A DNA stretch of 64,000 bases. It comes from Tetraselmis striata (lineage: Eukaryota; Chlorophyta; Chlorodendrophyceae; Chlorodendrales; Chlorodendraceae). The stretch is from contig VCJN01003611.1 in assembly GCA_006384855.1 (NCBI GenBank), positions 62,001 through 126,000 of the forward strand, read 5' to 3'. The notes beneath the pieces were generated by a model that was not told the DNA's origin, searched no databases, and worked only from the letters and a program-made list of their open reading frames with translations. This document shows, piece by piece, positions 1 to 64,000 of this stretch. The stretch's first letter is position 1, and every line of letters starts with the position of its first letter. The position numbers and the translations under genes are program-made.

Positions 1-522
1 CACCGCTGCCACCACCACCGCCATCGACCGTGCCGAGGCAACAACAGTCGGTCGAACAGCCGACCGAGTTTTACATTCAAAATCGGAAATGGCTATGACG
101 CACTTTATTATGCGGGTAATTTACCACCCCCGTGTGGAGAAGGACGAGTGACTATACTGTGACAGCATCAGGCAATAAATCCGATCAGACCACACCACCG
201 ACACGCCCTAAAATTACGACCGACGCGTTGGCGCAGGAAATGATTGCCGGTTCAACGGGGCGGCGCATCCATTACGGCCTCAAATTCTGCGGTGCCGACT
301 GTTTCCGGCTGCGTCGATGTTCGCAGCAAGGAAAGGCTGGCATATCCACGCGAGAGAGCGTGTATCTTTACCGTGAGTGTGAGCGGTACGGATGCGGAGG
401 GGGGCCGAGGCAGGAGGCTTGAGGAAAGGAGGAGGGGTTCGAGGGAGGGAGGGAGGGAGGGGGGCTTAGTTTGTTTGGGCAATGGGGAGGGGGTGGGGGG
501 GGGGGGGGGGGGGGGGGCGGAC

Positions 523-3500
523 CAGCGCGGCAGTCACGCCATGCGCGGAGTGGCGTGACTCGTATGATTCCATGAAGCGCATCGTGGAGAAGTCGGCGCC
601 GTCCTCGAGGGCGATGCGCTGTGGGTAGGACCATGGGCACGGTTGAGGCGCTGGTGGCATGTCAGGGAAGCGAGGCAATGCTGTAATCAAACACTGTAAT
701 TTCAATTTCGGGGCGGGTGGAGAGGCGGGGCCGCGGCGCACCTTGGCAGGTGGCGCGTCGTCCTTGAGGCCGCCCACAAACGCGCCGGCGCCTTTGATCG
801 CCGCAAAGCACACGCCGTAGCCGGGCGCGCCGATGTTCCGCTTGGCGGAGTCGGTGCCGTCCGCGTCGGTGAGCGGCGCCTCGGGCATGTTTGGGCAACC
901 CAGGGCGCCGACCACCACCTGGGCCGCACGCCCGCCGCCGCGCAGCCTCAGCCACCCCACCGTGCGCATCTTTGGCATCTCCCTTCGACCGCCTGCCGTT
1001 ACTCCTCCACTGCTATCCGCCACGTGGTGCGGCTCCCACTGAAAACACTGCATCAAATATACTGCGGCGTTTCCTATAATCAATCTACCTATGCCATGAG
1101 GGCAGCGGGCGCACATATGAGAACCCTTATCACCAGAATCCACAGAGTGGGAGGTGTTCTTATAGGATTGCAACCTATAAGAACACCTGCAATGAGTCCG
1201 CTATAGCCTCGTCCACATTTGACCTTTGGCACGCAAGGCAGGCTCTCATTCGCAGTGTCCTTATCACTGATCATCTCCCTCGCTCTCCCTTCCAACTACT
1301 GCGCTAAATTGCTCGAGAACCGTGCTGTGTTACTTTCCAAGGTACCATTGTGATTGTTGCGCAGCGCAATCAATAAATGTCACACTGGAAGTATCTGCGG
1401 GTAGCCAGAACATCAGCAGCATAGCAATGTGTGCGGATGTGTGATTCATCGCGGGTGTCGCGCCACAGCTACGCGAAATCGGTGAGGAGGAAAGGCGGAC
1501 ATTGGCGGTCAGCCTGGTATCCATCTGCTATCCGCATCACGAACTACAGGCGCAGGCGCGGTGATAAGGGCCCTGCGAATGAGATCCTCCCTGCCTGCCA
1601 GGGGTCAAATGTGGACGAAACTATAGTGGAACTATGATGAAGGTTCTTGTAGGCTGCATTCAAGTCCTTTCTGAGGCATATTATAATCAGGGTTGTAATA
1701 GGTTGCGTTGGCACCCGTAGTTGGTATATGCGCGGTACTGCTCATCATGGCGAATGGTTTTACACACGCCACAAAGATAATTCCATAGTACCGATACTCA
1801 TTATGCCGGCCGTAGTAGAATAATAGCCGCTCCAAAGTCACCAGGCTACGCATCAGGTGGCCACTCTTTCAGCGCTGTATACATCAGTCCCTCATCTAGA
1901 TGGGTCAACTATCCGCACTTCCATCCTTTGGCACTCACACGCCACAGGGCGCAGCTACGCCCTTCAGCGGCGGAGAGGAGCAGCGCCGGGCGGTGGGTAG
2001 AAGGGGGGGGGGGGGGGTCGAGGGGGGCTCACCTGGCCCTCATGGATGAGGCCCAGGCAGACAGCGTACTGCCGGCCGCCCACAAAGCCGCGCGTCCCAT
2101 CTGCGACCGCCAACCGCCAGCCGCGCCGCCGTCAGCGAAGGGCAGCCAGCAGCCGGGGCAGCCTGCGCCGTGTGCCTCCCCTTGTCGCCATGCTGGCCGC
2201 ACCACCTCGCCGTACGTGCATGCAGTGAGGCGGGGCAGCAACACCGCGGGCGGGCTGTTGCTGTGGCGCTGACCAGGCCGCCCACCCGCCCCCGTCCCCC
2301 CACCCTGGGAAACAGTACCCACTGTCGAGAGTCCGGGGCATCCGGGGTAGGGCTGCCCTGGGGCGCGCTTGAGATTGAGAGGACGACATGCCCACATAGA
2401 CTGGCGGAATCGTGACAGGATTCACTTGCTTTCCCCGGCAGCCCCTAGCTGCCGGCCCGGTGGGGTTTGGGGTGGGGGGACATCGGAGGTGTCGTGTGCC
2501 GGTGATCAAATGCTGGAGGGAGGGAGGGGGGGGGGGGGGGAGGGGGGAGGGAGGGAGCGAGAGGAAGGGAGAGGGAAGAAGAAAGAGGGAGAGAGGGAGT
2601 AAATCGACGATTCCAAATCGGGGGGGGGGGGGGGGGGGGGGGAGGCAGAGGGAGAGAGAGAGGGAGGGTTGCCAGCACACGCGGGCGCAGGTCGCAAAAA
2701 GGGCATGACAAGTGCAGGAAATTGTTGAAGCATGTGGTGCCGGGCCCTGTGTGGGTAGCACGGCCTGATGGAGGGAGGCGCGTGGTGAACGGGCGACCGG
2801 ACCGACGAGCTAGGAGGCGAATCCAATGCTTACGCGTGCCCCAGTCTCAGGGTGTCGGTGTGTAAACAGTGGGAGCAGGGGGCGGGTGGGTTTGGGGGGG
2901 GGGGGGGGGGGGGGGGGGGGGAAGCACGCACCGATGGGGTCCAGCACCCAGTGGGAGCCCTCCACGCCGCCGCCGGAGCCGCCGAGGTCGATGAGCGCAA
3001 TCACCTCCTCCGCCGTGAGCGGCTCGCCCACCACGCCCGCCACCAGCTCCGTGATCCGCGCCAGCATGCCCGCGGCGCCCTCGCCCCTGGCCAACCCAGG
3101 CATTAGTTTAACCTTCAATTGGGGCATTGTTAGCTTTTTGGGGGAGTGATCTTAGAATGCTAACAAAACGCACCTTCAACCCCGTTTCGAACTTTCTGCC
3201 TCGTTACATCAACGAATTGTTGACAGTTCTTAAAGAAATCATAACATGACTTGATTGCTAGACACGCCTTTTATCCCAGGTAAGACACATCCGGCAAAGC
3301 ATTTGGTGGAGCGCTATAGAGATGTTCCACAGTAACGATTCGCAGCAATTTTGCCAGTAAAGCGAGGAAAAAATTGTACGGGTACGGGACAGTACTTAGT
3401 TATGTTATTATTATATTGGGTGGCGCAATGATCGAGGAGTGTCTACCGGACAACAGAGCAATCCCTACTGGTGTGAACTACAAAAGGCCAGTAGCAAATC

Positions 3501-5196
3501 CACCGATAAAAGCAGCGCTAGCAGACCAACAGCAGCCGCTACAAAATCGTGCATGACAATATCACTACACATCTTTATTGTTGAAAAATAATCTAGTAAA
3601 TATAGCTGATGAATAACTTGGAAGAGCCAGTAGTGCGGGAATTCAAGATATGGTGGTTTCAGGCTTGTACCATGGGGCGAAGGTGCGGCTCGCAAGCGCT
3701 TTGCGGGCAGGCAAACCACATCGCACCGCACCGCACCGCCACACGACGGCTACGTCAAATTCACAATCAAGAATGATGTAGCGCCGGGTGTATGCGCCAT
3801 TCATTCTCGCGTCTGCGGTCTGCGGTGTTCGGCTGCCATCACTGCCGTTGCCCCCCGCTAAAAGGCCGGTGGGTTTAAAGGGATGAAAGAGAAGGGGGGG
3901 GGGGGGGGAGGGGTGCACCGCAGGTCGGCGGAGTCCTCCTCCGCCACCATGGAGATGGCCGCGCCGGGAGAGGCCTTCTGCAGCACCCACGCCACCACCG
4001 CCTGCGCGCCTACCAGTGTCACAGCGACCCCCCAACCCGCCCCCCGCCCCCGATGCCGGTCAGCCCAGCCCAGCCCAGCCCAGCCTCTGTTCCGTCCGTG
4101 CCCGGGCCAAGGGCGCGGGGTGCGGCAGCATCAAGCAAGACAGGACATGGGGGGGGGGGGGGGGGGGCGCACCGTAGTCGGCCACCGTCACCGGCGAGTC
4201 GTCCTCCTTGTCCTGCTTCTCAGCGTCCAGCAGCGACAGCTGCACCTTCTGCATCGGCCGCGCCATCTCGCGCCCGTCAGCCAGCCGCAGTTGTGGATGT
4301 TGAGGGGAGGAGGGGGGGGGGGGGGGGGGGGGGGCGGGAAATCCCTCCCTCCATCCCCCTTGCCCCCTCAGCCCGCATCAGCCCTATCTCAGCCGTACAT
4401 AGACCCTACTTTAAAACCCTAAAATCTACATAAACCCTACATGAACCCCCAACCCACCTTCAACCCCTCAGCTCCATTAACCCTACAGCAACCCCAACCC
4501 TAAATATATACTAACAACCGCCTAAAACCTACATTAACCCTAAATTTATGCTCTCAACCTAACTTTACTCCCTCAACCCTACCTTAACCTACCTCAACCC
4601 CCTAACCTCAAAGCCCCTCAACCCTACCTCCCCCCCCCCTCCCCCCCCTCTCTTCTCCTCACCCTCACCCTCCTAGGTGGCTACTGAAAAGCCGAGAGGT
4701 ATGCGGGCGTATTTGCCGGTGAGGCTGTCCTAGCAAAGATGCCGCGTTCACAATTTATCCCGGGCAGCTACGGATTCAGCGTGAGCGCGCCAGCGACAGC
4801 GGCAGGTTTACTTTGTCAGCTGAGGCATCACGCTTAATCAGCGACACCACTGCAATGGCATGGCAGATGATGCCGGTGCCGGTGCTGCTTGAACATGGCG
4901 ATGCTGGTGCTTATGCCAGGCGCGCATGCTTACAGCAAACAGCAAGAGTCTCGCAGGATGTCTTGGAATACTTTCGCTTGTCTGTAGGTACCCGGCATGT
5001 GCCTGTACAGCTGAGGCGAGAAAAATACTCCGTAGAAGTTCACAGCAACCCAGCTCGCCCTCACCCTCCTCAGGGGGGGAGACGGGGCACCCGGGGCCCT
5101 CACCTGGCACAGCTGGCTGGCGAGCTTCACCGCCCGGCAGGCCAGCTCCAGCTCCGCCTGGAAGCCCGGGGGCGCAGACTTCGCGGAGGCGGCCAT
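523..5196 (-). CDS. SAL1: 3'(2'),5'-bisphosphate nucleotidase (SAL1/HAL2 family), partial
   Basis: This enzyme removes a phosphate from 3'-phosphoadenosine 5'-phosphate (PAP), a by-product of sulfation; plant SAL1 acts in plastids and mitochondria in PAP stress signalling. Seven exons join in phase on the minus strand: 5196-5104, 4248-4173, 4009-3919, 3086-2932, 2100-2033, 918-742 and 618-523, giving 252 codons. Family landmarks in order are LCQKVQ, SPVTVADYGAQ, SMVAEEDSADLR (metal-binding acidic pair), HWVLDPIDGTRGF (the Li-sensitive phosphatase metal motif, built across intron 4), GALGCPNMP, KGAGAF and ESYESRHSAHG. Plant homologues are about 350-400 residues, so roughly the last 100 lie beyond position 1. 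The chosen ATG gives MAASAKSAPPGF; an upstream in-frame stretch rich in Arg, Ser and Ala could be a transit peptide if transcription starts further out. The introns carry long poly-C tracts on the sense strand. Confidence 0.95.
1152..1260 (+). repeat. Dispersed repeat family R1, copy with a perfect hairpin
   Basis: This copy lies in intron 5 of the SAL1-like gene. It begins with a perfect 15-bp inverted repeat (1152-1166 and 1174-1188, loop of 7) built from AGGTGTTCTTATAGG. It continues through CCGCTATAG and CATTTGACCT to AGGCAGGCTC, the same order of blocks seen in the other copies. Confidence 0.75.
1575..1635 (-). repeat. R1 copy (partial, inverted)
   Basis: It carries CCTGCCTGCCAGGGGTCAAA followed by a CTATAGTGG block, the reverse orientation of the R1 core. 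It lies in the same intron as the hairpin copy. Confidence 0.6.
4373..4640. repeat. Interstitial telomere-like tract, degenerate CCCTAAA
   Basis: About 270 bp inside intron 1 of the SAL1-like gene consist of irregular AACCCTA, AACCCTAAA and TCAACCCTACC words. CCCTAAA is the plant and green-algal telomere unit, so this looks like an old, decayed telomere-like insertion. It ends in short poly-C blocks. Confidence 0.6.
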
Positions 5197-6595
5197 GGCG
5201 GCAGGGGCGCGGCGGGCGGCGGGGGCGCGCTGGTGGTGGCTCCGTGGAGCGCGGCGGGTGACAAAGGGTCGCTGTGGCGCGAGGCTGGCAGGGGAGGAAG
5301 CCACGCGGGGCGAAATGAGGCCCGGAAGGGGGGGGGGGGGGGGGGGGGTTAGTGAACGTGAGCGCCATGCCTGGCGCCAATGTGTTGGCAATTGGAGCCA
5401 ATACAGCGACTATCGCCAGTAGAGGATCACGACACCCGCAGCAAATTGCGAATTGCGAATGTCAAAGCGCGGCGGTGGTCATATTGTTTGTGTGAGTACA
5501 GGACACACTTATCCACACCAGCGGGACACAGCAGGACCACACACGCAAGGGGCAGCTGCGATGTATAGCACGTAACACGAAACTGATCCTTGATGCAGCA
5601 CCCCTGCGAACGGCCTTTTTTTTTCAGGCGGCGGTCCATTGACGAAACGCCCGGTGTCAACGACAGCCCCGTTCTAATCGTCGAGTGAAAGCATTCCATC
5701 CGCGACAAACTCGTTGTCGATGACACAAGTTTCCCCAACTGGATAGGGAATCGCCGTGTAAAGTGCGCCACCAAAGTTTTTTTTAATTCGCCCCCGGGAC
5801 ATCAAAGTACCCGCCATCAAAGTACCTAGTACTGCCCTGGGCCAACAGCGAGAATGGGGAGGGGCATTCAGTGCTGGGACAGGCGTGAGGCAGCATCCAC
5901 CTGGGGCTAGCAGGCGCGCGGGGGACGCTGGCGGGCGGGCGGCTGCGGGGGAGCGCGGCGGCGGCGGTGAGGCGAGCTGCGCGAGGGGGTGCTGAGCGGA
6001 GCGTCGGCGTCAGAGTGGTCGGCGTTGGATAGGCGGAGATCATCACAGCTGGCGGGCGGGGGCACGGCGGATGTGGCCGGCGCGAGGAGGTGGCCACGTG
6101 TGGCCCCGGGCTGCCGACAACTTTGCAACTCTGACCTCCGGTGCACAGTAAGTACGCGGGTCGAATGCTCTACCCTCACGCCGTTAGGTGGCTCGCCTTT
6201 GAGGACCAACATCTCCAAGACTTTATACACACTTTTGTTTGAGAGGTAGCGACTAGTGCAATCACTCCTCGTTGGCGGGCGGGCGCCAGCAGTCAGCGAC
6301 TAGTTCAGGGTTTTAGGGTTTAGGGTTATAGCTAATCCTTCTACAGTATCAGGCAGCAGAAGTGCGCGCGCTATCCGCGATAGAGACGGTACCCAGGTAC
6401 CGGTACAGGAAGTGACACGCGACGCACACGACGCCCGCGCAGCAACACAATTACCGATCGCGCGATCCGGCGATTCCGTGACAAACCAGCAGCGCCACCC
6501 ATCACGACGCCACGCATCACTGCGTCAACTCCCCGCTGCCGTCCACTGCGCCCCCGCTGACCTCCCCGAATAGCCACTTCAACCTCTCCGCCGCC
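5197..6595. other. Divergent upstream region of the SAL1-like and DEG8 genes
   Basis: This 1.4-kb gap separates two head-to-head genes, so it should hold both promoters. It contains a sense-C (plus-strand G) tract at about 5330-5348, T-rich runs near 5616 and 5775, and a GC-rich stretch at 5900-6110 with no convincing exon. I cannot point to a defined TATA box or other element. Confidence 0.5.
6308..6328. repeat. Short telomere-like tract (TTTAGGG)
   Basis: Three consecutive units of the form GGGTTTTAGGGTTTAGGGTT lie upstream of the DEG8-like gene. This is the plant-type telomere unit; similar short matches occur near 56185 and 56300. Confidence 0.6.
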
Positions 6596-7278
6596 ATGCC
6601 CGCCGCGTGCCGCGTCCTCGCGCCCTGTGCGGCCCCGGCGTGGTCGCCCCGCGCGCGACGCTCCTCTCGCAGCCAGCACGGCCGCCGGCAGCACCCCAGC
6701 CGACACCACCGAGCGCAGGTTCGCCCCCCCCCCCCCCCCCCCCCCCCCTCCCATTTCATCACGCCTGACGCCTCCCTGGGTCAAGGAAAGGGCCTGACGC
6801 GCGAGGTCGCAGAAGTGTTATGGTGCGAGAGACGGGGGCGAGGGAAGTCCTCGCGGCATGCCACATCCCACCGCTGCCTCTTGCGCCCCCCCCCACACCC
6901 ACTGCGAGCCGCTGTATTGACACCGCGTCCGTGCCACCGCTTACAGGCGGCGCGTGATGGAGCTGATAAGGCGGCCGGCGGGCGGGAAGAGCAGGAGGTG
7001 ACGCTGCCGGGGCGGCGCGCGGCGATGGCGGTCGCCGCGGCGGGCTGCCTGCTGGGGCGCGCCCCCGTTGCGGCGGCGCTCACCCTTGCGGAGGCTACCC
7101 CGGCCGTGGTGCCCGCGGGGGAGCTCAGCCGGAGGTACGTGGGGGCCCTGCCCCGCAATGACACAAAGAGGGGGCAGAGGGGTCAGCGTTGACAAGGATG
7201 CGGTCATGCTGAGTTACTTCGCCTCCCCTCCCCGGCGCCCCAATGGCCCAATTCTCCCAGTCTCACACCTCTCCCCGT

Positions 7279-7309
<31 letters not shown>

Positions 7310-9809
7310 GCGCGGCTTTACCCCCATTTTGCCCATGGTTGCACCAGTGAGCAGGCCATCATATCCGTATTCGAGAGCAGCACCACCTCAGTGCGCTCCC
7401 TCCCCCCTCCCTAATGCACCTCCCCCTTTCTCGCCTCCCACCATTTCCTATCACCATCCCTCCCCTCCCATCCCCTCCTCCCCCACCACCTATGCTTTAG
7501 CCTCCTTCCTCACCCACCAGCTAGCCAGTCAGCCGCCTGAGCAACCCAACGCGCGTGTCCCGGGCGTCCACGCCAGGTGGTGAATGTGTTTGACATAACG
7601 CTGCTGGGGCGCGCGGCGGCCAGCGGGGAGGTGGAGACCCCGGAGGGCAACGGCACAGGTCCCCGCCCCGCCTCTCCCACACACACCCCCACAAAACAGA
7701 ACGGGGCAACTACCAGAATACACCACGCACTAGAACAACTGCCAACAATCGCGGGCAGGTGCACGCTGGGGGAGCGCACAGCGGGCCGCGCTACGCCAGC
7801 ATGACGGCGGCCAGGTTGGGCGCCGCTGAGCTGCCCTGAGGTGAACAGAGGTGACCCGAGCTACCCTTTGGCGCGCAGGCTTCATCTGGGACAAGCAGGG
7901 CCACATCGTCACCAACTTCCACGTGCTGGGCAACGTGCTCAAGGTGGGGAGGCGGCCCGCCAGGTGGAGCGCACCGCCGCCGCCCGCCAAATACAGATCG
8001 GCACACGCAGAGAGAGGGGGGGGTAAGAGAGGGCGCCGGGGGGGGGGGGGGGGGGGGGACGGGAGAGAGAGAGAGAGAGGTATAGAGGGAGAGAGGGAGG
8101 GGGAGGGAGGGAGGTAGAGAGAAGGAGAGAGACGTGTGCGCATGCGCTGTGCCGCTGTATCCACCGGCAGCCTGAGCTGCCTGCCGGCTTCCGCGGCCTC
8201 TGGCGCAGGGGCTGGGGGATGGCGCCAAGGGGAAACGCGTGGCGAAGATCTCCGTGCTGGGTGCGCCCCCTCCCGCCCTCCGCCCTCTCCGCACCCTCCT
8301 GACCTCCGGGCGTGCAGCTACCAACGCCCCCCGCTCTCTCTGGCAGATAATCCAGTCATTCTAGCATGGAGGTACGGTCCATGCTTGCCCGGCAGCAGAA
8401 CGCCGACCAGGGGTGGCGGCACTCCCCTGCCGGGCTACCCAGCAGGCTCCTACACCCGCGTTTGTGATGGGATCTTCGACCAAGGCGTTAGCGCGGTAGT
8501 ATCGGGGATTGTCCGGAGGGTAATGACACCGCTCAGACCCATTCGGCCGCAGCACCTCGCCGGCAGGCAATGGAAGAGCGGCCAGCAGGCGATGTTCCAA
8601 GTGCGGGCACCAATGCACAAGAAACTGCCGCTGTTTCGGTAGGATCGATGGTTTGGACAAGGGCGCCAGGGTAACTATCGGCACATGGTTGGGTTGTGTC
8701 GTACGCGTTCGCGAACAATGGCGTTTGCACTGCCGCGATCACATGCAATGCCCAGTCTACGCGGCCCCTTCGCGTTTGTCTGTCGCCTCGTGGGCGCGTT
8801 TTGTCCCCCATTGAGATTATTGGCGGTTTAGGTAATCCGCACCTAAATGGGCCATTATTAGTATTTTACTATTATTATGGGCTTGCATGCAACCTGTAAG
8901 AACGTTCGCTATGGGTCCGCTATCCATGGTGCCGTCTGCATTCGACCTATGGTAGGGGTAAGGAAGGTTCTCGCTCGCAGCGTCGGTGTGACTGCGTCGG
9001 GAGCTGTAGGACGTGATGTTGTGTTCACCATCAGTTCCGGCATGCGCGCGCGCTTCAGGCACGGACGGGTACCAGCAGAGCTACGACGGCGTGCTGGTGG
9101 GCGCGGACCGCCGGCGCGACCTGGCGGTGGTGAAGGTCAACGCGCCGCCGGAGGCGCTGCGCCCCGTGCAGCTGGGCGCCTCGAGCAGCCTGCGCGTGGG
9201 GCAGCTGTGCCTCGCGATCGGCAACCCCTTTGGCTTTGACCACACCCTCACCACAGGTCCGGCGCCCCGCCCGGCATCCCTATCCCCCCCCCCCCCCCCG
9301 CCCTCTCCCGTCCTCTCCCTTCCTCCCATCCCATCACCAAAGAGCCGGCGGGCTGCTTTTATCAAGAGCGACTTGACATCAAAGAGCGGCAATGCAGTGC
9401 TCGATTCGCTGCAGCTGTTGAAAGTGCGGTGCTGTTTCATCCGACATCGCACTTTGGGGGCTGCGCAACGTTACTCATTTTTTACTATGTCAAGTATAGG
9501 TAGCTGATGCACTTTCGCTGCCCCCCGTGCCTGAGAGCTGGGCGAGTGTGATCGTACCACAACGTACCACACAAACCAGTCAGACTTTATCGGAAGGAAG
9601 ATGGATATACCACCGAATTATTGACGTGATGTCGGGTGACGTGGGCAAACAATCCACTTTTTTTTAGCACACCCAAAACCGATTGATGAATGTATATCTC
9701 CTTTCTACAATAACGGGCTCTCTCTGTGTCACATCTCTGAACCCGAAACTCCCCGGACATTTTGTGAACAAGTGATGCACTACGAGATGGCCCCTTCCGA
9801 ACAGCGATG

Positions 9810-9869
<60 letters not shown>

Positions 9870-10804
9870 AGCGTGTCTTTTCATGTGTAGAAGCATTGTG
9901 TCTACTTGTGTGTATCATTTAGTCGGTGTTTTGTTCGGGAGTCCCCCAAGCAATCAGCGGCTTCCCCACATCGCGTTGGGATTTCTGCCCTGTGTGCATG
10001 GTGTATTCTGCGCTGATTTCTAGTTTTCAGACCTGTGCGCATCTGAGGGGGAGAGGTGTTAACGAAGTAAGTATGCGTAGGCCTGACGTGTCGCCAGTTT
10101 ATAGCGAACTGCGGGTGTACTGTTGGGAGTACGTAAAGCCCTGAAGGAGTCCGATACGATGCATCGGAGCCCCTCGAGCACCCGCGAGATCATTCTGCCG
10201 GGGTCGGGGGCGCTGACTGACTGGCTGCGGCTGCGCATCGCCGCGTTGTCACTCCGACCCGGCAGGCGCCATCAGTGGCCTGGGACGCGACATCCGGAGC
10301 CAGCTGGGTACCGTCATCGGCGGCGGCATCCAGACCGACGCGGCCATCAACCCCGGCAACAGCGGCGGCCCGCTCCTGGACTCCTCCGGCGCCGTCATCG
10401 GCGTCAACACCGCCATCTTCACCAACTCGGGCACCTCTGCGGGCGTCGGCTTTGCGATCCCCATCGACACGGTGCGACGGGTCGTGCCGCAGCTGATCGA
10501 GGTCGGCGAGGTCAAGCAGGCGTCGCTCAAGATCGAGGTGCGCGCGCGGCGCTGCTTATCCCACCTCAGCTGACAACCGCATTATTGGTCCACCACGGGC
10601 TGCTCGGCCGGTCCAAACAGACCTTTTTGAATTGATGTACCGCTATATGTGTGCCTCTTTTATTTTTATTTGTGATGCCAATTTGTCCATGATATTGTAA
10701 TATCGCCAGTCACAGACAGCAGCACCGTCAGTAAGTCCCCATAATAATAATGATGTACATTATTATCATGTCGATGTATTCAAACTGCATGTGGGTCTAG
10801 ATGT

Positions 10805-10843
<39 letters not shown>

Positions 10844-11462
10844 TGAGGGACAAAGAGAGAGAGTGGGACAGAGAGAGAGAGACAGAGACAGAGAGACCAT
10901 GCCTGCTGCTTCACTACTTTTGGACAGGAAATGTAGCTGTTAGAGGGCACCATGACGGCCAAGTTGAGTGCATAGCCAGGGTCTAACGCAAGGGTTTTTA
11001 AACATTTGGCGGCATCATTTTATCGGCGATACTTTTATGAATGCGAAAATATGTTCAGTGTTTGTTGTTAACAAGGTTAAATGGTAGACTGCGAGTAGCT
11101 ATATTCGTCCGGCAAGCAACCGTCGGCGCGTACAGGAAGGCTGAGGCACTGATTGCACCTTGCCTCCGCCCCAGGTGGCGCCCGACCGCGTGGCGCAGGC
11201 GCTGCGTGTGAAGAACGGCGCGGTGGTGCAGAGCGTGGAGGCCGGCAGCGCGGCGGCCAAGGCGGGCCTGCAGCCCATCCGGCGCTCGCTCGGAGGCATC
11301 GTGCCCGGCGACGTTATCGTGGGCGTCAATGGACGACCCGTCAAGAGCGCCGCCGACTTCAGCGTTGTAGTGGACGAGCTGTCCATCGGGGGAACGGTGC
11401 AGCTGGACATCCAGCGAGAGGGCGCCACGCAGACGGTGTCCCTCACTGTGGAGTCCGCATAA
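6596..11462 (+). CDS. DEG8: DEG8-like serine protease of the thylakoid lumen (HtrA family)
   Basis: Deg proteases are ATP-independent serine endopeptidases; plant DEG8 works with DEG5 in the lumen on damaged photosystem II D1 protein. Nine exons join in phase: 6596-6718, 6947-7134, 7348-7390, 7577-7658, 7879-7943, 8209-8260, 9059-9256, 10266-10537 and 11175-11462, giving 436 residues (Arabidopsis DEG8 is about 450). Residues 1-41 look like a plastid transit peptide. Exon 2 adds a second signal, [14 protein letters not shown] ending near AAA, which resembles a twin-arginine lumen-transfer peptide. The catalytic triad is His160 (TNFHVLG), Asp205 (RRDLAVVKV) and Ser283 ([11 protein letters not shown]). 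One PDZ domain fills residues 342-436. [21 protein letters not shown] and SAGVGFAIP point to DEG8 rather than DEG1 or DEG5. Introns 5 and 7 are long and repeat-bearing. Confidence 0.95.
8880..8990 (+). repeat. R1 copy in DEG8 intron 6
   Basis: The order GCTTGCATGCAACCTGTAAG, TCCGCTATCC, TGCATTCGACCT matches other R1 copies, with divergence in the final C/G-rich block. Confidence 0.55.
9811..9861. repeat. (GA)n microsatellite
   Basis: A nearly pure run of GA dinucleotides about 50 bp long lies in intron 7 of the DEG8-like gene. Confidence 0.9.
10802..10845. repeat. Compound (TG)n(GA)n microsatellite
   Basis: About 28 bp of TG repeats run directly into GA repeats in intron 8 of the DEG8-like gene. 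Confidence 0.9.
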
Positions 11463-11479
11463 GCACCTCCCCCACGCCG

Positions 11480-12310
11480 TCGACGTGAACACGCGACTTT
11501 CCCGCGGTAATTCTTATCAAAGCCCAATCGGCTGTAACGAGAATATCGGCCGCGGCTGCCTTGCACAGTATAACGTCACGCTCGTACCCATGTTGAGGCG
11601 GCGCCGATTTCAATTCCTCTGGCCCGTGTATCAAACAGGCAGCTCGCCGAGTCGAACGAGGCCATCCAGCCCCCTCCTCTTAGCCCGAGTGAGATCCACA
11701 TGTCGGTGGGCTGCTCGCCGTGTGACAACTCGGACCAAACGCACAGATGGCCAGGCTACATGCTACTTCCCCTGGTACGGAGTGGTAAACCACCTCCGAT
11801 ATAACGATGCGAACGGTCGCGGCTGCGCCCTGCTTGGTTTACCCCACGTTGAGGCGGCATCGAGCCATCGAGTTCCGCTCGTTCGGCACTTCTTTGTCGG
11901 CGGTAACAAACAGGCAGCTCGACCGAGACCATCCAGCCCCCTCCCTTCGACCCGAATGAGCGGTACATGTCAGTGAGCAGTTCGCGAAGCAACTCGCACC
12001 CGATGCATAAACAATCAATCTGAACAGGCGACTTCCCGCGGTACTTATTTATAAACCATCTTCGCGGTAGCGAGGCTATGGGCCGCGACTGCCCTGCTCG
12101 GTTTTATCCCACGTTGAGGCGGCATCGAGCCATCGAGTTCCGCTCGTTAGGCACCTCTTTGTCGCCGGTAACACAGGCAAGTCGACCGAGGCACCATCCA
12201 GCCGCCCCCCTCCCCTCGCCGCGGGTGAGCGGTACCTGTCCGTGGCCAGTTCGCGGAGCGACTCGCACCCGACCCACAGACGGGGAGTCTGAACCGGCGA
12301 CTACCACCGG
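11480..12310. repeat. Three diverged tandem units of about 260-280 bp
   Basis: Each unit carries, in order, a CGACTTTCCCGCGGTA-like block (clearest in units 1 and 3), a GGCCGCGGCTGCC-like block, GTTGAGGCGGC, a conserved CATCGAGCCATCGAGTTCCG stretch (weaker in unit 1), CAGGCAGCTCG, CCATCCAGCCCC and a terminal TTCGCG..CAACTCGCACC block. Units start near 11488, 11757 and 12027. Units 2 and 3 are the closest pair. No open frame is kept throughout. A plus-strand poly-C run follows at about 12368-12388. Confidence 0.65.
11533..11537 (+). terminator. Candidate polyadenylation signal TGTAA of the DEG8 gene
   Basis: TGTAA lies about 70 nt after the DEG8 stop codon. Core chlorophyte algae use TGTAA as their main poly(A) signal, so position and motif fit; cleavage itself cannot be seen. 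Confidence 0.4.
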
Positions 12311-12621
12311 CTCTACCGATGATTGCCAGCTAGGCCATCCACTGCGCGGACATCCCCCACTCCGGCACCCCCCCCCCCCCCCCCCCCCTTTCTGCTGCAA
12401 CCAGAGCTTGGCTCAATGATGCAGCCGGAGCTCGAATATGCATGCTACGGGCTACGGTCGACCCTACGTGCAGGTTCATGTAGCCGGACCGTAAGACTGT
12501 GGAGGCCTATGGGGTTTGACAAATGGCAGGAAAAGCATAGTAAGAAGTTTCAACTTTCCTTTCCTGAAAGATACTGCCCGAATACTACTGAGACAGCATG
12601 TCTATCGTTCTACTTGCATGC

Positions 12622-13895
12622 TCACGTGCAGTCAGCACGAAGCGGCGGGCAAGCGACACCAGGGCACAGCTGCACGGCTCGTGACGTCGACGGCCCATCT
12701 TGCCGTTGCCAATGCCTCCCTGAGGTTCCTTCACCCCATGCCGAGGTAGCTCGTCGAGCCAGCACGTCGGCCCTCGCCCGGTGTCTCATGTCTTTGACGG
12801 CTTGCATGCCATCCTCCCCCGTGCTCGTGCGCCCAAGATCAGCGGCACGGAACCCAAACCCCATCCATTCAATATATGTCGGGATAAGTGTTTTGGGATC
12901 CACGCCAGTTCTCCAGAAGCAATACTTGATCATTCGAAGCAGGATCACGCCGCTTAGTGCCTGCCCCGTCAGGAGGCGCCGAAGAGTCTCAAGCTTCTTA
13001 GCGCGTAGCGTGGATACAACCAACAAAACCTCTTCCCCTGGCAAAGAAGATGGTGACCACCAAATCGCAACCTGGCAGTCTCAATCGTCCATGCACAGAG
13101 TCAATAGGCGCCACGGTGATATGCCTCTGCGGCCTTCTGGTCTAGCTTGAAGCCTGCCGCCCACGCGCTGGCCTTCGCGTTGTCTTGATCCCCCCTCATC
13201 CAGCCAGTCACATGTCGCAGGAGCTTTTTGTAGAGAAGCTCGTCTACCAGATTTATGAGCCTCTCGATCGTGCCTCGGAGGAAGGATGTAGCCTGCGCGA
13301 GCGATAGATCCTGCCCATCACCCCGCAGTCGGTACGCCACGTTCGTCTCCGCCATCTCTGAGTCAAATGGCCGGCTCCAGCGTACTGCCCCGCTGTGTAG
13401 CCGGGGCTAGGCCTGCTTCGTACGTGCGCCTGGTGCTCTCGCCAACGGTAATTGCAGTGTTTCAGCAGGCAGCGATGCGACACGGCATCGAAATAGCCAA
13501 CACAGGTTGTGCCCGTCGGAGGACAGGATACTCTCGCGGGCGGCTGCGAAGGGGTGCATGGGCTGTGGAGGCGGCGTCTCTGAGAGCAGAACATATCTCG
13601 TGTGCTCCTCGCGAAGTACACATTACACCAGTCCTCTTCCCTCACCGGCCCAACCTTTCCCTGTATGACGTCCACCCCCATCACCGTGCGCTCCCACATG
13701 GACAAGCCATGCAGGCCCTCGATGCCGCCCCATTTGCTGTCTCGGCTGGGCTCCAGAGACGAAGGCTTCCAGGCGGAAACGCACTCTCCTCGGCTCAGCA
13801 CCACCCTGAGCCTCCCGGACGCTTCGAGCGACCCACGCTCCGACGGGTCCTCGGAAACCACCACGCGGCCGACTGGCACTCAATCTGCAAGTACG
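12622..13895 (-). CDS. Unidentified spliced gene or gene fragment
   Basis: I do not recognise this protein. The minus strand carries an open stretch from about 13892 down to 13590 (motifs GRVVVSEDPSERGS, SMWERTVMGVDVIQGK, VREEDWCNVYFARSTRD). A second stretch from about 13356 to 13115 (LSLAQATSFLRGTIERLINL, LLRHVTGWMRGDQDN) joins in phase through a 77-nt GT-AG intron (13114-13038) to a third, 13037-12622 (AKKLETLRRLLTGQ, MIKYCFWRTGVDP, YIEWMGFGFRAADLG). The link between the first and second stretch is not resolved, and the C-terminal part after about residue WGEG looks less protein-like. It may be a transposon-derived gene or a real lineage-specific gene. The splice-phase agreement is the main support. 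Confidence 0.4.
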
Positions 13896-13984
13896 TTGTA
13901 TGACTAGAGGCTATAATTTAATACATGCATGTAGTTCGGTCCGCCGGAGTGTAATCCTTACTGTCGTCAAGTGATTACTTCCGT

Positions 13985-15063
13985 TCAAAGCTCGTGGCGA
14001 CTATATATGTATAAATAAGTATCTCGCGTATGAAGTTTCCAGCGTTGGCTTAAAATAAGACATTGATAGTAGCTACTATACGGCGTCGTCTCATTTCCAA
14101 CCCGGAGACGCTCCCGTGACGACGACTGCGGCTGGTAGCAAATAGTGCACGGGGTACATAAGACGAGAGCTTTTGCGGCGATGCCGCTTCCCGAATCTCG
14201 GCTCATTTTCCGGTATTCGCAAGCTGAAGCTGCTTCGTTCCGCTGCCCGTCAGCTAGACTGAGCAGAAACAGCTCCCCGATCGGTTGAAGCTGGCTCTCA
14301 GGTCGTAGCTTGAAAGTGCTGCACTGTCGAAAGCATCAAAGCATAGTGCCACAGCCCAGATCGCCATAGCATATTGCTCGCGCCGCTGACGCTGCCAGTA
14401 CCGACGGTAGTTTGCGACAATAACTTGTAGTGCGTCTACTGACACACCAGACCATGGCGATCTCTGGATCATCCAGAGCCATCTCGTTCATCAAACGCGG
14501 TGGCGACATATCATCAAGGACGACCACTGAGCCATGTGGAATGCTTTGACATTGCTTTCATTTGATAACTGCAGCGGAATTGTTCCGTTCCTGCCCACAT
14601 TGAGCGGTATGAGGGTGCCGGATGTGCCGATGAGAAGAGCGGCCGCGGGGATGGCGCAAGAGGGAGGGCTGCTGGTACGACAATCATATTGCAGGGTCAC
14701 GGGAAACTTGTCGCTTTTAAGTTCCTTTCACCTACAGAGTTGTGACAACTACGATGCCGACATTCGCTACGAGTACATCGTGACTGTCCGATGTGTATCT
14801 ATGTATCGACGAGTATGTATACGATATCGCGCGACCGTGTGGCCAGCGTCATGCTTTTGAGGCGGATGTCGCCTCGATTGTTACAGAGCAATTTCATTGC
14901 CACTTTGATCAGTCTAGACATGCCCATGTACCGCACAGACGCAGTGCCGCCGCAGCAAGGTACACATCCCGGCGATCCATCATGGCCCGGAGAGGGGAAG
15001 GGCTGGCGGACTTGTGATTCGTCAGGGAAAGGGAGCATTGGCCGCTTCCTCTTGTGCGCCATC
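13985..15063 (-). pseudogene. Frame-broken coding-like remnant, family unknown
   Basis: Between about 14700 and 14254 the minus strand shows protein-like text that hops frame twice: IGTSGTLIPLNVGRNGTIPL, then VVLDDMSPPRLMNEMALDD, then VSVDALQVIVANYRRYWQRQ and FDAFDSAALSSYDLRASF. No good splice sites explain the hops, so this looks like a decayed gene. The rest of the interval shows no gene. A TTACA at 14880-14884 could be a minus-strand TGTAA signal for the gene that stops at 15064. Confidence 0.35.
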
Positions 15064-18000
15064 CTACGCAGCCGGAAGTAGCGGGTCCGCCGCCTCCAGG
15101 GCCTCCGCCGCCTGCCGAGGCAGCATCGCCACGGGGCGCGCCGTCTCGATGATGCCGATGAGGCCCGCCATGGGCTTCCATTCGCCGCCCAGCGAGTGCG
15201 CCAGCGCATCGGCGTCGGGCGCCGGCAGCCTGTCGACATTCCAGCGAGCACATCCTCACCATTCGCCAGTCAGCCTGGCCACGACACACCCGCTCCGCAT
15301 GACGGAGTTGAGCGACCGCGTCAAGGATTCATCGTTTGCCCTCAGCCCTTTATGTCTGTGCCAATCTCAGGTATAATATGAATAACCAACCCGAGCATTG
15401 ACATATCGGCGAATGGATCTCCACGCGCTGACTCACCCGATGCATGGATTTCCAGTCGCTCGGGCGAGTGGGGGCTAGATAAATTGATGCATCGTGTGAA
15501 TCCGCATGGATCCAATCACACAGCTACACATGCGCAGCAGTGGGGTTTATCCTGGATGCACCGGTTCTATTTCAGAAATAGAATGAAAGCCAGGCGATAG
15601 ACTCGGATCGAAACAGAGATATTTAGAAGCTGACTGATATAATATATCAATGCCTGGTACATTAATATCATCAGATGATCAGATCCGAGATAACACGACA
15701 TCACATCGGATTAGTTAGACCAAATTACCGAGTTTTTGTTTCTATCGTGTATACCATTTGATGTTGGCCTGCAAAGGGCTGCATGCTACGAGCTATGGCC
15801 GATGATATGCGAGTTCATGCAGCCGGTCCTTAAGACAGCTGGCCTGGCTCGCCCGGGAATAAAGATGAAACATTTTTTCAATGGCAAGTGAGAGTGTCAT
15901 GGCGCAAAGGTCAAACTGTAGACCTATCCATCAAAGGTCATCTGTAGCTCATCGACCCCAACTAACAGCAGCAAGGCCGCTTTCCCAGCGGGCAGAGCGT
16001 CACACTGCTGTCACTCCGATGCGTGGGGCGGCGCCTCACCGCGGGCGGCTGACGGTGGTGGCCCAGGCGTGGCCGGGCCGCTGGTACACGTACATGTACT
16101 GCTCGCCGCCGCTCTCCGCCGCCGTCTCGAATGCGAGCAGAAAGCGCGCGGGCGCCTCGCCTCCCTGAAATGTCTTTGCCAGCAGCGGCGCTGCGGCGGT
16201 GGCGAGGGAAGCACGTCAGTTGCTTTGTCAGTTGGGCCGACGGCACAGCTGCAGCATTCCCCAGGACGCATGCCTGCATGCATGCCATGCAGCAAGCAGA
16301 GGTACCCGTACGGGTGACAACTCGGTGATACATAAGAACACTACGAATGGGGGCCTGCCCTGCCTGCCAGAGGTCAAATGCAGACGACTCTATAGCGGGC
16401 CCATAACGGAAGTTATTATTTACGGGTTGCATGCACGCCCTTTCGGAGGCTTGCCATAGCAAGGGCTCTGACAGATGCGCCGGGACCAGTAACACGGCAC
16501 AGAGCTGTCCATGCACCGCCGCACTTCTAAGAAACTGGTAATACGAGGCGTTTTTGGGGGGGTACTTGACGGCACTTTGTTTTTGAGATTGAAATTGTTA
16601 CACCTTTATTCCCGGGAAAACTAGGCCAGCTGTCTTACGGCCTGAATGCCTCAACCTGCATAGGGTCGCCCGTGGCCCATGGCATGCAAAGCCCTCTGAA
16701 GGCCAAGGGCACTTCCTTAGCGCTGCAATATGTGCGTGTTATATCTTTCGGGCGCTCTCTTGTAAAGCGCTTTTTAGAAAGTGGGCCGGCACCAATGGAT
16801 GCCTAGATGCATCACCGCACCCCGCTCAACAAAACGGGCGCAATGCTCCTCGTAGGTGCCATGCGTGTGATACTGCAGATACATCATTGTAACATTACAT
16901 CATCCTTTGTAGCTTTTCTATTATTTACTAATCGTGTCCGATTGTTCCCGGTAGTATCCCATCCCTGATTAGGGATCATTATTATTGAACGAGCTCGCAA
17001 ATATGGATCAAGTTCCACGGGCAATTCGGGCTGATTGGCGCCCTGTGACCGCTGCCGCCACGCCCCTGCAACGTAATATTGAGCTGGGAAAATGGGGTCG
17101 GCCCTAACATGCCCCTCCGTACCCAACACGCCCTGCTTATTGACGTTCTTACTCCTATGAGCTGATCGCTTCTAGCCTTGACTTGTCGTGCATGCCAGCA
17201 CCTATCCGGTGTATCGACACTGTATGTCTGGTTTTTAAACCCTAAACATAAATACAAATATGAAAATCAACATCCACATTCAACCGGCCAATCACGCACC
17301 CACCCTTCTACTGCGCAGCGTGCGGGTGCCTGACAGTTATGTATCCGTTGCGTCCAGCCAAGACTCTGCATGTCCTACTTACTGACCTTGCCTGGTGAGG
17401 AGGAGCGGAACGCCTCGGGAAGGATGGCGGCACTGACAAGGGTTGGGTCATACCGGGTATTTGGGCAACGCCCGGGGCGTGCGTCACCACACCAATGGAG
17501 CCCAGCGTGTAGGCGGTCATCGTGCCCTCCGAGAGCGCTCTCTCTGCGCGGCAAATCTCCTCCTGCGTTGGCCGGGCGCATCGCCGCCGCAAGCACCGCC
17601 GCGCGCACTTGTCAGCATTCGCTCCAGAGTATAGGCAGTGTGTAGGTACATATGTACATATACACATGTCGAATGGGGTGTATCTGGGTGGGGGGGGGGG
17701 GGGGGGGGGGGGAAGGGGGGGGAGGGGGTTCCACCTCCGCGCCCTGCCACAGCTCCTGGGCGCTGTCGACGTCGTCCAGCAGCGCCGGCAGCCGCGCAAA
17801 AGCGGCGGCATACGCCTCCTCCGTGCTGCCGCTCCGCTCCCTCAGCTCGCACAGCGCCGCGTCCACGCGTACAGCGTCGTCGCTGGGCCACTCCCCAAAG
17901 TCGCCGGCCTGGGGGAAGCGGCCCGCATGCCCGGCAGCGCGGTGCGATCAGGGGCTCTGCGGACGCGCTGCTAGAAGTGGGCGCCAACAACTTTTCTTAC

Positions 18001-18999
18001 CATCTCTAATAAAGTGTGGGTTGGTCGGTATACTCAGGATGGGATTAGAACCGGAGTATATAAAGGACTGAAGGTGATAATCAAAATCCAGTATAATAGT
18101 ACTTAGAGCCTGCTACCATAAGAAAATATTCTAACACCTTACTTTATCCATTCATCTGCTATCGGTACCGGTGAGCGTTTAACGCGGTACGTGATATAAT
18201 ACCTGGATATTTCATCCACTCGGAGCCCTAGGAGCCAGTCAATGTTCGTGTGGTTATTACACCGGTATGGGTACGCAACTATGCGCGCCCTATCGAAATT
18301 GCACGGTTGCTACGAGGTACTAGTGATAAAATTAGTCGCTCCAGGTATGGAGATACGCGAAATAATAATGGACAAGGAGCAAATAAGGAGCCCATATTAA
18401 CGTAAAATACGGCTGTACAGGGCTTCGAGCTGGATTGCTGCGGCCAGTTAGGTCGCTAATAAATGATTCGTGGTTGAAAGGCCGTCGTAGTGGCTGAAAT
18501 AAAGGTTTCACTCGTGCCAGTCCTGTCCCGGGTAGGGAAAAAGGAGCACCTCGGCGGCCTGGATGAGCACCTCCCGCCGAGCGGCCGCCGCCTCCGGCTC
18601 CAGCAGCGCCCACGCCGACAGCACGCCGTCCGTGTCGAAGTGGTTGTTCAGCACCCGCGCGCCCGACCAGTCGGCTGCCTCCGGGGAGGCCGCGAAGTTG
18701 AGCGCGATCTCTGTGGAGGTGTCAGCGTAGTAGGCCGCCGGAGTGGCGTTCCCGGTCCAGTGCGTCAGCTGCAGGTCGCTGCCGGGCACGAGTCCGTCGC
18801 AGCAGATGGTGCGCGCCGCGCCGCCCGCATCCTGCGACGCCGACTCGCCGTACGGTACCACCTGGAAGCGCGAGTATCCGGCCTGGCTGCTCTCAGCGGC
18901 TGCAGCGCGCGCGCGGACGGCGCGGGGCGGTGCGGAGCGGCAGGGCCGCGGCCGGCCCCCGGCGACAGTGGTGCCACTGTTGGCGATCAGCGCGCGCAT
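15064..18999 (-). CDS. Uncharacterised protein resembling bacterial DUF6687
   Basis: Exons on the minus strand are 18999-18550, 17908-17735, 17562-17387, 16164-16040 and 15229-15064, with a total near 362 residues. Residues 1-45 are Arg/Ala-rich and could target an organelle. The first exon then carries RFQVVPYGE, LTHWTGNATP, a likely motif RVLNNHFDTDGVLSAWALLE, and exon 2 carries AGDFGEWPSDDAVRV and LPALLDDVDSAQELW. Exon 4 has QYMYVYQRPGHAWATT and exon 5 has WKPMAGLIGIIETARP. The order of these blocks agrees with a bacterial family of unknown function that I recall as DUF6687; the name is from memory. The NHFDTDG motif suggests metal or phosphate chemistry, but that is inference. Exon 3 does not keep one frame (see findings). 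Phases at all other junctions agree. A start at 19077 is also possible. Confidence 0.75.
16330..16440 (-). repeat. R1 copy upstream of exon 4 (DUF6687-like gene)
   Basis: Contains GCCTGCCCTGCCTGCCAGAG, GTCAAATGCAGACG, CTATAGCGG and GGGTTGCATGCACGCC in R1 order. It lies in intron 3 of the DUF6687-like gene. Confidence 0.7.
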
Positions 19000-21900
19000 T
19001 GCCGCAATTGAACTTCTCAGCAGAGCGTGAGGACTGCTGGCGTACCACCTGGTGCGTGGAGGACTGCTGGCGTCCACAGCCTGATTGTGGGGGAAAGCTC
19101 AGAAGACTCAGCGCTTGTCTGGATACTCTCGATCAGGGACTGTCACGCCTCACACAGACGGCCAAAAATGCAGGCGTGCTGCGTGCTGTGCTCCGAGCCT
19201 CCGAGATAAAAGTTTCAATTTAGTTTTCCTGTCGTCGACGTGTGCACGAGGCTACAGGTACGGGTACTAAGCCAGGAACACATTGCTGAATTAAAATCTT
19301 GATGAGGTATCAAGATAGCGCTATCCCCATGATATATATGAAGCACGCACGGGCATTTTAGCGCTTGCCTGAAGCGGCGTAACCAGAGCCACTGATCAAA
19401 GCGTGACGCAGCGTACACGCCGTGGAGGAGCGTCGCCAGGCCGAATACATTCATGTAGCGACTATTACGAAGCAAATAACAAACAGACGACGCGAGCTGT
19501 CAGTAGCAGCGCTCGAAGCGTTGCGCATGAACATGCACGGGGACGAGAGGAGCAGACAGGGGGGGGGGGGGGGGGGGGGGTCGAAGGACTACGCACCGCA
19601 GCGCGCAGCTACAAATGCAGCGCGGCGCAAGGCAGACTAAGCATAAGTGCAAAGCCACACCCAGCTCTAGTTCCACCTATGCTATACCACGGCACGCTAC
19701 GCCACACCCTCTCTCTCTTGTGTGTTTTCCCTGAGAAAACAACCATCAGCCGCCAGCTACCATGGCCGGAAAGGAGAATAACATGCGGAATGGGGGAGCT
19801 CGCACCTGCCGGAAACGTGGCCCAGCCCAAGCCGAAGAGAGGGGCGGCCGCGGGTATGCGTGCCGACTTGGTCACCAGCTCCAACGCGGGCGGGCACCTG
19901 ACCGGTTAAGTGAGGGAGTACCGCGCCGTAGGTATCCGCCAAATTAGGGCAGGGCCGCTTCGGCCACCGCGATCCGCGCATGCGCAGACCAGGCGTACAC
20001 GTCGCGGGCCATAGCCATGTAGATTCAAGCTCTCCATCACGGCTCGTGCTTCCAAAGCTCCGCACTGACGAGCGACACTGCGTACCGACCGACAGCCCGG
20101 CACAGTTAGCACTAGGAAACGGCCAAGGGGGCCGTCATGTCACAATTAGGGCTCAGTGCGGTGCTGCACATGCCAAGCATGCTCAGGTGATGCGTGCCCG
20201 GGTCGCTGCCAAGGCCGGCCCGGCATCAAGGGTGGGTGATGTGGTCAGAGTGCCGTTGGCAAAGGAGGACTGTGGCAAGGTGGACCCTAGATTCTTGATA
20301 TGATGCGTGGTGATTGAGGTGAGTTCTGTTCTGCTCTTATTGTATATTGATGCCAGTTGCATGCAATGCTTGATGTGTCCCAGTGATGACGCACACATCT
20401 TCTTTCTCGAATGCCCTCCTCAACCCTCTATTTTGCAGGTCACATAACGCAATTCTTACAGAGTGGCTGTGGACGCGGGTATTATTAAGACCACATGGGC
20501 AGCAAGATCTGGATGAGTTGCGCGACATTATTGCACGCGCGCGGGTGGCTTGGGCTTGGCGGTTGTGGTGGAGAAGTGGAGCGACCAAGCATCATGGAAG
20601 AAGATCGCCCTCATAGAAGGTGTAAGATCTGTCTCACTACTTGGGGGCCAAGGAATGATAAAATGCACATGTAAAGGGCCGTGTGCCACCAGCGTTTGCA
20701 GTTGCCGCAAATAAAGTTGGTAGGAAATGTAACTCTAGGTGTCATCTTTATAACAACTGTTGTCATAACATTGAAGACCGTGGTGCTGGCACTAGCGCTC
20801 AGGGGAGCTGCCACTCCAGTCCGTGTAATGAACTAAATTATAGAATAAAATAAGATTCAACCGAGGTCTCTCATTTATTCACTACAGTTCAAATTAATGG
20901 CATCTGCTACTTTATTTTAACTTAATTCAAATCGAATTAATCTTGCTTTAAAATGGGGACGAAAAAATATCACATCACACATGCGGTTGGGTAGCGTGGA
21001 CCCATGTGTGAATGGTCCAAGTACCGCGCTCTATGCATACAGGGGCCGGTCCGTGTGTACATGTGCATTTGTCGAAGGCAGTCCATGTGTGAGCCAGCCC
21101 CCACACCGGCCAGGATCCGGCGATCCGCTCACCTCAGTACCGAGCACTATTTTATTCACAGAGATAGCCCACCACGCGACGACGTCCAGTTTTCGTAGGG
21201 GCCGGCGAGGTCGAGCGAGCGTTGCCGCAGAGGGTAGATGGCACTGACTATGTGTAACGCCCGCCGCCTGCACCGCTAACTTTTTTATACAGGTTTTTGC
21301 AGCCGTTAGCGCCGACATATTTCCCCGCGGCCCGACGGCCGCGGCGTGACAGGCCGGCTACAGGCACCCAGTGCAACATTCAGTTTACCTATCGGACGAA
21401 AGCTCACACGCTCCGAGCGGGGTTTTCTGACCCGGGAGCGTAAGCGAAAATGGTATCCCGAACATTATAAGTCGGGCCAAGGTCCGCGAGCTCTTCCGCC
21501 AGAAGGCTGCACAAAATAAGCTCATAATCAGAAGGCTGCACAAAATATAATACAATTCTAGAAACGAAATAGTAGTAGATCCAGGGGCTCGTAGTCTCAC
21601 AGCCCACGAGACATGGCGGGATTCATCAACAAAAAGCTCCCAAGCTCATAATCAATAAGGATCATAAGGCTCAAAACTAAAAGATCAAAGTTCACCACAT
21701 AACACGGTTACACACAACAGACTCACATGTCAAAGGTTTTCTACGACTCGCGAATTGCGGTTTGTTTTGGTTTTCTGGATCATAAGATCCATGGGGGCCA
21801 AAGACATGGCGGTCAGCAGCAAGACTCAACATGATTGAGCATACTCTAGGTTCACACAGATCGCAGCTTAAAAGCGCGAATATCTATTTAGATGTATATC

Positions 21901-22797
21901 TAAATACACGCCAATCATGAGATCAACCAGGCAAGATTGCCACGGAAATCCAATAAATCAAACAACAAAAATACTTCTACATTTATCGTTGTTGATGTAC
22001 ACACGTAAATGCTTTCATCACCTACAAATATAACAAACTTGCTAAAAACATTTGCCTGCTCTCAAATACACACATTTACTGCGCACATTCATCACCACCA
22101 AAATATATGCGGATAATATAAAACAATAATGCAACTAGCCGGCATTTCATGCGCACGCCGATTTATCGATCCTCACAACGCGGAAGCGGTGCGTAGTTTA
22201 CGGAGACGGATGGGACGCGAACCTGTCTATCAGGCTGTGAAAAACCACCCTTAATTGGGAATCCGTGCAGTTGGATCAGCTGGATACATATCGAACCCTC
22301 AAAGATCACAAGCGACTACGCGCGCCGGGACCGGATAATAATCTAGACGCCCCGGCTAGCAAGCGCACAGCTCCAACAAATCCAGCGCCACCACGCCATG
22401 CCCCGGGAAGGGCACGCAGCCAAGTCGCACCACCCAGCGGGAGCCCAGGGATCAACACAACCTGCCCCGAACTATCGCCAGTCCCAAAGCTCTATGCGAT
22501 GCGCCTAACAACCGAGGCAGTCCCCAGCCTCGGCAGGGCGGTCGGAGCAGAACGGCTACCCAGTTAACGAGCAACTCCACCACTTGGAACCTGAAGATTA
22601 GAAGACACAAGCAGCGCCCATGCGGACTCCACGATTACCCGTAAAGCGTTAGGGGACGGGGAAGGGCGGACGACATATTCGATCGCCTTGCGCCCGCGCC
22701 CGCAGGCCTACGACCAGTTGCACTAGCACCGCTATATCACCTCCCTCCGGCGCTCCTCCATTCATTGCCCAAACCACTCCGGCAATCACACCCATAA

Positions 22798-23007
22798 ATG
22801 ATTCGGGCGCTCAACCAACTAGACAAAGCTCATGTTATGCTAGAACACCGCCGCAAAGTCGGAGCCCCTCCTCAGCCTACATGCGGGGAATGGCTGCGGG
22901 AGCTCCACAGCGAGATCACACTAGGAGACAAGTTCGTTACCGGAGATCTATATCGGTTCCTACCCGTATGGGAAGAATATATCGCAGCTATGCCAGCGGC
23001 AGATTAA
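22798..23007 (+). CDS. Short orphan ORF, 69 aa
   Basis: This starts at ATG and stops at TAA, and reads like a folded helical protein (LNQLDKAHVMLEHRRKVG, EWLRELHSEITLGDKF, YRFLPVWEEYIAAMP). Its codon use is less GC-rich than the spliced genes, and a 100-aa Pro/Ala-rich frame lies just upstream (22265-22567). I do not know the family; it may be part of a mobile-element protein. Confidence 0.3.
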   Translation: MIRALNQLDKAHVMLEHRRKVGAPPQPTCGEWLRELHSEITLGDKFVTGDLYRFLPVWEEYIAAMPAAD

Positions 23008-23067
23008 AAGCGACCAGCGGTCAAGCGCGTCCTGCGCATTCATATGCGCGGTCTCAAGTTCGACTTC

Positions 23068-23240
23068 CCAAAGTGTCCCCTCCCTAGAGGGTACCCTTTG
23101 TATCGTGGGCACGGTGTGGGCACCGCAAATAACATGCGCCAGTCAGTCGGTGTGAATACACATACGCATTACAATGTGTCCCCCTCTCCAGAGGATCCCC
23201 TCCCTAGATGTACCCGTTGCATCGTGGGCACGGTGTGTCG
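23068..23240. repeat. Short tandem duplication, about 120-bp period
   Basis: CCCTCCCTAGA followed by GTACCC, TTGYATCGTGGGCACGGTGTG occurs at about 23076-23117 and again at about 23197-23238. Confidence 0.6.
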
Positions 23241-23479
23241 CGAGGTTTGCACGTACCATCAAAGCGTTGCTGACCCACTTGATCCTCTCATTGTCCCGGT
23301 GCCGTCGGCCGAATCATTGTTGCCCAACGCTGCTAGTAGCATGTCAGCGCACCGACACATTGCCGGCCGACGGGTGGGGTGAAGAAGCACGCCCGCCTTC
23401 GTACACCCCTTAATGTGATAATGTCGCCCTCGGGGTATAACCGCGGCGAAACTCCAATTCGTCGCAGCCCCGTTTCGAC

Positions 23480-23749
23480 CTACACCACCCTGCTACCAAA
23501 CCCTCGCCGTTGATGCACTCGAATAGTCGCTCGGAAACCTACGATAACAAAGTCCATGTAGGAGTTACAGTGATATGTGCTTGTCTTGCTAGCCGCAACC
23601 ACGAAATGTGCCTCGCGACCCTCGGGGCACACTACGTGCAATAGCGTGCGCTCCTCATGCCTCATGCGTTCCCAAAGTGGGAACGACGGGCCGTTTCCGG
23701 GGACGTAGATGGGGACGGGACCGCCCGTGTGACGCAAGGCCTTTGCCAT
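23480..23749 (-). CDS. Short orphan ORF, 89 aa
   Basis: The frame runs from ATG to stop and is protein-like (MAKALRHTGGPVPIYVPGNG, RTLLHVVCPEGREAHFVVAA, YMDFVIVGFRATIRVHQRRG), with alternating hydrophobic residues suggesting beta strands. No family is recognised and no exon partner was found. Confidence 0.3.
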   Translation of the reverse strand: MAKALRHTGGPVPIYVPGNGPSFPLWERMRHEERTLLHVVCPEGREAHFVVAASKTSTYHCNSYMDFVIVGFRATIRVHQRRGFGSRVV

Positions 23750-23830
23750 ACATCGTGCGAGGTTCTTGACATGCCATCCCCGTGGTTCTTTCGAATCAAA
23801 CTCGATCTACAAAGGTCCTAGCACGTCCTG

Positions 23831-24238
23831 TTGCGCGAGCCGGTAACCATGGACGGGGATCCTTGTCATAATCGAGGCGACATATGTCCCAAAAGCACAT
23901 CGCTTGCTGCCACACGACTGTATCTGCAGCACGCGATTGAGGCGCGGAACCTATTGTTTCGCATTCACGCCGCAGCTCCCTCCCCTTCCCCCTCGGAAAT
24001 CTACCACAGCGAGGAGTTCATCAAATTGAAACGATATATGAGAGGTGGGACAGATCAATGCAGTAGTCACACGCCGAGCACACTCCACAGATGCCAGTGG
24101 CACATTTTAGGTTTTCACAATTCATTATGTATTCACAGGGTTTTCACTTGTTTTTCGCGGCAAAGCGACGCGACAGGGGCGGGAGGCAGACATGTCAGCT
24201 CGGAAACCATACAAATGTTTGCAATGGCATCATTATGA
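23831..24238 (+). CDS. Short orphan ORF, 135 aa
   Basis: Its first half is protein-like (TSLAATRLYLQHAIEARNLL, SEIYHSEEFIKLKRYMRGG) and its second half is not. It may be one real exon read through into an intron. No function can be assigned. Confidence 0.25.
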   Translation: MREPVTMDGDPCHNRGDICPKSTSLAATRLYLQHAIEARNLLFRIHAAAPSPSPSEIYHSEEFIKLKRYMRGGTDQCSSHTPSTLHRCQWHILGFHNSLCIHRVFTCFSRQSDATGAGGRHVSSETIQMFAMASL

Positions 24239-24562
24239 GGCAATAGTTGTTGATTTATTCCATGGGTGTCGCCTGCGTTGGTTGTATAATATGCGCAGCG
24301 GCCGGCCCAGTCGGTCGTTAGGGACTGTCCCTCCCTACCCCTGGTTCGCGCGAACAAACGGATAAAACACCCCGCTCGACCAGCATCCATACATCAAGTC
24401 GAGACTGCCACAACCTCCGGGGCCTCAGCCTAGCTGTTCGGCGTCCTGGTCGTTTCCCTGAGGATGGCTCTTGGCCGCATGTTGGCGCAGTTGGCGTGAA
24501 GCGACGCGAGCGCAGCGGGGCGGCATGACCAGGCATGGGTTCATGGGTGTGGGATTGTCGGG

Positions 24563-25699
24563 TTAATAGGGGAGCCAGGTGTCGCTCCACTGAATCGACA
24601 CGCCCGCCCACTTCATGCGCTCCTCCAGCGGCGCGTTCTATTTCACAACACAACGCGTCAGCAACTATGGCGCAATGGATGAGACACGGGAGGGGTCATG
24701 AGAGGCACACATACATGACGCAACCATCGCAGACCCAGAGCACGCATCGCGGGTTCTGTACTTCAGCTTCATGATAAAGGCACGGTGCTGTCGCCTGTCA
24801 CAGTATATAAAAAAGACTTACTATGGCAATACTGCTATCGACGCTTCAGCTCCCGCGAAGAAGTTCAGCCACATTTTTACAGTATTCCCAAATCTATCCG
24901 TACATCGGGAGTCTTGGGATGAGGTCGTACATATCAGTACTTCGCATTGGCATTCATGTCGCGATCGATCGATTACTAGCCGCATTCATGCCAATTCACT
25001 ACTTGAACGGGTACACAGGTACCGCGCCACTTTGGGTGTATATAGCCGAATGCATGGCACACACGCATTACCTTCGGTAATTACTGATATACATCTAGCG
25101 TATTGAAAAAAAGTGCAGAACTCCCTCGTAACATTATACAAGGCAGACATATCATCCAGCTGGTGGTCGGTGGGGTAACTACATCAGCGCCGCCGGCGCA
25201 ACGCACCTGGACGTGGGGGCTGTCCGCGGGTGGCGCCGTCACGTTCATGGGGAGCCACACATACCTGAAGATGGTCACATGGTGCACCCGCAGTGAGCGT
25301 TAGACCCCCACACCGCCACTTCCCCAACCCCGTGACACCCCAGTGAAGTCTGTGGGTGAGATCAGCTGAGTCCGGGGATGGTGAGCCCTGTTGCCAAATT
25401 GCCCGCGGCTCAGCGGGCGCTCTCACCGCGAGTGCCCAAGGTGGTGTTCGTTCCAGCGATCTGCCATGAACACAAACCGCCCCGGGCGCCCGGGTACCGG
25501 GAGCACAAAGCTGCCTGCGTGGAGCGGGACGTCAGCTGTCCTCAGTGGTCTGCCCGCTCATTTACGATATGTACACCATGTATACCTACATACCTACATA
25601 CCTACATATACCTGCAATTCATCCCTGCAGGTAATTATAAACCCTGAATCAGATGACTGGCATGACTGTGTTATAGAGCCGTCTGTATCTTACATACAT

Positions 25700-25748
<49 letters not shown>

Positions 25749-28700
25749 ACATAACTAGTACTACGAGTTTTCACATATTCTTTGTTATAAATAAGCGCAA
25801 TAATCGCATGCACGTGCAAATACTAGGTAAGGCCAAATGTTTGGCGAGGAGGTTTCCCACACCCTGGGACTGGAACGTTGTGTCGCGCTCCGTGGCGTTG
25901 CTGCTGCGGGAGGGGTTCCCCAGGCTGTGCCAGGGCCCCGCCATGCTGCCCGCCACGTGCACCTCCGCGGCATTGGGCCACCAGCCGGAGCAGCCGGAGG
26001 TGAGGATGAAGTAGAGACCCTGCAGGGGCCCCCGTTGACGCAATGTGCAAGGAGCTCAGCCAAGACAGCCGGCAGTCAGGTAGGGAGGGGAGCGGGGGGG
26101 GGGGGGGGGGGGGGGGAGAATTGTAGCAACGCCATAATAGTGCTAGCTGATATATCCATACAATAATGGCATCTAGAATAACCAAACACAATATGTAACT
26201 TTAAATGAGAAGTTTATATGTGCATATTGATGTATACACGTGACTATACATTTACTATTTCGTTACTTATAAAGATACTGTCTCCATCATACGTAATCAT
26301 ATCGGTACATTGTTAGAGTCTTACCGACAATGTTATCTATACACATGGAACAGCACATATCCGCCCATATACACCTACGCTAGCTAGCAGGGAGGCCGTT
26401 ATATCTGTGTGTCCAAAAAGTGGCGATAGATACCGGTGCTCGCACAGGCTTGGCGCGATTACGATGCAGATGAGGGCCTCAAAAGATCGTCATGGTATCG
26501 GTATCATTGGAATCATACAAAAAACCGCAGTTCCGGAATTGAAAACGGCACTTGTCCGGATTCATTCTCCGGATGCAGCTGGGTGAATCTACGCCAATTA
26601 TGGCACTCACGTTGCGATCATGAGTGATAAACCTCAGGCATAGGGGCTTACCCATATGGCGCTTGCTGCTGGAACTATAAGCCCGAGACAAATGACCCAG
26701 TGTTATGTATATTCAAATAATTAACTAATGTCCGCCCATTCCATGGCTGGGGGGCATGATGGCCGGGGTGCCAGATAGAGCAGCGCATGCAGCGCCGGCG
26801 CACCTCATGCTTGAACACAGCAGGCGCCTCGCGCTGCAGGTTGATGAACACGCGCTGGAAGCCGGGCATGACACCCGTGTAGGTGCTGTTGAGCTCCGAG
26901 ATGTGCGTCACCTGTGTGGGCGGTGGCGGCGCGCACAGGCGGGTCCGTTCAGCCGCCACAGCAACGGCAGCGGCATCAGAAGGCGCTGGTGAATCCGGAT
27001 CATTTTGGCAGGGCGCTCGAACCTACATGCAGTGCAGGTTCTAGCAACCTATAAGAATATCCGGTATAGTCCGTCATAATTCCGTCTAAACTTGATCTCG
27101 CGCAGGCAGGGCAGATTCTTATCCGCAGCAGTGTCCATTACATGACCTCATCGTCGGCACCGGTACGGTAGTATGCATGCATGTGGAGATCCCTGCTTTA
27201 TGACAGCCGCGGGTAGCGCCTGCCTGTCCTAGTACACGCCTTTGCCTCAAAAATCACCAAACTAAAGGCAATACACTATGATCGGGAGACGTATGAAGCC
27301 TATCAATGCTCCGGGATAGCAGCCCAGCAGAATTGCAAGCAGGGCGAGTCCCCAAAGCTGCACGATGAAGGGGCACGACTAGAGTGGCACGGCGCGGTTT
27401 CTCTTGCGCGGACCGGGAAGGACCGGGAAGGGTACCGGTACGATGTGGCCGAGTGGCTCTAGGGTGAGCAGCCGAGAGGGGGGTGAATGCCCGCCCATTT
27501 GCAACTCGTGGCCATGGCTCAGGCGAGCAACCCTACATAGGGGAATGTGCGAAGAGGGGGGCGGCGGCGGACCATGTTGTTCTCGGAGGAGTAGACGAGG
27601 TACGCGGCGCCGTCGTCGTCCTTGAACAGCGTGAAGTCGCGCGACTCGGTGTCGTGGGGGCGGAAGCTGCCGCGGTACTCGTAGGGCCCGTCCGGTGCGG
27701 CGGCCACCGCGACCCCTATGCGCGCCACGTCGTACAGCGCGCTGCCAAGCCCACCAGCAGCAGCGTGTCAGGATGACACGGCAAGACGGGAGAGCGGGGC
27801 AATGCCGTGTGATTCCTATTACTAGGTGCGCGGGTCGGAAAAACAATATAAGCAGGGAAGTGATTTAATTGCTTTCTTCAATAAGGGGCCTATGGTAAAT
27901 GTGTGGTAGATGTTTTGTAAGGAAGTCTTTTCTCCCGGCATTCGGACATTACGTGATGTATTCGGGTTTTATTCTGTTTCCAGATGAATAATTTTTGCTC
28001 CCTTTGCGGGCAGCATTGCGTGGGGGGGGGGGGGGGGGGGGTCAAAAACAAATCATACACAGGGAACCAAACGCAGGTACTACCGGCGAGCTTGTTGTAC
28101 CAGTAGGAGCCGTTGGTCCGCATTGGCTATGGGTGCCGATGCGAAACCGGGTGGGAGCCTGCCCTGCCTGGAAGAGGTCAAATGTAGACACTGCAGCGGC
28201 ACTATAGCGGATGTTTTTACAGGTTGCACGCAAGCCCGTGGTAATCATAATAGTAATAATAATGCATTCCTTATCTGCTCGGTTGAGCGGTCATCTTGTA
28301 TGCAAGAGATCCCAGGTTCGAATCCTGGTCGGTGTATTTTGGCAATATCGGCCTGAGCTCAACCGGTTGATGCATTAGCCCTTCGGGGTTCGAATGAGGC
28401 AATGGTCTATGGGCTATGCCAGACATACGGCTGCAGTTGGCGCAAGAGGTAAAGGGCTGGGGCGGCTTCGGCCGATGTCCCGGGGCGAAATTCACTTCAC
28501 TTTTAGTAATAGTAATGATAATGGCTCATAGCGGATGTTCTTATAGGTTCCCATCGAGCCCGATTTAAGGGTTATAATGGGAGTTCTTATAGGTGATTTG
28601 GCTCCTGTAGTGGCAAAGGGCGACGGGGGGGGGGGGGGGGGGGGGGGAGATAGTGCAGTGCCAGCTTGCCTGTCCACGTGCATCCACATGACAAACTGGC

Positions 28701-30658
28701 GCGTGCCCTCGTGGTAGATCACCTTGGGCCGCTCCAGCACCTTGCTGGGGTGCAGGTCGCTGGCGACGTCGGGGGAGAAGGGCAGCACCACACCGCGGTT
28801 CTCCCAGCGCAGCAGGTCGCGCGACGCGTAGCAGCTCACGCCGATGACGTCCACCCGGGCCGGGTACCTTCAGCGGCCCGCAGCACCAGCAGCGCCGCAA
28901 GCTTCACCACCACCACCACCACATCTAAGCGATTGCCCCCCGCCCCCCCCCTACCCCTCTGCCGCATAGCATCCTTCTCCCCTCTGTGCCCCTTCACACC
29001 ATGCCCTTCCCTCACCCTGAGCCGCCCGATTCACAAGGCGCCAGAGCGGGGCGGCGCACCGCTCATCGGGCTGGTAGGTAGGGCCCGCTTTGTTCTCGCC
29101 AAACCTGCAGAGCGCGCCGCCAATGTCGCAGGTCAGCGCGCCGCACGCCAGGCCACCCCATCCCCCCAAGGCGGGCCAACGCAAGGCATTCGCGAGTCCA
29201 TGCAGGCCGGGCAGCTGATTGGCGCGGAGGCGGGCTCACCAGTAGTACACCCCCTCATGGAGCAGAATGCCGCCGCCGTGCGCCTGCAGGGCCACCCAGG
29301 CAGCTCATCATGCCGCCAGCAGCCATGGACATCGGCACCCCCCTCCCACCTTCCTATTCCCCTTCTCCAGTGGATGGGTGCCTGGGGCTGGGTACATAGC
29401 GCTGGAGGGGCTTAGCCCACGAGGAATCACTGTGCCAGTTGCTGGGAGGGGGGGATAAGGGACCGGCCTCCAGAGGACCGCACGCTACGTGGAATGCCAT
29501 CTTCGGGGGGCAGCAGACCCTATGCGGGTTCGTGTCGGTGGCGCTGGCATATTCAGGACAGCTGGCATATTTAGCATCAAAGACTAAGTAGGAACAAAGT
29601 AGGAAGAACATTCATTTTCTGATTTTCCATTCTCATCCCCGCTGCCCTCCCCTCGCGGTCACGTGTCTCCCAATACCGCCATTGCAGCGGAATGCCATGA
29701 TGACATCCCCATCGTGTGGCTGTCGGTAGTTCTACGTGCCCGATCGCAACTTATAACTGTTAACCCGGTGACCTGCCGCCATGATCAGCGCAGCCGAGCT
29801 GCGAACTAATGCTCCACCCGAGTGCCTTGTACGACCGGCCCTGTGTGCTCCGCACGCCGCTGCAGTTCGCCCTGTTCCTATCCTCGGTTCTTACGTTGAA
29901 TGGTGTGTCGGCTTGATGGAGAACGTATCCCCTAATTAATGGGCAAAGAGAGGCTGCCGCCAGCCCAGGGTGCAGATGTCATGCCCTGCGAGAAGCACGG
30001 AGTGCCTATGCGAGCGCGACCCTGCGGCCCTCACACATACCCCATATCCACCCTTCCCCCCTTCTGAGCGCGGCGGCACTCGACTCGCCTGAATGAGCTC
30101 CCCCTGCGTGTCATTCCACCTCACGCCGCTGCGGATGCCTGCATACACACGTACAGCCGGGGCTCAGCGTGCTGGTGCGAGGAGGGCAAAACGATGCAAG
30201 GGGCGCGCATAGCTGCTGTGATCGGGGATCCCATGCCGCTTGTTCTTACTTATTCTTCCCGGGACACGACTGATAACAGTTCAACCTTCGGAGCACATGT
30301 TCGGCGACCTGTATAATAGGTAGCAATTCACCCACGGACCGCCTTGTGTAGGCGCGTGCTGTTTTATATACTTGTTCGTTCCCGGCAATGCCACACCTGC
30401 CGCCTCGTACTCGCTGCCGGCGCCGTCCGCCATCGCCACGCCGAACTCATGCGTCACGCCGGCTGCCGACGCCTGATCGACCCCCTCCGTCGCGCCCGCC
30501 GCTGCCGTAGCCGCCGCCGCCGCCGCCGCCTCGTCCAGGAGCTGTCCCGCTACGCTGGGCCACAGCAGCGCGAACTGGAGCGCCGGTAGAAATAGGAGCG
30601 CGCCGCGCTGGGGGGCTGTTCGGGGCGAGTGGCGCCTCGCCAGGGAGCCGGAAGCCAT
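24563..30658 (-). CDS. GH43 (subfamily 24-like) exo-beta-1,3-galactanase
   Basis: Enzymes of this group release galactose from the beta-1,3-galactan backbone of arabinogalactan. Eleven exons join in phase on the minus strand: 30658-30397, 30138-30089, 29283-29240, 29104-29060, 28867-28670, 27741-27573, 26911-26804, 26019-25863, 25514-25427, 25264-25207 and 24637-24563, giving 417 residues. Residues 1-38 are a signal peptide followed by an Ala-rich linker, so the protein is probably secreted or wall-bound. Family blocks in order are WNDTQGELIQAHGGGILLHE, GENKAGPTY, RVDVIGVSCYASRDLLRW, HPSKVLERPKVIYHE, FVMWMHVD, SRDFTLFKDDDGAAYLVYSS, REAPAVFKHE (Glu284, likely acid), LTSGCSGWWPNA, TFQSQ, FMADRWN and YVWLPM. 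Introns 2 and 5 have GC donors. The introns hold R1 and SINE insertions. Exact substrate is inferred from the family. Confidence 0.93.
25700..25746. repeat. (CA)n microsatellite
   Basis: About 46 bp of CA dinucleotides lie in intron 8 of the GH43 gene. Confidence 0.9.
27035..27150 (+). repeat. R1 copy in a GH43 intron
   Basis: Carries AGCAACCTATAAGAATATCC, GGTATAGTCCG, AACTTGATCT and GCAGGCAGGGCAGATTCTTA in R1 order, with point divergence. Confidence 0.65.
28140..28260 (-). repeat. R1 copy next to the SINE-like element
   Basis: Contains GAGCCTGCCCTGCCTGGAAG, GTCAAATGTAGAC, CTATAGCGGATGTTTTTACA and GGTTGCACGCAAGCCCG, then an ATAATAGTAATAATAATG tail. The tail is shared with the short copy at 28510-28600. 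Confidence 0.7.
28262..28505 (+). mobile_element. tRNA-like SINE candidate
   Basis: The head contains an A-box-like GCTCGGTTGAGCGG and a perfect T arm, CCAGG-TTCGAAT-CCTGG (about 28310-28326), the internal promoter parts of a tRNA. The anticodon stem does not fold with a 7-nt loop, so it is not a functional tRNA gene. A second B-box-like GGGGTTCGAATG follows at about 28386, then a body ending GGGGCGGCTTCGGCCGATGT, CCCGGGGCGAAATTC and a TAGTAATAGTAATGATAATG tail. The body end recurs inverted at about 31112-31160. It lies in an intron of the GH43 gene. SINE identity is inferred from the tRNA-like head, tail and second copy. Confidence 0.55.
28510..28600 (-). repeat. R1 terminal fragment(s)
   Basis: Two GTTCTTATAGGT ends (about 28537 and 28583) follow CATAGCGGAT and surround GCCCGATTTAAGG, so only the terminal part of R1 is present. 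Confidence 0.5.
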
Positions 30659-31111
30659 GGATTGGCGTCGGCTGCTCGCTGCGGCGGGGCGCAGGAGTCG
30701 AGGTCCGAGGAAGGCTTGCGGGCGCTAACGGATCGATGCGCTTGCTGCTCGAATGCGCTGCTGCGGAGCGCTGCTGCAAAGGCGAGGAAAGCTGATACAG
30801 AACGAACGCAGCACCAAACTACCTTCAATCCTTAGCAGCTGCCTGGCCGCCGCGCGCCGCCCCGCGGCGCGAACCGCCGAGCCGCACTACGACGGTTGTA
30901 CGGGTTTGAAAACTCACGGTACTGTATACGATACTATAGCTATATATACTATATACGAAATTATATAACAATAATATATTTGCTGTAATTTACCTATTTT
31001 GTGGTGAGGTATATTTTTGGCCTGTGCATGTTATATATATTTCGAAATATATTTATCCGATAGCTATCGAACTACGAACTATCGAACTATCATATGCACA
31101 TGTAAAACTAA

Positions 31112-31160
31112 AGTTCGCCCCGGGACATCGGCCGAAGCCGCCCCAGCACTTGACCTATCA
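31112..31160 (-). repeat. Second copy of the SINE body end
   Basis: GTTCGCCCCGGGACATCGGC and CGAAGCCGCCCCAGC are the reverse complement of the 3' body of the element at 28262-28505. Confidence 0.6.
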
Positions 31161-33379
31161 TATGCACATGTATACAATATTCATAGGTATGATCGTAGAT
31201 ATGCATGTATGTACATATATTTGTATATTTATGCATATATAAATGTATATATCCGTATATATATATATATGTTTATGTATGCATGTACGTATACATATAT
31301 ACTTATAATATACATGCAGATCCATCATCGATGAATACTACTATGTGTGATAATGTATAAATACATATAAATGATATACATCGACAGATATAGAAATAGT
31401 TACATATATACCTGCCTGCTACTATTGCGATTGCTGGGAAATAGTCGCTATATCATTACTAACTATGTTGTACTTATCATATATATCAGCAGCAGCATTA
31501 TTCAAAAGGCAATGAGTCTGATTTTGCTCTTAAGGGTGCGAAGGCTGATTTACACGGGCAAGCGCTATTGTATGCTGAGTGATGACGACTAGAGAGGTTC
31601 AACGAAAGCTAATGGGGGGCGGCCATTCCGAATTTGGGAGTATTTAGCGCGGAAACAGAGACCGGCGGGCGTTGCCGAAGGGATCGAGCTAGAAAGATTA
31701 TAAGGCGAGTAGTGGTGGCTGCCGTAAAATGAATAGCTTCCCACATGGAAAAGCGGAGCATCAATATGTAGAGGAACTCAAGAACCCATAGCGGCATAGC
31801 GATACCGATAATATCAAAGCGGGTGAAATCACCAAACCGTACGGAAGCGCTATTGCGGCTACCATGATGTGAAGAAAATCCCATAGACGTGTTTAGAGCA
31901 TTTCAAAAAACAACAAGCTTAGCTTTGCCAGTTGCACGCGGTCCGCGAGCGGCGGGGTGGGCGCAATGTACACCGGCAGGCGTGCCAAGCGAGGCCGGTG
32001 ACGGTACGCGAAAGCATGGCCAGCCGGGGCGAGGGGTCTCGCAGGTCATGTAGATCTCGTTGATGGTTGATCGGGCCGAAGGATAGTGGAGGCAATCTCG
32101 ATGCGGCGTACATCGCAGGAGCGCCGCGCAAGACTCGTAGTATTGGGACTCGCAGCTTTTGGTATTATTTATGTGGCATTGACATGGCATGTTGTAGTCC
32201 GAGAAACGCCCGCGCCGCATCACATCCGCGCGAAGAAAAAGTTGCCGGGGCCTTGGAGGCACATCGCAACGGAAAGAATGTATTACTCCCCGATATACAC
32301 AGCCGAATGAACAGGTCGTTAGTGATGCTGGGCTTGGGAGGCCGGCCGGGAAGAATGATGAGCATAAGGGTGGCAGAAGGGTCATTCTGGGGCGATGTTG
32401 AACATGCATCCTGGCTGTCACATGACGCCGCGCACGGTACGAAATAAGTGCGCAGCGGTACGGGGTACAACCAACTTGAAGCCCTGTCGTGCTTAAAGAT
32501 GGACGGCGTCGGAGAGCTCCCGCGGGCTGACGTAAGATCCACGATGACGGCTACCCAGCACCTCCGGCTATATCCAGAATTCGGTTAGGAGCGGGTCTTT
32601 AATACACGATTATGGCCGTCGACACGTTGATAAGATTCGCGCGGCAACTGCTGACACCATGCGGACTCGCATCAACAACCATCTATCGCCAATCGAGCGC
32701 CTAGCCACAGCATGAAGCAAGCGACACGCATGCAAGGGACAGACGAACGTGTAGGCCAACAGCGAGTCGGTGCTACCGAATCAAATGGGCGGGAGCTGCG
32801 GTTGGTTCTTTTGCGGTAGGCCGGCGACGTCGACCAGTAGTCCCAACACTTGTCGGACGGGATGTGACGAGGCGGTAGCTGCTGATGCACAAGCAACGGC
32901 AGCCGCGTTGCACACAAAGCTGGTGTCAAGAAAATGTGTTGACCGCGTGGCGCGTCAAGTGGTGGCTGGGTGAGCTGCCCCCGACGGGCACCTCTCTCGT
33001 AATCGGTGGTGCTATTTAGGTGGGTGTCGAGTGGACGACAGTGGTGCAGTAGATGTTGCGGGCCGTGCGACGTGAGGACGGCGCACGGGGCGTGTCGACT
33101 GTGGCCACAACAACGCAAGTTGCTACGTACCGGCGCGGGGAACGGTTCGGGAAACACAAAGAGCTCTTTGTAGACACATGTTCATAACCGGCATCATTCC
33201 CAACATTGGACAAAGTATGATGGCAACGCAAAAGCGCCGCCACGCACATCGACCGATTGTTGCTCCAACAGTGTCACAGTGCCCCCAATGTAGCACACAC
33301 CACGGAGCGCATGTGGAGGGAGGAGCAGCAAGCGGGACTTAGACATCCACGCGTGGCACCCCGTAGACTTGAGTTGTCA

Positions 33380-33540
33380 ACGAAGTATAGAGCGCGGAAT
33401 TTGACGTCGGTGTGTGTGTGTGTGTGTGAGTGTGTGAGTGTGAGTGCTGAGGCGGAGGGTGAGCGGATGAGTTGCTGGAAAGAAAGAAGTAATTACAAGC
33501 GCTGAGGCACTCCACTACGTCGACAAGCGTGCCCCGAGCT
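33380..33540 (+). repeat. Dispersed repeat R2, copy 1
   Basis: Shares GAGCGCGGAATTTGACGT, GAGGCGGAGGG, ATGAGTTG, ATTACAAGCGCTGAGGCACT and GACAAGCGTGCCCCGAGCTC with the copy near 41380. A (TG)n expansion is inserted in this copy. Confidence 0.75.
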
Positions 33541-34445
33541 CTTCTTCTTCCCGAGCTACTTCTGAGTGATCTGAAACAGCAAGCTGAATAAATACATTTG
33601 CATGCCGGCATCCGTAACAGGGTCACTAGGGCCCATCACGGTCTGTGTGTTGAGGGCAAGCGCTTTATTCATTCGTCCAAGATATCAATAAAAAGATGCA
33701 TTAAAGTTTCGGAAAGGCTGGCCATTGACCAGTGTCGGCGTACGTTGGAGCCTAACACTCCTAGTCACATCCGCTAGGGTCTGCCCGAGTTCTCTAGCTT
33801 GTGCGTCAGCCTAGCTAACCTCAACGGGCTGATGCTCTCTCGACGACGATATGTGGCGGCCTTGCAGCGAGGCCAAGGCGGTTGTCCGACTTGACGGTCG
33901 TCCCCAAACGCCGTCCTCTCGGCCGCCGTGCGCACTAGGCTCCCGGACCACCTCATAATTAGCATGTAATACCCTGTATTTACATATTACCAATATAATG
34001 ACACTTGTCTGTGGTCATTCCGTGACATACTCGTAATAAGCTCCATCAAGCGCATATCACACGTCATCGCGACGCTACAGGTATATCCGCGGTGGTCTTG
34101 TTTTGCATCTGGCTCAATAAGTCCAACAATCTCGCTGCTCTGGCCTAGTCCGCGATAGCGCGCGGCGCGCTCGCGGCAATGCCAGTGAGCGGGCGCGCGA
34201 CAGTGGGCGGCGAGGCACGCGGCAGTGGGCGGGCGGAATAAATTATTTACACCCGGTTTCGGCCGGGACCGCCATGGCGGCGGGCCTGCTGCTCGCGGGT
34301 GGCGGCAGCGGCAACTGCCATCGCGGTCTGGCGGCCGGCCCGCGGCCCACCGCCCGCCGTGGCCCCATCACCGCCCCGGCCCCGGGCGGGCACTCTAGCC
34401 GCCTTCTTGGCGGGCTTCTTGGCCTTCTTGGCTGGGGGCTCCGGG

Positions 34446-34937
34446 CTATTGCCCTCGTTGACGTTGTCGCCGGCCGGGGAGGGCTTGCGTGGCAGCGAGG
34501 TTCTTGACCGCGTTGGTGTTGGACTTGATGATGCCGCATGCCTTCTCATGTTGCTGCTTCAGAATGCCCACAAAACCGTGGAGCTCTGGCGACGCAGTAG
34601 TGCCCGCCAGCGTCAGCGCCACGACTTTGTTGCGTTGAACACTCGATACGATCGGTTTACCGCCAAACGACGGAGGGACTGGGCGGGGGTCTTAACACAG
34701 GAACTGCGAAAGTCATTATGCGTGTTGATTGCTTGTCGTGGCGGTGGCTGTGTAATCCAACAAATGAGAAAACAAACGAGACTCACCTGCGGTTTCCGAG
34801 TGCGGCTTCACCTCGCAGACCTCTCCCTCGCCATTGAACATCACGTTAGAAAGGAGGCGCTTGCCGGCTTGGTAGTACCTCCCGAGCTCGCTCTTCTGCC
34901 ATCCCTCTGCAAGGTCGAGAGCACCGCCTTGTCCTGA
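34446..34937 (-). CDS. Two-exon fragment of an unidentified minus-strand gene
   Basis: An exon ending at 34787 (WQKSELGRYYQAGKRLLSNV, FNGEGEVCEVKPHSETA, donor GTGAGT) joins in phase to an exon from 34585 to 34446 (ELHGFVGILKQQHEKACGII, KSNTNAVKNLAATQ, stop TAG). Frame and splice consensus agree, which makes chance unlikely. The 5' end is not placed; a protein-like piece RTERKQYDEAGKKHMLDASF lies upstream near 35270. A second frame overlapping the last exon is Lys/Ala/Pro-rich (PPAKKAKKPAKKAAR) like a nuclear tail, so an alternative 3' end or a frameshift is possible. Family unknown. Confidence 0.5.
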
Positions 34938-35137
34938 GTTGCAGGAGCAGCAGCAAAAACGCAGCACGGGGCGGTCAACGCATGTGAAAGGCAAATCCTC
35001 TACGCATTCATGTCAGCCACCCGCCGATTCTCTATGTACCTCTCAGGGTGGACTCTAGCCCCCGGCTCGTGGGAGTATGGCATGGACCGTCGACGGAGGC
35101 GTTCTCAACACCAATGCCCATGTCATATCCCGCGGGG

Positions 35138-35168
<31 letters not shown>

Positions 35169-36430
35169 TCGTGTGCTGGGTTCAAGATGTGGGCACTCGT
35201 CGCGTCGGGTACGCACGAGGTAAATTACGGCGTGACGAAACCCTCATCGGACACTAAAAAAGATGCATCAAGCATGTGCTTCTTCCCGGCTTCGTCGTAC
35301 TGCTTCCGCTCAGTGCGGTTGTTCGGCATGTATGTTCGCGAGAGCATAGCCGAAAACGTCCTCGCCCTAGGGTTGCTCTGCTAGGTGAACGCGGATATGG
35401 GTGTTGCTCGCATGGCCGCGGAACAGTGCATGCCTCACGTCCTCAACGATGCGGCCCGTGGTGCACAGAGCACCGCGAGTGGTATGGTCATGCCTCCAGG
35501 CCTCGCATCTTTGACGGGGGTGCCTAAAATTGGCTTGGCGTGCGTGGCTGTGATGGAGGGTGCTTGGGGACGATCGACTACGGTACTGTATGGCGGGTGT
35601 GCGAGTGTGCGTCAGGTAATAGGCGCTGCTTCAAAAAAACGAAGTCCGGCGCCGCGCTTGGACGACTCACGCTCCGCTATTATATAGCGCACTCTAGCTT
35701 CCTACGTATCCATAGCGTAATATCCCGTATGGCGACTGTATTTAGCGTGTAAATGTGCCCACATTTGCCACAGATGTGCTGTGGGGTCATAATTCGTCCG
35801 TAGCTACACCTTTACGGGGAATGGGTCGCGTAATCTGGCGTAATGAGCTTTTAATTCGACGGCACGCGTCTGCACAAAGCCCAAACAATGAGACAAGCGA
35901 CTGACTTCGTCGGGGCTGCCAACGGCTTGGAGTGCCGCAAGGGGCCAGTTGGCACAAGGTGCAGCAAAAAAGTCGGCTTCGCCCAGCTACCGAACCCAAA
36001 CCCAGCGCTACGTACTCAACTAGCACCCACCCACCGCCGACATCGACCGCTACCCACCATATCCACGGTTCCTCGCCTCGCCCATTATGGCCAACCAGCT
36101 CCCGCAACGTACGACGGCGTCCCTACGATGTTCACCCGTTACCTCGACCGGCAATTGGTGGAGAGTGGGTGCATCCATCTCGAGCCGGGGTGAGTTCCAA
36201 CCTGCAGGAGCGACACCAACATGTATACATCTCTCGACAAGGAACATACATGGCCGGGCATCCTGACCGTTGGGGCAGAGGGTCTCCGGGGCTGGAAGTT
36301 CATCTTAGACGCGCCGGAGGATACCCGGGTTTATGATGGAGACATGTTTAGCGAAGTCGACGGGACATGGCTCGCCGCGGTGTAGGCTCAGCTGTACCGC
36401 GCCCTGAAAGTGTGCATCAAGAAGGACCGA

Positions 36431-36745
36431 CTAGGGAACCCAAAGCTGCGGGGAGCCTTCGATCAAGTTTTTCATGGCAATGGCGCTCGCGGCTACGGCC
36501 ATGCTGTCCGGCTGCTTGTACATGAACCATCCCCATGACACGGCGACTGCTGTGCGCAGGCTGAGAGAGGCTGCCAAGAATTGAGAATAAGCCGGCCTGG
36601 CGGGTGGCATCGTCCCCGATTTCCCACACCAAGCAGTGCAGCTGCAGCACTCATCAGGGCAACCTTCTTGCCGTATCCCAACATGCCGTGGGGCGTGGAC
36701 GAGGCCACCGGGCCAGCGGCCTCCGGAATGACTCCCATCATGCAA
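36431..36745 (-). pseudogene. Coding-like fragment with a frame change
   Basis: The minus strand reads MMGVIPEAAGPVASSTPHGM, LGYGKKVALMSAAAALLGVG in one frame, then AYSQFLAASLSLRTAVAVSW and GWFMYKQPDSMAVAASAIAM in another, ending at a stop near 36431. No splice sites reconcile the frames. No family is recognised. Confidence 0.3.
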
Positions 36746-37416
36746 TAGGCAGATAGATACCGGCAGCCATATGATCTTGTTCTATACTGCTCGAGTCACG
36801 AAATTTTGTAGTGAGACGAGCTGAGGAGATGTTCCACCCCGTTAGGACAGATGAGGCATAGTTGGGCCACCAAACAAAGGGCCGAAAGGTATAGATGACG
36901 CATAGTTGCTCATAGCCAGTAAAGCAGCGAAGTGCGGCAAGCAAAAGTTCTGTAGTTTTAGCATTTTGTGACACTCTCACAAGCCTTAACCATGTGACTG
37001 TCCCACCTGTGTCACCTCCCTTGGCAGTCCCATGTACCCACCAAACCACCACCAAGGGCGGCTGTAAACCGCCTTCGGTTCACATGGTGGAGGCCTCACA
37101 GCTCGCCACTGATCAAAACCGCAAGGGGGCTAGGTGTTGGGCGGTGGGCGGTGGGTATGCACGGCAGCGGCGCCGGGGCGCTGCGCGGAATTGCTAGGCA
37201 ACATAACCTTGATCGATTACATTTACCAGCTATAGGGTTATTCAGGTAGTAGTGCATGGTCGTCGTGTTATATGTGCACCACACATACTGCCCCACATAC
37301 TGCGATGACATGCCGAACCGGGATAAGTGCTGGTCTGTCACTTTATCCGGATCGGCATAAATTAGAAGCAGCACAATTTCTCCTCGATGTGCTTCCGCGC
37401 TACATGGAAGGCGTGG

Positions 37417-37675
37417 TGCCTGTCATGCGCAACCTCCCCGCAACCGACGTGCTGGTCCATGTCGCACGCCGGGGTTGGGAGGCGGAAGCCCATAGCCGGG
37501 AGAGTGTCTGGGTACAGAGAAGTGAGCAGGCCCGGTGCGCCGAACGCATGTATGGCGGGCGCGATGCGGTGCCCGCGGCGCGTGCGTAGCGCGGTGCTCG
37601 TACCACTCAGATATGTGCTAAAGTACCAATACGTATACCCTAGCTACATTATCTGGTGTAAAGCAGTGGCAGCAG
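37417..37675 (+). repeat. Direct repeat, left copy (about 255 bp)
   Basis: The left copy matches 38220-38472 almost base for base, from CCTGTCATGCGCAACCTCCC through GCGGTGCTCGTACCACTCAG to CAGTGGCAGCAG. It has a 3-bp difference near 37470 and scattered substitutions. Copies are spaced about 803 bp apart. Confidence 0.85.
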
Positions 37676-38219
37676 CACTTGTGTCAACATCCCCTCCCAA
37701 TGTCTCAAGGGGATGCGCCAAGCAGGGGTTTCGGCTGCTAACGCTAGTCGCTAGCCTAGAGCCGCCTTGCCCTGACCTCGGCATGGATCGGGGCAGGTCC
37801 TCTAGGGAGTCTGACGGCGCCTACTATCGAGCGGATAAAAGTCGCGGGTGGCTACTTCTCCTTGGCGATGGTGTGCCGAGCTTCGCATGCGACTTCATAC
37901 TAGTCGACGAGCGTTGCCCGAATTTTCCAGTCGGCCGAGCCGAGAATCTCTTCGGGCGGGAACTGCGGTACGCGGTAGTCGCTGGCGTCGTAGTAGCTGG
38001 CGAGGGAGCCCGTACATGGCGGTCGCTGGCGTCATGGTAGCCAGTGTCCGCCGGGTGTGCGCTTTAGGTGCGCAAACAACATGTCGAGTGTCGAGGCCCC
38101 TTTCTGGCTGCGGTGGTCTCGGTTTTACGTCCGGGCTTCCCGCCCAGACGGACTTCCTGAGAGGTCTAGCGTCAGACCATTCTCATTAGTGTCCGACATA
38201 GGCTGTAGAGGGCTCATAA

Positions 38220-38472
38220 CCTGTCATGCGCAACCTCCCCGCAACCGACGTGCTGGTCCATGTCGCAGGGGTTGGGAGGCGGAAGCCCATAGCCGGGAGA
38301 GTGTATGGTTACAGAGAAGTGAGCAGGCCCGGTGCGCCGAACGCCTGTATGGCGGGCGCGATGCGGTGCCCGCGGCGCGTGCGTAGCGCGGTGCTCGTAC
38401 CACTCAGATATGTGCTAAAGTACTAATACGCATACCCTAGCTACATTGTCTAGTGTACAGCAGTGGCAGCAG
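38220..38472 (+). repeat. Direct repeat, right copy
   Basis: This is the partner of the copy at 37417-37675. The similarity continues weakly past the end (GTGTCAACA in both), so the duplicated unit may be the whole 803-bp interval, with the rest diverged or replaced. Confidence 0.85.
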
Positions 38473-39764
38473 TACTGGTGTCAACAGTGCCCCTTGCAAA
38501 TGTTTGGCCAAAGGGGCGCTTTGCTCCGCCACACACCATTGCCGAGGGAGGACCCTATCACCATGCGTTCAGCTGCGTGCAATCGGCACACAACGAGGGT
38601 GAGGTCCGGCACCGAAGGGCTGGTGTAGGTCACCTCCAGGAAGTACACGCATGACATTTTCGTTGTCATGCTTCTCCACCTCAGCACGCCTGTCTCGCAG
38701 CATGGCATGCTTGCCGTACTCATCCGTGGGCGCCCGCTGCTTGTCCCATGTCTTGTGCCTGAACACCACATGCCTCCGTGTCTGACTCGGGCTTCTCATT
38801 CACAACATGCATGTGTGTGTATACCATAACTCAGCAGCATGGCAACACTATGTAGGCGGTTTGGAGTCGGACGTGGGGGGGGGGGGGGGGGGGGGGGTTA
38901 ATCCAAAAGTTGCGCTTCCGTCCTTGTGTCATGGTGTAAGATACAGAGGTAGCCATGACTGTGTCCCCTCCCCCATCTTGCACTGGTGATACATGTTGTA
39001 CCTGCGGGGTAGTGCAACAACCTCATTGGTCACAACTAACAACTATAATAAACCCTTTTCAACCGCAAATAAGAGTGTCATCGACTTTTGTCCGTCGATT
39101 TTATAAACCGCATTTCCTTATTTGCTCGCGCTGCCGGGGTAGCGGGGCGCCAACGCGCCGCGGCCGGGGGAGAGGGGCGCCAACGCGCAGCAGTGTAGCA
39201 ACGCGCAATAGGGCACGCAATAGGCGGTTCACATGGTAGTAGGAATTTGCGTGCACACCCGGAACATGATGCGTTAACATTCTGACCCATGACCTGCGTT
39301 TCGATTCAACTATAGATGGGGGGTAGAGGGGCGGCATGGGGCCGGGGGGGAAGAGGGGGTGACTTAATGTCATTGGGGTCGAGCCCCTAGCTGGCGGGGG
39401 CGGCTGCGGTGCATGTTGGCTGCACGGCACTGAAGTCAAACCTCGCGCCAGCGTCTCCTTCGCCGTCGCTGTCGCTGCGGCTGTCTTCAGAGGGGTTGAG
39501 AAGTTCATCACGTAGCTCTTGTCAGGTGCACATGCGCGCAAGCATCTAAACGAACGCTCGTATAATAAGCACAGCAAATCCTCGTTTGCACGTTGCAAGT
39601 GCAATACTCTTACAAATACCTAAACTGTGGGGCAACAACGCGGGCAAGCACCCCCCGAAAGCACCGGCGGTGGGTGCGCAAGGGGTACACGGCCGGCGGT
39701 AGGGCGTCAATGGCGCCTTGAGGCAACATGCGAGTGAAATCGCTCAGCTTCTCCGTCGTCAAGT

Positions 39765-39881
39765 TTAGCGGTTGTATCTGAGACTCAGCTCTTCCAAGTC
39801 GCCGTCGTTGTAAATCACCTTCATCACAAGCTCCCTATCCGCCGGGTCTGCGTCCTCGTTATCCCATCTCCAGCTAACGAC
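39765..39881 (-). CDS. C-terminal exon with a Tudor/PWWP-like strand pattern
   Basis: An exon preceded by an AG acceptor reads VVSWRWDNEDADPADRELVM, KVIYNDGDLEELSLRYNR, then stop. The V.VIY.DGD.EEL pattern is like Tudor-type chromatin-reader barrels; this is inference from a short segment. A plus-strand poly-G run (sense poly-C) at about 39976-39996 lies just upstream, as expected for a minus-strand intron here. A possible preceding exon reads ERWHNQDVRDAGELSRL near 40010-40060. Confidence 0.4.
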   Translation of the reverse strand, partial: VVSWRWDNEDADPADRELVMKVIYNDGDLEELSLRYNR

Positions 39882-40881
39882 CTGGATGTTGGATGATATG
39901 CACGGGTGGCTATCACAGGCGGTGGCAGTGGGCCTATGACAGGTGTAACGGGTCGTCAGGGAGGGCAACGGTTTGGGGGGGGGGGGGGGGGGGGGGCTAG
40001 CCGAGAAAGCTCCCCCGCGTCCCGAACGTCTTGGTTATGCCAGCGCTCACGTGAGGTTCGGCATTCATCTCATGCGCTGCCATATGCTTGCTGCCATGCC
40101 ACCATTAGACGACACCGAACGCCCCTCCCCGCCGCTGGGTGCGGGGCTCGCTGATTCGTTTCGGGGAGACGAGAGCGGCGGAGAGGGCGGCGGGGGCGAT
40201 GGCGGCGGCGACGGTATTGATGCACCCGGCTCGCCCCGCGTTTCGGTCTGACCGGATTTAGACGGAGCACAGGGGTGACGGCCGTACGGTGCATCAGCTA
40301 TCGTAGTGGCGCCATCACCACCGGCTGCGACATGCGCGGCGGTGGACGGAGGCGGCTTGGCGCACGCTCATTTGTGCGTGTCGTAGAACAAAGTCTTCGT
40401 GACGCAGGCGCCACACGTGTGGCAGGGCATTCTGACTCTTGGTCACCGGTTCCCAAATCCCTTCGGCAGCAGTTCAGCTTTTCTTGCCCTGTGGAATGCG
40501 GCGCTTGGAGTTGCCACGCCCCATTGCACACCACTACTCGGCGCCGGCGGCTCGCAACGGCGAGTGTTGGTAGGGACTAGTCATTGGCGCTCCGGCTGAT
40601 GTGCATGGTAAAGTGTTTGCGCGACTGCAACTTAGCCGGCTCGAGACCTACGGTACCGCTGGCCGTTGCGTCGTCACGGAGCTTGTGAGGCATTTAAGTA
40701 CAGTGTGGCGAAACCCGGAGCGATTACGGGTACACGCGCGAGGCGCGATGTGGGTCCAATGTACTATGGGGATGGCACAGCATGATGTTGGTAGCATATT
40801 ACGAACTCGGGCGAGCCGGGACGTCATTGCGACTACTGACGAAAAAGTGGCGATTACACGGTAGATACCGCGATTACACGC

Positions 40882-41232
40882 TCATTCCCTGGGAAAATCG
40901 CGATTACGTGCCATTAGGAGGCTAGTGCGAGAGGCGAGAGCTGCTACCTCTGCAACCATCTTTTCCGATGCGCTTCGCTTCTCGTGGGCTTCCAACCAAG
41001 TATGGAGCTCCATCTCACACGAATAGAGCTTGTTATAATGGTGGGACATATGTGCCCGCATCTCCTCCAGCAGCGATATACGCAGGGTCATGAGATGCGC
41101 GCTTGTGAGTCGCCACCTCGCCATATGTCGGGCTGAGCGTTCGTCTCTGGTGAGCCGGCCCGGTCGTCCTCGGACATCGTAGGTGGGCTGGTGAGGAATC
41201 ACTATCAGGAAGTGGCGAGCACCACTCATCAC
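40882..41232 (-). CDS. Unidentified ORF with a helical C-terminal half
   Basis: This 116-aa frame contains ISLLEEMRAHMSHHYNKLYS, CEMELHTWLEAHEKRSASEK and MVAEVAALASRTSLLM, a likely coiled-coil or helical segment. It could be an exon of the same gene as the Tudor-like exon, but no joining donor is clear. Family unknown. Confidence 0.35.
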   Translation of the reverse strand: MMSGARHFLIVIPHQPTYDVRGRPGRLTRDERSARHMARWRLTSAHLMTLRISLLEEMRAHMSHHYNKLYSCEMELHTWLEAHEKRSASEKMVAEVAALASRTSLLMARNRDFPRE

Positions 41233-41374
41233 GACAGTGGCTACGGTGGTCTGAGAATGGTTGGGTCGAGGGACCCACCACCTCCCGGCTTTGAAGCCTA
41301 AGAGATGCCCCTAAGCTTTCCTTTTTCCGCGAGTCCTCCACCCTCACTGTGACGTGGAGTGCTACCATAACTTG

Positions 41375-41530
41375 TTGAGCGCGGAGTTTGACGTGGGTTC
41401 TTGTGTGCTATGCGTGAGTGCAGAGGCGGAGGGCGAGGCAATGAGTTGATGGGAGAAAAAAGTTATTACAAGCGCTGAGGCACTCCGCGACAAGCGTGCC
41501 CCGAGCTCCGAGCTCCGTGCTCCACTGTGG
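41375..41530 (+). repeat. Dispersed repeat R2, copy 2
   Basis: Partner of the copy at 33380-33540: GAGCGCGGAGTTTGACGT, AGAGGCGGAGGGCGAG, ATTACAAGCGCTGAGGCACT and GACAAGCGTGCCCCGAGCTC in the same order. Confidence 0.75.
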
Positions 41531-41979
41531 GCCCCGAGCTCTTGGCTCCGAGCAGGCGCGCGAATGAGGCTAAGATGATCGAAGAGCACATTTACAATAT
41601 ATAATAGTATCTACGTGCGTGGTCTCATCAATGGTAATTCTACACCAGCATTGCCATTACATCATCAACACGGACGACCGCTTTGGTGTCGCCGTTGCGA
41701 CCGCATGTCGAACTTCTGATAAAGGGGCGTTATGCGCGCATCAGCTCTATTCACCCGGAAACCCTATCAAATCATGGCGACCACAACTACTTCAAATACT
41801 AGTAAAACAACCTACACCTGCATCACACACAAAGTCATTGTTTCCGCGATTGCATTCGGTGCACACCCAGGGTATGTCAAGATGATGCCCCACAACAACT
41901 AACGCCGTGTGGTCAGTTACCGTATGCAAGCGCGGAAACAACTCATGTGAAAGCATACGGCTGTTAGGTTGCGTGTCAA

Positions 41980-42925
41980 TTTCGGCCGTAACCGCAAATA
42001 ATCGTACGGGTACTCGGTACGAATTTACGGTTGCGGCTCGCAAGTAGTCGTAATCGCTTAATGTGGAGTTATTGTATTTTTGAGCCGTAGCCGTAAACTG
42101 GCGGATTTGCGGATCGAGGATTTGTGTCTGGCCTCGCTGGTCGCAAATATCGCAATATTTACGACCACCCTAAATTTGGCTCACTGAGCCGTAAATCGAA
42201 ATAATACTTAACGCAGAATATACATATTGAGCGCAATATACAAAGTGGCCGCAAAGAGTCGTCGGGGCCAGGCGGCGCGGCCCTGCTTGTTGCTCGGCCC
42301 GGCACCAGCCCGGGCGCCATGGCGTGCTGATGCTGGGTCCGTTTGAACGTTTGAACTCACACGACTGAGGGGGAGCGCTCAAACGTCACTGACCTAGCTA
42401 CTCTGCCAGTCGTCCGCCCACATCGTGCCGTATTGGGTGCAGCTCAGGCTATAACACTCCCAAGCGACTGTTCGCGATGGCCACTAACCTCCCCCCCCCC
42501 CCCCCCCCTGCCCGCGCCGCTGGGGCCGCAAGCCCGCTTCCAGGCGCTAATGGCATGGATGACGACGACTTCTGGGGGGACGAGGAGAACGAAGAGCAAG
42601 TTGGGCATGGAGGTGGGTCGGCTGACCGCGCCGTGCGGGGTAACAAAGAAAGCACCGAGGACAACTATGGGGAGCATGATGAGGATGAGGATGAGGACGA
42701 GGACGGCGGCGACGAGGACGAAGGGGATGAGGAGGACGAGGGCGAGGGCGACGAGGAAAACGGTTCAGGCGGATAGTGGGATGTCACATTTCACGGTGCC
42801 GGCCCCAACCGTTAACATGCCGAACTTGCGGTTCCTACGGGCATTTTAGTACCGTTACGAATATTTGCGACTACGGTTACGGCCGAAATGTAGCCTTAGC
42901 CATAAGCCGTAAAATTAGTTATCTT
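41980..42925. mobile_element. Fold-back-like element around an acidic ORF
   Basis: ATTTCGGCCGTAACCG with CAAATAATCGTACGGGTAC at about 41983-42018 recurs inverted at about 42849-42890. The arms are about 37-41 bp and agree at roughly four of five positions or better. Further GCCGTAA words spread outward on both sides. The interior holds the 99-aa acidic ORF. Transposon identity is inferred. Confidence 0.4.
42477..42776 (+). CDS. Small acidic ORF, 99 aa
   Basis: It starts at ATG, has a Pro run encoded by a poly-C tract, then MDDDDFWGDEENEEQ, then about 40 Asp/Glu/Gly residues to a stop. Such acidic tails occur in nucleolar and histone-binding proteins, but low-complexity GA-rich DNA can also make them by chance. 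It lies inside the fold-back-like element. Confidence 0.35.
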   Translation: MATNLPPPPPPARAAGAASPLPGANGMDDDDFWGDEENEEQVGHGGGSADRAVRGNKESTEDNYGEHDEDEDEDEDGGDEDEGDEEDEGEGDEENGSGG

Positions 42926-43508
42926 CAAGCCATTATTCTTAGCAGCTTTCGGAAGGATTTGCACCCATGTCCCTGTTATGTCCCTGTTATTCTGCGGCCT
43001 GTGAGGATATCCTTCGTACCCGGTACTCGTTACCACAGTATTAACTCTTACCGCGCGACGGTGCACGCGAGCGCCGCAACTGGTACGAGTGGTTAGATGC
43101 AGCAGGAGTACGCTCCGGCGGCGGCCCCTGGGCTGCTGCTGCTCATCCGCTGCTGCTGCGGATCGGGCGGACCGTGCCTCGCGCAGAGGAGGCAGACGAG
43201 AGCGACAGCTGTCTGCAAGAGTCCCGGGTCGCACAAACACCCACGACGACGTTTTCACCCCTCTGTAGCTGAGACACAAGGCTGAAGCCACGAAGTCTCT
43301 CGCGGGCGGACAAGTACGGGTCGTAGCGTGAGCAAGGACGTGCAACCCCCTCCAACACCTACTCGGCCCACGTACGTCTCCGCTCGTTATCACTCGTCTC
43401 CGGCATACACACACACACGGCTTTCGTGTGCCATTCAGGCAGGTTACTTCGTCACGTGCGGATCCACGCCCGCCGAAGTGAGGCTGTGGCAGCACATGAA
43501 TTGATCAA

Positions 43509-44489
43509 ATGGCAGGTCGGCTAGTAACCTGGAGCGGCGTCGCCGACCGCGCGTCCGCCGCGTTCCACGCGCTGCTGATTCGAAGCCCCTGCGAGTACAG
43601 CACGCTCGAGACCTTGGTGGTCTCGAGTGCATTACGGGTGCTTGCCACAGTATGCGACCTACCGCTCCTGGCGAACCGAAGCCGGCAGGTCGTCATGGAG
43701 GAACTGCGCTGGAGCTGGGGGCTGTGGGCCGCCGGCACGGTCCTGCTGTTGACGCGCAGTGCCACGCGCCGCATCCAGGAGCAGTCGCGGCAGGCGGTGG
43801 TTCGGTGCGCGGCGCTGGTAGACCAGCAGCTGACGGTGACCACCGACATGGAGTTCTCGTCGGCCGAGCACCAGGCGGCCTTTGAGCGGTGGCCCGGCCA
43901 CGGCAGCCTGGACGTCTACCCCCTCGTGCTGTTGCCGGTGGCCCACATCGCCATAACGGGAGAGATGCTAATGCGGCAGGACGTCTGTACACAGGCGACT
44001 GTGCTAAGCACGATCCCGTGGGGGTTGGCGTACGTTGTGCGGCTCGTGGTATGGTGGCGGCTGAGTCCGGCGCAGCGCTCCTGGCTGAACATGGCACTCG
44101 TGTTACTCGTCTGGACGTACCTGCTGGCCATGGTCCATTCTGGGAACGGCTGCATAGGCTCCTTCTTCAAGAACCTGGCGTCATCCTCGCTGCTGGGGAG
44201 GATGCTTGCACAGATGTTCGTGATAGTGATGGCAAGTGTGACGTTGGCTGTCAGGATGCGGCACATGCCGTGGCAAGCAGCTCAGACGTGTGCCGGTGCA
44301 GTGGCATTCTTCCACCTGACGAGCCCTCTGAGTGTTGAGGACCCGCAGTTGTGGAGCGCAGCAGCCTACCGGCAGCTTGCAGCTATGTCTCTGTGGGCGA
44401 TGGGGCTATGGATGCTGTCTGTCACAGGGCGAGCAGTCTTTGCAGAGTACACGATGAGGCGGTTCCTGGCGTCGCTGCGGCGAGATTAA
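43509..44489 (+). CDS. Intronless multi-pass membrane protein, 326 aa
   Basis: This single open frame has no intron and uses GC-rich codons throughout. It shows about six to eight hydrophobic segments, for example LWAAGTVLLLTRSA, YPLVLLPVAHIAITGEML, LNMALVLLVWTYLLAMV, LAQMFVIVMASVTLAV and LAAMSLWAMGLWMLSV. The ends are Arg-rich. A short soluble loop with SRQAVVRCAALVDQQ and a central Pro/His region separates the first helices. I do not recognise a family. The lack of introns is unlike its neighbours and could mean a retrogene, a recent acquisition or a lineage-specific gene. It converges with the pyruvate decarboxylase gene 890 bp away. Confidence 0.7.
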   Translation: MAGRLVTWSGVADRASAAFHALLIRSPCEYSTLETLVVSSALRVLATVCDLPLLANRSRQVVMEELRWSWGLWAAGTVLLLTRSATRRIQEQSRQAVVRCAALVDQQLTVTTDMEFSSAEHQAAFERWPGHGSLDVYPLVLLPVAHIAITGEMLMRQDVCTQATVLSTIPWGLAYVVRLVVWWRLSPAQRSWLNMALVLLVWTYLLAMVHSGNGCIGSFFKNLASSSLLGRMLAQMFVIVMASVTLAVRMRHMPWQAAQTCAGAVAFFHLTSPLSVEDPQLWSAAAYRQLAAMSLWAMGLWMLSVTGRAVFAEYTMRRFLASLRRD

Positions 44490-45378
44490 GCAGGGAGGAC
44501 CTGGCCGCTTAACCTCAGCCATGGCAGCAATGCACACGGATGACAGGTCGTAGGCCTTCCTAGCGATAACACTGAGAATATCGGTGGTAGTTGCGGCTTT
44601 GTTGTGGATGAAGTTCGGGAGGACATCACTTCAGCCTACAGCATTGCATCACCACTGCGGATAGGCTTCCCCCGGGGGAGGGGGGGGGGGGGGGGGGGGG
44701 GGGGGCATGCTGCTGTTAGCACTCTGCATGCATGCTTGTGGGACGGTGTGGCTCCGAAACCATCGTTATGTAAATCATATACCATACAACAATATACAAA
44801 TATATAGCTACGCTGCGTTGATTATAGTCATTTCATCAACTAGAGGACATACAGTTCCGAAACATCGCCATGGAAAGGATATAGCATATGAAAATAAATG
44901 ATAAATATACAGCTAATTGGGCCGCACTGAAAATAGTGATTTCATCAGCTAGAGAATATATCGCTCCGAACCCATCGTTATGAAAATCATATGATATATA
45001 CTAATACATAATTTTACAGTTAACTGAGCTGGCTGCGACAAACTAATAATATGTTGCGCGATTAATAGCACATCAGCGCACCATTTGCATAGCAGAAGTC
45101 ATGCAGCAGGGCGCAATAAGTTTAAATATTCTACGACGATTGAGTTCCAGCCCCGTTCCAAAAAAAACAATTACACACGCTAGCCGAATGCGTTCTGAGA
45201 CATCGGCCACCGAAGACACACAGCGCGGTCATGGCCGCTAATGCCGCTAGCTTGAAACCCGTAATTATATGCTGCAGGCACTCTATTTACTGAAGGTATG
45301 TCATCAATCTACCCAGGGAAGGAAGCTACCATTTCTACCATCATCCATTGGCTTCCGCCACTACTGAGAAGTACCTGG
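44490..45378. other. Convergent intergenic region
   Basis: A plus-strand G run of about 25 bp (44681-44705) is followed by 400 bp of AT-rich sequence with a loose duplication (ATCATATACCATACAACA-like at 44775 and ATCATATGATATATACTA-like at 44987). A TTACA at 45172 could be a TGTAA poly(A) signal for the minus-strand gene ending at 45379. Confidence 0.5.
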
Positions 45379-47460
45379 CTAATTACTGGCCTGCAATCGC
45401 CGGTTTGACAGCAGAGGCGTTGTGTGCATGAACTCTCTACTGAAGGTCGGCAGATCATCTGGTGGCACATGGATGTTGATGACGTTGACGCCCTTGACGC
45501 ATGCGGATCCTGCCAGGACGTCTTGCAGCTCGGCCTCTGTACACACCTCTGTGCCGCTGTACTCTGAACCGCGGCCTCCGAAGGCATAGCCCAGCTGGTG
45601 GTAGTTCCAGTTCTGAATGTTGTTGTAGGAGCGCTTTTCTCCGGGATGGACGCTCCGGAGAATGGCGTAGCCGCAGTTGTTGATGATGAAGAGCACGGCG
45701 TCTCTCCTGTGCCGAATCAGCGTAGATATCTCCTGTGCGCACATCTGGAAGCCGCCGTCGCCCTGAATCGCCACCAGACGCCCGGCAGGCTGCTGACTCT
45801 GCACGAAGCTGCCTCCTAGCATGTAGCCAAGGCTGGCACCTGTTGACATCCAGTTGCCGATCCCAAGCATGGTGGCGCCCCTGGGCAGGCCAATCTGCGG
45901 AGCAGCGGCATCGGCCGTTGAGGCTCTGGCATACAGTTAGGCATCATATTCACAAGCATGCCATGGTCGCAAGTAGTCTCGTATATATCCCACCTGGGAG
46001 CAGCAGAGAGCAGAGGTCACGTCTGGGTAGACCACATCGCCCGGGCGGAGGAAGTGGCTGATCATCTCGATGGCGCGCTGTGATGTGATTGCCTTGTCGC
46101 TGGCGGATCTCACGGAGTGTTCCTGGTCGAATCTAAACACGGGCTGGCAACGCGCTTGGAGGCAACCGCCACTACAGAACTCATCCAAAACTGGGCTCCA
46201 GGCATCCACCATAGCCAGGAGGAAGTCGGTCATGTAGACATTGGAGTAGGTAGTTCCATCAACCTCCACGCAATTGCAATGGACCTAGCAGGAGCACATG
46301 GCAATGGAGGTAGGTAGGCGAGGCTGAGACATGTGCAGGAACTGGACTGGAAGAAGTAAAGTCGTCAGCGCTGCGTGTGTGCAGGCAACAGGCACATGCC
46401 GCGACCCATGCCGGGAACCTACCCGTAAAGTGTGCCCACAATCTAGGCGTGACGTGAACCTCCCGCTATCCATCTCATTGTTTGTCAAGCCTACAGTGAT
46501 GACTACGTGCTCATCCATGTCAAGCAACTCATCGTCGTCCGGGACACGGGCACCGGTCGACGAGCCTTCCACCGCTGCCAGAGTTACACTCGGACTCAGA
46601 GCGCCGCAGTAAATTCCCACCGCGAGTGCAGCATCCTCCAGGTCGCCATGCTTGGCACAAAGGGTCGTCGCAACGCCCGCTCCAAGCTTGCGGGCGAGGC
46701 GCAGCAGAACACGGGTGCCGCCATGGCGGAGCAGCAAGTGCCCGACCACGATGGCTCGGCTCGGGGACGAGTAAATAACGGACAGTGCTGCGTCGACAGC
46801 TCTCTTCAGAGTGGCGGGGTCCGACGACTGATTCAGCTGCAGCGGACCGGCGGGCGGAGGAACGAGGGCGGCCTGAAGATCGACAGGAATCTCCAGATAC
46901 GCGGGCTTCTTCGCGAGGTAGGAGTCCGTGATTACGCCGTCGATAAGGTCTGCCGCGTCTTCAGCGCTCGTCACCCGCGTGGCGCGCACGGTGATGGGTG
47001 CGAACACGCAGAGGAACGCGTCGAGGTCTGTGCCAACTGCGTGGTGCAAAACACGCCCGCCCACGGGCACGGTCGCCAGTGCCGAAGCGGCGGGCGCGCC
47101 CGAAACGACCAGCATTGGTATGTCGTCAGAGCAGGCGCCTGCCACCCCATTAGCCGTCGACAAGCCACCGGGACCATAGGTGACGACAGCAGCGCCATAG
47201 CCCGCCCGAAGCGCATAGCCAGACGCGGCGAACGCGGCATGGGCCTCATTGCATGGCTGAACGTGACTGACTCCATGGCCATGAACCTCCTCTAGCTCGT
47301 CATAAAACGGGAGCACGTAGTCACCGGGCGTGCCAAAGACGTGGCAGATGCCCAGCTCTCGCAACCTCAGGAGTAAGTACCGCGAGATGGATACTCGGTC
47401 ATCGTTTGCGCATAGGTCGGGGTCGCTCTGCTGCCCCGACGATAGGCTGCGCGACGGCAT
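45379..47460 (-). CDS. PDC: Pyruvate decarboxylase (ThDP-dependent)
   Basis: This enzyme converts pyruvate to acetaldehyde and CO2 in ethanol fermentation, in the cytosol of most eukaryotes. Three exons join in phase: 47460-46423, 46284-45994 and 45894-45379, giving 614 residues, close to the usual 560-610. The pyrimidine-binding domain has FGTPGDYVLPF and the catalytic Glu72 (CNEAHAAFAASGYA). The adjacent His139-His140 pair (RVLHHAVG) is the HH motif of pyruvate and indolepyruvate decarboxylases and argues against acetolactate synthase. The cofactor motif runs from GDGG (488-491) to NN (515-516), followed by YNNIQNWNYHQLGYAFGG. The central domain is present (SSPSRAIVVGHLLLRHGG). No targeting peptide is obvious. 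Indolepyruvate decarboxylase activity cannot be excluded from sequence. Confidence 0.95.
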
Positions 47461-48935
47461 GCCGCTGTCGGTCTATACGTGGGAGCAGCGCCGGGCCGTG
47501 TCGCGGTGCCAGGCGAGAAGCGCGACTTCCCTCTCCTTGGTTTGAGAGCACTCGAGCCCCGTGCACCTGCTCTTATACCTCTGGACCGCTGAGGCTTTAT
47601 TCGCTTCTCGCGCTCTGTGAGCTGCTGCTGTGTAGGAAGTTCGGAACAGGGAACTTCGATTCTCCGATGAGCTTATTGCGTCGGTTCGTGTGCCTGCTCC
47701 TCGATCGTCGCCCCGTCGTATCGATGACAATTGTATGCCCCGACGCGCTTTCACAACTAATAAGAGATAACGCTTGAAGCTTCGCGAACAGAGTCGTTGT
47801 GTGGTTCGTAAGGGTGAGCGTTGCCGAAGTGAACAGTCCCGAGGTGGTGCTGCGCTGCCTGGATTGTTGGGATGACGGAGGAGCGTCGTCGTCTTGCCAC
47901 GGCCGCTACCTGGTACCCGGTACCGCCAGCATCATCGCACCGGGCCCCCGCCGATACTTGATACCTGTACCTACTAAGGATTAGCTACTACCGTTGGTTG
48001 TCACGTCGTCACCGGATGTGTGTCACCAAAATGCGATCTACCTGTACTCATCCGCGTTAATATTGTCGCGTCGACCCCGTACGGTAAGATATTCTGTAAC
48101 GAATGAAAAACCTCGTAGCAAGCAGCATATCAATATCAGTACCCTGCGTAATTCGTATTATAATCCGTAATTCGTGTACTGTCCTGCTGGTAACAGATAA
48201 TCCTGCATATCCTGTACAGGTAGTACTGGTAGCGAGCGCAGCATGGCGCGCGCCGCGCGGGTGCGTCGGATGTGAGTATGATTTACTTTTTACCTCCAGG
48301 CGGATTGCCTTTTACCTCTAGGCGGATTGCTGTGTTGATCTTTTAGTGCTACTTTTAGCAGTAGGTGGATTTGTTACTGCCTATTTTGTATAGTTACACG
48401 AGCTAGCTGCAAAAGGCGATCACCGATCAGGAAGTCACCAAAAAAGGAAATACTGCCTTTTTGTAATTCACCCTAATTCACACCAGTACGGCAGTACTAC
48501 CTGTGAGGATATATCCTATACCCTCACTAACCCTAGATTACCATAACCATGTTAAGGCGCGTAGCGCCCGCCCGATGTCGGGCTGCGCCCGCGCCCTGTC
48601 GGCCGCACTGCGCCTGCTGATATATCAGCACGGCGCCACGCCGACTGTAATCATAATACTCTCACCCTCACAACCTCGGAGTAGCACAGACTCTCGCCAC
48701 CATAAGCGCATTCTCTCACAGTACCAGCACTGCATATCATATGATGATTACATGTGCTAGACGCAACATTCAAGAAATCCACACAGAAATCCAGAAGGAA
48801 ATCCAAAAGGAAATCCAGCTACGGGCCAACAGAGGCGGGAACCGCCATGGTAGCCACCGACCAGGCATCGCCACCAGCCAGCCGCCGCTCCACGCAGTAG
48901 GGACTAGGGCTCCGCATCAAGCCTCAGGAGATAAA
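47461..48935. other. Upstream region of the pyruvate decarboxylase gene
   Basis: The first 300 bp are GC-rich and may contain the promoter and 5' leader. From 48000 the DNA becomes AT-rich with a copy of repeat R3 (about 48325-48500). I see no gene. Confidence 0.45.
48325..48500 (+). repeat. Dispersed repeat R3, copy 1
   Basis: Shares TGTTGATCTTTTAGTGCT, GTGGATTTGTTACT and TTTTTGTAATTCAC with copies at about 52600 and 53960. This copy has an inserted middle segment. Confidence 0.55.
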
Positions 48936-48939
48936 TATC

Positions 48940-49160
48940 AAGAATTGGTGCATGACGGAAAAAAAAGATCAAGAATTGGTGCATGATCCAGTTGATCCGA
49001 TCTTTAATCGATTTAATTGGGTTGCTAAACATTGGTGCACCGGTAAATCCACCACATAAATATCGGTGCACCAGTAAATTCCGTGTCTAAATATCGGTGC
49101 ACCAGTAAATTCCGTGTCTAAATATTTGTGCACCAGAAAATTATGCGAAAATATTGGTGC
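48940..49160. repeat. GGTGCACC satellite, block 1
   Basis: About five copies of a 29-31-bp unit of the form CTAAATATCGGTGCACCAGT followed by AAATTCCGTGT. Each unit centres on the 8-bp palindrome GGTGCACC. Two TCAAGAATTGGTGCATGA words mark the left end. Confidence 0.8.
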
Positions 49161-49589
49161 ACCAGAGGTGATATATGCAGTATTAATCGATTTTAATCCG
49201 CGAATTTGATGTTAATCTGGAAGAAAGGAAATTGTGTCAAGTTCATGCGATGAAAATGAGCCTCAATTAACATCATCATATTATGATTACTCGTACAAGT
49301 ACGAGGAGTTTTTATTACATAAGGGCTTTCATCATCATATTATTATTACACTCTGATCCATGCATCAGGTGGACAGGACGCACACCACATTACTGCAGCA
49401 TGTGTGATGCGCTAAGTACTAAGAAGCATGTATGGGACCAATCCCATACAACTTGGGAAAAAGATTGCGGCCCCTGCCCTCCCCCTTCGTCCGCGGGAAT
49501 CATCAATGAGTACAACCCTCTCTAAGCATCGTCACGACCGAAGCCGTCGATGACACATGTCTCCCACTGTGGCTGATTCTCGGTTGATT

Positions 49590-49890
49590 CTTGGTGCACC
49601 AGTCGTTGATTCAATTACGCAGATAAATATTGGTGCATCGGTAAAATATGCGGTTAAATGTTGGTGCATCAGTAAATGTCGGCACCGAAGTATCGGTGCA
49701 CCAGTAAATACCGGTACCTTAATATCGGTGCACCAGTAAATTCCGCGCCAGCTAAATATCGGTGCACCGAATATTACAGCCCAATAAATATCGGTGCACC
49801 AGTAAATTCCGCGCCTAAATATTGATTCTTGGTGCGATTCACGATCTGTCTGGTGCACCATGATTCGATCTTTTATTGATTCTTGATGCG
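49590..49890. repeat. GGTGCACC satellite, block 2
   Basis: About eight more diverged units of the same satellite follow after a 430-bp gap. Unit length varies from about 29 to 36 bp. The right end carries TTGATTCTTGATGC and GATTCTTGGTGCG, roughly the inverse of the words at the left end of block 1. Confidence 0.75.
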
Positions 49891-49911
49891 GAGCCTTAGT
49901 AGGGACGCTCT

Positions 49912-50760
49912 CCCCAGCACACAATCCCGGGCCACTCCAATAGCGGCACTAAGCCGAATGAAATGTGAAGACGCCGACAGGAAAGGAGCTTCGAAGTTGA
50001 GGTCTCGCAGCAAGGAGCGGAAGTGGGGGGTCCAACCCATAACGGGGCGCCACGGGCGTGTAACAGACGAAGGCCACCCAACGCCAGATGCGCCGCCAGC
50101 TCGGTCGCGTCCTTTTCCGCCAAACGTAGAACGCCTTCCCTGTCACAACATCCCGGGCCACTCCAAGCGGCGCCGAGCCGAATGTGGTGTGGAGGCGCCA
50201 ACAGGACAGGAAGGGAGAAAGTGCTCAACGAGTAGGGAATGCAGAGCCGACCGGGCCAGCAACGACGTAAGACGCCGGTGTCCAGCGCGCTTTGTTCCGC
50301 CCAGCGCCAGATCCGCCGCCAGCTCGGTCGCGTCCCCTTCCGCCAAACGCAGAACTCCCTTCCCAGCACAACATCCCGGGCCACTCCAATAGTGGCACTA
50401 GGCCGAATGTGATGTGGAGGCGCCGACAGGACAGGAAGGGAGAGGGTGCTCAGAGAACAGCTAACAAGGACTTGACCGGACCAGCAACGACGTAAGACGC
50501 CGGTGTCCAACGCACGTTGTTCCGCCCAGCGCCAGATCCGCCGCCAGCTCGGTCGCGTCCCCTTCCGCCGAACGTAGAACTCCCTTCCAAGCACAACATC
50601 CCGGGCCACTCCAATAGCGGCACTAGGCCGAATGTGATGTGGAGGCGCCGACAGGACAGGAAGGGAGAGGGTGCTCAGAGAACAGCGAACGGGGACTTGA
50701 CCGGACCAGCAACGACGTAAGACGCCGGTGTCCAGCTCACACTGCTCCTCCGCGGCAGTG
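49912..50760. repeat. 225-bp tandem repeat, about 3.7 copies
   Basis: The anchor CCCGGGCCACTCCAA starts at 49926, 50152, 50375 and 50600, giving steps of 226, 223 and 225 bp. AACGACGTAAGACGCCGGTG recurs at 50261, 50486 and 50711, exactly 225 bp apart. The left units are the most diverged. Because 225 is a multiple of three, a 307-codon frame stays open on the minus strand (50819-49896) with a 75-residue repeat (ALDTGVLRRCW, SLSTLSLPVLSAPPHHIRPS, RPSWRRIWRWAEQ). Confidence 0.9.
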
Positions 50761-50958
50761 GCAGCACGGGCGGGGCCAAGGCTACCAAGGCGCCACCCGT
50801 GCACGATCCCCGCGCCCATCTCCAGCCGGGGGTGGAGGCGGAGGAAGGGCCCGCGATTCCGAGGGCCGAGGACGGTCGTCGGGCCCGCCCAGGCGGCGGT
50901 GGGTGGGAAAGGTCGCTATATCATCCGCACTGCATATCATATCATCCGCCGACATCGT

Positions 50959-50960
<2 letters not shown>

Positions 50961-51018
<58 letters not shown>
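50961..51018. repeat. (TA)n microsatellite
   Basis: A pure TA run of about 58 bp, followed at 51061-51077 by poly-C and at 51078-51107 by a (CA)n tract. Confidence 0.9.
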
Positions 51019-51020
<2 letters not shown>

Positions 51021-51107
51021 TCGTCATGATAGCGACGATATACCTCCCCACAAAGGTCTTGCCCCCCCCCCCCCCCCAACACACACACCCACACACACAC
51101 ACACACC

Positions 51108-52916
51108 ATGAGGGAATTCCCTGTTGCGCGGGTATACGGCAATATTATTGGATGCCATTCAACCAACCTCACATACACTCAATAGCCACTGAATGCATCG
51201 TCTTAAATAAGGAAATGTCGGTTATTTTGGCGCGGAGATGTGTGTGATAAAGTGGTAAACATCCGCAACAGTACCCCATCAAATTTTAGCATTGTAAGCG
51301 GGTTCGGAGCATATAACGGTTTTTGGCAAGGATAGGTGCGAATTTCTTCCAAATTCGCCGAGATAGTGGTGTCATGCGACCACTCCGTGTTTTTATTGAG
51401 TATAACTGAGTCTTTACGCGAGAGAGTACATGAATATGAGCGCCGTCAGTGTTGGAAAGGAATTGATGCAATTGCAGTTTTGGGTGGTGTGCCAAGAGGC
51501 ATGTCTTCGTGAAACGGTATCGAATTGAGGCGTACGAGGTCGCGTTGGAAAGCGTGTGGCGAAAGCGCTTTCATATACGTTAGAGTGACTTATATTGCCC
51601 GGATTTTCGTACTCAGAATTGCCATTTGCTGACGTTTTAGGGGTCTGTCGTTTGCGAGCCCCAGAACATGTTTTCAAACTATGCAGCCTCGTAACGGGCA
51701 CCTAGGTGCGACCCATAGTGCCCCAGACTCGAGCCCACTATAGGTCTCAATTAAACAACGAACTCTTCATCATTTTAGCGTTTCCCCAAATTCGCAAACA
51801 TACTTATGCTACTCGCAATGCGTCGAAATTTCAGTCTGCGATTTCACAGTAATATATATGTGCTTTGACACAATGCCTATCTTTACTCCCGCACTGCGTC
51901 GTGGCAGTAATGCATCGGAAGGACTTTGATATGAGATATCCACATGGTGAAGCTTGGGCCATATAGCGCGTTGCGTGTTATGCTACCAATGGACTGCAAT
52001 TTTAGGCCCTTTCGAGCAATGACAAAACTGTAGGGGTAGTGGCGCATGCACGGCTGCGATGCGACATCATCACCGAAATGGCACGACAATCCCACAATTA
52101 ATTTTTTCATTTGCGACTATCATATTATCCGTGCTGAAAGCTTGGGGGCATGAGCACCCCCCATGAAGCTGAAACGAGTGCAATCACATTTTGCTATTTT
52201 CTGCTAAAAAGCGGCATTTTTCAGTGTGAGCGCAGGAAAAGAGCACTACAGAAATGTTTCATCAGCGCGACGTTTCGGAGGGTGCGCTGCAATCGAAGTC
52301 ATGGAAGCTAACTAAGCTTCGGTAAAAGTCGTAAAAGAATATACGTGGTTTTGGCTATATAAATATGCTAGTGCCCAGCGATGCGCCCACATGCTGATTC
52401 GTATAGGGCTAAACCTTTGTGGGAGAATACATATACCGGTGTACCGCGGTAGTATATGTACGGTACCGGATCCCGGTATGCGGTACGACCGTACGCGATA
52501 CAGGCCAGGCCCGATATTGCCTATTCGGGTGGTTTCCTGATCGCCCTTTGCAGCTAGCTCATGTAACAATTATACAGGCCAGGGCCGCTGCTTAATATTT
52601 AAAAAGTAGCGGCTTGTGTTGCTTGATCTTTTAGTACTGCTTTATCCGTGGATTTATTACGTACTAATGGCCATTTTGTAATTCACACCGGTCAGCAGTC
52701 GGTATCTCCTTACTCCTGTACAGTACAGGTAGTCGGCTTTGACCAAAGCATTAGCGATTACCGATTGACCGGTCGTCTGTTTGTCCGCCACCTTCAGTGC
52801 TCACCCCCCCCCCCCCACTGGCGCGCCCTCTCATACCCACACCCACACCCACACACACAAACCAGCTTCCCCTGTTGCGCAAGCCGGTTGAAGCTCTCAC
52901 AGCAGTCCTGGCAACC
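51108..52916. other. Interval without a recognised gene
   Basis: The sequence is moderately AT-rich with short scattered frames only. A repeat R3 copy and a plus-strand poly-C run (about 52805-52817) lie just before the TMEM138-like gene and may belong to its 5' leader or promoter. Confidence 0.45.
52600..52705 (+). repeat. Dispersed repeat R3, copy 2
   Basis: TTGCTTGATCTTTTAGTACT, GTGGATTTATTACGTACT and CCATTTTGTAATTCACACCG match the copy at 48325 in order. Confidence 0.6.
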
Positions 52917-55688
52917 ATGGGCTCCCTCTACGCGGGCTCCCCATACGGGGACCAGTACGACACGGCCTTCATGAGCGAAGACGGTATACCCAGGTGACGC
53001 GCCGTACCTGGTAGATGCTATCCCATACCTGTACCCGGAAAAAGACATCCTGGCCGAGTGTTACAAGTATCCAACTACCCGTAATATGATAAGCTGGGAA
53101 CGCGCAGAAGCCTAGCTGCGGTGACGACGGCGCCCGTGACCTTTAGGCGATGCACCAATTTGGCCGGACCCTCGGGGGGCGTGGGTTGGGGGGGGCTAAG
53201 CGCTGCTGCCGGGACTCGCAGGCGAGAGGAGACGGGCGAGCACGGGCGGGGCGTGCGCTTCGCGTCCGGCGCCAAGAGGGGCAGCGGCAAGGCGGCGGCC
53301 AAATCGAAGCGACTGACCGGCTCGGCGCCCCTCTCGGACGAGTTTGCGCACTGGCACACAAATCACCTGGCGACGGACGACTTGGGCGACGGCGAGATCC
53401 TGCAGGAGGAGCGGCTGCCCCCGGTCGACCCGGGCGAGTGGGCGCCCGTGGACGTATTCGACTTCAGCAGCCTCGTCAACGGCGGGTGCGGCAACACTTG
53501 CGCATCCCGGGCTCTCAGGCATCAGCTGCTGGGTATTTGAGAGGGCTGATACATAAAGACGCCTGCAGCAATAGGGGGGAGCGAATGGGGACCCCTTCCC
53601 TCCCCCCCCCCCCCCCCCCCCCCCCCTTCTTCCGCATGCTACGACGGTCTGACGGGAAATCGAGAAACAAAGCATTTTATCAGTACTCCAGAATGCTGCC
53701 TGGTACCGGTACCTCCACCTGGGCCCACCAGGAGGCCTTGCTCGCAAGAGATTTCCTCGGGGTCCTGAGCTTGGTGGCCGCTCGAGAGCGCGCTCGCTGC
53801 CTCATCAGACGGCGCAGATTCGTCTGCCATCCCGTTGCTGAAGCTGCACAGCACGTCCGAGGATCACCCACACACACACGTGCTCGCGTGGCCCGGACTC
53901 TGAACCCTGTGCGCATCACTCATCCATCCCGCCTTATGCGGGATGCGGGCCGCTTTTAGGCGCCTTGCTGTGTTGATTTTCTAATTATGGGGAACTGCCC
54001 TTTTTGTAATTCACACCGGTACCTCCAGGAGGCCGGGTGGGTCCCACAGGTTGATGGTTCCCGCCCGGAGCTGATTGATTCACCCTCGCGCGCACAGGCA
54101 GCAACAGGCGCCGGTATACGCGAGCTCAACGCTGCGCTGGAAGCTGGCGGGCGTGTACCTCACCATCCTGGGCGACGTCCTGGTGGACGCCTTCACGGAG
54201 CCGCTGCGCTCGGACGACATCACAGTGCACGTGCTCACATTCAGCTTCCTCATCTTCATGCGCCTCACCACGCTGATGGCGTTCTGCCTGTTGACGGCCG
54301 ACATACTTTACATTCGGATGGCGCTGTACGAAGGTACATACCGGCACCCTCGTCCCCCCAACATTTGCAGGACCCTTTTCCCCATGTGTCAAAATGATAA
54401 CCCGGCGAATACCACAATGATACTGCATCCCGTATAACAGCATTTCATGCTCAAATTGGGGCGACGCCCTCATCAGCGGCTGCTGACCCTCGCCCGGCAT
54501 GCCGCCTACCCCATCAGAATACTTCTCAGCCTTCTCGCCCCTGTTTCTCACCGCGCTGGTGTCGTTCCTCTTTTTCATCGGCGTGCGGACGTGGTACCTA
54601 GTGAGCTCCCCCCTCTCCTCCCAGCCCTCTCCTACCATGCCTGCAGAGCAGGGCCGCATGCCACAGCATTGCCTACCCTGTACTACCCTCACTAGGGGCC
54701 CACCCCATCGGCCACCTCCCTCCCCAGTTCCTCGTGTACGAGCAGGAGCCGCACATGGTCATCTGGACGCAGTACGGCGGCTTGTACTCCGGCTTGTACG
54801 CGGCGGCGCGGTCAGGTGGGGAGCTCTGCGCCTCCACCCCAATCCCTCTCCCATGTCCCTGCCAGCCGACTCTCCATCTTCTAACCACGGCCCCTCAGAT
54901 GTGCAGCCAACCCGCCCAAACCAGGTCAGGCTGGGCTGAAGTCCCTTGTGGAAATACACAGGCAAGTATGGATGGAAAGTATTGTCAGTCGGTCGGTCGG
55001 TGTTACACAGCTCCTATCAAGACATTACGGCTGATGGAGCTGCACCTAAGCATGGACGATGGGCCGCAAAAGTGCGGAATCTCTGGGCACCGAGGCATTG
55101 GGATTATCATCCTCATTTTGATTTCCCTATGTTTACCTGTACTACAATATCTAATCTATGAACCGCAAATCATCTCGAAACAAAGTTCAGGCTATCTAGG
55201 CAAGTCACTCGGGTGGCTTCGTGGCCGTACATATATATGAAGAATAAACGGCGAATTCATTGGAGCGGAGGGAGGGAGGGAGGGAGGCCATGACGTCCGA
55301 CCGGTATCCGGCGGAGTCCTTCGAAGCTTAGGCGAGTGGCGAGAGATCCCCACGTAGGACGAACCACCGCTTGTTTGAGAGAGAGAGAGAGACATTACAT
55401 GGAACTGCAGGTGGTAAGAGGCCATCTTGTTTAAAAGATTTATAAAGGATACATAAATAAATGAATGATAACACATTTTACGATACATTACCTGTATGTA
55501 TAAATTGGCATGCGAATACATATGGAAACACTGAACAGACGCGTTCCGTGCACGCGTGCGGGCCTCACCCACCCTCTTCCCCCTGCCCCGCAGTGAACGT
55601 CATCTACTACGGCGTGCTCGCCGTATCGGCGCAGGTGGCGTGCCAGGCGCGCTTTTACACAGAGGAGTGCCTCAAGCCGAGGCGATGA
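52917..55688 (+). CDS. TMEM138-like four-helix membrane protein
   Basis: TMEM138 is a small protein of the ciliary transition zone. Six exons join in phase: 52917-52993, 53222-53485, 54098-54333, 54518-54600, 54728-54815 and 55594-55688, giving 280 residues. Residues 1-125 form a soluble N-terminal extension with a basic patch (KRGSGKAAAKSKR) and an acidic part (DDLGDGEILQEE). Hydrophobic helices follow at about 129-146, 156-186, 200-220 and 250-268. The last 155 residues match human TMEM138 (162 aa) in length and helix spacing, with GDVLVDAFTEPL before helix 2, LFLTALVSFLFFIGVRTWYL as helix 3 and a terminal FYTEE after helix 4. Sequence identity is low, so the family call is tentative; it would imply a flagellate cell. 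The gene converges with the oxygenase gene 133 bp away. Confidence 0.72.
53955..54025 (+). repeat. Dispersed repeat R3, copy 3 (short)
   Basis: CGCCTTGCTGTGTTGATTTT, GCCCTTTTTGTAATTCACAC and CGGTACCTCC match R3, with the middle missing. It lies in intron 2 of the TMEM138-like gene. Confidence 0.5.
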
Positions 55689-55734
55689 GCGGCCAGCGGG
55701 GGAAAAAGGGGGGGAGCAGGCCTAGCCGGGCCTG

Positions 55735-55739
55735 TGTAA
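55735..55739 (+). terminator. Candidate TGTAA poly(A) signal of the TMEM138-like gene
   Basis: TGTAA sits 47 nt after the stop codon and before the convergent gene begins, a fitting place for a chlorophyte poly(A) signal. Confidence 0.5.
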
Positions 55740-55821
55740 CTGCTGTGCACCAAGCAGAGGCGCACACCGCCAGCCAGGGCGACAGCGGCTAGCGCGGGTC
55801 GGGGACAATGCGGGCGCCCCG

Positions 55822-58366
55822 TTACACCAGACGCTGCTGCGCCTCGGTCAGCTGAGGGGGGTCCCACTTGGCCGGCCAGTTGTAGGGTGCGTAGGGCTCG
55901 TGCGGCCAGTGCGTGGAGGTCTGGTTCGTTCTGCAGAGGGGGGGGGGGGGGGGGGAGGAGGAGGAGGAGGTGAGTGATGCAGGGGGCAGTCAGGAGGCCG
56001 CATGGGGACGGTGCCCTGGCGCGTGCAAGGACGCATGGCGGCAGTGGGTGTGGAAGGAGGTCCGGGCTGGCTGGGGGCGGGGTCCGGGGGGTAGTGGAGG
56101 CGGGGCATGGTGCGCACCGGACATATTCGCGCCGCTTGGCCAGCGCAGCCTCGGTCGCCCAGGCCCTGCGCAGCAGCAGCATTTAGGGCTTTAGGGTTAT
56201 TTTTGTCCAGGTTTGGGACCAGGTAGTGCACGGCATGCCCCCCCCCCCCCCTCAATTTCCCTTGCCCGCACCGACGCCGAGACAGAAGCGTGTAATGTTA
56301 GGTTATAGGGTTTAGGATAACTGCTCAGAAACCCTAAGTCCATGCATTGACACTGCCCTGGGATCAAGTACCCTGTAATTGCAAGGGGTTTTACACCACC
56401 CGAGGATCGCGCCATGTCCAAACTGGACATGGCACCTGTGTACGTAATGTGCTCCGAGGTGGTGCCGCTTTTCACAGCAATGGCGGCATGCCATTATGAT
56501 ATGGGGGGGGGGCGTATGGGCATCTAATTCTTGCCCACTCACCTGGGCGTCATGCAGACGTAGGCAACCGCGCGGATAAAGTCGGGCACGGCCTGCTGCT
56601 GCGCGTCCGGCTCGAGCGCGGGGCTGTTGCAGTGCACGGTGCGGCTGTCCCAGAGGACGAGGTCGCCGGCGGAGCAGCACACCAGCTTGGGCTGGAACCC
56701 GTGCTTCACCCACACCTGCCGGCAAGCGAACACAGCCGCATGCTGAGGGGGCTGCTCGGCTCCACTTTTGATGGAGGCCACGCGCTCACACCGTCTTTGC
56801 TTCCCAGTGCATCTGTACTTCTCTCGGCACAGGTTGAGCATGTGCCGAGCTGCATAAAGACCCCGCCAGCTATATGCAGGTATATATGAGTACACGAGTA
56901 ATAAATCAGCACGTGTTAACTGGCATTAGCTTGATATGCACGAATGCCACAGTTATCACTCTGACAAAGGCTATACCGCTGGGTATGAGGTTAGTAACAC
57001 CGCTGGCCAGCAGAGAGAGAGAGAGGGGGGGGGGGGGGGGAATGATGCCGCGGTCAGTGCTCAGCAGTGAGGCGACTCTGGCGCGAACCCACCCGGGCCG
57101 GGATGGGCACAAAGTCGTTCTTGATGTAGTTGAGGGACAGCCCGGTCAAGGTGGCGCGGCAGAAGTCCTGGTGCTGTGCTTGGCTGCCAGGCACCACGGT
57201 CAGGCCGCCTGCGAGCGGCGCCGCCGCGAGCCCGTCATTCAGTTCCTCTCACGCTCCCCGTCCTGGTGCTTCCCGTTAGCCGGCGCGGCATGTTGGGGGG
57301 GCGGAGGCGGCGGGAGCACCTGTGGCGGCCGTCTGGTCGTACAGCGACACTAGGCCCTGCACGCACACGCGGCCCTGCGAGGGCGCACCGGGATGGGGGC
57401 GTCAGAGCCGGCAAGCAGCAAGGGCATGCGCCGCGACCAGGGAGAAGATGCTGGCGCGGGAAGAGGGGTGGGGGGGGTGGGGGGGCACCTTGCGCTTCAG
57501 GGACTGATCCGCATGGAACCAGCCGCCCGAGGTCTTCCAGGCGGGGTTGACGCTCCAGGGGCGGAACATGCCGCCACCGTCAAAGCTGGTGATGAGCTCC
57601 TTCGTGTCCCAGATGCCCTCAAACGCTTGGCGCACGGTGTCCTTGCCTCGGACGTACCACAGCAGCTGGGACTGCGGGGTCCGCAGCGGCGCAAAAACAT
57701 CAGTAATTTACACAGCAGCGTCCATTAGCATAAGCATCCCACCGTTCCCTCAATATTCCCTCAATAAGGATCTTTTCTAGTCACATGGAAGCGTGCATCT
57801 GTATGTGCATGGGCGAGATATAATACTAAGTAAGAGGGGGTGTAGGAGGCAAGGAGGGGACATACCTGGCCAATGCCGTACGAGTTGACGATGCCGGTGT
57901 CCTTGTGCATGAAGGCGTCCATGCGGCCCCATGTGGAGGCGTCCGTGCGGCTGATGCGGTCGTCCAGCGCCTCCCAGTAGTCCCACAGCAGCGCACGTGC
58001 CTCGCCCACCTCCTCCGCCGACAGCCCGCGCAGCACCTGCGGTGGCGCACCGTCCGATGAGCACGAGTCGTGGCTTGGCAACACATACACTTTTCTTCGT
58101 CTCCTAATAATAATGGTTTTTACATAATAGTGCAGCCATACGGCAGTGACAAGGATTATATTTCATTATTTTGTCACACTCGGCACGAGTCGGACAGCGC
58201 TACGGATATGACGAGAGGCCAGTGAGCGCGCGCTCACCACATAGCCTTCTTTGTCCAGGTAGGCCTCTGCCTCTGCGTCGAAGCTGTCGAACCGCGGCGG
58301 CGTTGTGGGGGTGACGCCCCACTCAGGCTGCCGCTCCTTCCAGCCCAGCCAGCCCAGGAGGCCCAT
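55822..58366 (-). CDS. Phytanoyl-CoA dioxygenase family oxygenase
   Basis: This family uses Fe(II) and 2-oxoglutarate to hydroxylate diverse substrates. Seven exons join in phase on the minus strand: 58366-58238, 58036-57866, 57671-57489, 57374-57320, 57208-57093, 56715-56543 and 55930-55822, giving 311 residues. The metal triad is His153 and Asp155 (GWFHADQS) with His246 (DLVLWDSRTVHCNSP). RAVAYVCMTPR downstream (Arg266) is a candidate 2-oxoglutarate anchor. GIVNSYGIGQ, IWDTKELITSFDGGGMFRPW and VQGLVSLYD are typical of algal and fungal members of unknown substrate. The C-terminus is EPYAPYNWPAKWDPPQLTEA. No targeting peptide is seen. True phytanoyl-CoA hydroxylase activity is not implied. 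Confidence 0.9.
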
Positions 58367-58752
58367 TTTGCGTGCTGTGTCCGGCGAAGCGGGGGCGAGG
58401 TGAGGGGCGGTGCTCGGCCAGTGACGACGCCGGTTTTGGCAAGTTCAGAAGAGGAAACTGCTGCTCAGAAGACGGATGGCAGGTTCGGAACAAGGCCAAT
58501 AGGGACGAGTCGGGAGGACTGACAGTGAGTGGCAGCAGCGCGCAAAGGTTTGGAAGCTGGCGGTGTCGGAGCCCGACTACGGTAGCTACTCTGCTACAGC
58601 GACTGATGCTCATCCGCGTCCGCGTTTGCGGTCTCCTGCTGTCATTGCCATCATCAGCACCCATGTACGAGCACGCAGCACACGCGGCTCGTATCCCGGG
58701 ATACAGTTTTCCAGGATATTTTTGGCGCCCCGGGACATGACTGGCAACAGTG

Positions 58753-58779
58753 ATTTCAAAGTTGAGTCTGGTTTTGCCA
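58753..58779 (-). repeat. Split direct repeat B2
   Basis: The 27 bp ATTTCAAAGTTGAGTCTGGT plus TTTGCCA are identical to B1. The copy stands 93 bp outside A2 and marks the outer end of the element. Confidence 0.75.
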
Positions 58780-58872
58780 AAAAGGTCGCGCAGGCGGTTT
58801 TACACGGTCAAGAGCCGAAATTGGCAGGAAGGTTTAGCGAAAAGCGTGGAGGGAAAACGGAGTCAGGGGGGG

Positions 58873-59058
58873 CGCTGCGTGGAACGCAGCGAAAACTGGA
58901 AGATGGCAGGCTCAGCTGTTCTGGCTGCTTTTATGTCTACTCGTGCTGCACCCAACAAGGGCGCAACAACAATTACTAGTTCCCGTACCACTGCGCAGCA
59001 CTTGTAGCTGAAAAGCGGTTAGGTCAAGGATGGAAACCCCATAAACTAGTTTAGATCA
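58873..59058 (-). repeat. Split direct repeat A2
   Basis: This is the 186-bp partner of A1. Its outer end is a perfect hairpin, CGCTGCGT-GGA-ACGCAGCG. It abuts B1, sharing one base. Confidence 0.9.
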
Positions 59059-60762
59059 TTTCAAAGTTGAGTCTGGTTTTGCCAGTCTTGAGCGAACGGA
59101 GAGAGCGGTGGATTGACGGAGAAGGGGTAGCGCCAAGTCATGAAGGAGGCACTGGGAAGGCCACCGCTGCGGAGTCATGTTGGACTTGGAAGTGGCGGAG
59201 GGGGCGATGTGTCCAAAGAAGAACCACGCGCCAGGAGAAGGAAGAACGTTGGGGTCGATGTAGTCCAGAACGACATCAGAGTTAGTGGCCCAACCGCCCT
59301 GGTAGCGGATGTGGGACAGTGGCGCTCCAATGGCGTTTGCTGCAGAGGCTGCGCCCTTGCGTAGACTGTGTGAAGTCCAGGAAGTGCCAGCAGGGGGGGC
59401 AGCGTTGACTAGGTTGACCGCTGTAGACAACCAGTCTGACATCGTAGCCGCAGTCCAAGGTTTCGACTGCTCAGCCACATTGACAGCCCAGAAGTTGGAG
59501 GTAGCCAAGCCAACAGTAACCAGGGGGACAGACTGGACGTTGTCGATGAAGTAGCGCAAGAGACGTGCCACTCGAGGGTGCTCGGACACTGGAAGGAGAA
59601 GTACGCGCAGGTCGTCAGGTCCCCGCCGGCCGGCGCGACCCTTCTCGCGGTAGATCTGCAAGGTGATGTTGTAGGTGTCGACATGCACATCTTGCACTCG
59701 ACAGGAGACGCCAGTAAGGCCCCTGGCAAAGAACAGGAAGTTGACAACCGAGGCCAAGAGGGCTCGGTAGTCGAGGTGGGACTCTGGGTAAGGAGCAGAC
59801 ACAATTAGCTCGGCCTTTGAGACGAAGCGGTAAGCTACATCCGCAGGCAGAGGGACACGCAAAGGGGCAGCGTCCAGTCGACGCTGACGTAACATTAACC
59901 CACGTCTTGCCGAAGTGAGGTGTAGGCTGTCCTTGGCGATCGGGACGAGGTTGTGCAGCTCGAAGAAGGTGTTGATGGCAGACAGATAGGGCTGCAGCGA
60001 CTTAGCTGCGATATTCCCTCGCTCCCCGATCCAGGCAACGTACCGACCAACAGTAGCAGTAGTCGCCTCTAGCGGGCTGATGTTCTCGGAGTCGTGGCAG
60101 AACTCAGCGAACTGAGCCAACCTGCCGGAGTAGCTCTTGAGGGTCTGAGCGCTGAGGGAGCTGGAGAGCAGGTCGAGCGTCCGCTGGCCTAGCTCGTCTG
60201 AGCCGAACGCGTCCTGTAGTCGGGATCGCAGTGACGCAGCCCACGGAGCGACAGCTGCGGGCTCGTCGATTACGTAAGTGCGTCGTTTTACTGACAGAGT
60301 GCCACCGCCACGGCTACTGTTTGCAAAGTACTCGGCAGCAGCGGTTAGGTTCCCGGCGGTTGGCCGGTAGTTGCTGGACGGGTTTGCAGTAGCTGTAGTA
60401 CGGGTTTGCGGGGCTAGGTTCAGGTAGGAGGGCCGCCCCGCGCGCCCTTCGCGCTCATAGCGCCTGTCCCGTGCGTAACGTACACGCGCGAAACTTGGTC
60501 GTTGCGAACCGGTTGTAACTCGTAGTGTAACAACCGACGAACGCAGAGATGGGGTTGTAAGAAAGGCGGATGGTTGAGCCGCCATGTGCAGGTGTGCGGA
60601 TGGTTGAGCCGCACTCGGCTGTAGCTGTAAGAAGCGCCGCACCGAGGAAGGTCTAAATGAAGTCTGTAAGGTGGGGGGGTCAGGTCCTGACACAGGGCGC
60701 TCATCCCGCCGCTGAGCTGCAAGGGTGCGTCTTGCGGCGGTCACCGAAAGGTGGCCTCGCAA
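59056..60762 (-). CDS. Tyrosine recombinase of the DIRS/PAT type, 568 aa
   Basis: The enzyme should cut and join DNA through a 3'-phosphotyrosine to circularise or integrate the element. About 170 N-terminal residues are Ser/Ala/Arg-rich. A core-binding domain follows (LLSSSLSAQTLKSYSGRLAQ, ATVGRYVAWIGERG). The catalytic domain shows the first Arg in FLFFARGLTG, a Lys/Arg turn (YREKGRAGRRG), HSLRKGAASAANAIG (His-x-x-Arg), then GGWATNSDVVLDYIDP with the Trp at the second His/Trp position and Tyr as nucleophile. All expected active-site residues are present. The last codons and stop are encoded by repeat B1. It starts 36 nt after the gag-like stop, so both may be made from one transcript. Confidence 0.9.
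   Translation of the reverse strand: MRGHLSVTAARRTLAAQRRDERPVSGPDPPTLQTSFRPSSVRRFLQLQPSAAQPSAHLHMAAQPSAFLTTPSLRSSVVTLRVTTGSQRPSFARVRYARDRRYEREGRAGRPSYLNLAPQTRTTATANPSSNYRPTAGNLTAAAEYFANSSRGGGTLSVKRRTYVIDEPAAVAPWAASLRSRLQDAFGSDELGQRTLDLLSSSLSAQTLKSYSGRLAQFAEFCHDSENISPLEATTATVGRYVAWIGERGNIAAKSLQPYLSAINTFFELHNLVPIAKDSLHLTSARRGLMLRQRRLDAAPLRVPLPADVAYRFVSKAELIVSAPYPESHLDYRALLASVVNFLFFARGLTGVSCRVQDVHVDTYNITLQIYREKGRAGRRGPDDLRVLLLPVSEHPRVARLLRYFIDNVQSVPLVTVGLATSNFWAVNVAEQSKPWTAATMSDWLSTAVNLVNAAPPAGTSWTSHSLRKGAASAANAIGAPLSHIRYQGGWATNSDVVLDYIDPNVLPSPGAWFFFGHIAPSATSKSNMTPQRWPSQCLLHDLALPLLRQSTALSVRSRLAKPDSTLK
59058..59084 (-). repeat. Split direct repeat B1
   Basis: Identical 27 bp to B2. It encodes the recombinase C-terminus LAKPDSTLK, and the stop codon ends at the B1/A2 boundary. 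Confidence 0.8.
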
Positions 60763-60798
60763 GGCTCCTGCAGCTCCGACGAACGGCGCCCCACACCG

Positions 60799-61707
60799 TC
60801 ACTCGTGCTCACCTTCGCGGCCACGTCCACGTCCGCCGCCACGTCCTCGCCCACGTCCGCGACCTGCAGCTGCAGCCGCCACTCGAGAAGTAGCGGTCGC
60901 CTTGGCGTTGCTGGCAACGGTCGCCTCGAAGACACGACGCTCGTAGTCCCGCATGAGGTCCCCAAAGATCGCGGAACCCAGATGCTCCGAAGCAGGCTGA
61001 AAATGCTGGGCTCGCAGCACATCCAGAACACCTTGGTCACCGTGCACACGCTTGATATCATTTAGCCTCCGTAGGAAGGCCAAACGAAACCGAAACGCCT
61101 TGTCGATGGCCTCGGCGTGGTTCCGGGCTCTTGCGAGGTAGGGGGTGAAGTCTTGGTTGTTGGAAGGGACGTAGGGCAGTAGCTCGTCGAGCGCCACGAA
61201 AAGGGCGGCCATGTGGGCCCCGAAACACGACATCCACAAGTACTCCTCCTGGGCCGGCAGACGCCGGTCATCCTGCTTGAGGTACTCGTTCGTTAGGTCG
61301 GTGCTCAAAGGGAAAAGTCCAGGCACTCGGCTGACCGGTCGAACGGCCTCGTAACCAGACTCTGCTCTCTGCAGTAGCTCTGGCACCGCGAGGTAATCAT
61401 CCTCGGCACTCACGGATTTTGCTCCGACACGGCCGCTCTGGGCTAGCTCTAGCAAGTCGGGGCGCTCTGCGGCTCCCCCGCTGCCTGTCGGCTGTCTCGC
61501 GAAGCGCTGCCCTGAGCCGGAGCCATGTGCCCCTTCTCCATCAACAACGCGATCACGAGCCGTCAATTGTGCCACAGCTGTAGCCAGCTCTCGCAGTAAT
61601 GAAGACTGGGCCCTCATATCTGCGTTCAGCGACTGCAACGTCGGCTCAGCGACGGGTTCTTCTCCATCTGACATAGTAACGCACGGACGTACGGACGAGA
61701 ATATCAC
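60799..61707 (-). CDS. Gag-like protein of the recombinase element, 302 aa
   Basis: This is the promoter-proximal ORF of the element. A helical, probably coiled-coil N-terminus (LNADMRAQSSLLRELATAVA) leads into a globular middle (EYLKQDDRRLPAQEEYLWMS, FVALDELLPYVPSNNQDFTP, ARNHAEAIDKAFRFRLAFLR). The C-terminus is an RG-rich nucleic-acid-binding tail (AAAGRGRGRGRGGGRGRGRE). No zinc knuckle is seen. Position, size and the basic tail fit the gag of DIRS-order elements, but the middle domain is not recognised, so gag-like is an inference. An internal start at MSDGEE (11 codons in) is also possible. Confidence 0.75.
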   Translation of the reverse strand: MIFSSVRPCVTMSDGEEPVAEPTLQSLNADMRAQSSLLRELATAVAQLTARDRVVDGEGAHGSGSGQRFARQPTGSGGAAERPDLLELAQSGRVGAKSVSAEDDYLAVPELLQRAESGYEAVRPVSRVPGLFPLSTDLTNEYLKQDDRRLPAQEEYLWMSCFGAHMAALFVALDELLPYVPSNNQDFTPYLARARNHAEAIDKAFRFRLAFLRRLNDIKRVHGDQGVLDVLRAQHFQPASEHLGSAIFGDLMRDYERRVFEATVASNAKATATSRVAAAAAGRGRGRGRGGGRGRGREGEHE

Positions 61708-61787
61708 ACTCGGGTGGCGAGCCGGGTGTGGTCTTGAACAACCTGGGGTGACCTTGCTCGCAACGGGTTACGAGACAGTTTTTACAT

Positions 61788-61973
61788 CGCTGCGTGGAAC
61801 GCAGCGAAAACTGGAAGATGGCAGGCTCAGCTGTTCTGGCTGCTTTTATGTCTACTCGTGCTGCACCCAACAAGGGCGCAACAACAGTTACTAGTTCCCG
61901 TACCACTGCGCAGCACTTGTAGCTGAAAAGCGGTTAGGTCAAGGATGGAAGCCCCATAAACTAGTTTAGATCA
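61788..61973 (-). repeat. Split direct repeat A1
   Basis: This 186-bp copy forms the 5' end of the element on the coding strand and probably carries its promoter. The visible differences from A2 are AACAG/AACAA and GGAAG/GGAAA. Confidence 0.9.
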
Positions 61974-62618
61974 AATCCTTTCCCGGGATTCGGTGCGGGT
62001 CTTCCGGGAAACCGTTTCTTATATACCGCCGTAATATAGCGCGATTTGCATTTTGTTCGCTCCCGCCATTCTCCCGCCCCGGATCATCGAAAACCTGTAC
62101 GTACAAAGGTACATATACCTGTACGTCCGGATCTACACTACTACGGCGCGCAGCGGGCTGCGCGAGCGCGCTCATAATCGATGACTGCCGCGCCGCGCGT
62201 GTTCGCCATTCGTCGCTATTGGTTCGCCTCCGCTCCTAATCCGCCGGCCCCCGGCCTCCGCCCTGCTGGCCTGCTTGTCAGTCCCTGAGTAGGACCGCCA
62301 ACCGAAGGCGTCGAGTCGTGGTGAACTTGTGTCAGAAGTGGGGTCCTACCAGACAACGAGGCAACTCGCGAGCTGCTCAGCCATACCGGGCGACTCGCTA
62401 CCTGCATCCTCCCGGTGGAAATCCACACAGCGGGCGGCGCGGGAGGAGGCGGTGGCAGGCAGACCGTTCGGCGCCGGGCCGCAGGGCGGCGCTGTTTGCG
62501 TCCTATCGCTTCGCACCGGGCGGGCCACAGAGACAGCGGCAGCGGCAGCGGCGGGCGGCGGTGCCTGAGCTCCAGTATTTGAGGCTTCAGGCAGGGCGTG
62601 GGGGGGGAGCCAGTCGCT
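61974..62618. other. Upstream region of the EF-hand gene
   Basis: About 640 bp between the element and the next ATG. The first 200 bp are mixed in composition and the rest is GC-rich, probably promoter and 5' leader. An in-frame GTG-initiated extension of seven codons exists but is not preferred. Confidence 0.45.
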
Positions 62619-63725
62619 ATGGGGGCGCAGAACTCGAGCTTTCGAAAGTGCATAGTGGAGGAGTACCAGAGGCTAAAGAAGGATGGGCGGGACCACCTGG
62701 TATTTTGGCATCAGCCCCCAGGCCCCACCGCTTCCCTCCGCCCTAGCCAGTACCCGACTACAGGTCGCGATGCTCACGTCCCCCCCCCCCCCCGGCGCGT
62801 GCGCTTGGCAGACGGTGGACGAGCTCACGCAGCTGAAGCTGCCGCGGTCGCAGTGGACCGTCAACCTGAAGAGCTTCAGCGTCATGTTCGTGCTGGACAG
62901 GTGAGGCTTCCCCCTGGGCAGGGCTGGCGCCGCCCCTTGGCGTTGGGGGTGGTGCTCTCATCTACCCCGCGCGCAGGAACAAGGACGGCCGCTTCAGCGT
63001 GGAGGAGCTGCAAGCGTTCTATGAGCTGGCGTGCGAGCGCGCCAAGCTGTACCAGACCTACGAGTACATGTCCATGATGAACGGCTACTGCACGCTCATG
63101 ATGTGGCGGTCCGTGTCGGGGGCGGGCGGGTACCAGGAGTTCTCCGACTGGTGAGTGGGCTGACTTGTCCCCCTGGCGCAGCAACTGACTTACGCCCGGG
63201 CATGCTGACCCGATCCCCCCCCCCCCCCCCCGGCCCCGGGTGGGCGCGCCCTGGGCAGGGTTTGCAACCTGCTGCGGGAGTGCAACAGCACAGAGCAGTT
63301 TCGGCAGTACCCCGGCGTGCAATACATCAACCGCGACAGCATCGAGACGATATACCATGTGCTGGGCGTCAAGGTCCCGCCCCCCTCCCCCCCAAGTGGC
63401 CAACGACACGCGGCGCCATGCTACTGCAGCCAAGGATACTCAATATGCCAACAAGTATTTGCTGACTGCACAGACCTCCTGTCCTCCCCCTCATTCCAAA
63501 CGCTTTCCCGCCTAGGAGTCGCAAGGGCTGGACTTCCAGTCGTTCTTCGACCTGCTGCAGCGCGCGGCGGAGGAGAAGGACCTGATGGACCTGGGCAACG
63601 AGGAGCTGGACGACTACCTGCCGCTGGAGGTGGTGGGCGAGTTTGCGCGCTCGATGATCCAGGGCATGCAGAAGGTCATGGCCGACATCTACCCCGCCAA
63701 CGAGGTGCAGCGGCTAGACTTGTGA
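62619..63725 (+). CDS. Small EF-hand protein with a possible N-myristoylation site
   Basis: Five exons join in phase: 62619-62699, 62812-62900, 62977-63150, 63259-63373 and 63516-63725, giving 222 residues. The N-terminus MGAQNSSFRK has Gly2 and Ser6, which fits an N-myristoylation signal. One canonical EF-hand loop covers residues 56-67 (DRNKDGRFSVEE: acidic or amide ligands at 1, 3, 5 and Glu at 12), preceded by the helix NLKSFSVMFVL. Intron 2 cuts inside codon 57, within the loop. The rest is helical (LACERAKLYQTYEYMSMMNG, FFDLLQRAAEEKDLMDLGNE, EVVGEFARSMIQGMQKVMAD). Role is likely calcium-dependent signalling at a membrane, which is inferred. I do not know the precise family. Introns 1 and 3 carry sense poly-C runs. 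Confidence 0.85.
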
Positions 63726-64000
63726 GGCGAGCGGTCGCGGCGCGCTGGCTATATGCCTAGTCGGCGGATGGCCACTGTACATGTACTCGTACTACAGCGG
63801 GCGCGTGGAGCACCTTGCTTTGCTTCGCGAGAACAGCAGCCAGTGGACATGTCCACGTGGTGGTTTTTGAGGCAGCCAACTCTCTCTTAGGATTGGGGAC
63901 CTGGCCCTCAAAGGACGGCATGCAAGGCTCCGGCCGACCCGTAGAACGTTCATATATACAAGACAGCCTAGCAGGTGCTTGCCATCGATAGGTGGCAACA
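63726..64000. other. Downstream flank of the EF-hand gene
   Basis: No gene is visible. No TGTAA poly(A) motif occurs in the remaining 275 bp. Confidence 0.4.

Follow-up and report, generated by a model that had tools for sequence, protein, structure and literature searches.

The minus strand of the window, the 64,000-nucleotide stretch of Tetraselmis striata DNA analysed here, carries at positions 58754–61973 a 3,220-bp element that combines split direct repeats, a Gag-like ORF and a tyrosine recombinase (YR), and from which reverse transcriptase (RT) is absent. On balance, the element is probably an RT parasite, which keeps its own Gag and recombinase and would be supplied with RT in trans. 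Because the coding strand is the minus strand, the order is A1 (61973–61788), leader (61675–61787), gag, YR, B1, A2, a 93-nt tail (58780–58872) and B2. Comparison of the repeats bears out the A1-gag-YR-B1-A2-B2 layout proposed in the initial annotation, to which the tail between A2 and B2 is added; the location given there (58753–61973) also stands, except for its left limit, since B2 consists of 26 nt of element (58754–58779) plus one target base (58753), as judged from the repeat comparison and from empty sites.

The two A copies (58873–59058 and 61788–61973) are 186 nt each with 99% identity, far beyond what chance could produce, and the two B copies (58753–58779 and 59058–59084) are 27 nt each with 100% identity. 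A1 begins with TGATC, has CATAAAA at A position 124 and ends 3′ in a hairpin (CGCTGCG..CGCAGCG). B1 overlaps the YR frame at its end, and A2 by one base, and the circle junction GAAA-TGATC is predicted at B1/A2; split direct repeats with such an internal junction copy are a feature of the DIRS order. Within the tail, TGTAA at 58800–58804 is a possible poly(A) signal.

The first ORF (60799–61674; 291 aa, with an RG-rich C-terminus) is called gag-like by its position and composition, and Pfam returned nothing meaningful for it. The downstream frame (59056–60798) matches recombinase-type families only (Phage_int_SAM_1, 2.4e-7; Phage_integrase, 0.0016, which is under its cut-off) and contains the catalytic R, H-x-x-R and Y of a tyrosine recombinase, the motif HSLR..GGW..Y being aligned with Cre (E 0.0073) and the first arginine placed by eye. 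Structure models had a mean pLDDT of 32.6 for YR and 44.5 for gag, too low to be informative. Among 10 further ORFs of the window, nine had no Pfam family and one had two at E 0.1–0.2; a methyltransferase domain was found neither on these nor on the ORFs of the element. Likewise, no RT or RNase H is encoded on the element, on these other ORFs or at the joints of other copies, in line with the absence of RT noted initially. In the window copy, the YR C-terminus lies in a different frame from the commonest form: it stops at codon 568, whereas 15 of the 22 distinct YR sequences stop at codon 541. A full-length match to it is present in 9 of 77 scored rows; six of the 22 distinct sequences are broken early.

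The two ORFs, first described as 36 nt apart, are indeed both open, but they form a single reading frame that is parted by one UGA (60799–60801) and stays open for 580 codons beyond it; the first TTG follows the gag stop after 36 nt, which explains the earlier figure. The stop sits within UGA-CGG (60796–60801), a leaky-stop motif as described in PMC11166343, where type II readthrough involves UGA-CGG or UGA-CUA with a stem-loop 6–12 nt downstream. The element resembles this arrangement in having UGA-CGG and a predicted hairpin 6–8 nt downstream (40 pairs at 60694–60792, beginning 6 nt past the stop in the window copy), and readthrough in this element is predicted from the likeness of the one-frame gag-UGA-YR layout with its stable hairpin to known leaky stops. 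At 64 matched stop places, UGA-CGG is present 59 times and UGA-UGG four times, and one is deleted. The hairpin has a z of −3.13, falling to only −1.91 for a longer stretch, and covariation is unconvincing as proof of it, as a single pair is changed on both sides and 316 of 500 shuffles reach as many. Synonymous change drops from 0.34 in the gag blocks upstream of the stop to 0.08 immediately after it; further low-synonymous blocks lie near 60423 (0.09) and 59268 (0.13), and no explanation was found for either. The dN/dS test proposed in the initial annotation shows both ORFs to be under purifying selection, with values of 0.16–0.19 for the YR core in four older copies and 0.26–0.80 for the 70 codons past the stop.

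The RT-less form is a trait of the whole family. The genome contains 1,566 B/A junctions. Of 55 paired rows, 53 have gag and YR separated by 39 nt, and both exceptions are later units within a single tandem array. When the gag/YR joint was read across in 20 stretches, no insertion was present in any of them, nor in the three older copies that are 84–88% identical. These counts exclude both outcomes that the initial annotation named as refuting, a unique deletion copy and A/B repeats absent from other copies. Sixteen copies differ by 0.6–4.0% and are mosaic by the four-gamete test, which 1416 of 7260 site pairs fail, and 132 of the 134 best gag rows have no internal stop. Copy divergence, intact gag rows and junction count point to a very abundant and recently active element. 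No relatives of YR or gag were found in viral_contigs.

Empty sites indicate insertion without target duplication, as seen at the C86 site; of eight other empty sites with a spanning match, six join cleanly, while L061 and C210 are less readable. The target sites resemble the B/A junction. Tandem arrays have periods of 2916–2917 (C2249) and 3203 (C764), lengths that the joining of circles at B/A or B2/A1 would produce. Across 24 copies, A1 and A2 of one element share seven variant states, compared with a mean of 0.36 and a maximum of 5 in 10,000 re-pairings, which agrees with template copying, since this predicts such sharing.

We suggest that the element gives rise to a Gag-like protein and, via leaky reading of the UGA, a Gag-YR fusion, but no RT. 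An RNA running from A1 to the signal in the tail would be packaged by Gag together with some Gag-YR and converted to DNA by an RT acting in trans, possibly from PAT-like elements of the same genome. The B1-A2 unit would provide the ends missing from the RNA, such that A1 would be rewritten from A2, as the shared variants support; a circle with a B/A junction would form, and YR would recombine it into weakly similar short targets without duplication, consistent with the empty sites and the target preference. The copies thus appear to arise via an RNA intermediate, with an enzyme that another element would lend. Of the two readings offered initially, namely RT from elsewhere or sufficiency of Gag and recombinase, the former is favoured because A1 and A2 evolve in concert and gag is conserved.

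The PAT-like element of this genome, the candidate RT donor, has a methyltransferase, a YR-like frame and split repeats, and appears young: 33 rows match at a level of at least 97% over the 270-aa query, and 26 of these have frames of at least 690 aa, two with an internal stop. The reading of it covered the last 270 aa of its frame, in which the RNase H match is weak (E 0.27) and RT was not seen. Moreover, its ends and YR differ from those of the RT-less element, so that it has no obvious handle on the RNA of the latter; BLASTP between the two recombinases gave no match, and their alignment is weak (141, versus a shuffle mean of 84, s.d. 14, maximum 131). PAT-like elements, including TOC3 and Kangaroo, are described from green algae with split direct repeats and YR (PMC4157794, PMC3266345, PMC8226300), both of which the present element shares, whereas it lacks RT, RNase H and the methyltransferase that follows RNase H. 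In an RVT_1 profile search, all 150 scored rows were similar (134–140 bits, mostly long frames of up to 1,660 aa), and the search was therefore apparently swamped by one or a few abundant retrotransposon families and is silent on DIRS-type RT. Also weighing against an RT parasite are gene conversion, which could equally yield the A1/A2 likeness and the mosaic copies, the weak hairpin covariation and lower z of the longer stretch, the low-synonymous blocks elsewhere and the dN/dS past the stop.

An RT-free DNA transposon, in which YR excises and reinserts a circle, copies are gained by host replication or repair, and the split repeats act as recombination sites or are remnants, is unlikely, even though the element lacks RT, the donor of RT is a candidate only, and YR, precise insertion and tandem arrays require no RT. 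Such a route is proposed for Cryptons, which are described as having YR without RT and integrating as circles (PMC3212892); the element is similar in having YR without RT, but Cryptons have no long direct repeats, in contrast to its A repeats of 186 nt, its B repeats of 27 nt and its Gag-like ORF. Covariation of A1 with A2 within elements is not expected for DNA carry-along short of gene conversion, and an RNA-packaging cycle would fit both the conservation of the Gag-like ORF and the leaky-stop layout. Units of A2-tail-B2 by themselves, as excision would leave behind, are also rare, at most 1 in 40, because 39 of 40 tail rows sit within larger copies, the remaining row, on C1018, being ambiguous; on this count a solo A2-tail-B2 was likewise rejected as a separate small transposon.

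Rather doubtful is an old internal-deletion derivative of an Ngaro-like or PAT-like retrotransposon, amplified by an RT-bearing parent and keeping gag and YR for cis action, which differs from the RT-parasite reading in origin rather than mechanism. By description, Ngaro has the layout A1-ORFs-B1A2B2, a Gag-like ORF1 and YR, with no methyltransferase (PMC8547959, PMC4157794), and the element matches it in all of these, differing in the lack of RT and RNase H and in the single gag-YR frame with its UGA. Among the matches listed, however, no RT-bearing relative has this YR or these ends: the seven Phage_integrase rows comprise four bacterial-looking genes and three older copies of the RT-less family, and, on contigs C1-C358, no listed B/A junction occurs within 7 kb of any of the 15 methyltransferase rows. 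A rare parent could lie beyond these capped listings. That Gag and recombinase suffice, with a packaged or circular form multiplying without RT and A1 restored from A2 as DNA, we hold to be more doubtful still. Finally, gene conversion plus selection for a host-useful recombinase in a domesticated or inactive element would accommodate the early-broken YR sequences, but is highly improbable given the low divergence, the stop-free gag rows and the number of junctions.

TOC1 of Chlamydomonas is likewise not known to encode RT. It has been called retrotransposon-like (PMC7722844), and SIRE of Trypanosoma cruzi is described as A2-B2 of VIPER, a truncated non-autonomous form (PMC6681497); both resemble the present element as RT-less relatives of YR retrotransposons, although SIRE is short and truncated, whereas selected Gag and YR are retained here. 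The element shares recombinase, split repeats and duplication-free insertion with the DIRS order, but not RT and RNase H. In the view of Poulter and Butler (via PMC6681497), YR retrotransposons arose when a recombinase element merged with an RT, and a numerous lineage with selected Gag and YR but no RT shows that these modules can be separated and nevertheless flourish. If Gag and recombinase did suffice, this would be a third copying route for YR elements, and the element would connect Cryptons with YR retrotransposons as a living intermediate. How split-repeat elements are copied is poorly known, and this family makes the cycle testable with respect to the RT that it uses, the rebuilding of A1 from A2 and the production of Gag-YR by readthrough.

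The Gag-YR element is located on the minus strand of the window at 58754-61973, as delimited by repeat comparison and insertion sites, where its parts follow in the order A1, leader, gag-like ORF, tyrosine recombinase (YR), B1, A2, a 93-nt tail and B2. The A repeats (186 nt each) are 99% identical and the B repeats (27 nt each) 100% identical; the A1-gag-YR-B1-A2-B2 layout with near-identical A repeats proposed in the initial annotation is thus present, with the tail in addition. Pfam searches with the YR ORF returned Phage_int_SAM_1 (2.4e-7) and a weak Phage_integrase match below the cut-off (0.0016), and among PDB sequences Cre was matched (E 0.0073), with HSLR, GGW and DYI aligning with the catalytic H-x-x-R, W and Y. 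No reverse transcriptase (RT) was found by Pfam in the YR ORF, the gag ORF or 10 further ORFs of the window, in agreement with the claimed RT absence. We note that the 3' end of the A repeat bears a hairpin, CGCTGCG..CGCAGCG (61788-61806 and 58873-58891), which would lie near the 5' end of the element RNA, and which reads CGCTGCC..GGCAGCG in a copy of the L042-type, a second family, with both sides altered and pairing kept.

The element is not a unique deletion. The B|A junction, where the end of B joins the start of A as predicted for a circle, occurs 1,566 times in the genome (757 + 809, at most 2 mismatches; control, 1), showing that the repeats are common to other copies. RT-less copies with open ORFs, which the initial annotation had proposed to look for, are abundant: the best 134 of 4,770 candidate gag rows are 97-100% identical and 132 lack an internal stop, while all 77 YR rows scored of 8,353 candidates belong to the family and only 3 contain stops. 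A gag row lies on the same contig and strand for 55 of these 77, at a spacing of 39 nt in 53; the other 22 have no gag partner among the matches listed. Tandem arrays are present on contigs C2249 (gag rows spaced 2916-2917) and C764 (tail rows spaced 3203), and the remaining two spacings, 3242 and 6445, equal 39 plus one or two periods of the latter. Gag also passes into YR without inserted DNA in all 20 stretches fetched by their 99% tails, which are young because they were so selected, and three of three older copies (84-88% identical; 3' part of gag in view) have the same type of gag-YR joint. A complete set of parts is found in 17 of the 20; A1 is truncated in L059, the contig ends within L069, and L070 ends with the fetched stretch. 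Deletions lie inside YR in L053 and L054 and at the gag-YR joint in L058. With duplicates discarded, the fetched set comprises 49 gag sequences, 42 of them with a frame intact through the final codon, and 22 YR sequences, of which 15 end at codon 541 and 6 are disrupted early; in the window copy the YR stop lies at codon 568. A shorter gag, 856-858 nt long and 92-93% identical, marks six stretches (L055, L056, L061, L062, L066 and L067) as a subfamily. The integrase or recombinase genes at L071-L074 look bacterial and probably belong to contaminating contigs of the assembly.

The dN/dS test suggested for both ORFs, with copy L051 as reference, gave low values for the YR core in four older copies (L049 0.18, L077 0.16, L075 0.19, L076 0.18; dS 0.42-0.62) and for gag (0.08, 0.15 and 0.03; 0.12 in L003), with 0.39 for the YR core of the younger L003 (short stretch, dS 0.05) and 0.33, 0.50, 0.26 and 0.80 for the 70 codons past the stop. 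These substitution ratios argue that both proteins were retained when the element was already without RT.

Gag and YR share one reading frame interrupted by a single stop. Among 64 matched places (some copies counted in two fetched stretches), 63 have UGA, with CGG as the next codon in 59 and UGG in 4, and one has a deletion. Type II readthrough is described as involving a UGA with CGG or CUA directly after it and, frequently, a stem-loop that lies 6-12 nt downstream (PMC11166343); here UGA-CGG is followed by a predicted hairpin starting 6 nt (window copy) or 8 nt (consensus fold) downstream. The window-copy fold (-61.9 kcal/mol, z -3.13) is equalled by 1 of 200 shuffles, that of a longer 231-nt stretch (z -1.91) by 8 of 200. 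Pairing holds in 96.9% of 1,120 cells across 28 of 29 distinct rows (truncated row excluded), versus 35-46% in slid controls, but only one pair is altered on both sides, a number that 316 of 500 shuffles reach. The block directly past the stop has a synonymous difference of 0.08, versus 0.34 in two upstream gag blocks; two further YR-frame blocks also show low values, 0.09 (window 60423) and 0.13 (window 59268).

The copy on contig C86 is inserted within the B repeat of a PAT-like element, another young element of this genome; the filled site reads CAAAA-T-GATC...GAAA-TGTACGGGG and the empty site CAAAATGTACGGGG. In a search with the joined flanks of 22 sites, 21 matches cross the joint. At the 8 sites viewed (20 joint-crossing matches), the best rows join cleanly at L054, L063, L065, L067, C175 and C186, with a 6-nt difference near the join at L054, and L061 and C210 lack a clear-cut join. 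The element therefore supplies the first base of A, and the target supplies the base that follows B2 (T in 27 of 30, C in 3). Across 54 left flanks, G is absent from -2 and C from -4, T occupies -3 in 37, and a purine occupies -5 in 46; in right flanks, G is favoured at +2 (14 of 30), as is A/T at +7 and +8. By raw base counts, this preference appears to resemble the junction GAAA|TGATCTAAAC, as would be expected if YR recombines the circle with weakly similar DNA.

Both A repeats are available in 24 copies, where each of the six variants found more than once is common to the A1 and A2 of one element, giving 7 shared states in 5 elements (10,000 random re-pairings: mean 0.36, maximum 5). Shared variants are confined to A positions 43-89, upstream of CATAAAA (124), and private variants are spread over the entire repeat. 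Gene conversion is an alternative that could also make A1 and A2 alike. The sharing fits rebuilding of the 5' part of A1 from A2, in which the RNA would lack that part and A2 would serve to restore it. Of 19 copies tried, 16 (0.6-4.0% divergent) were comparable in a four-gamete test, with failures at 1,416 of 7,260 site pairs and no distance effect (near 283/1,524, far 1,133/5,736). The tail motif TGTAA, a poly(A) signal in volvocine algae, to which the host may not belong, is preserved in 5 of 6 copies with the stretch, including the otherwise different L042-type, and is replaced by TGTGA in the older copy of L052.

The L042-type family (L042:490-870 on C1077; left flank of L017 on C175) has the A start, a TCTGCCATCTTCCAG stretch, TGTAAAAC and the B ends in common with the Gag-YR element, and no gag or YR match was found in its body, as covered by 0.5 kb from a young copy and 1.2 kb from an older copy. 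All 40 rows scored of 780 candidates are at least 99% identical, and this family is a possible satellite of the Gag-YR element.

A genome search for Dam-type methyltransferases yielded 122 rows, including a uniform group with 696-aa frames. In the portion read of one PAT-like member (C2465:291600-294650; L078-L079), a Dam domain (2.9e-7) is present and RNase H is matched weakly (0.27). This portion also contains B1-A2-B2 repeats, with a 68-nt repeat present twice where B1 and B2 belong, and a frame without a Pfam match that we take to be YR-like because it has R and GGW..Y motifs. The element is young, with 33 rows at least 97% identical over the query, 26 of them with frames of at least 690 aa, two of these with an internal stop. 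Its YR gave no BLASTP match to that of the Gag-YR element (best E 3.0) and aligns weakly (141; 200 shuffles: mean 84, sd 14, maximum 131), and the ends of the two match only briefly, at chance level. The PAT-like element is therefore a candidate helper, a putative lender of RT.

TOC1 is not known to encode RT. In published descriptions, Ngaro combines A1-ORFs-B1A2B2 with RT (PMC8547959), PAT has a methyltransferase (PMC4157794), Cryptons are without long repeats (PMC3212892), and SIRE is the A2-B2 part of VIPER (PMC6681497); no RT-less Gag-YR element was found in the portions of open-access papers searched. The present element differs from the DIRS order in lacking RT and from Cryptons in having long repeats, and we therefore file it as a new variant, functioning like a split-repeat YR element.
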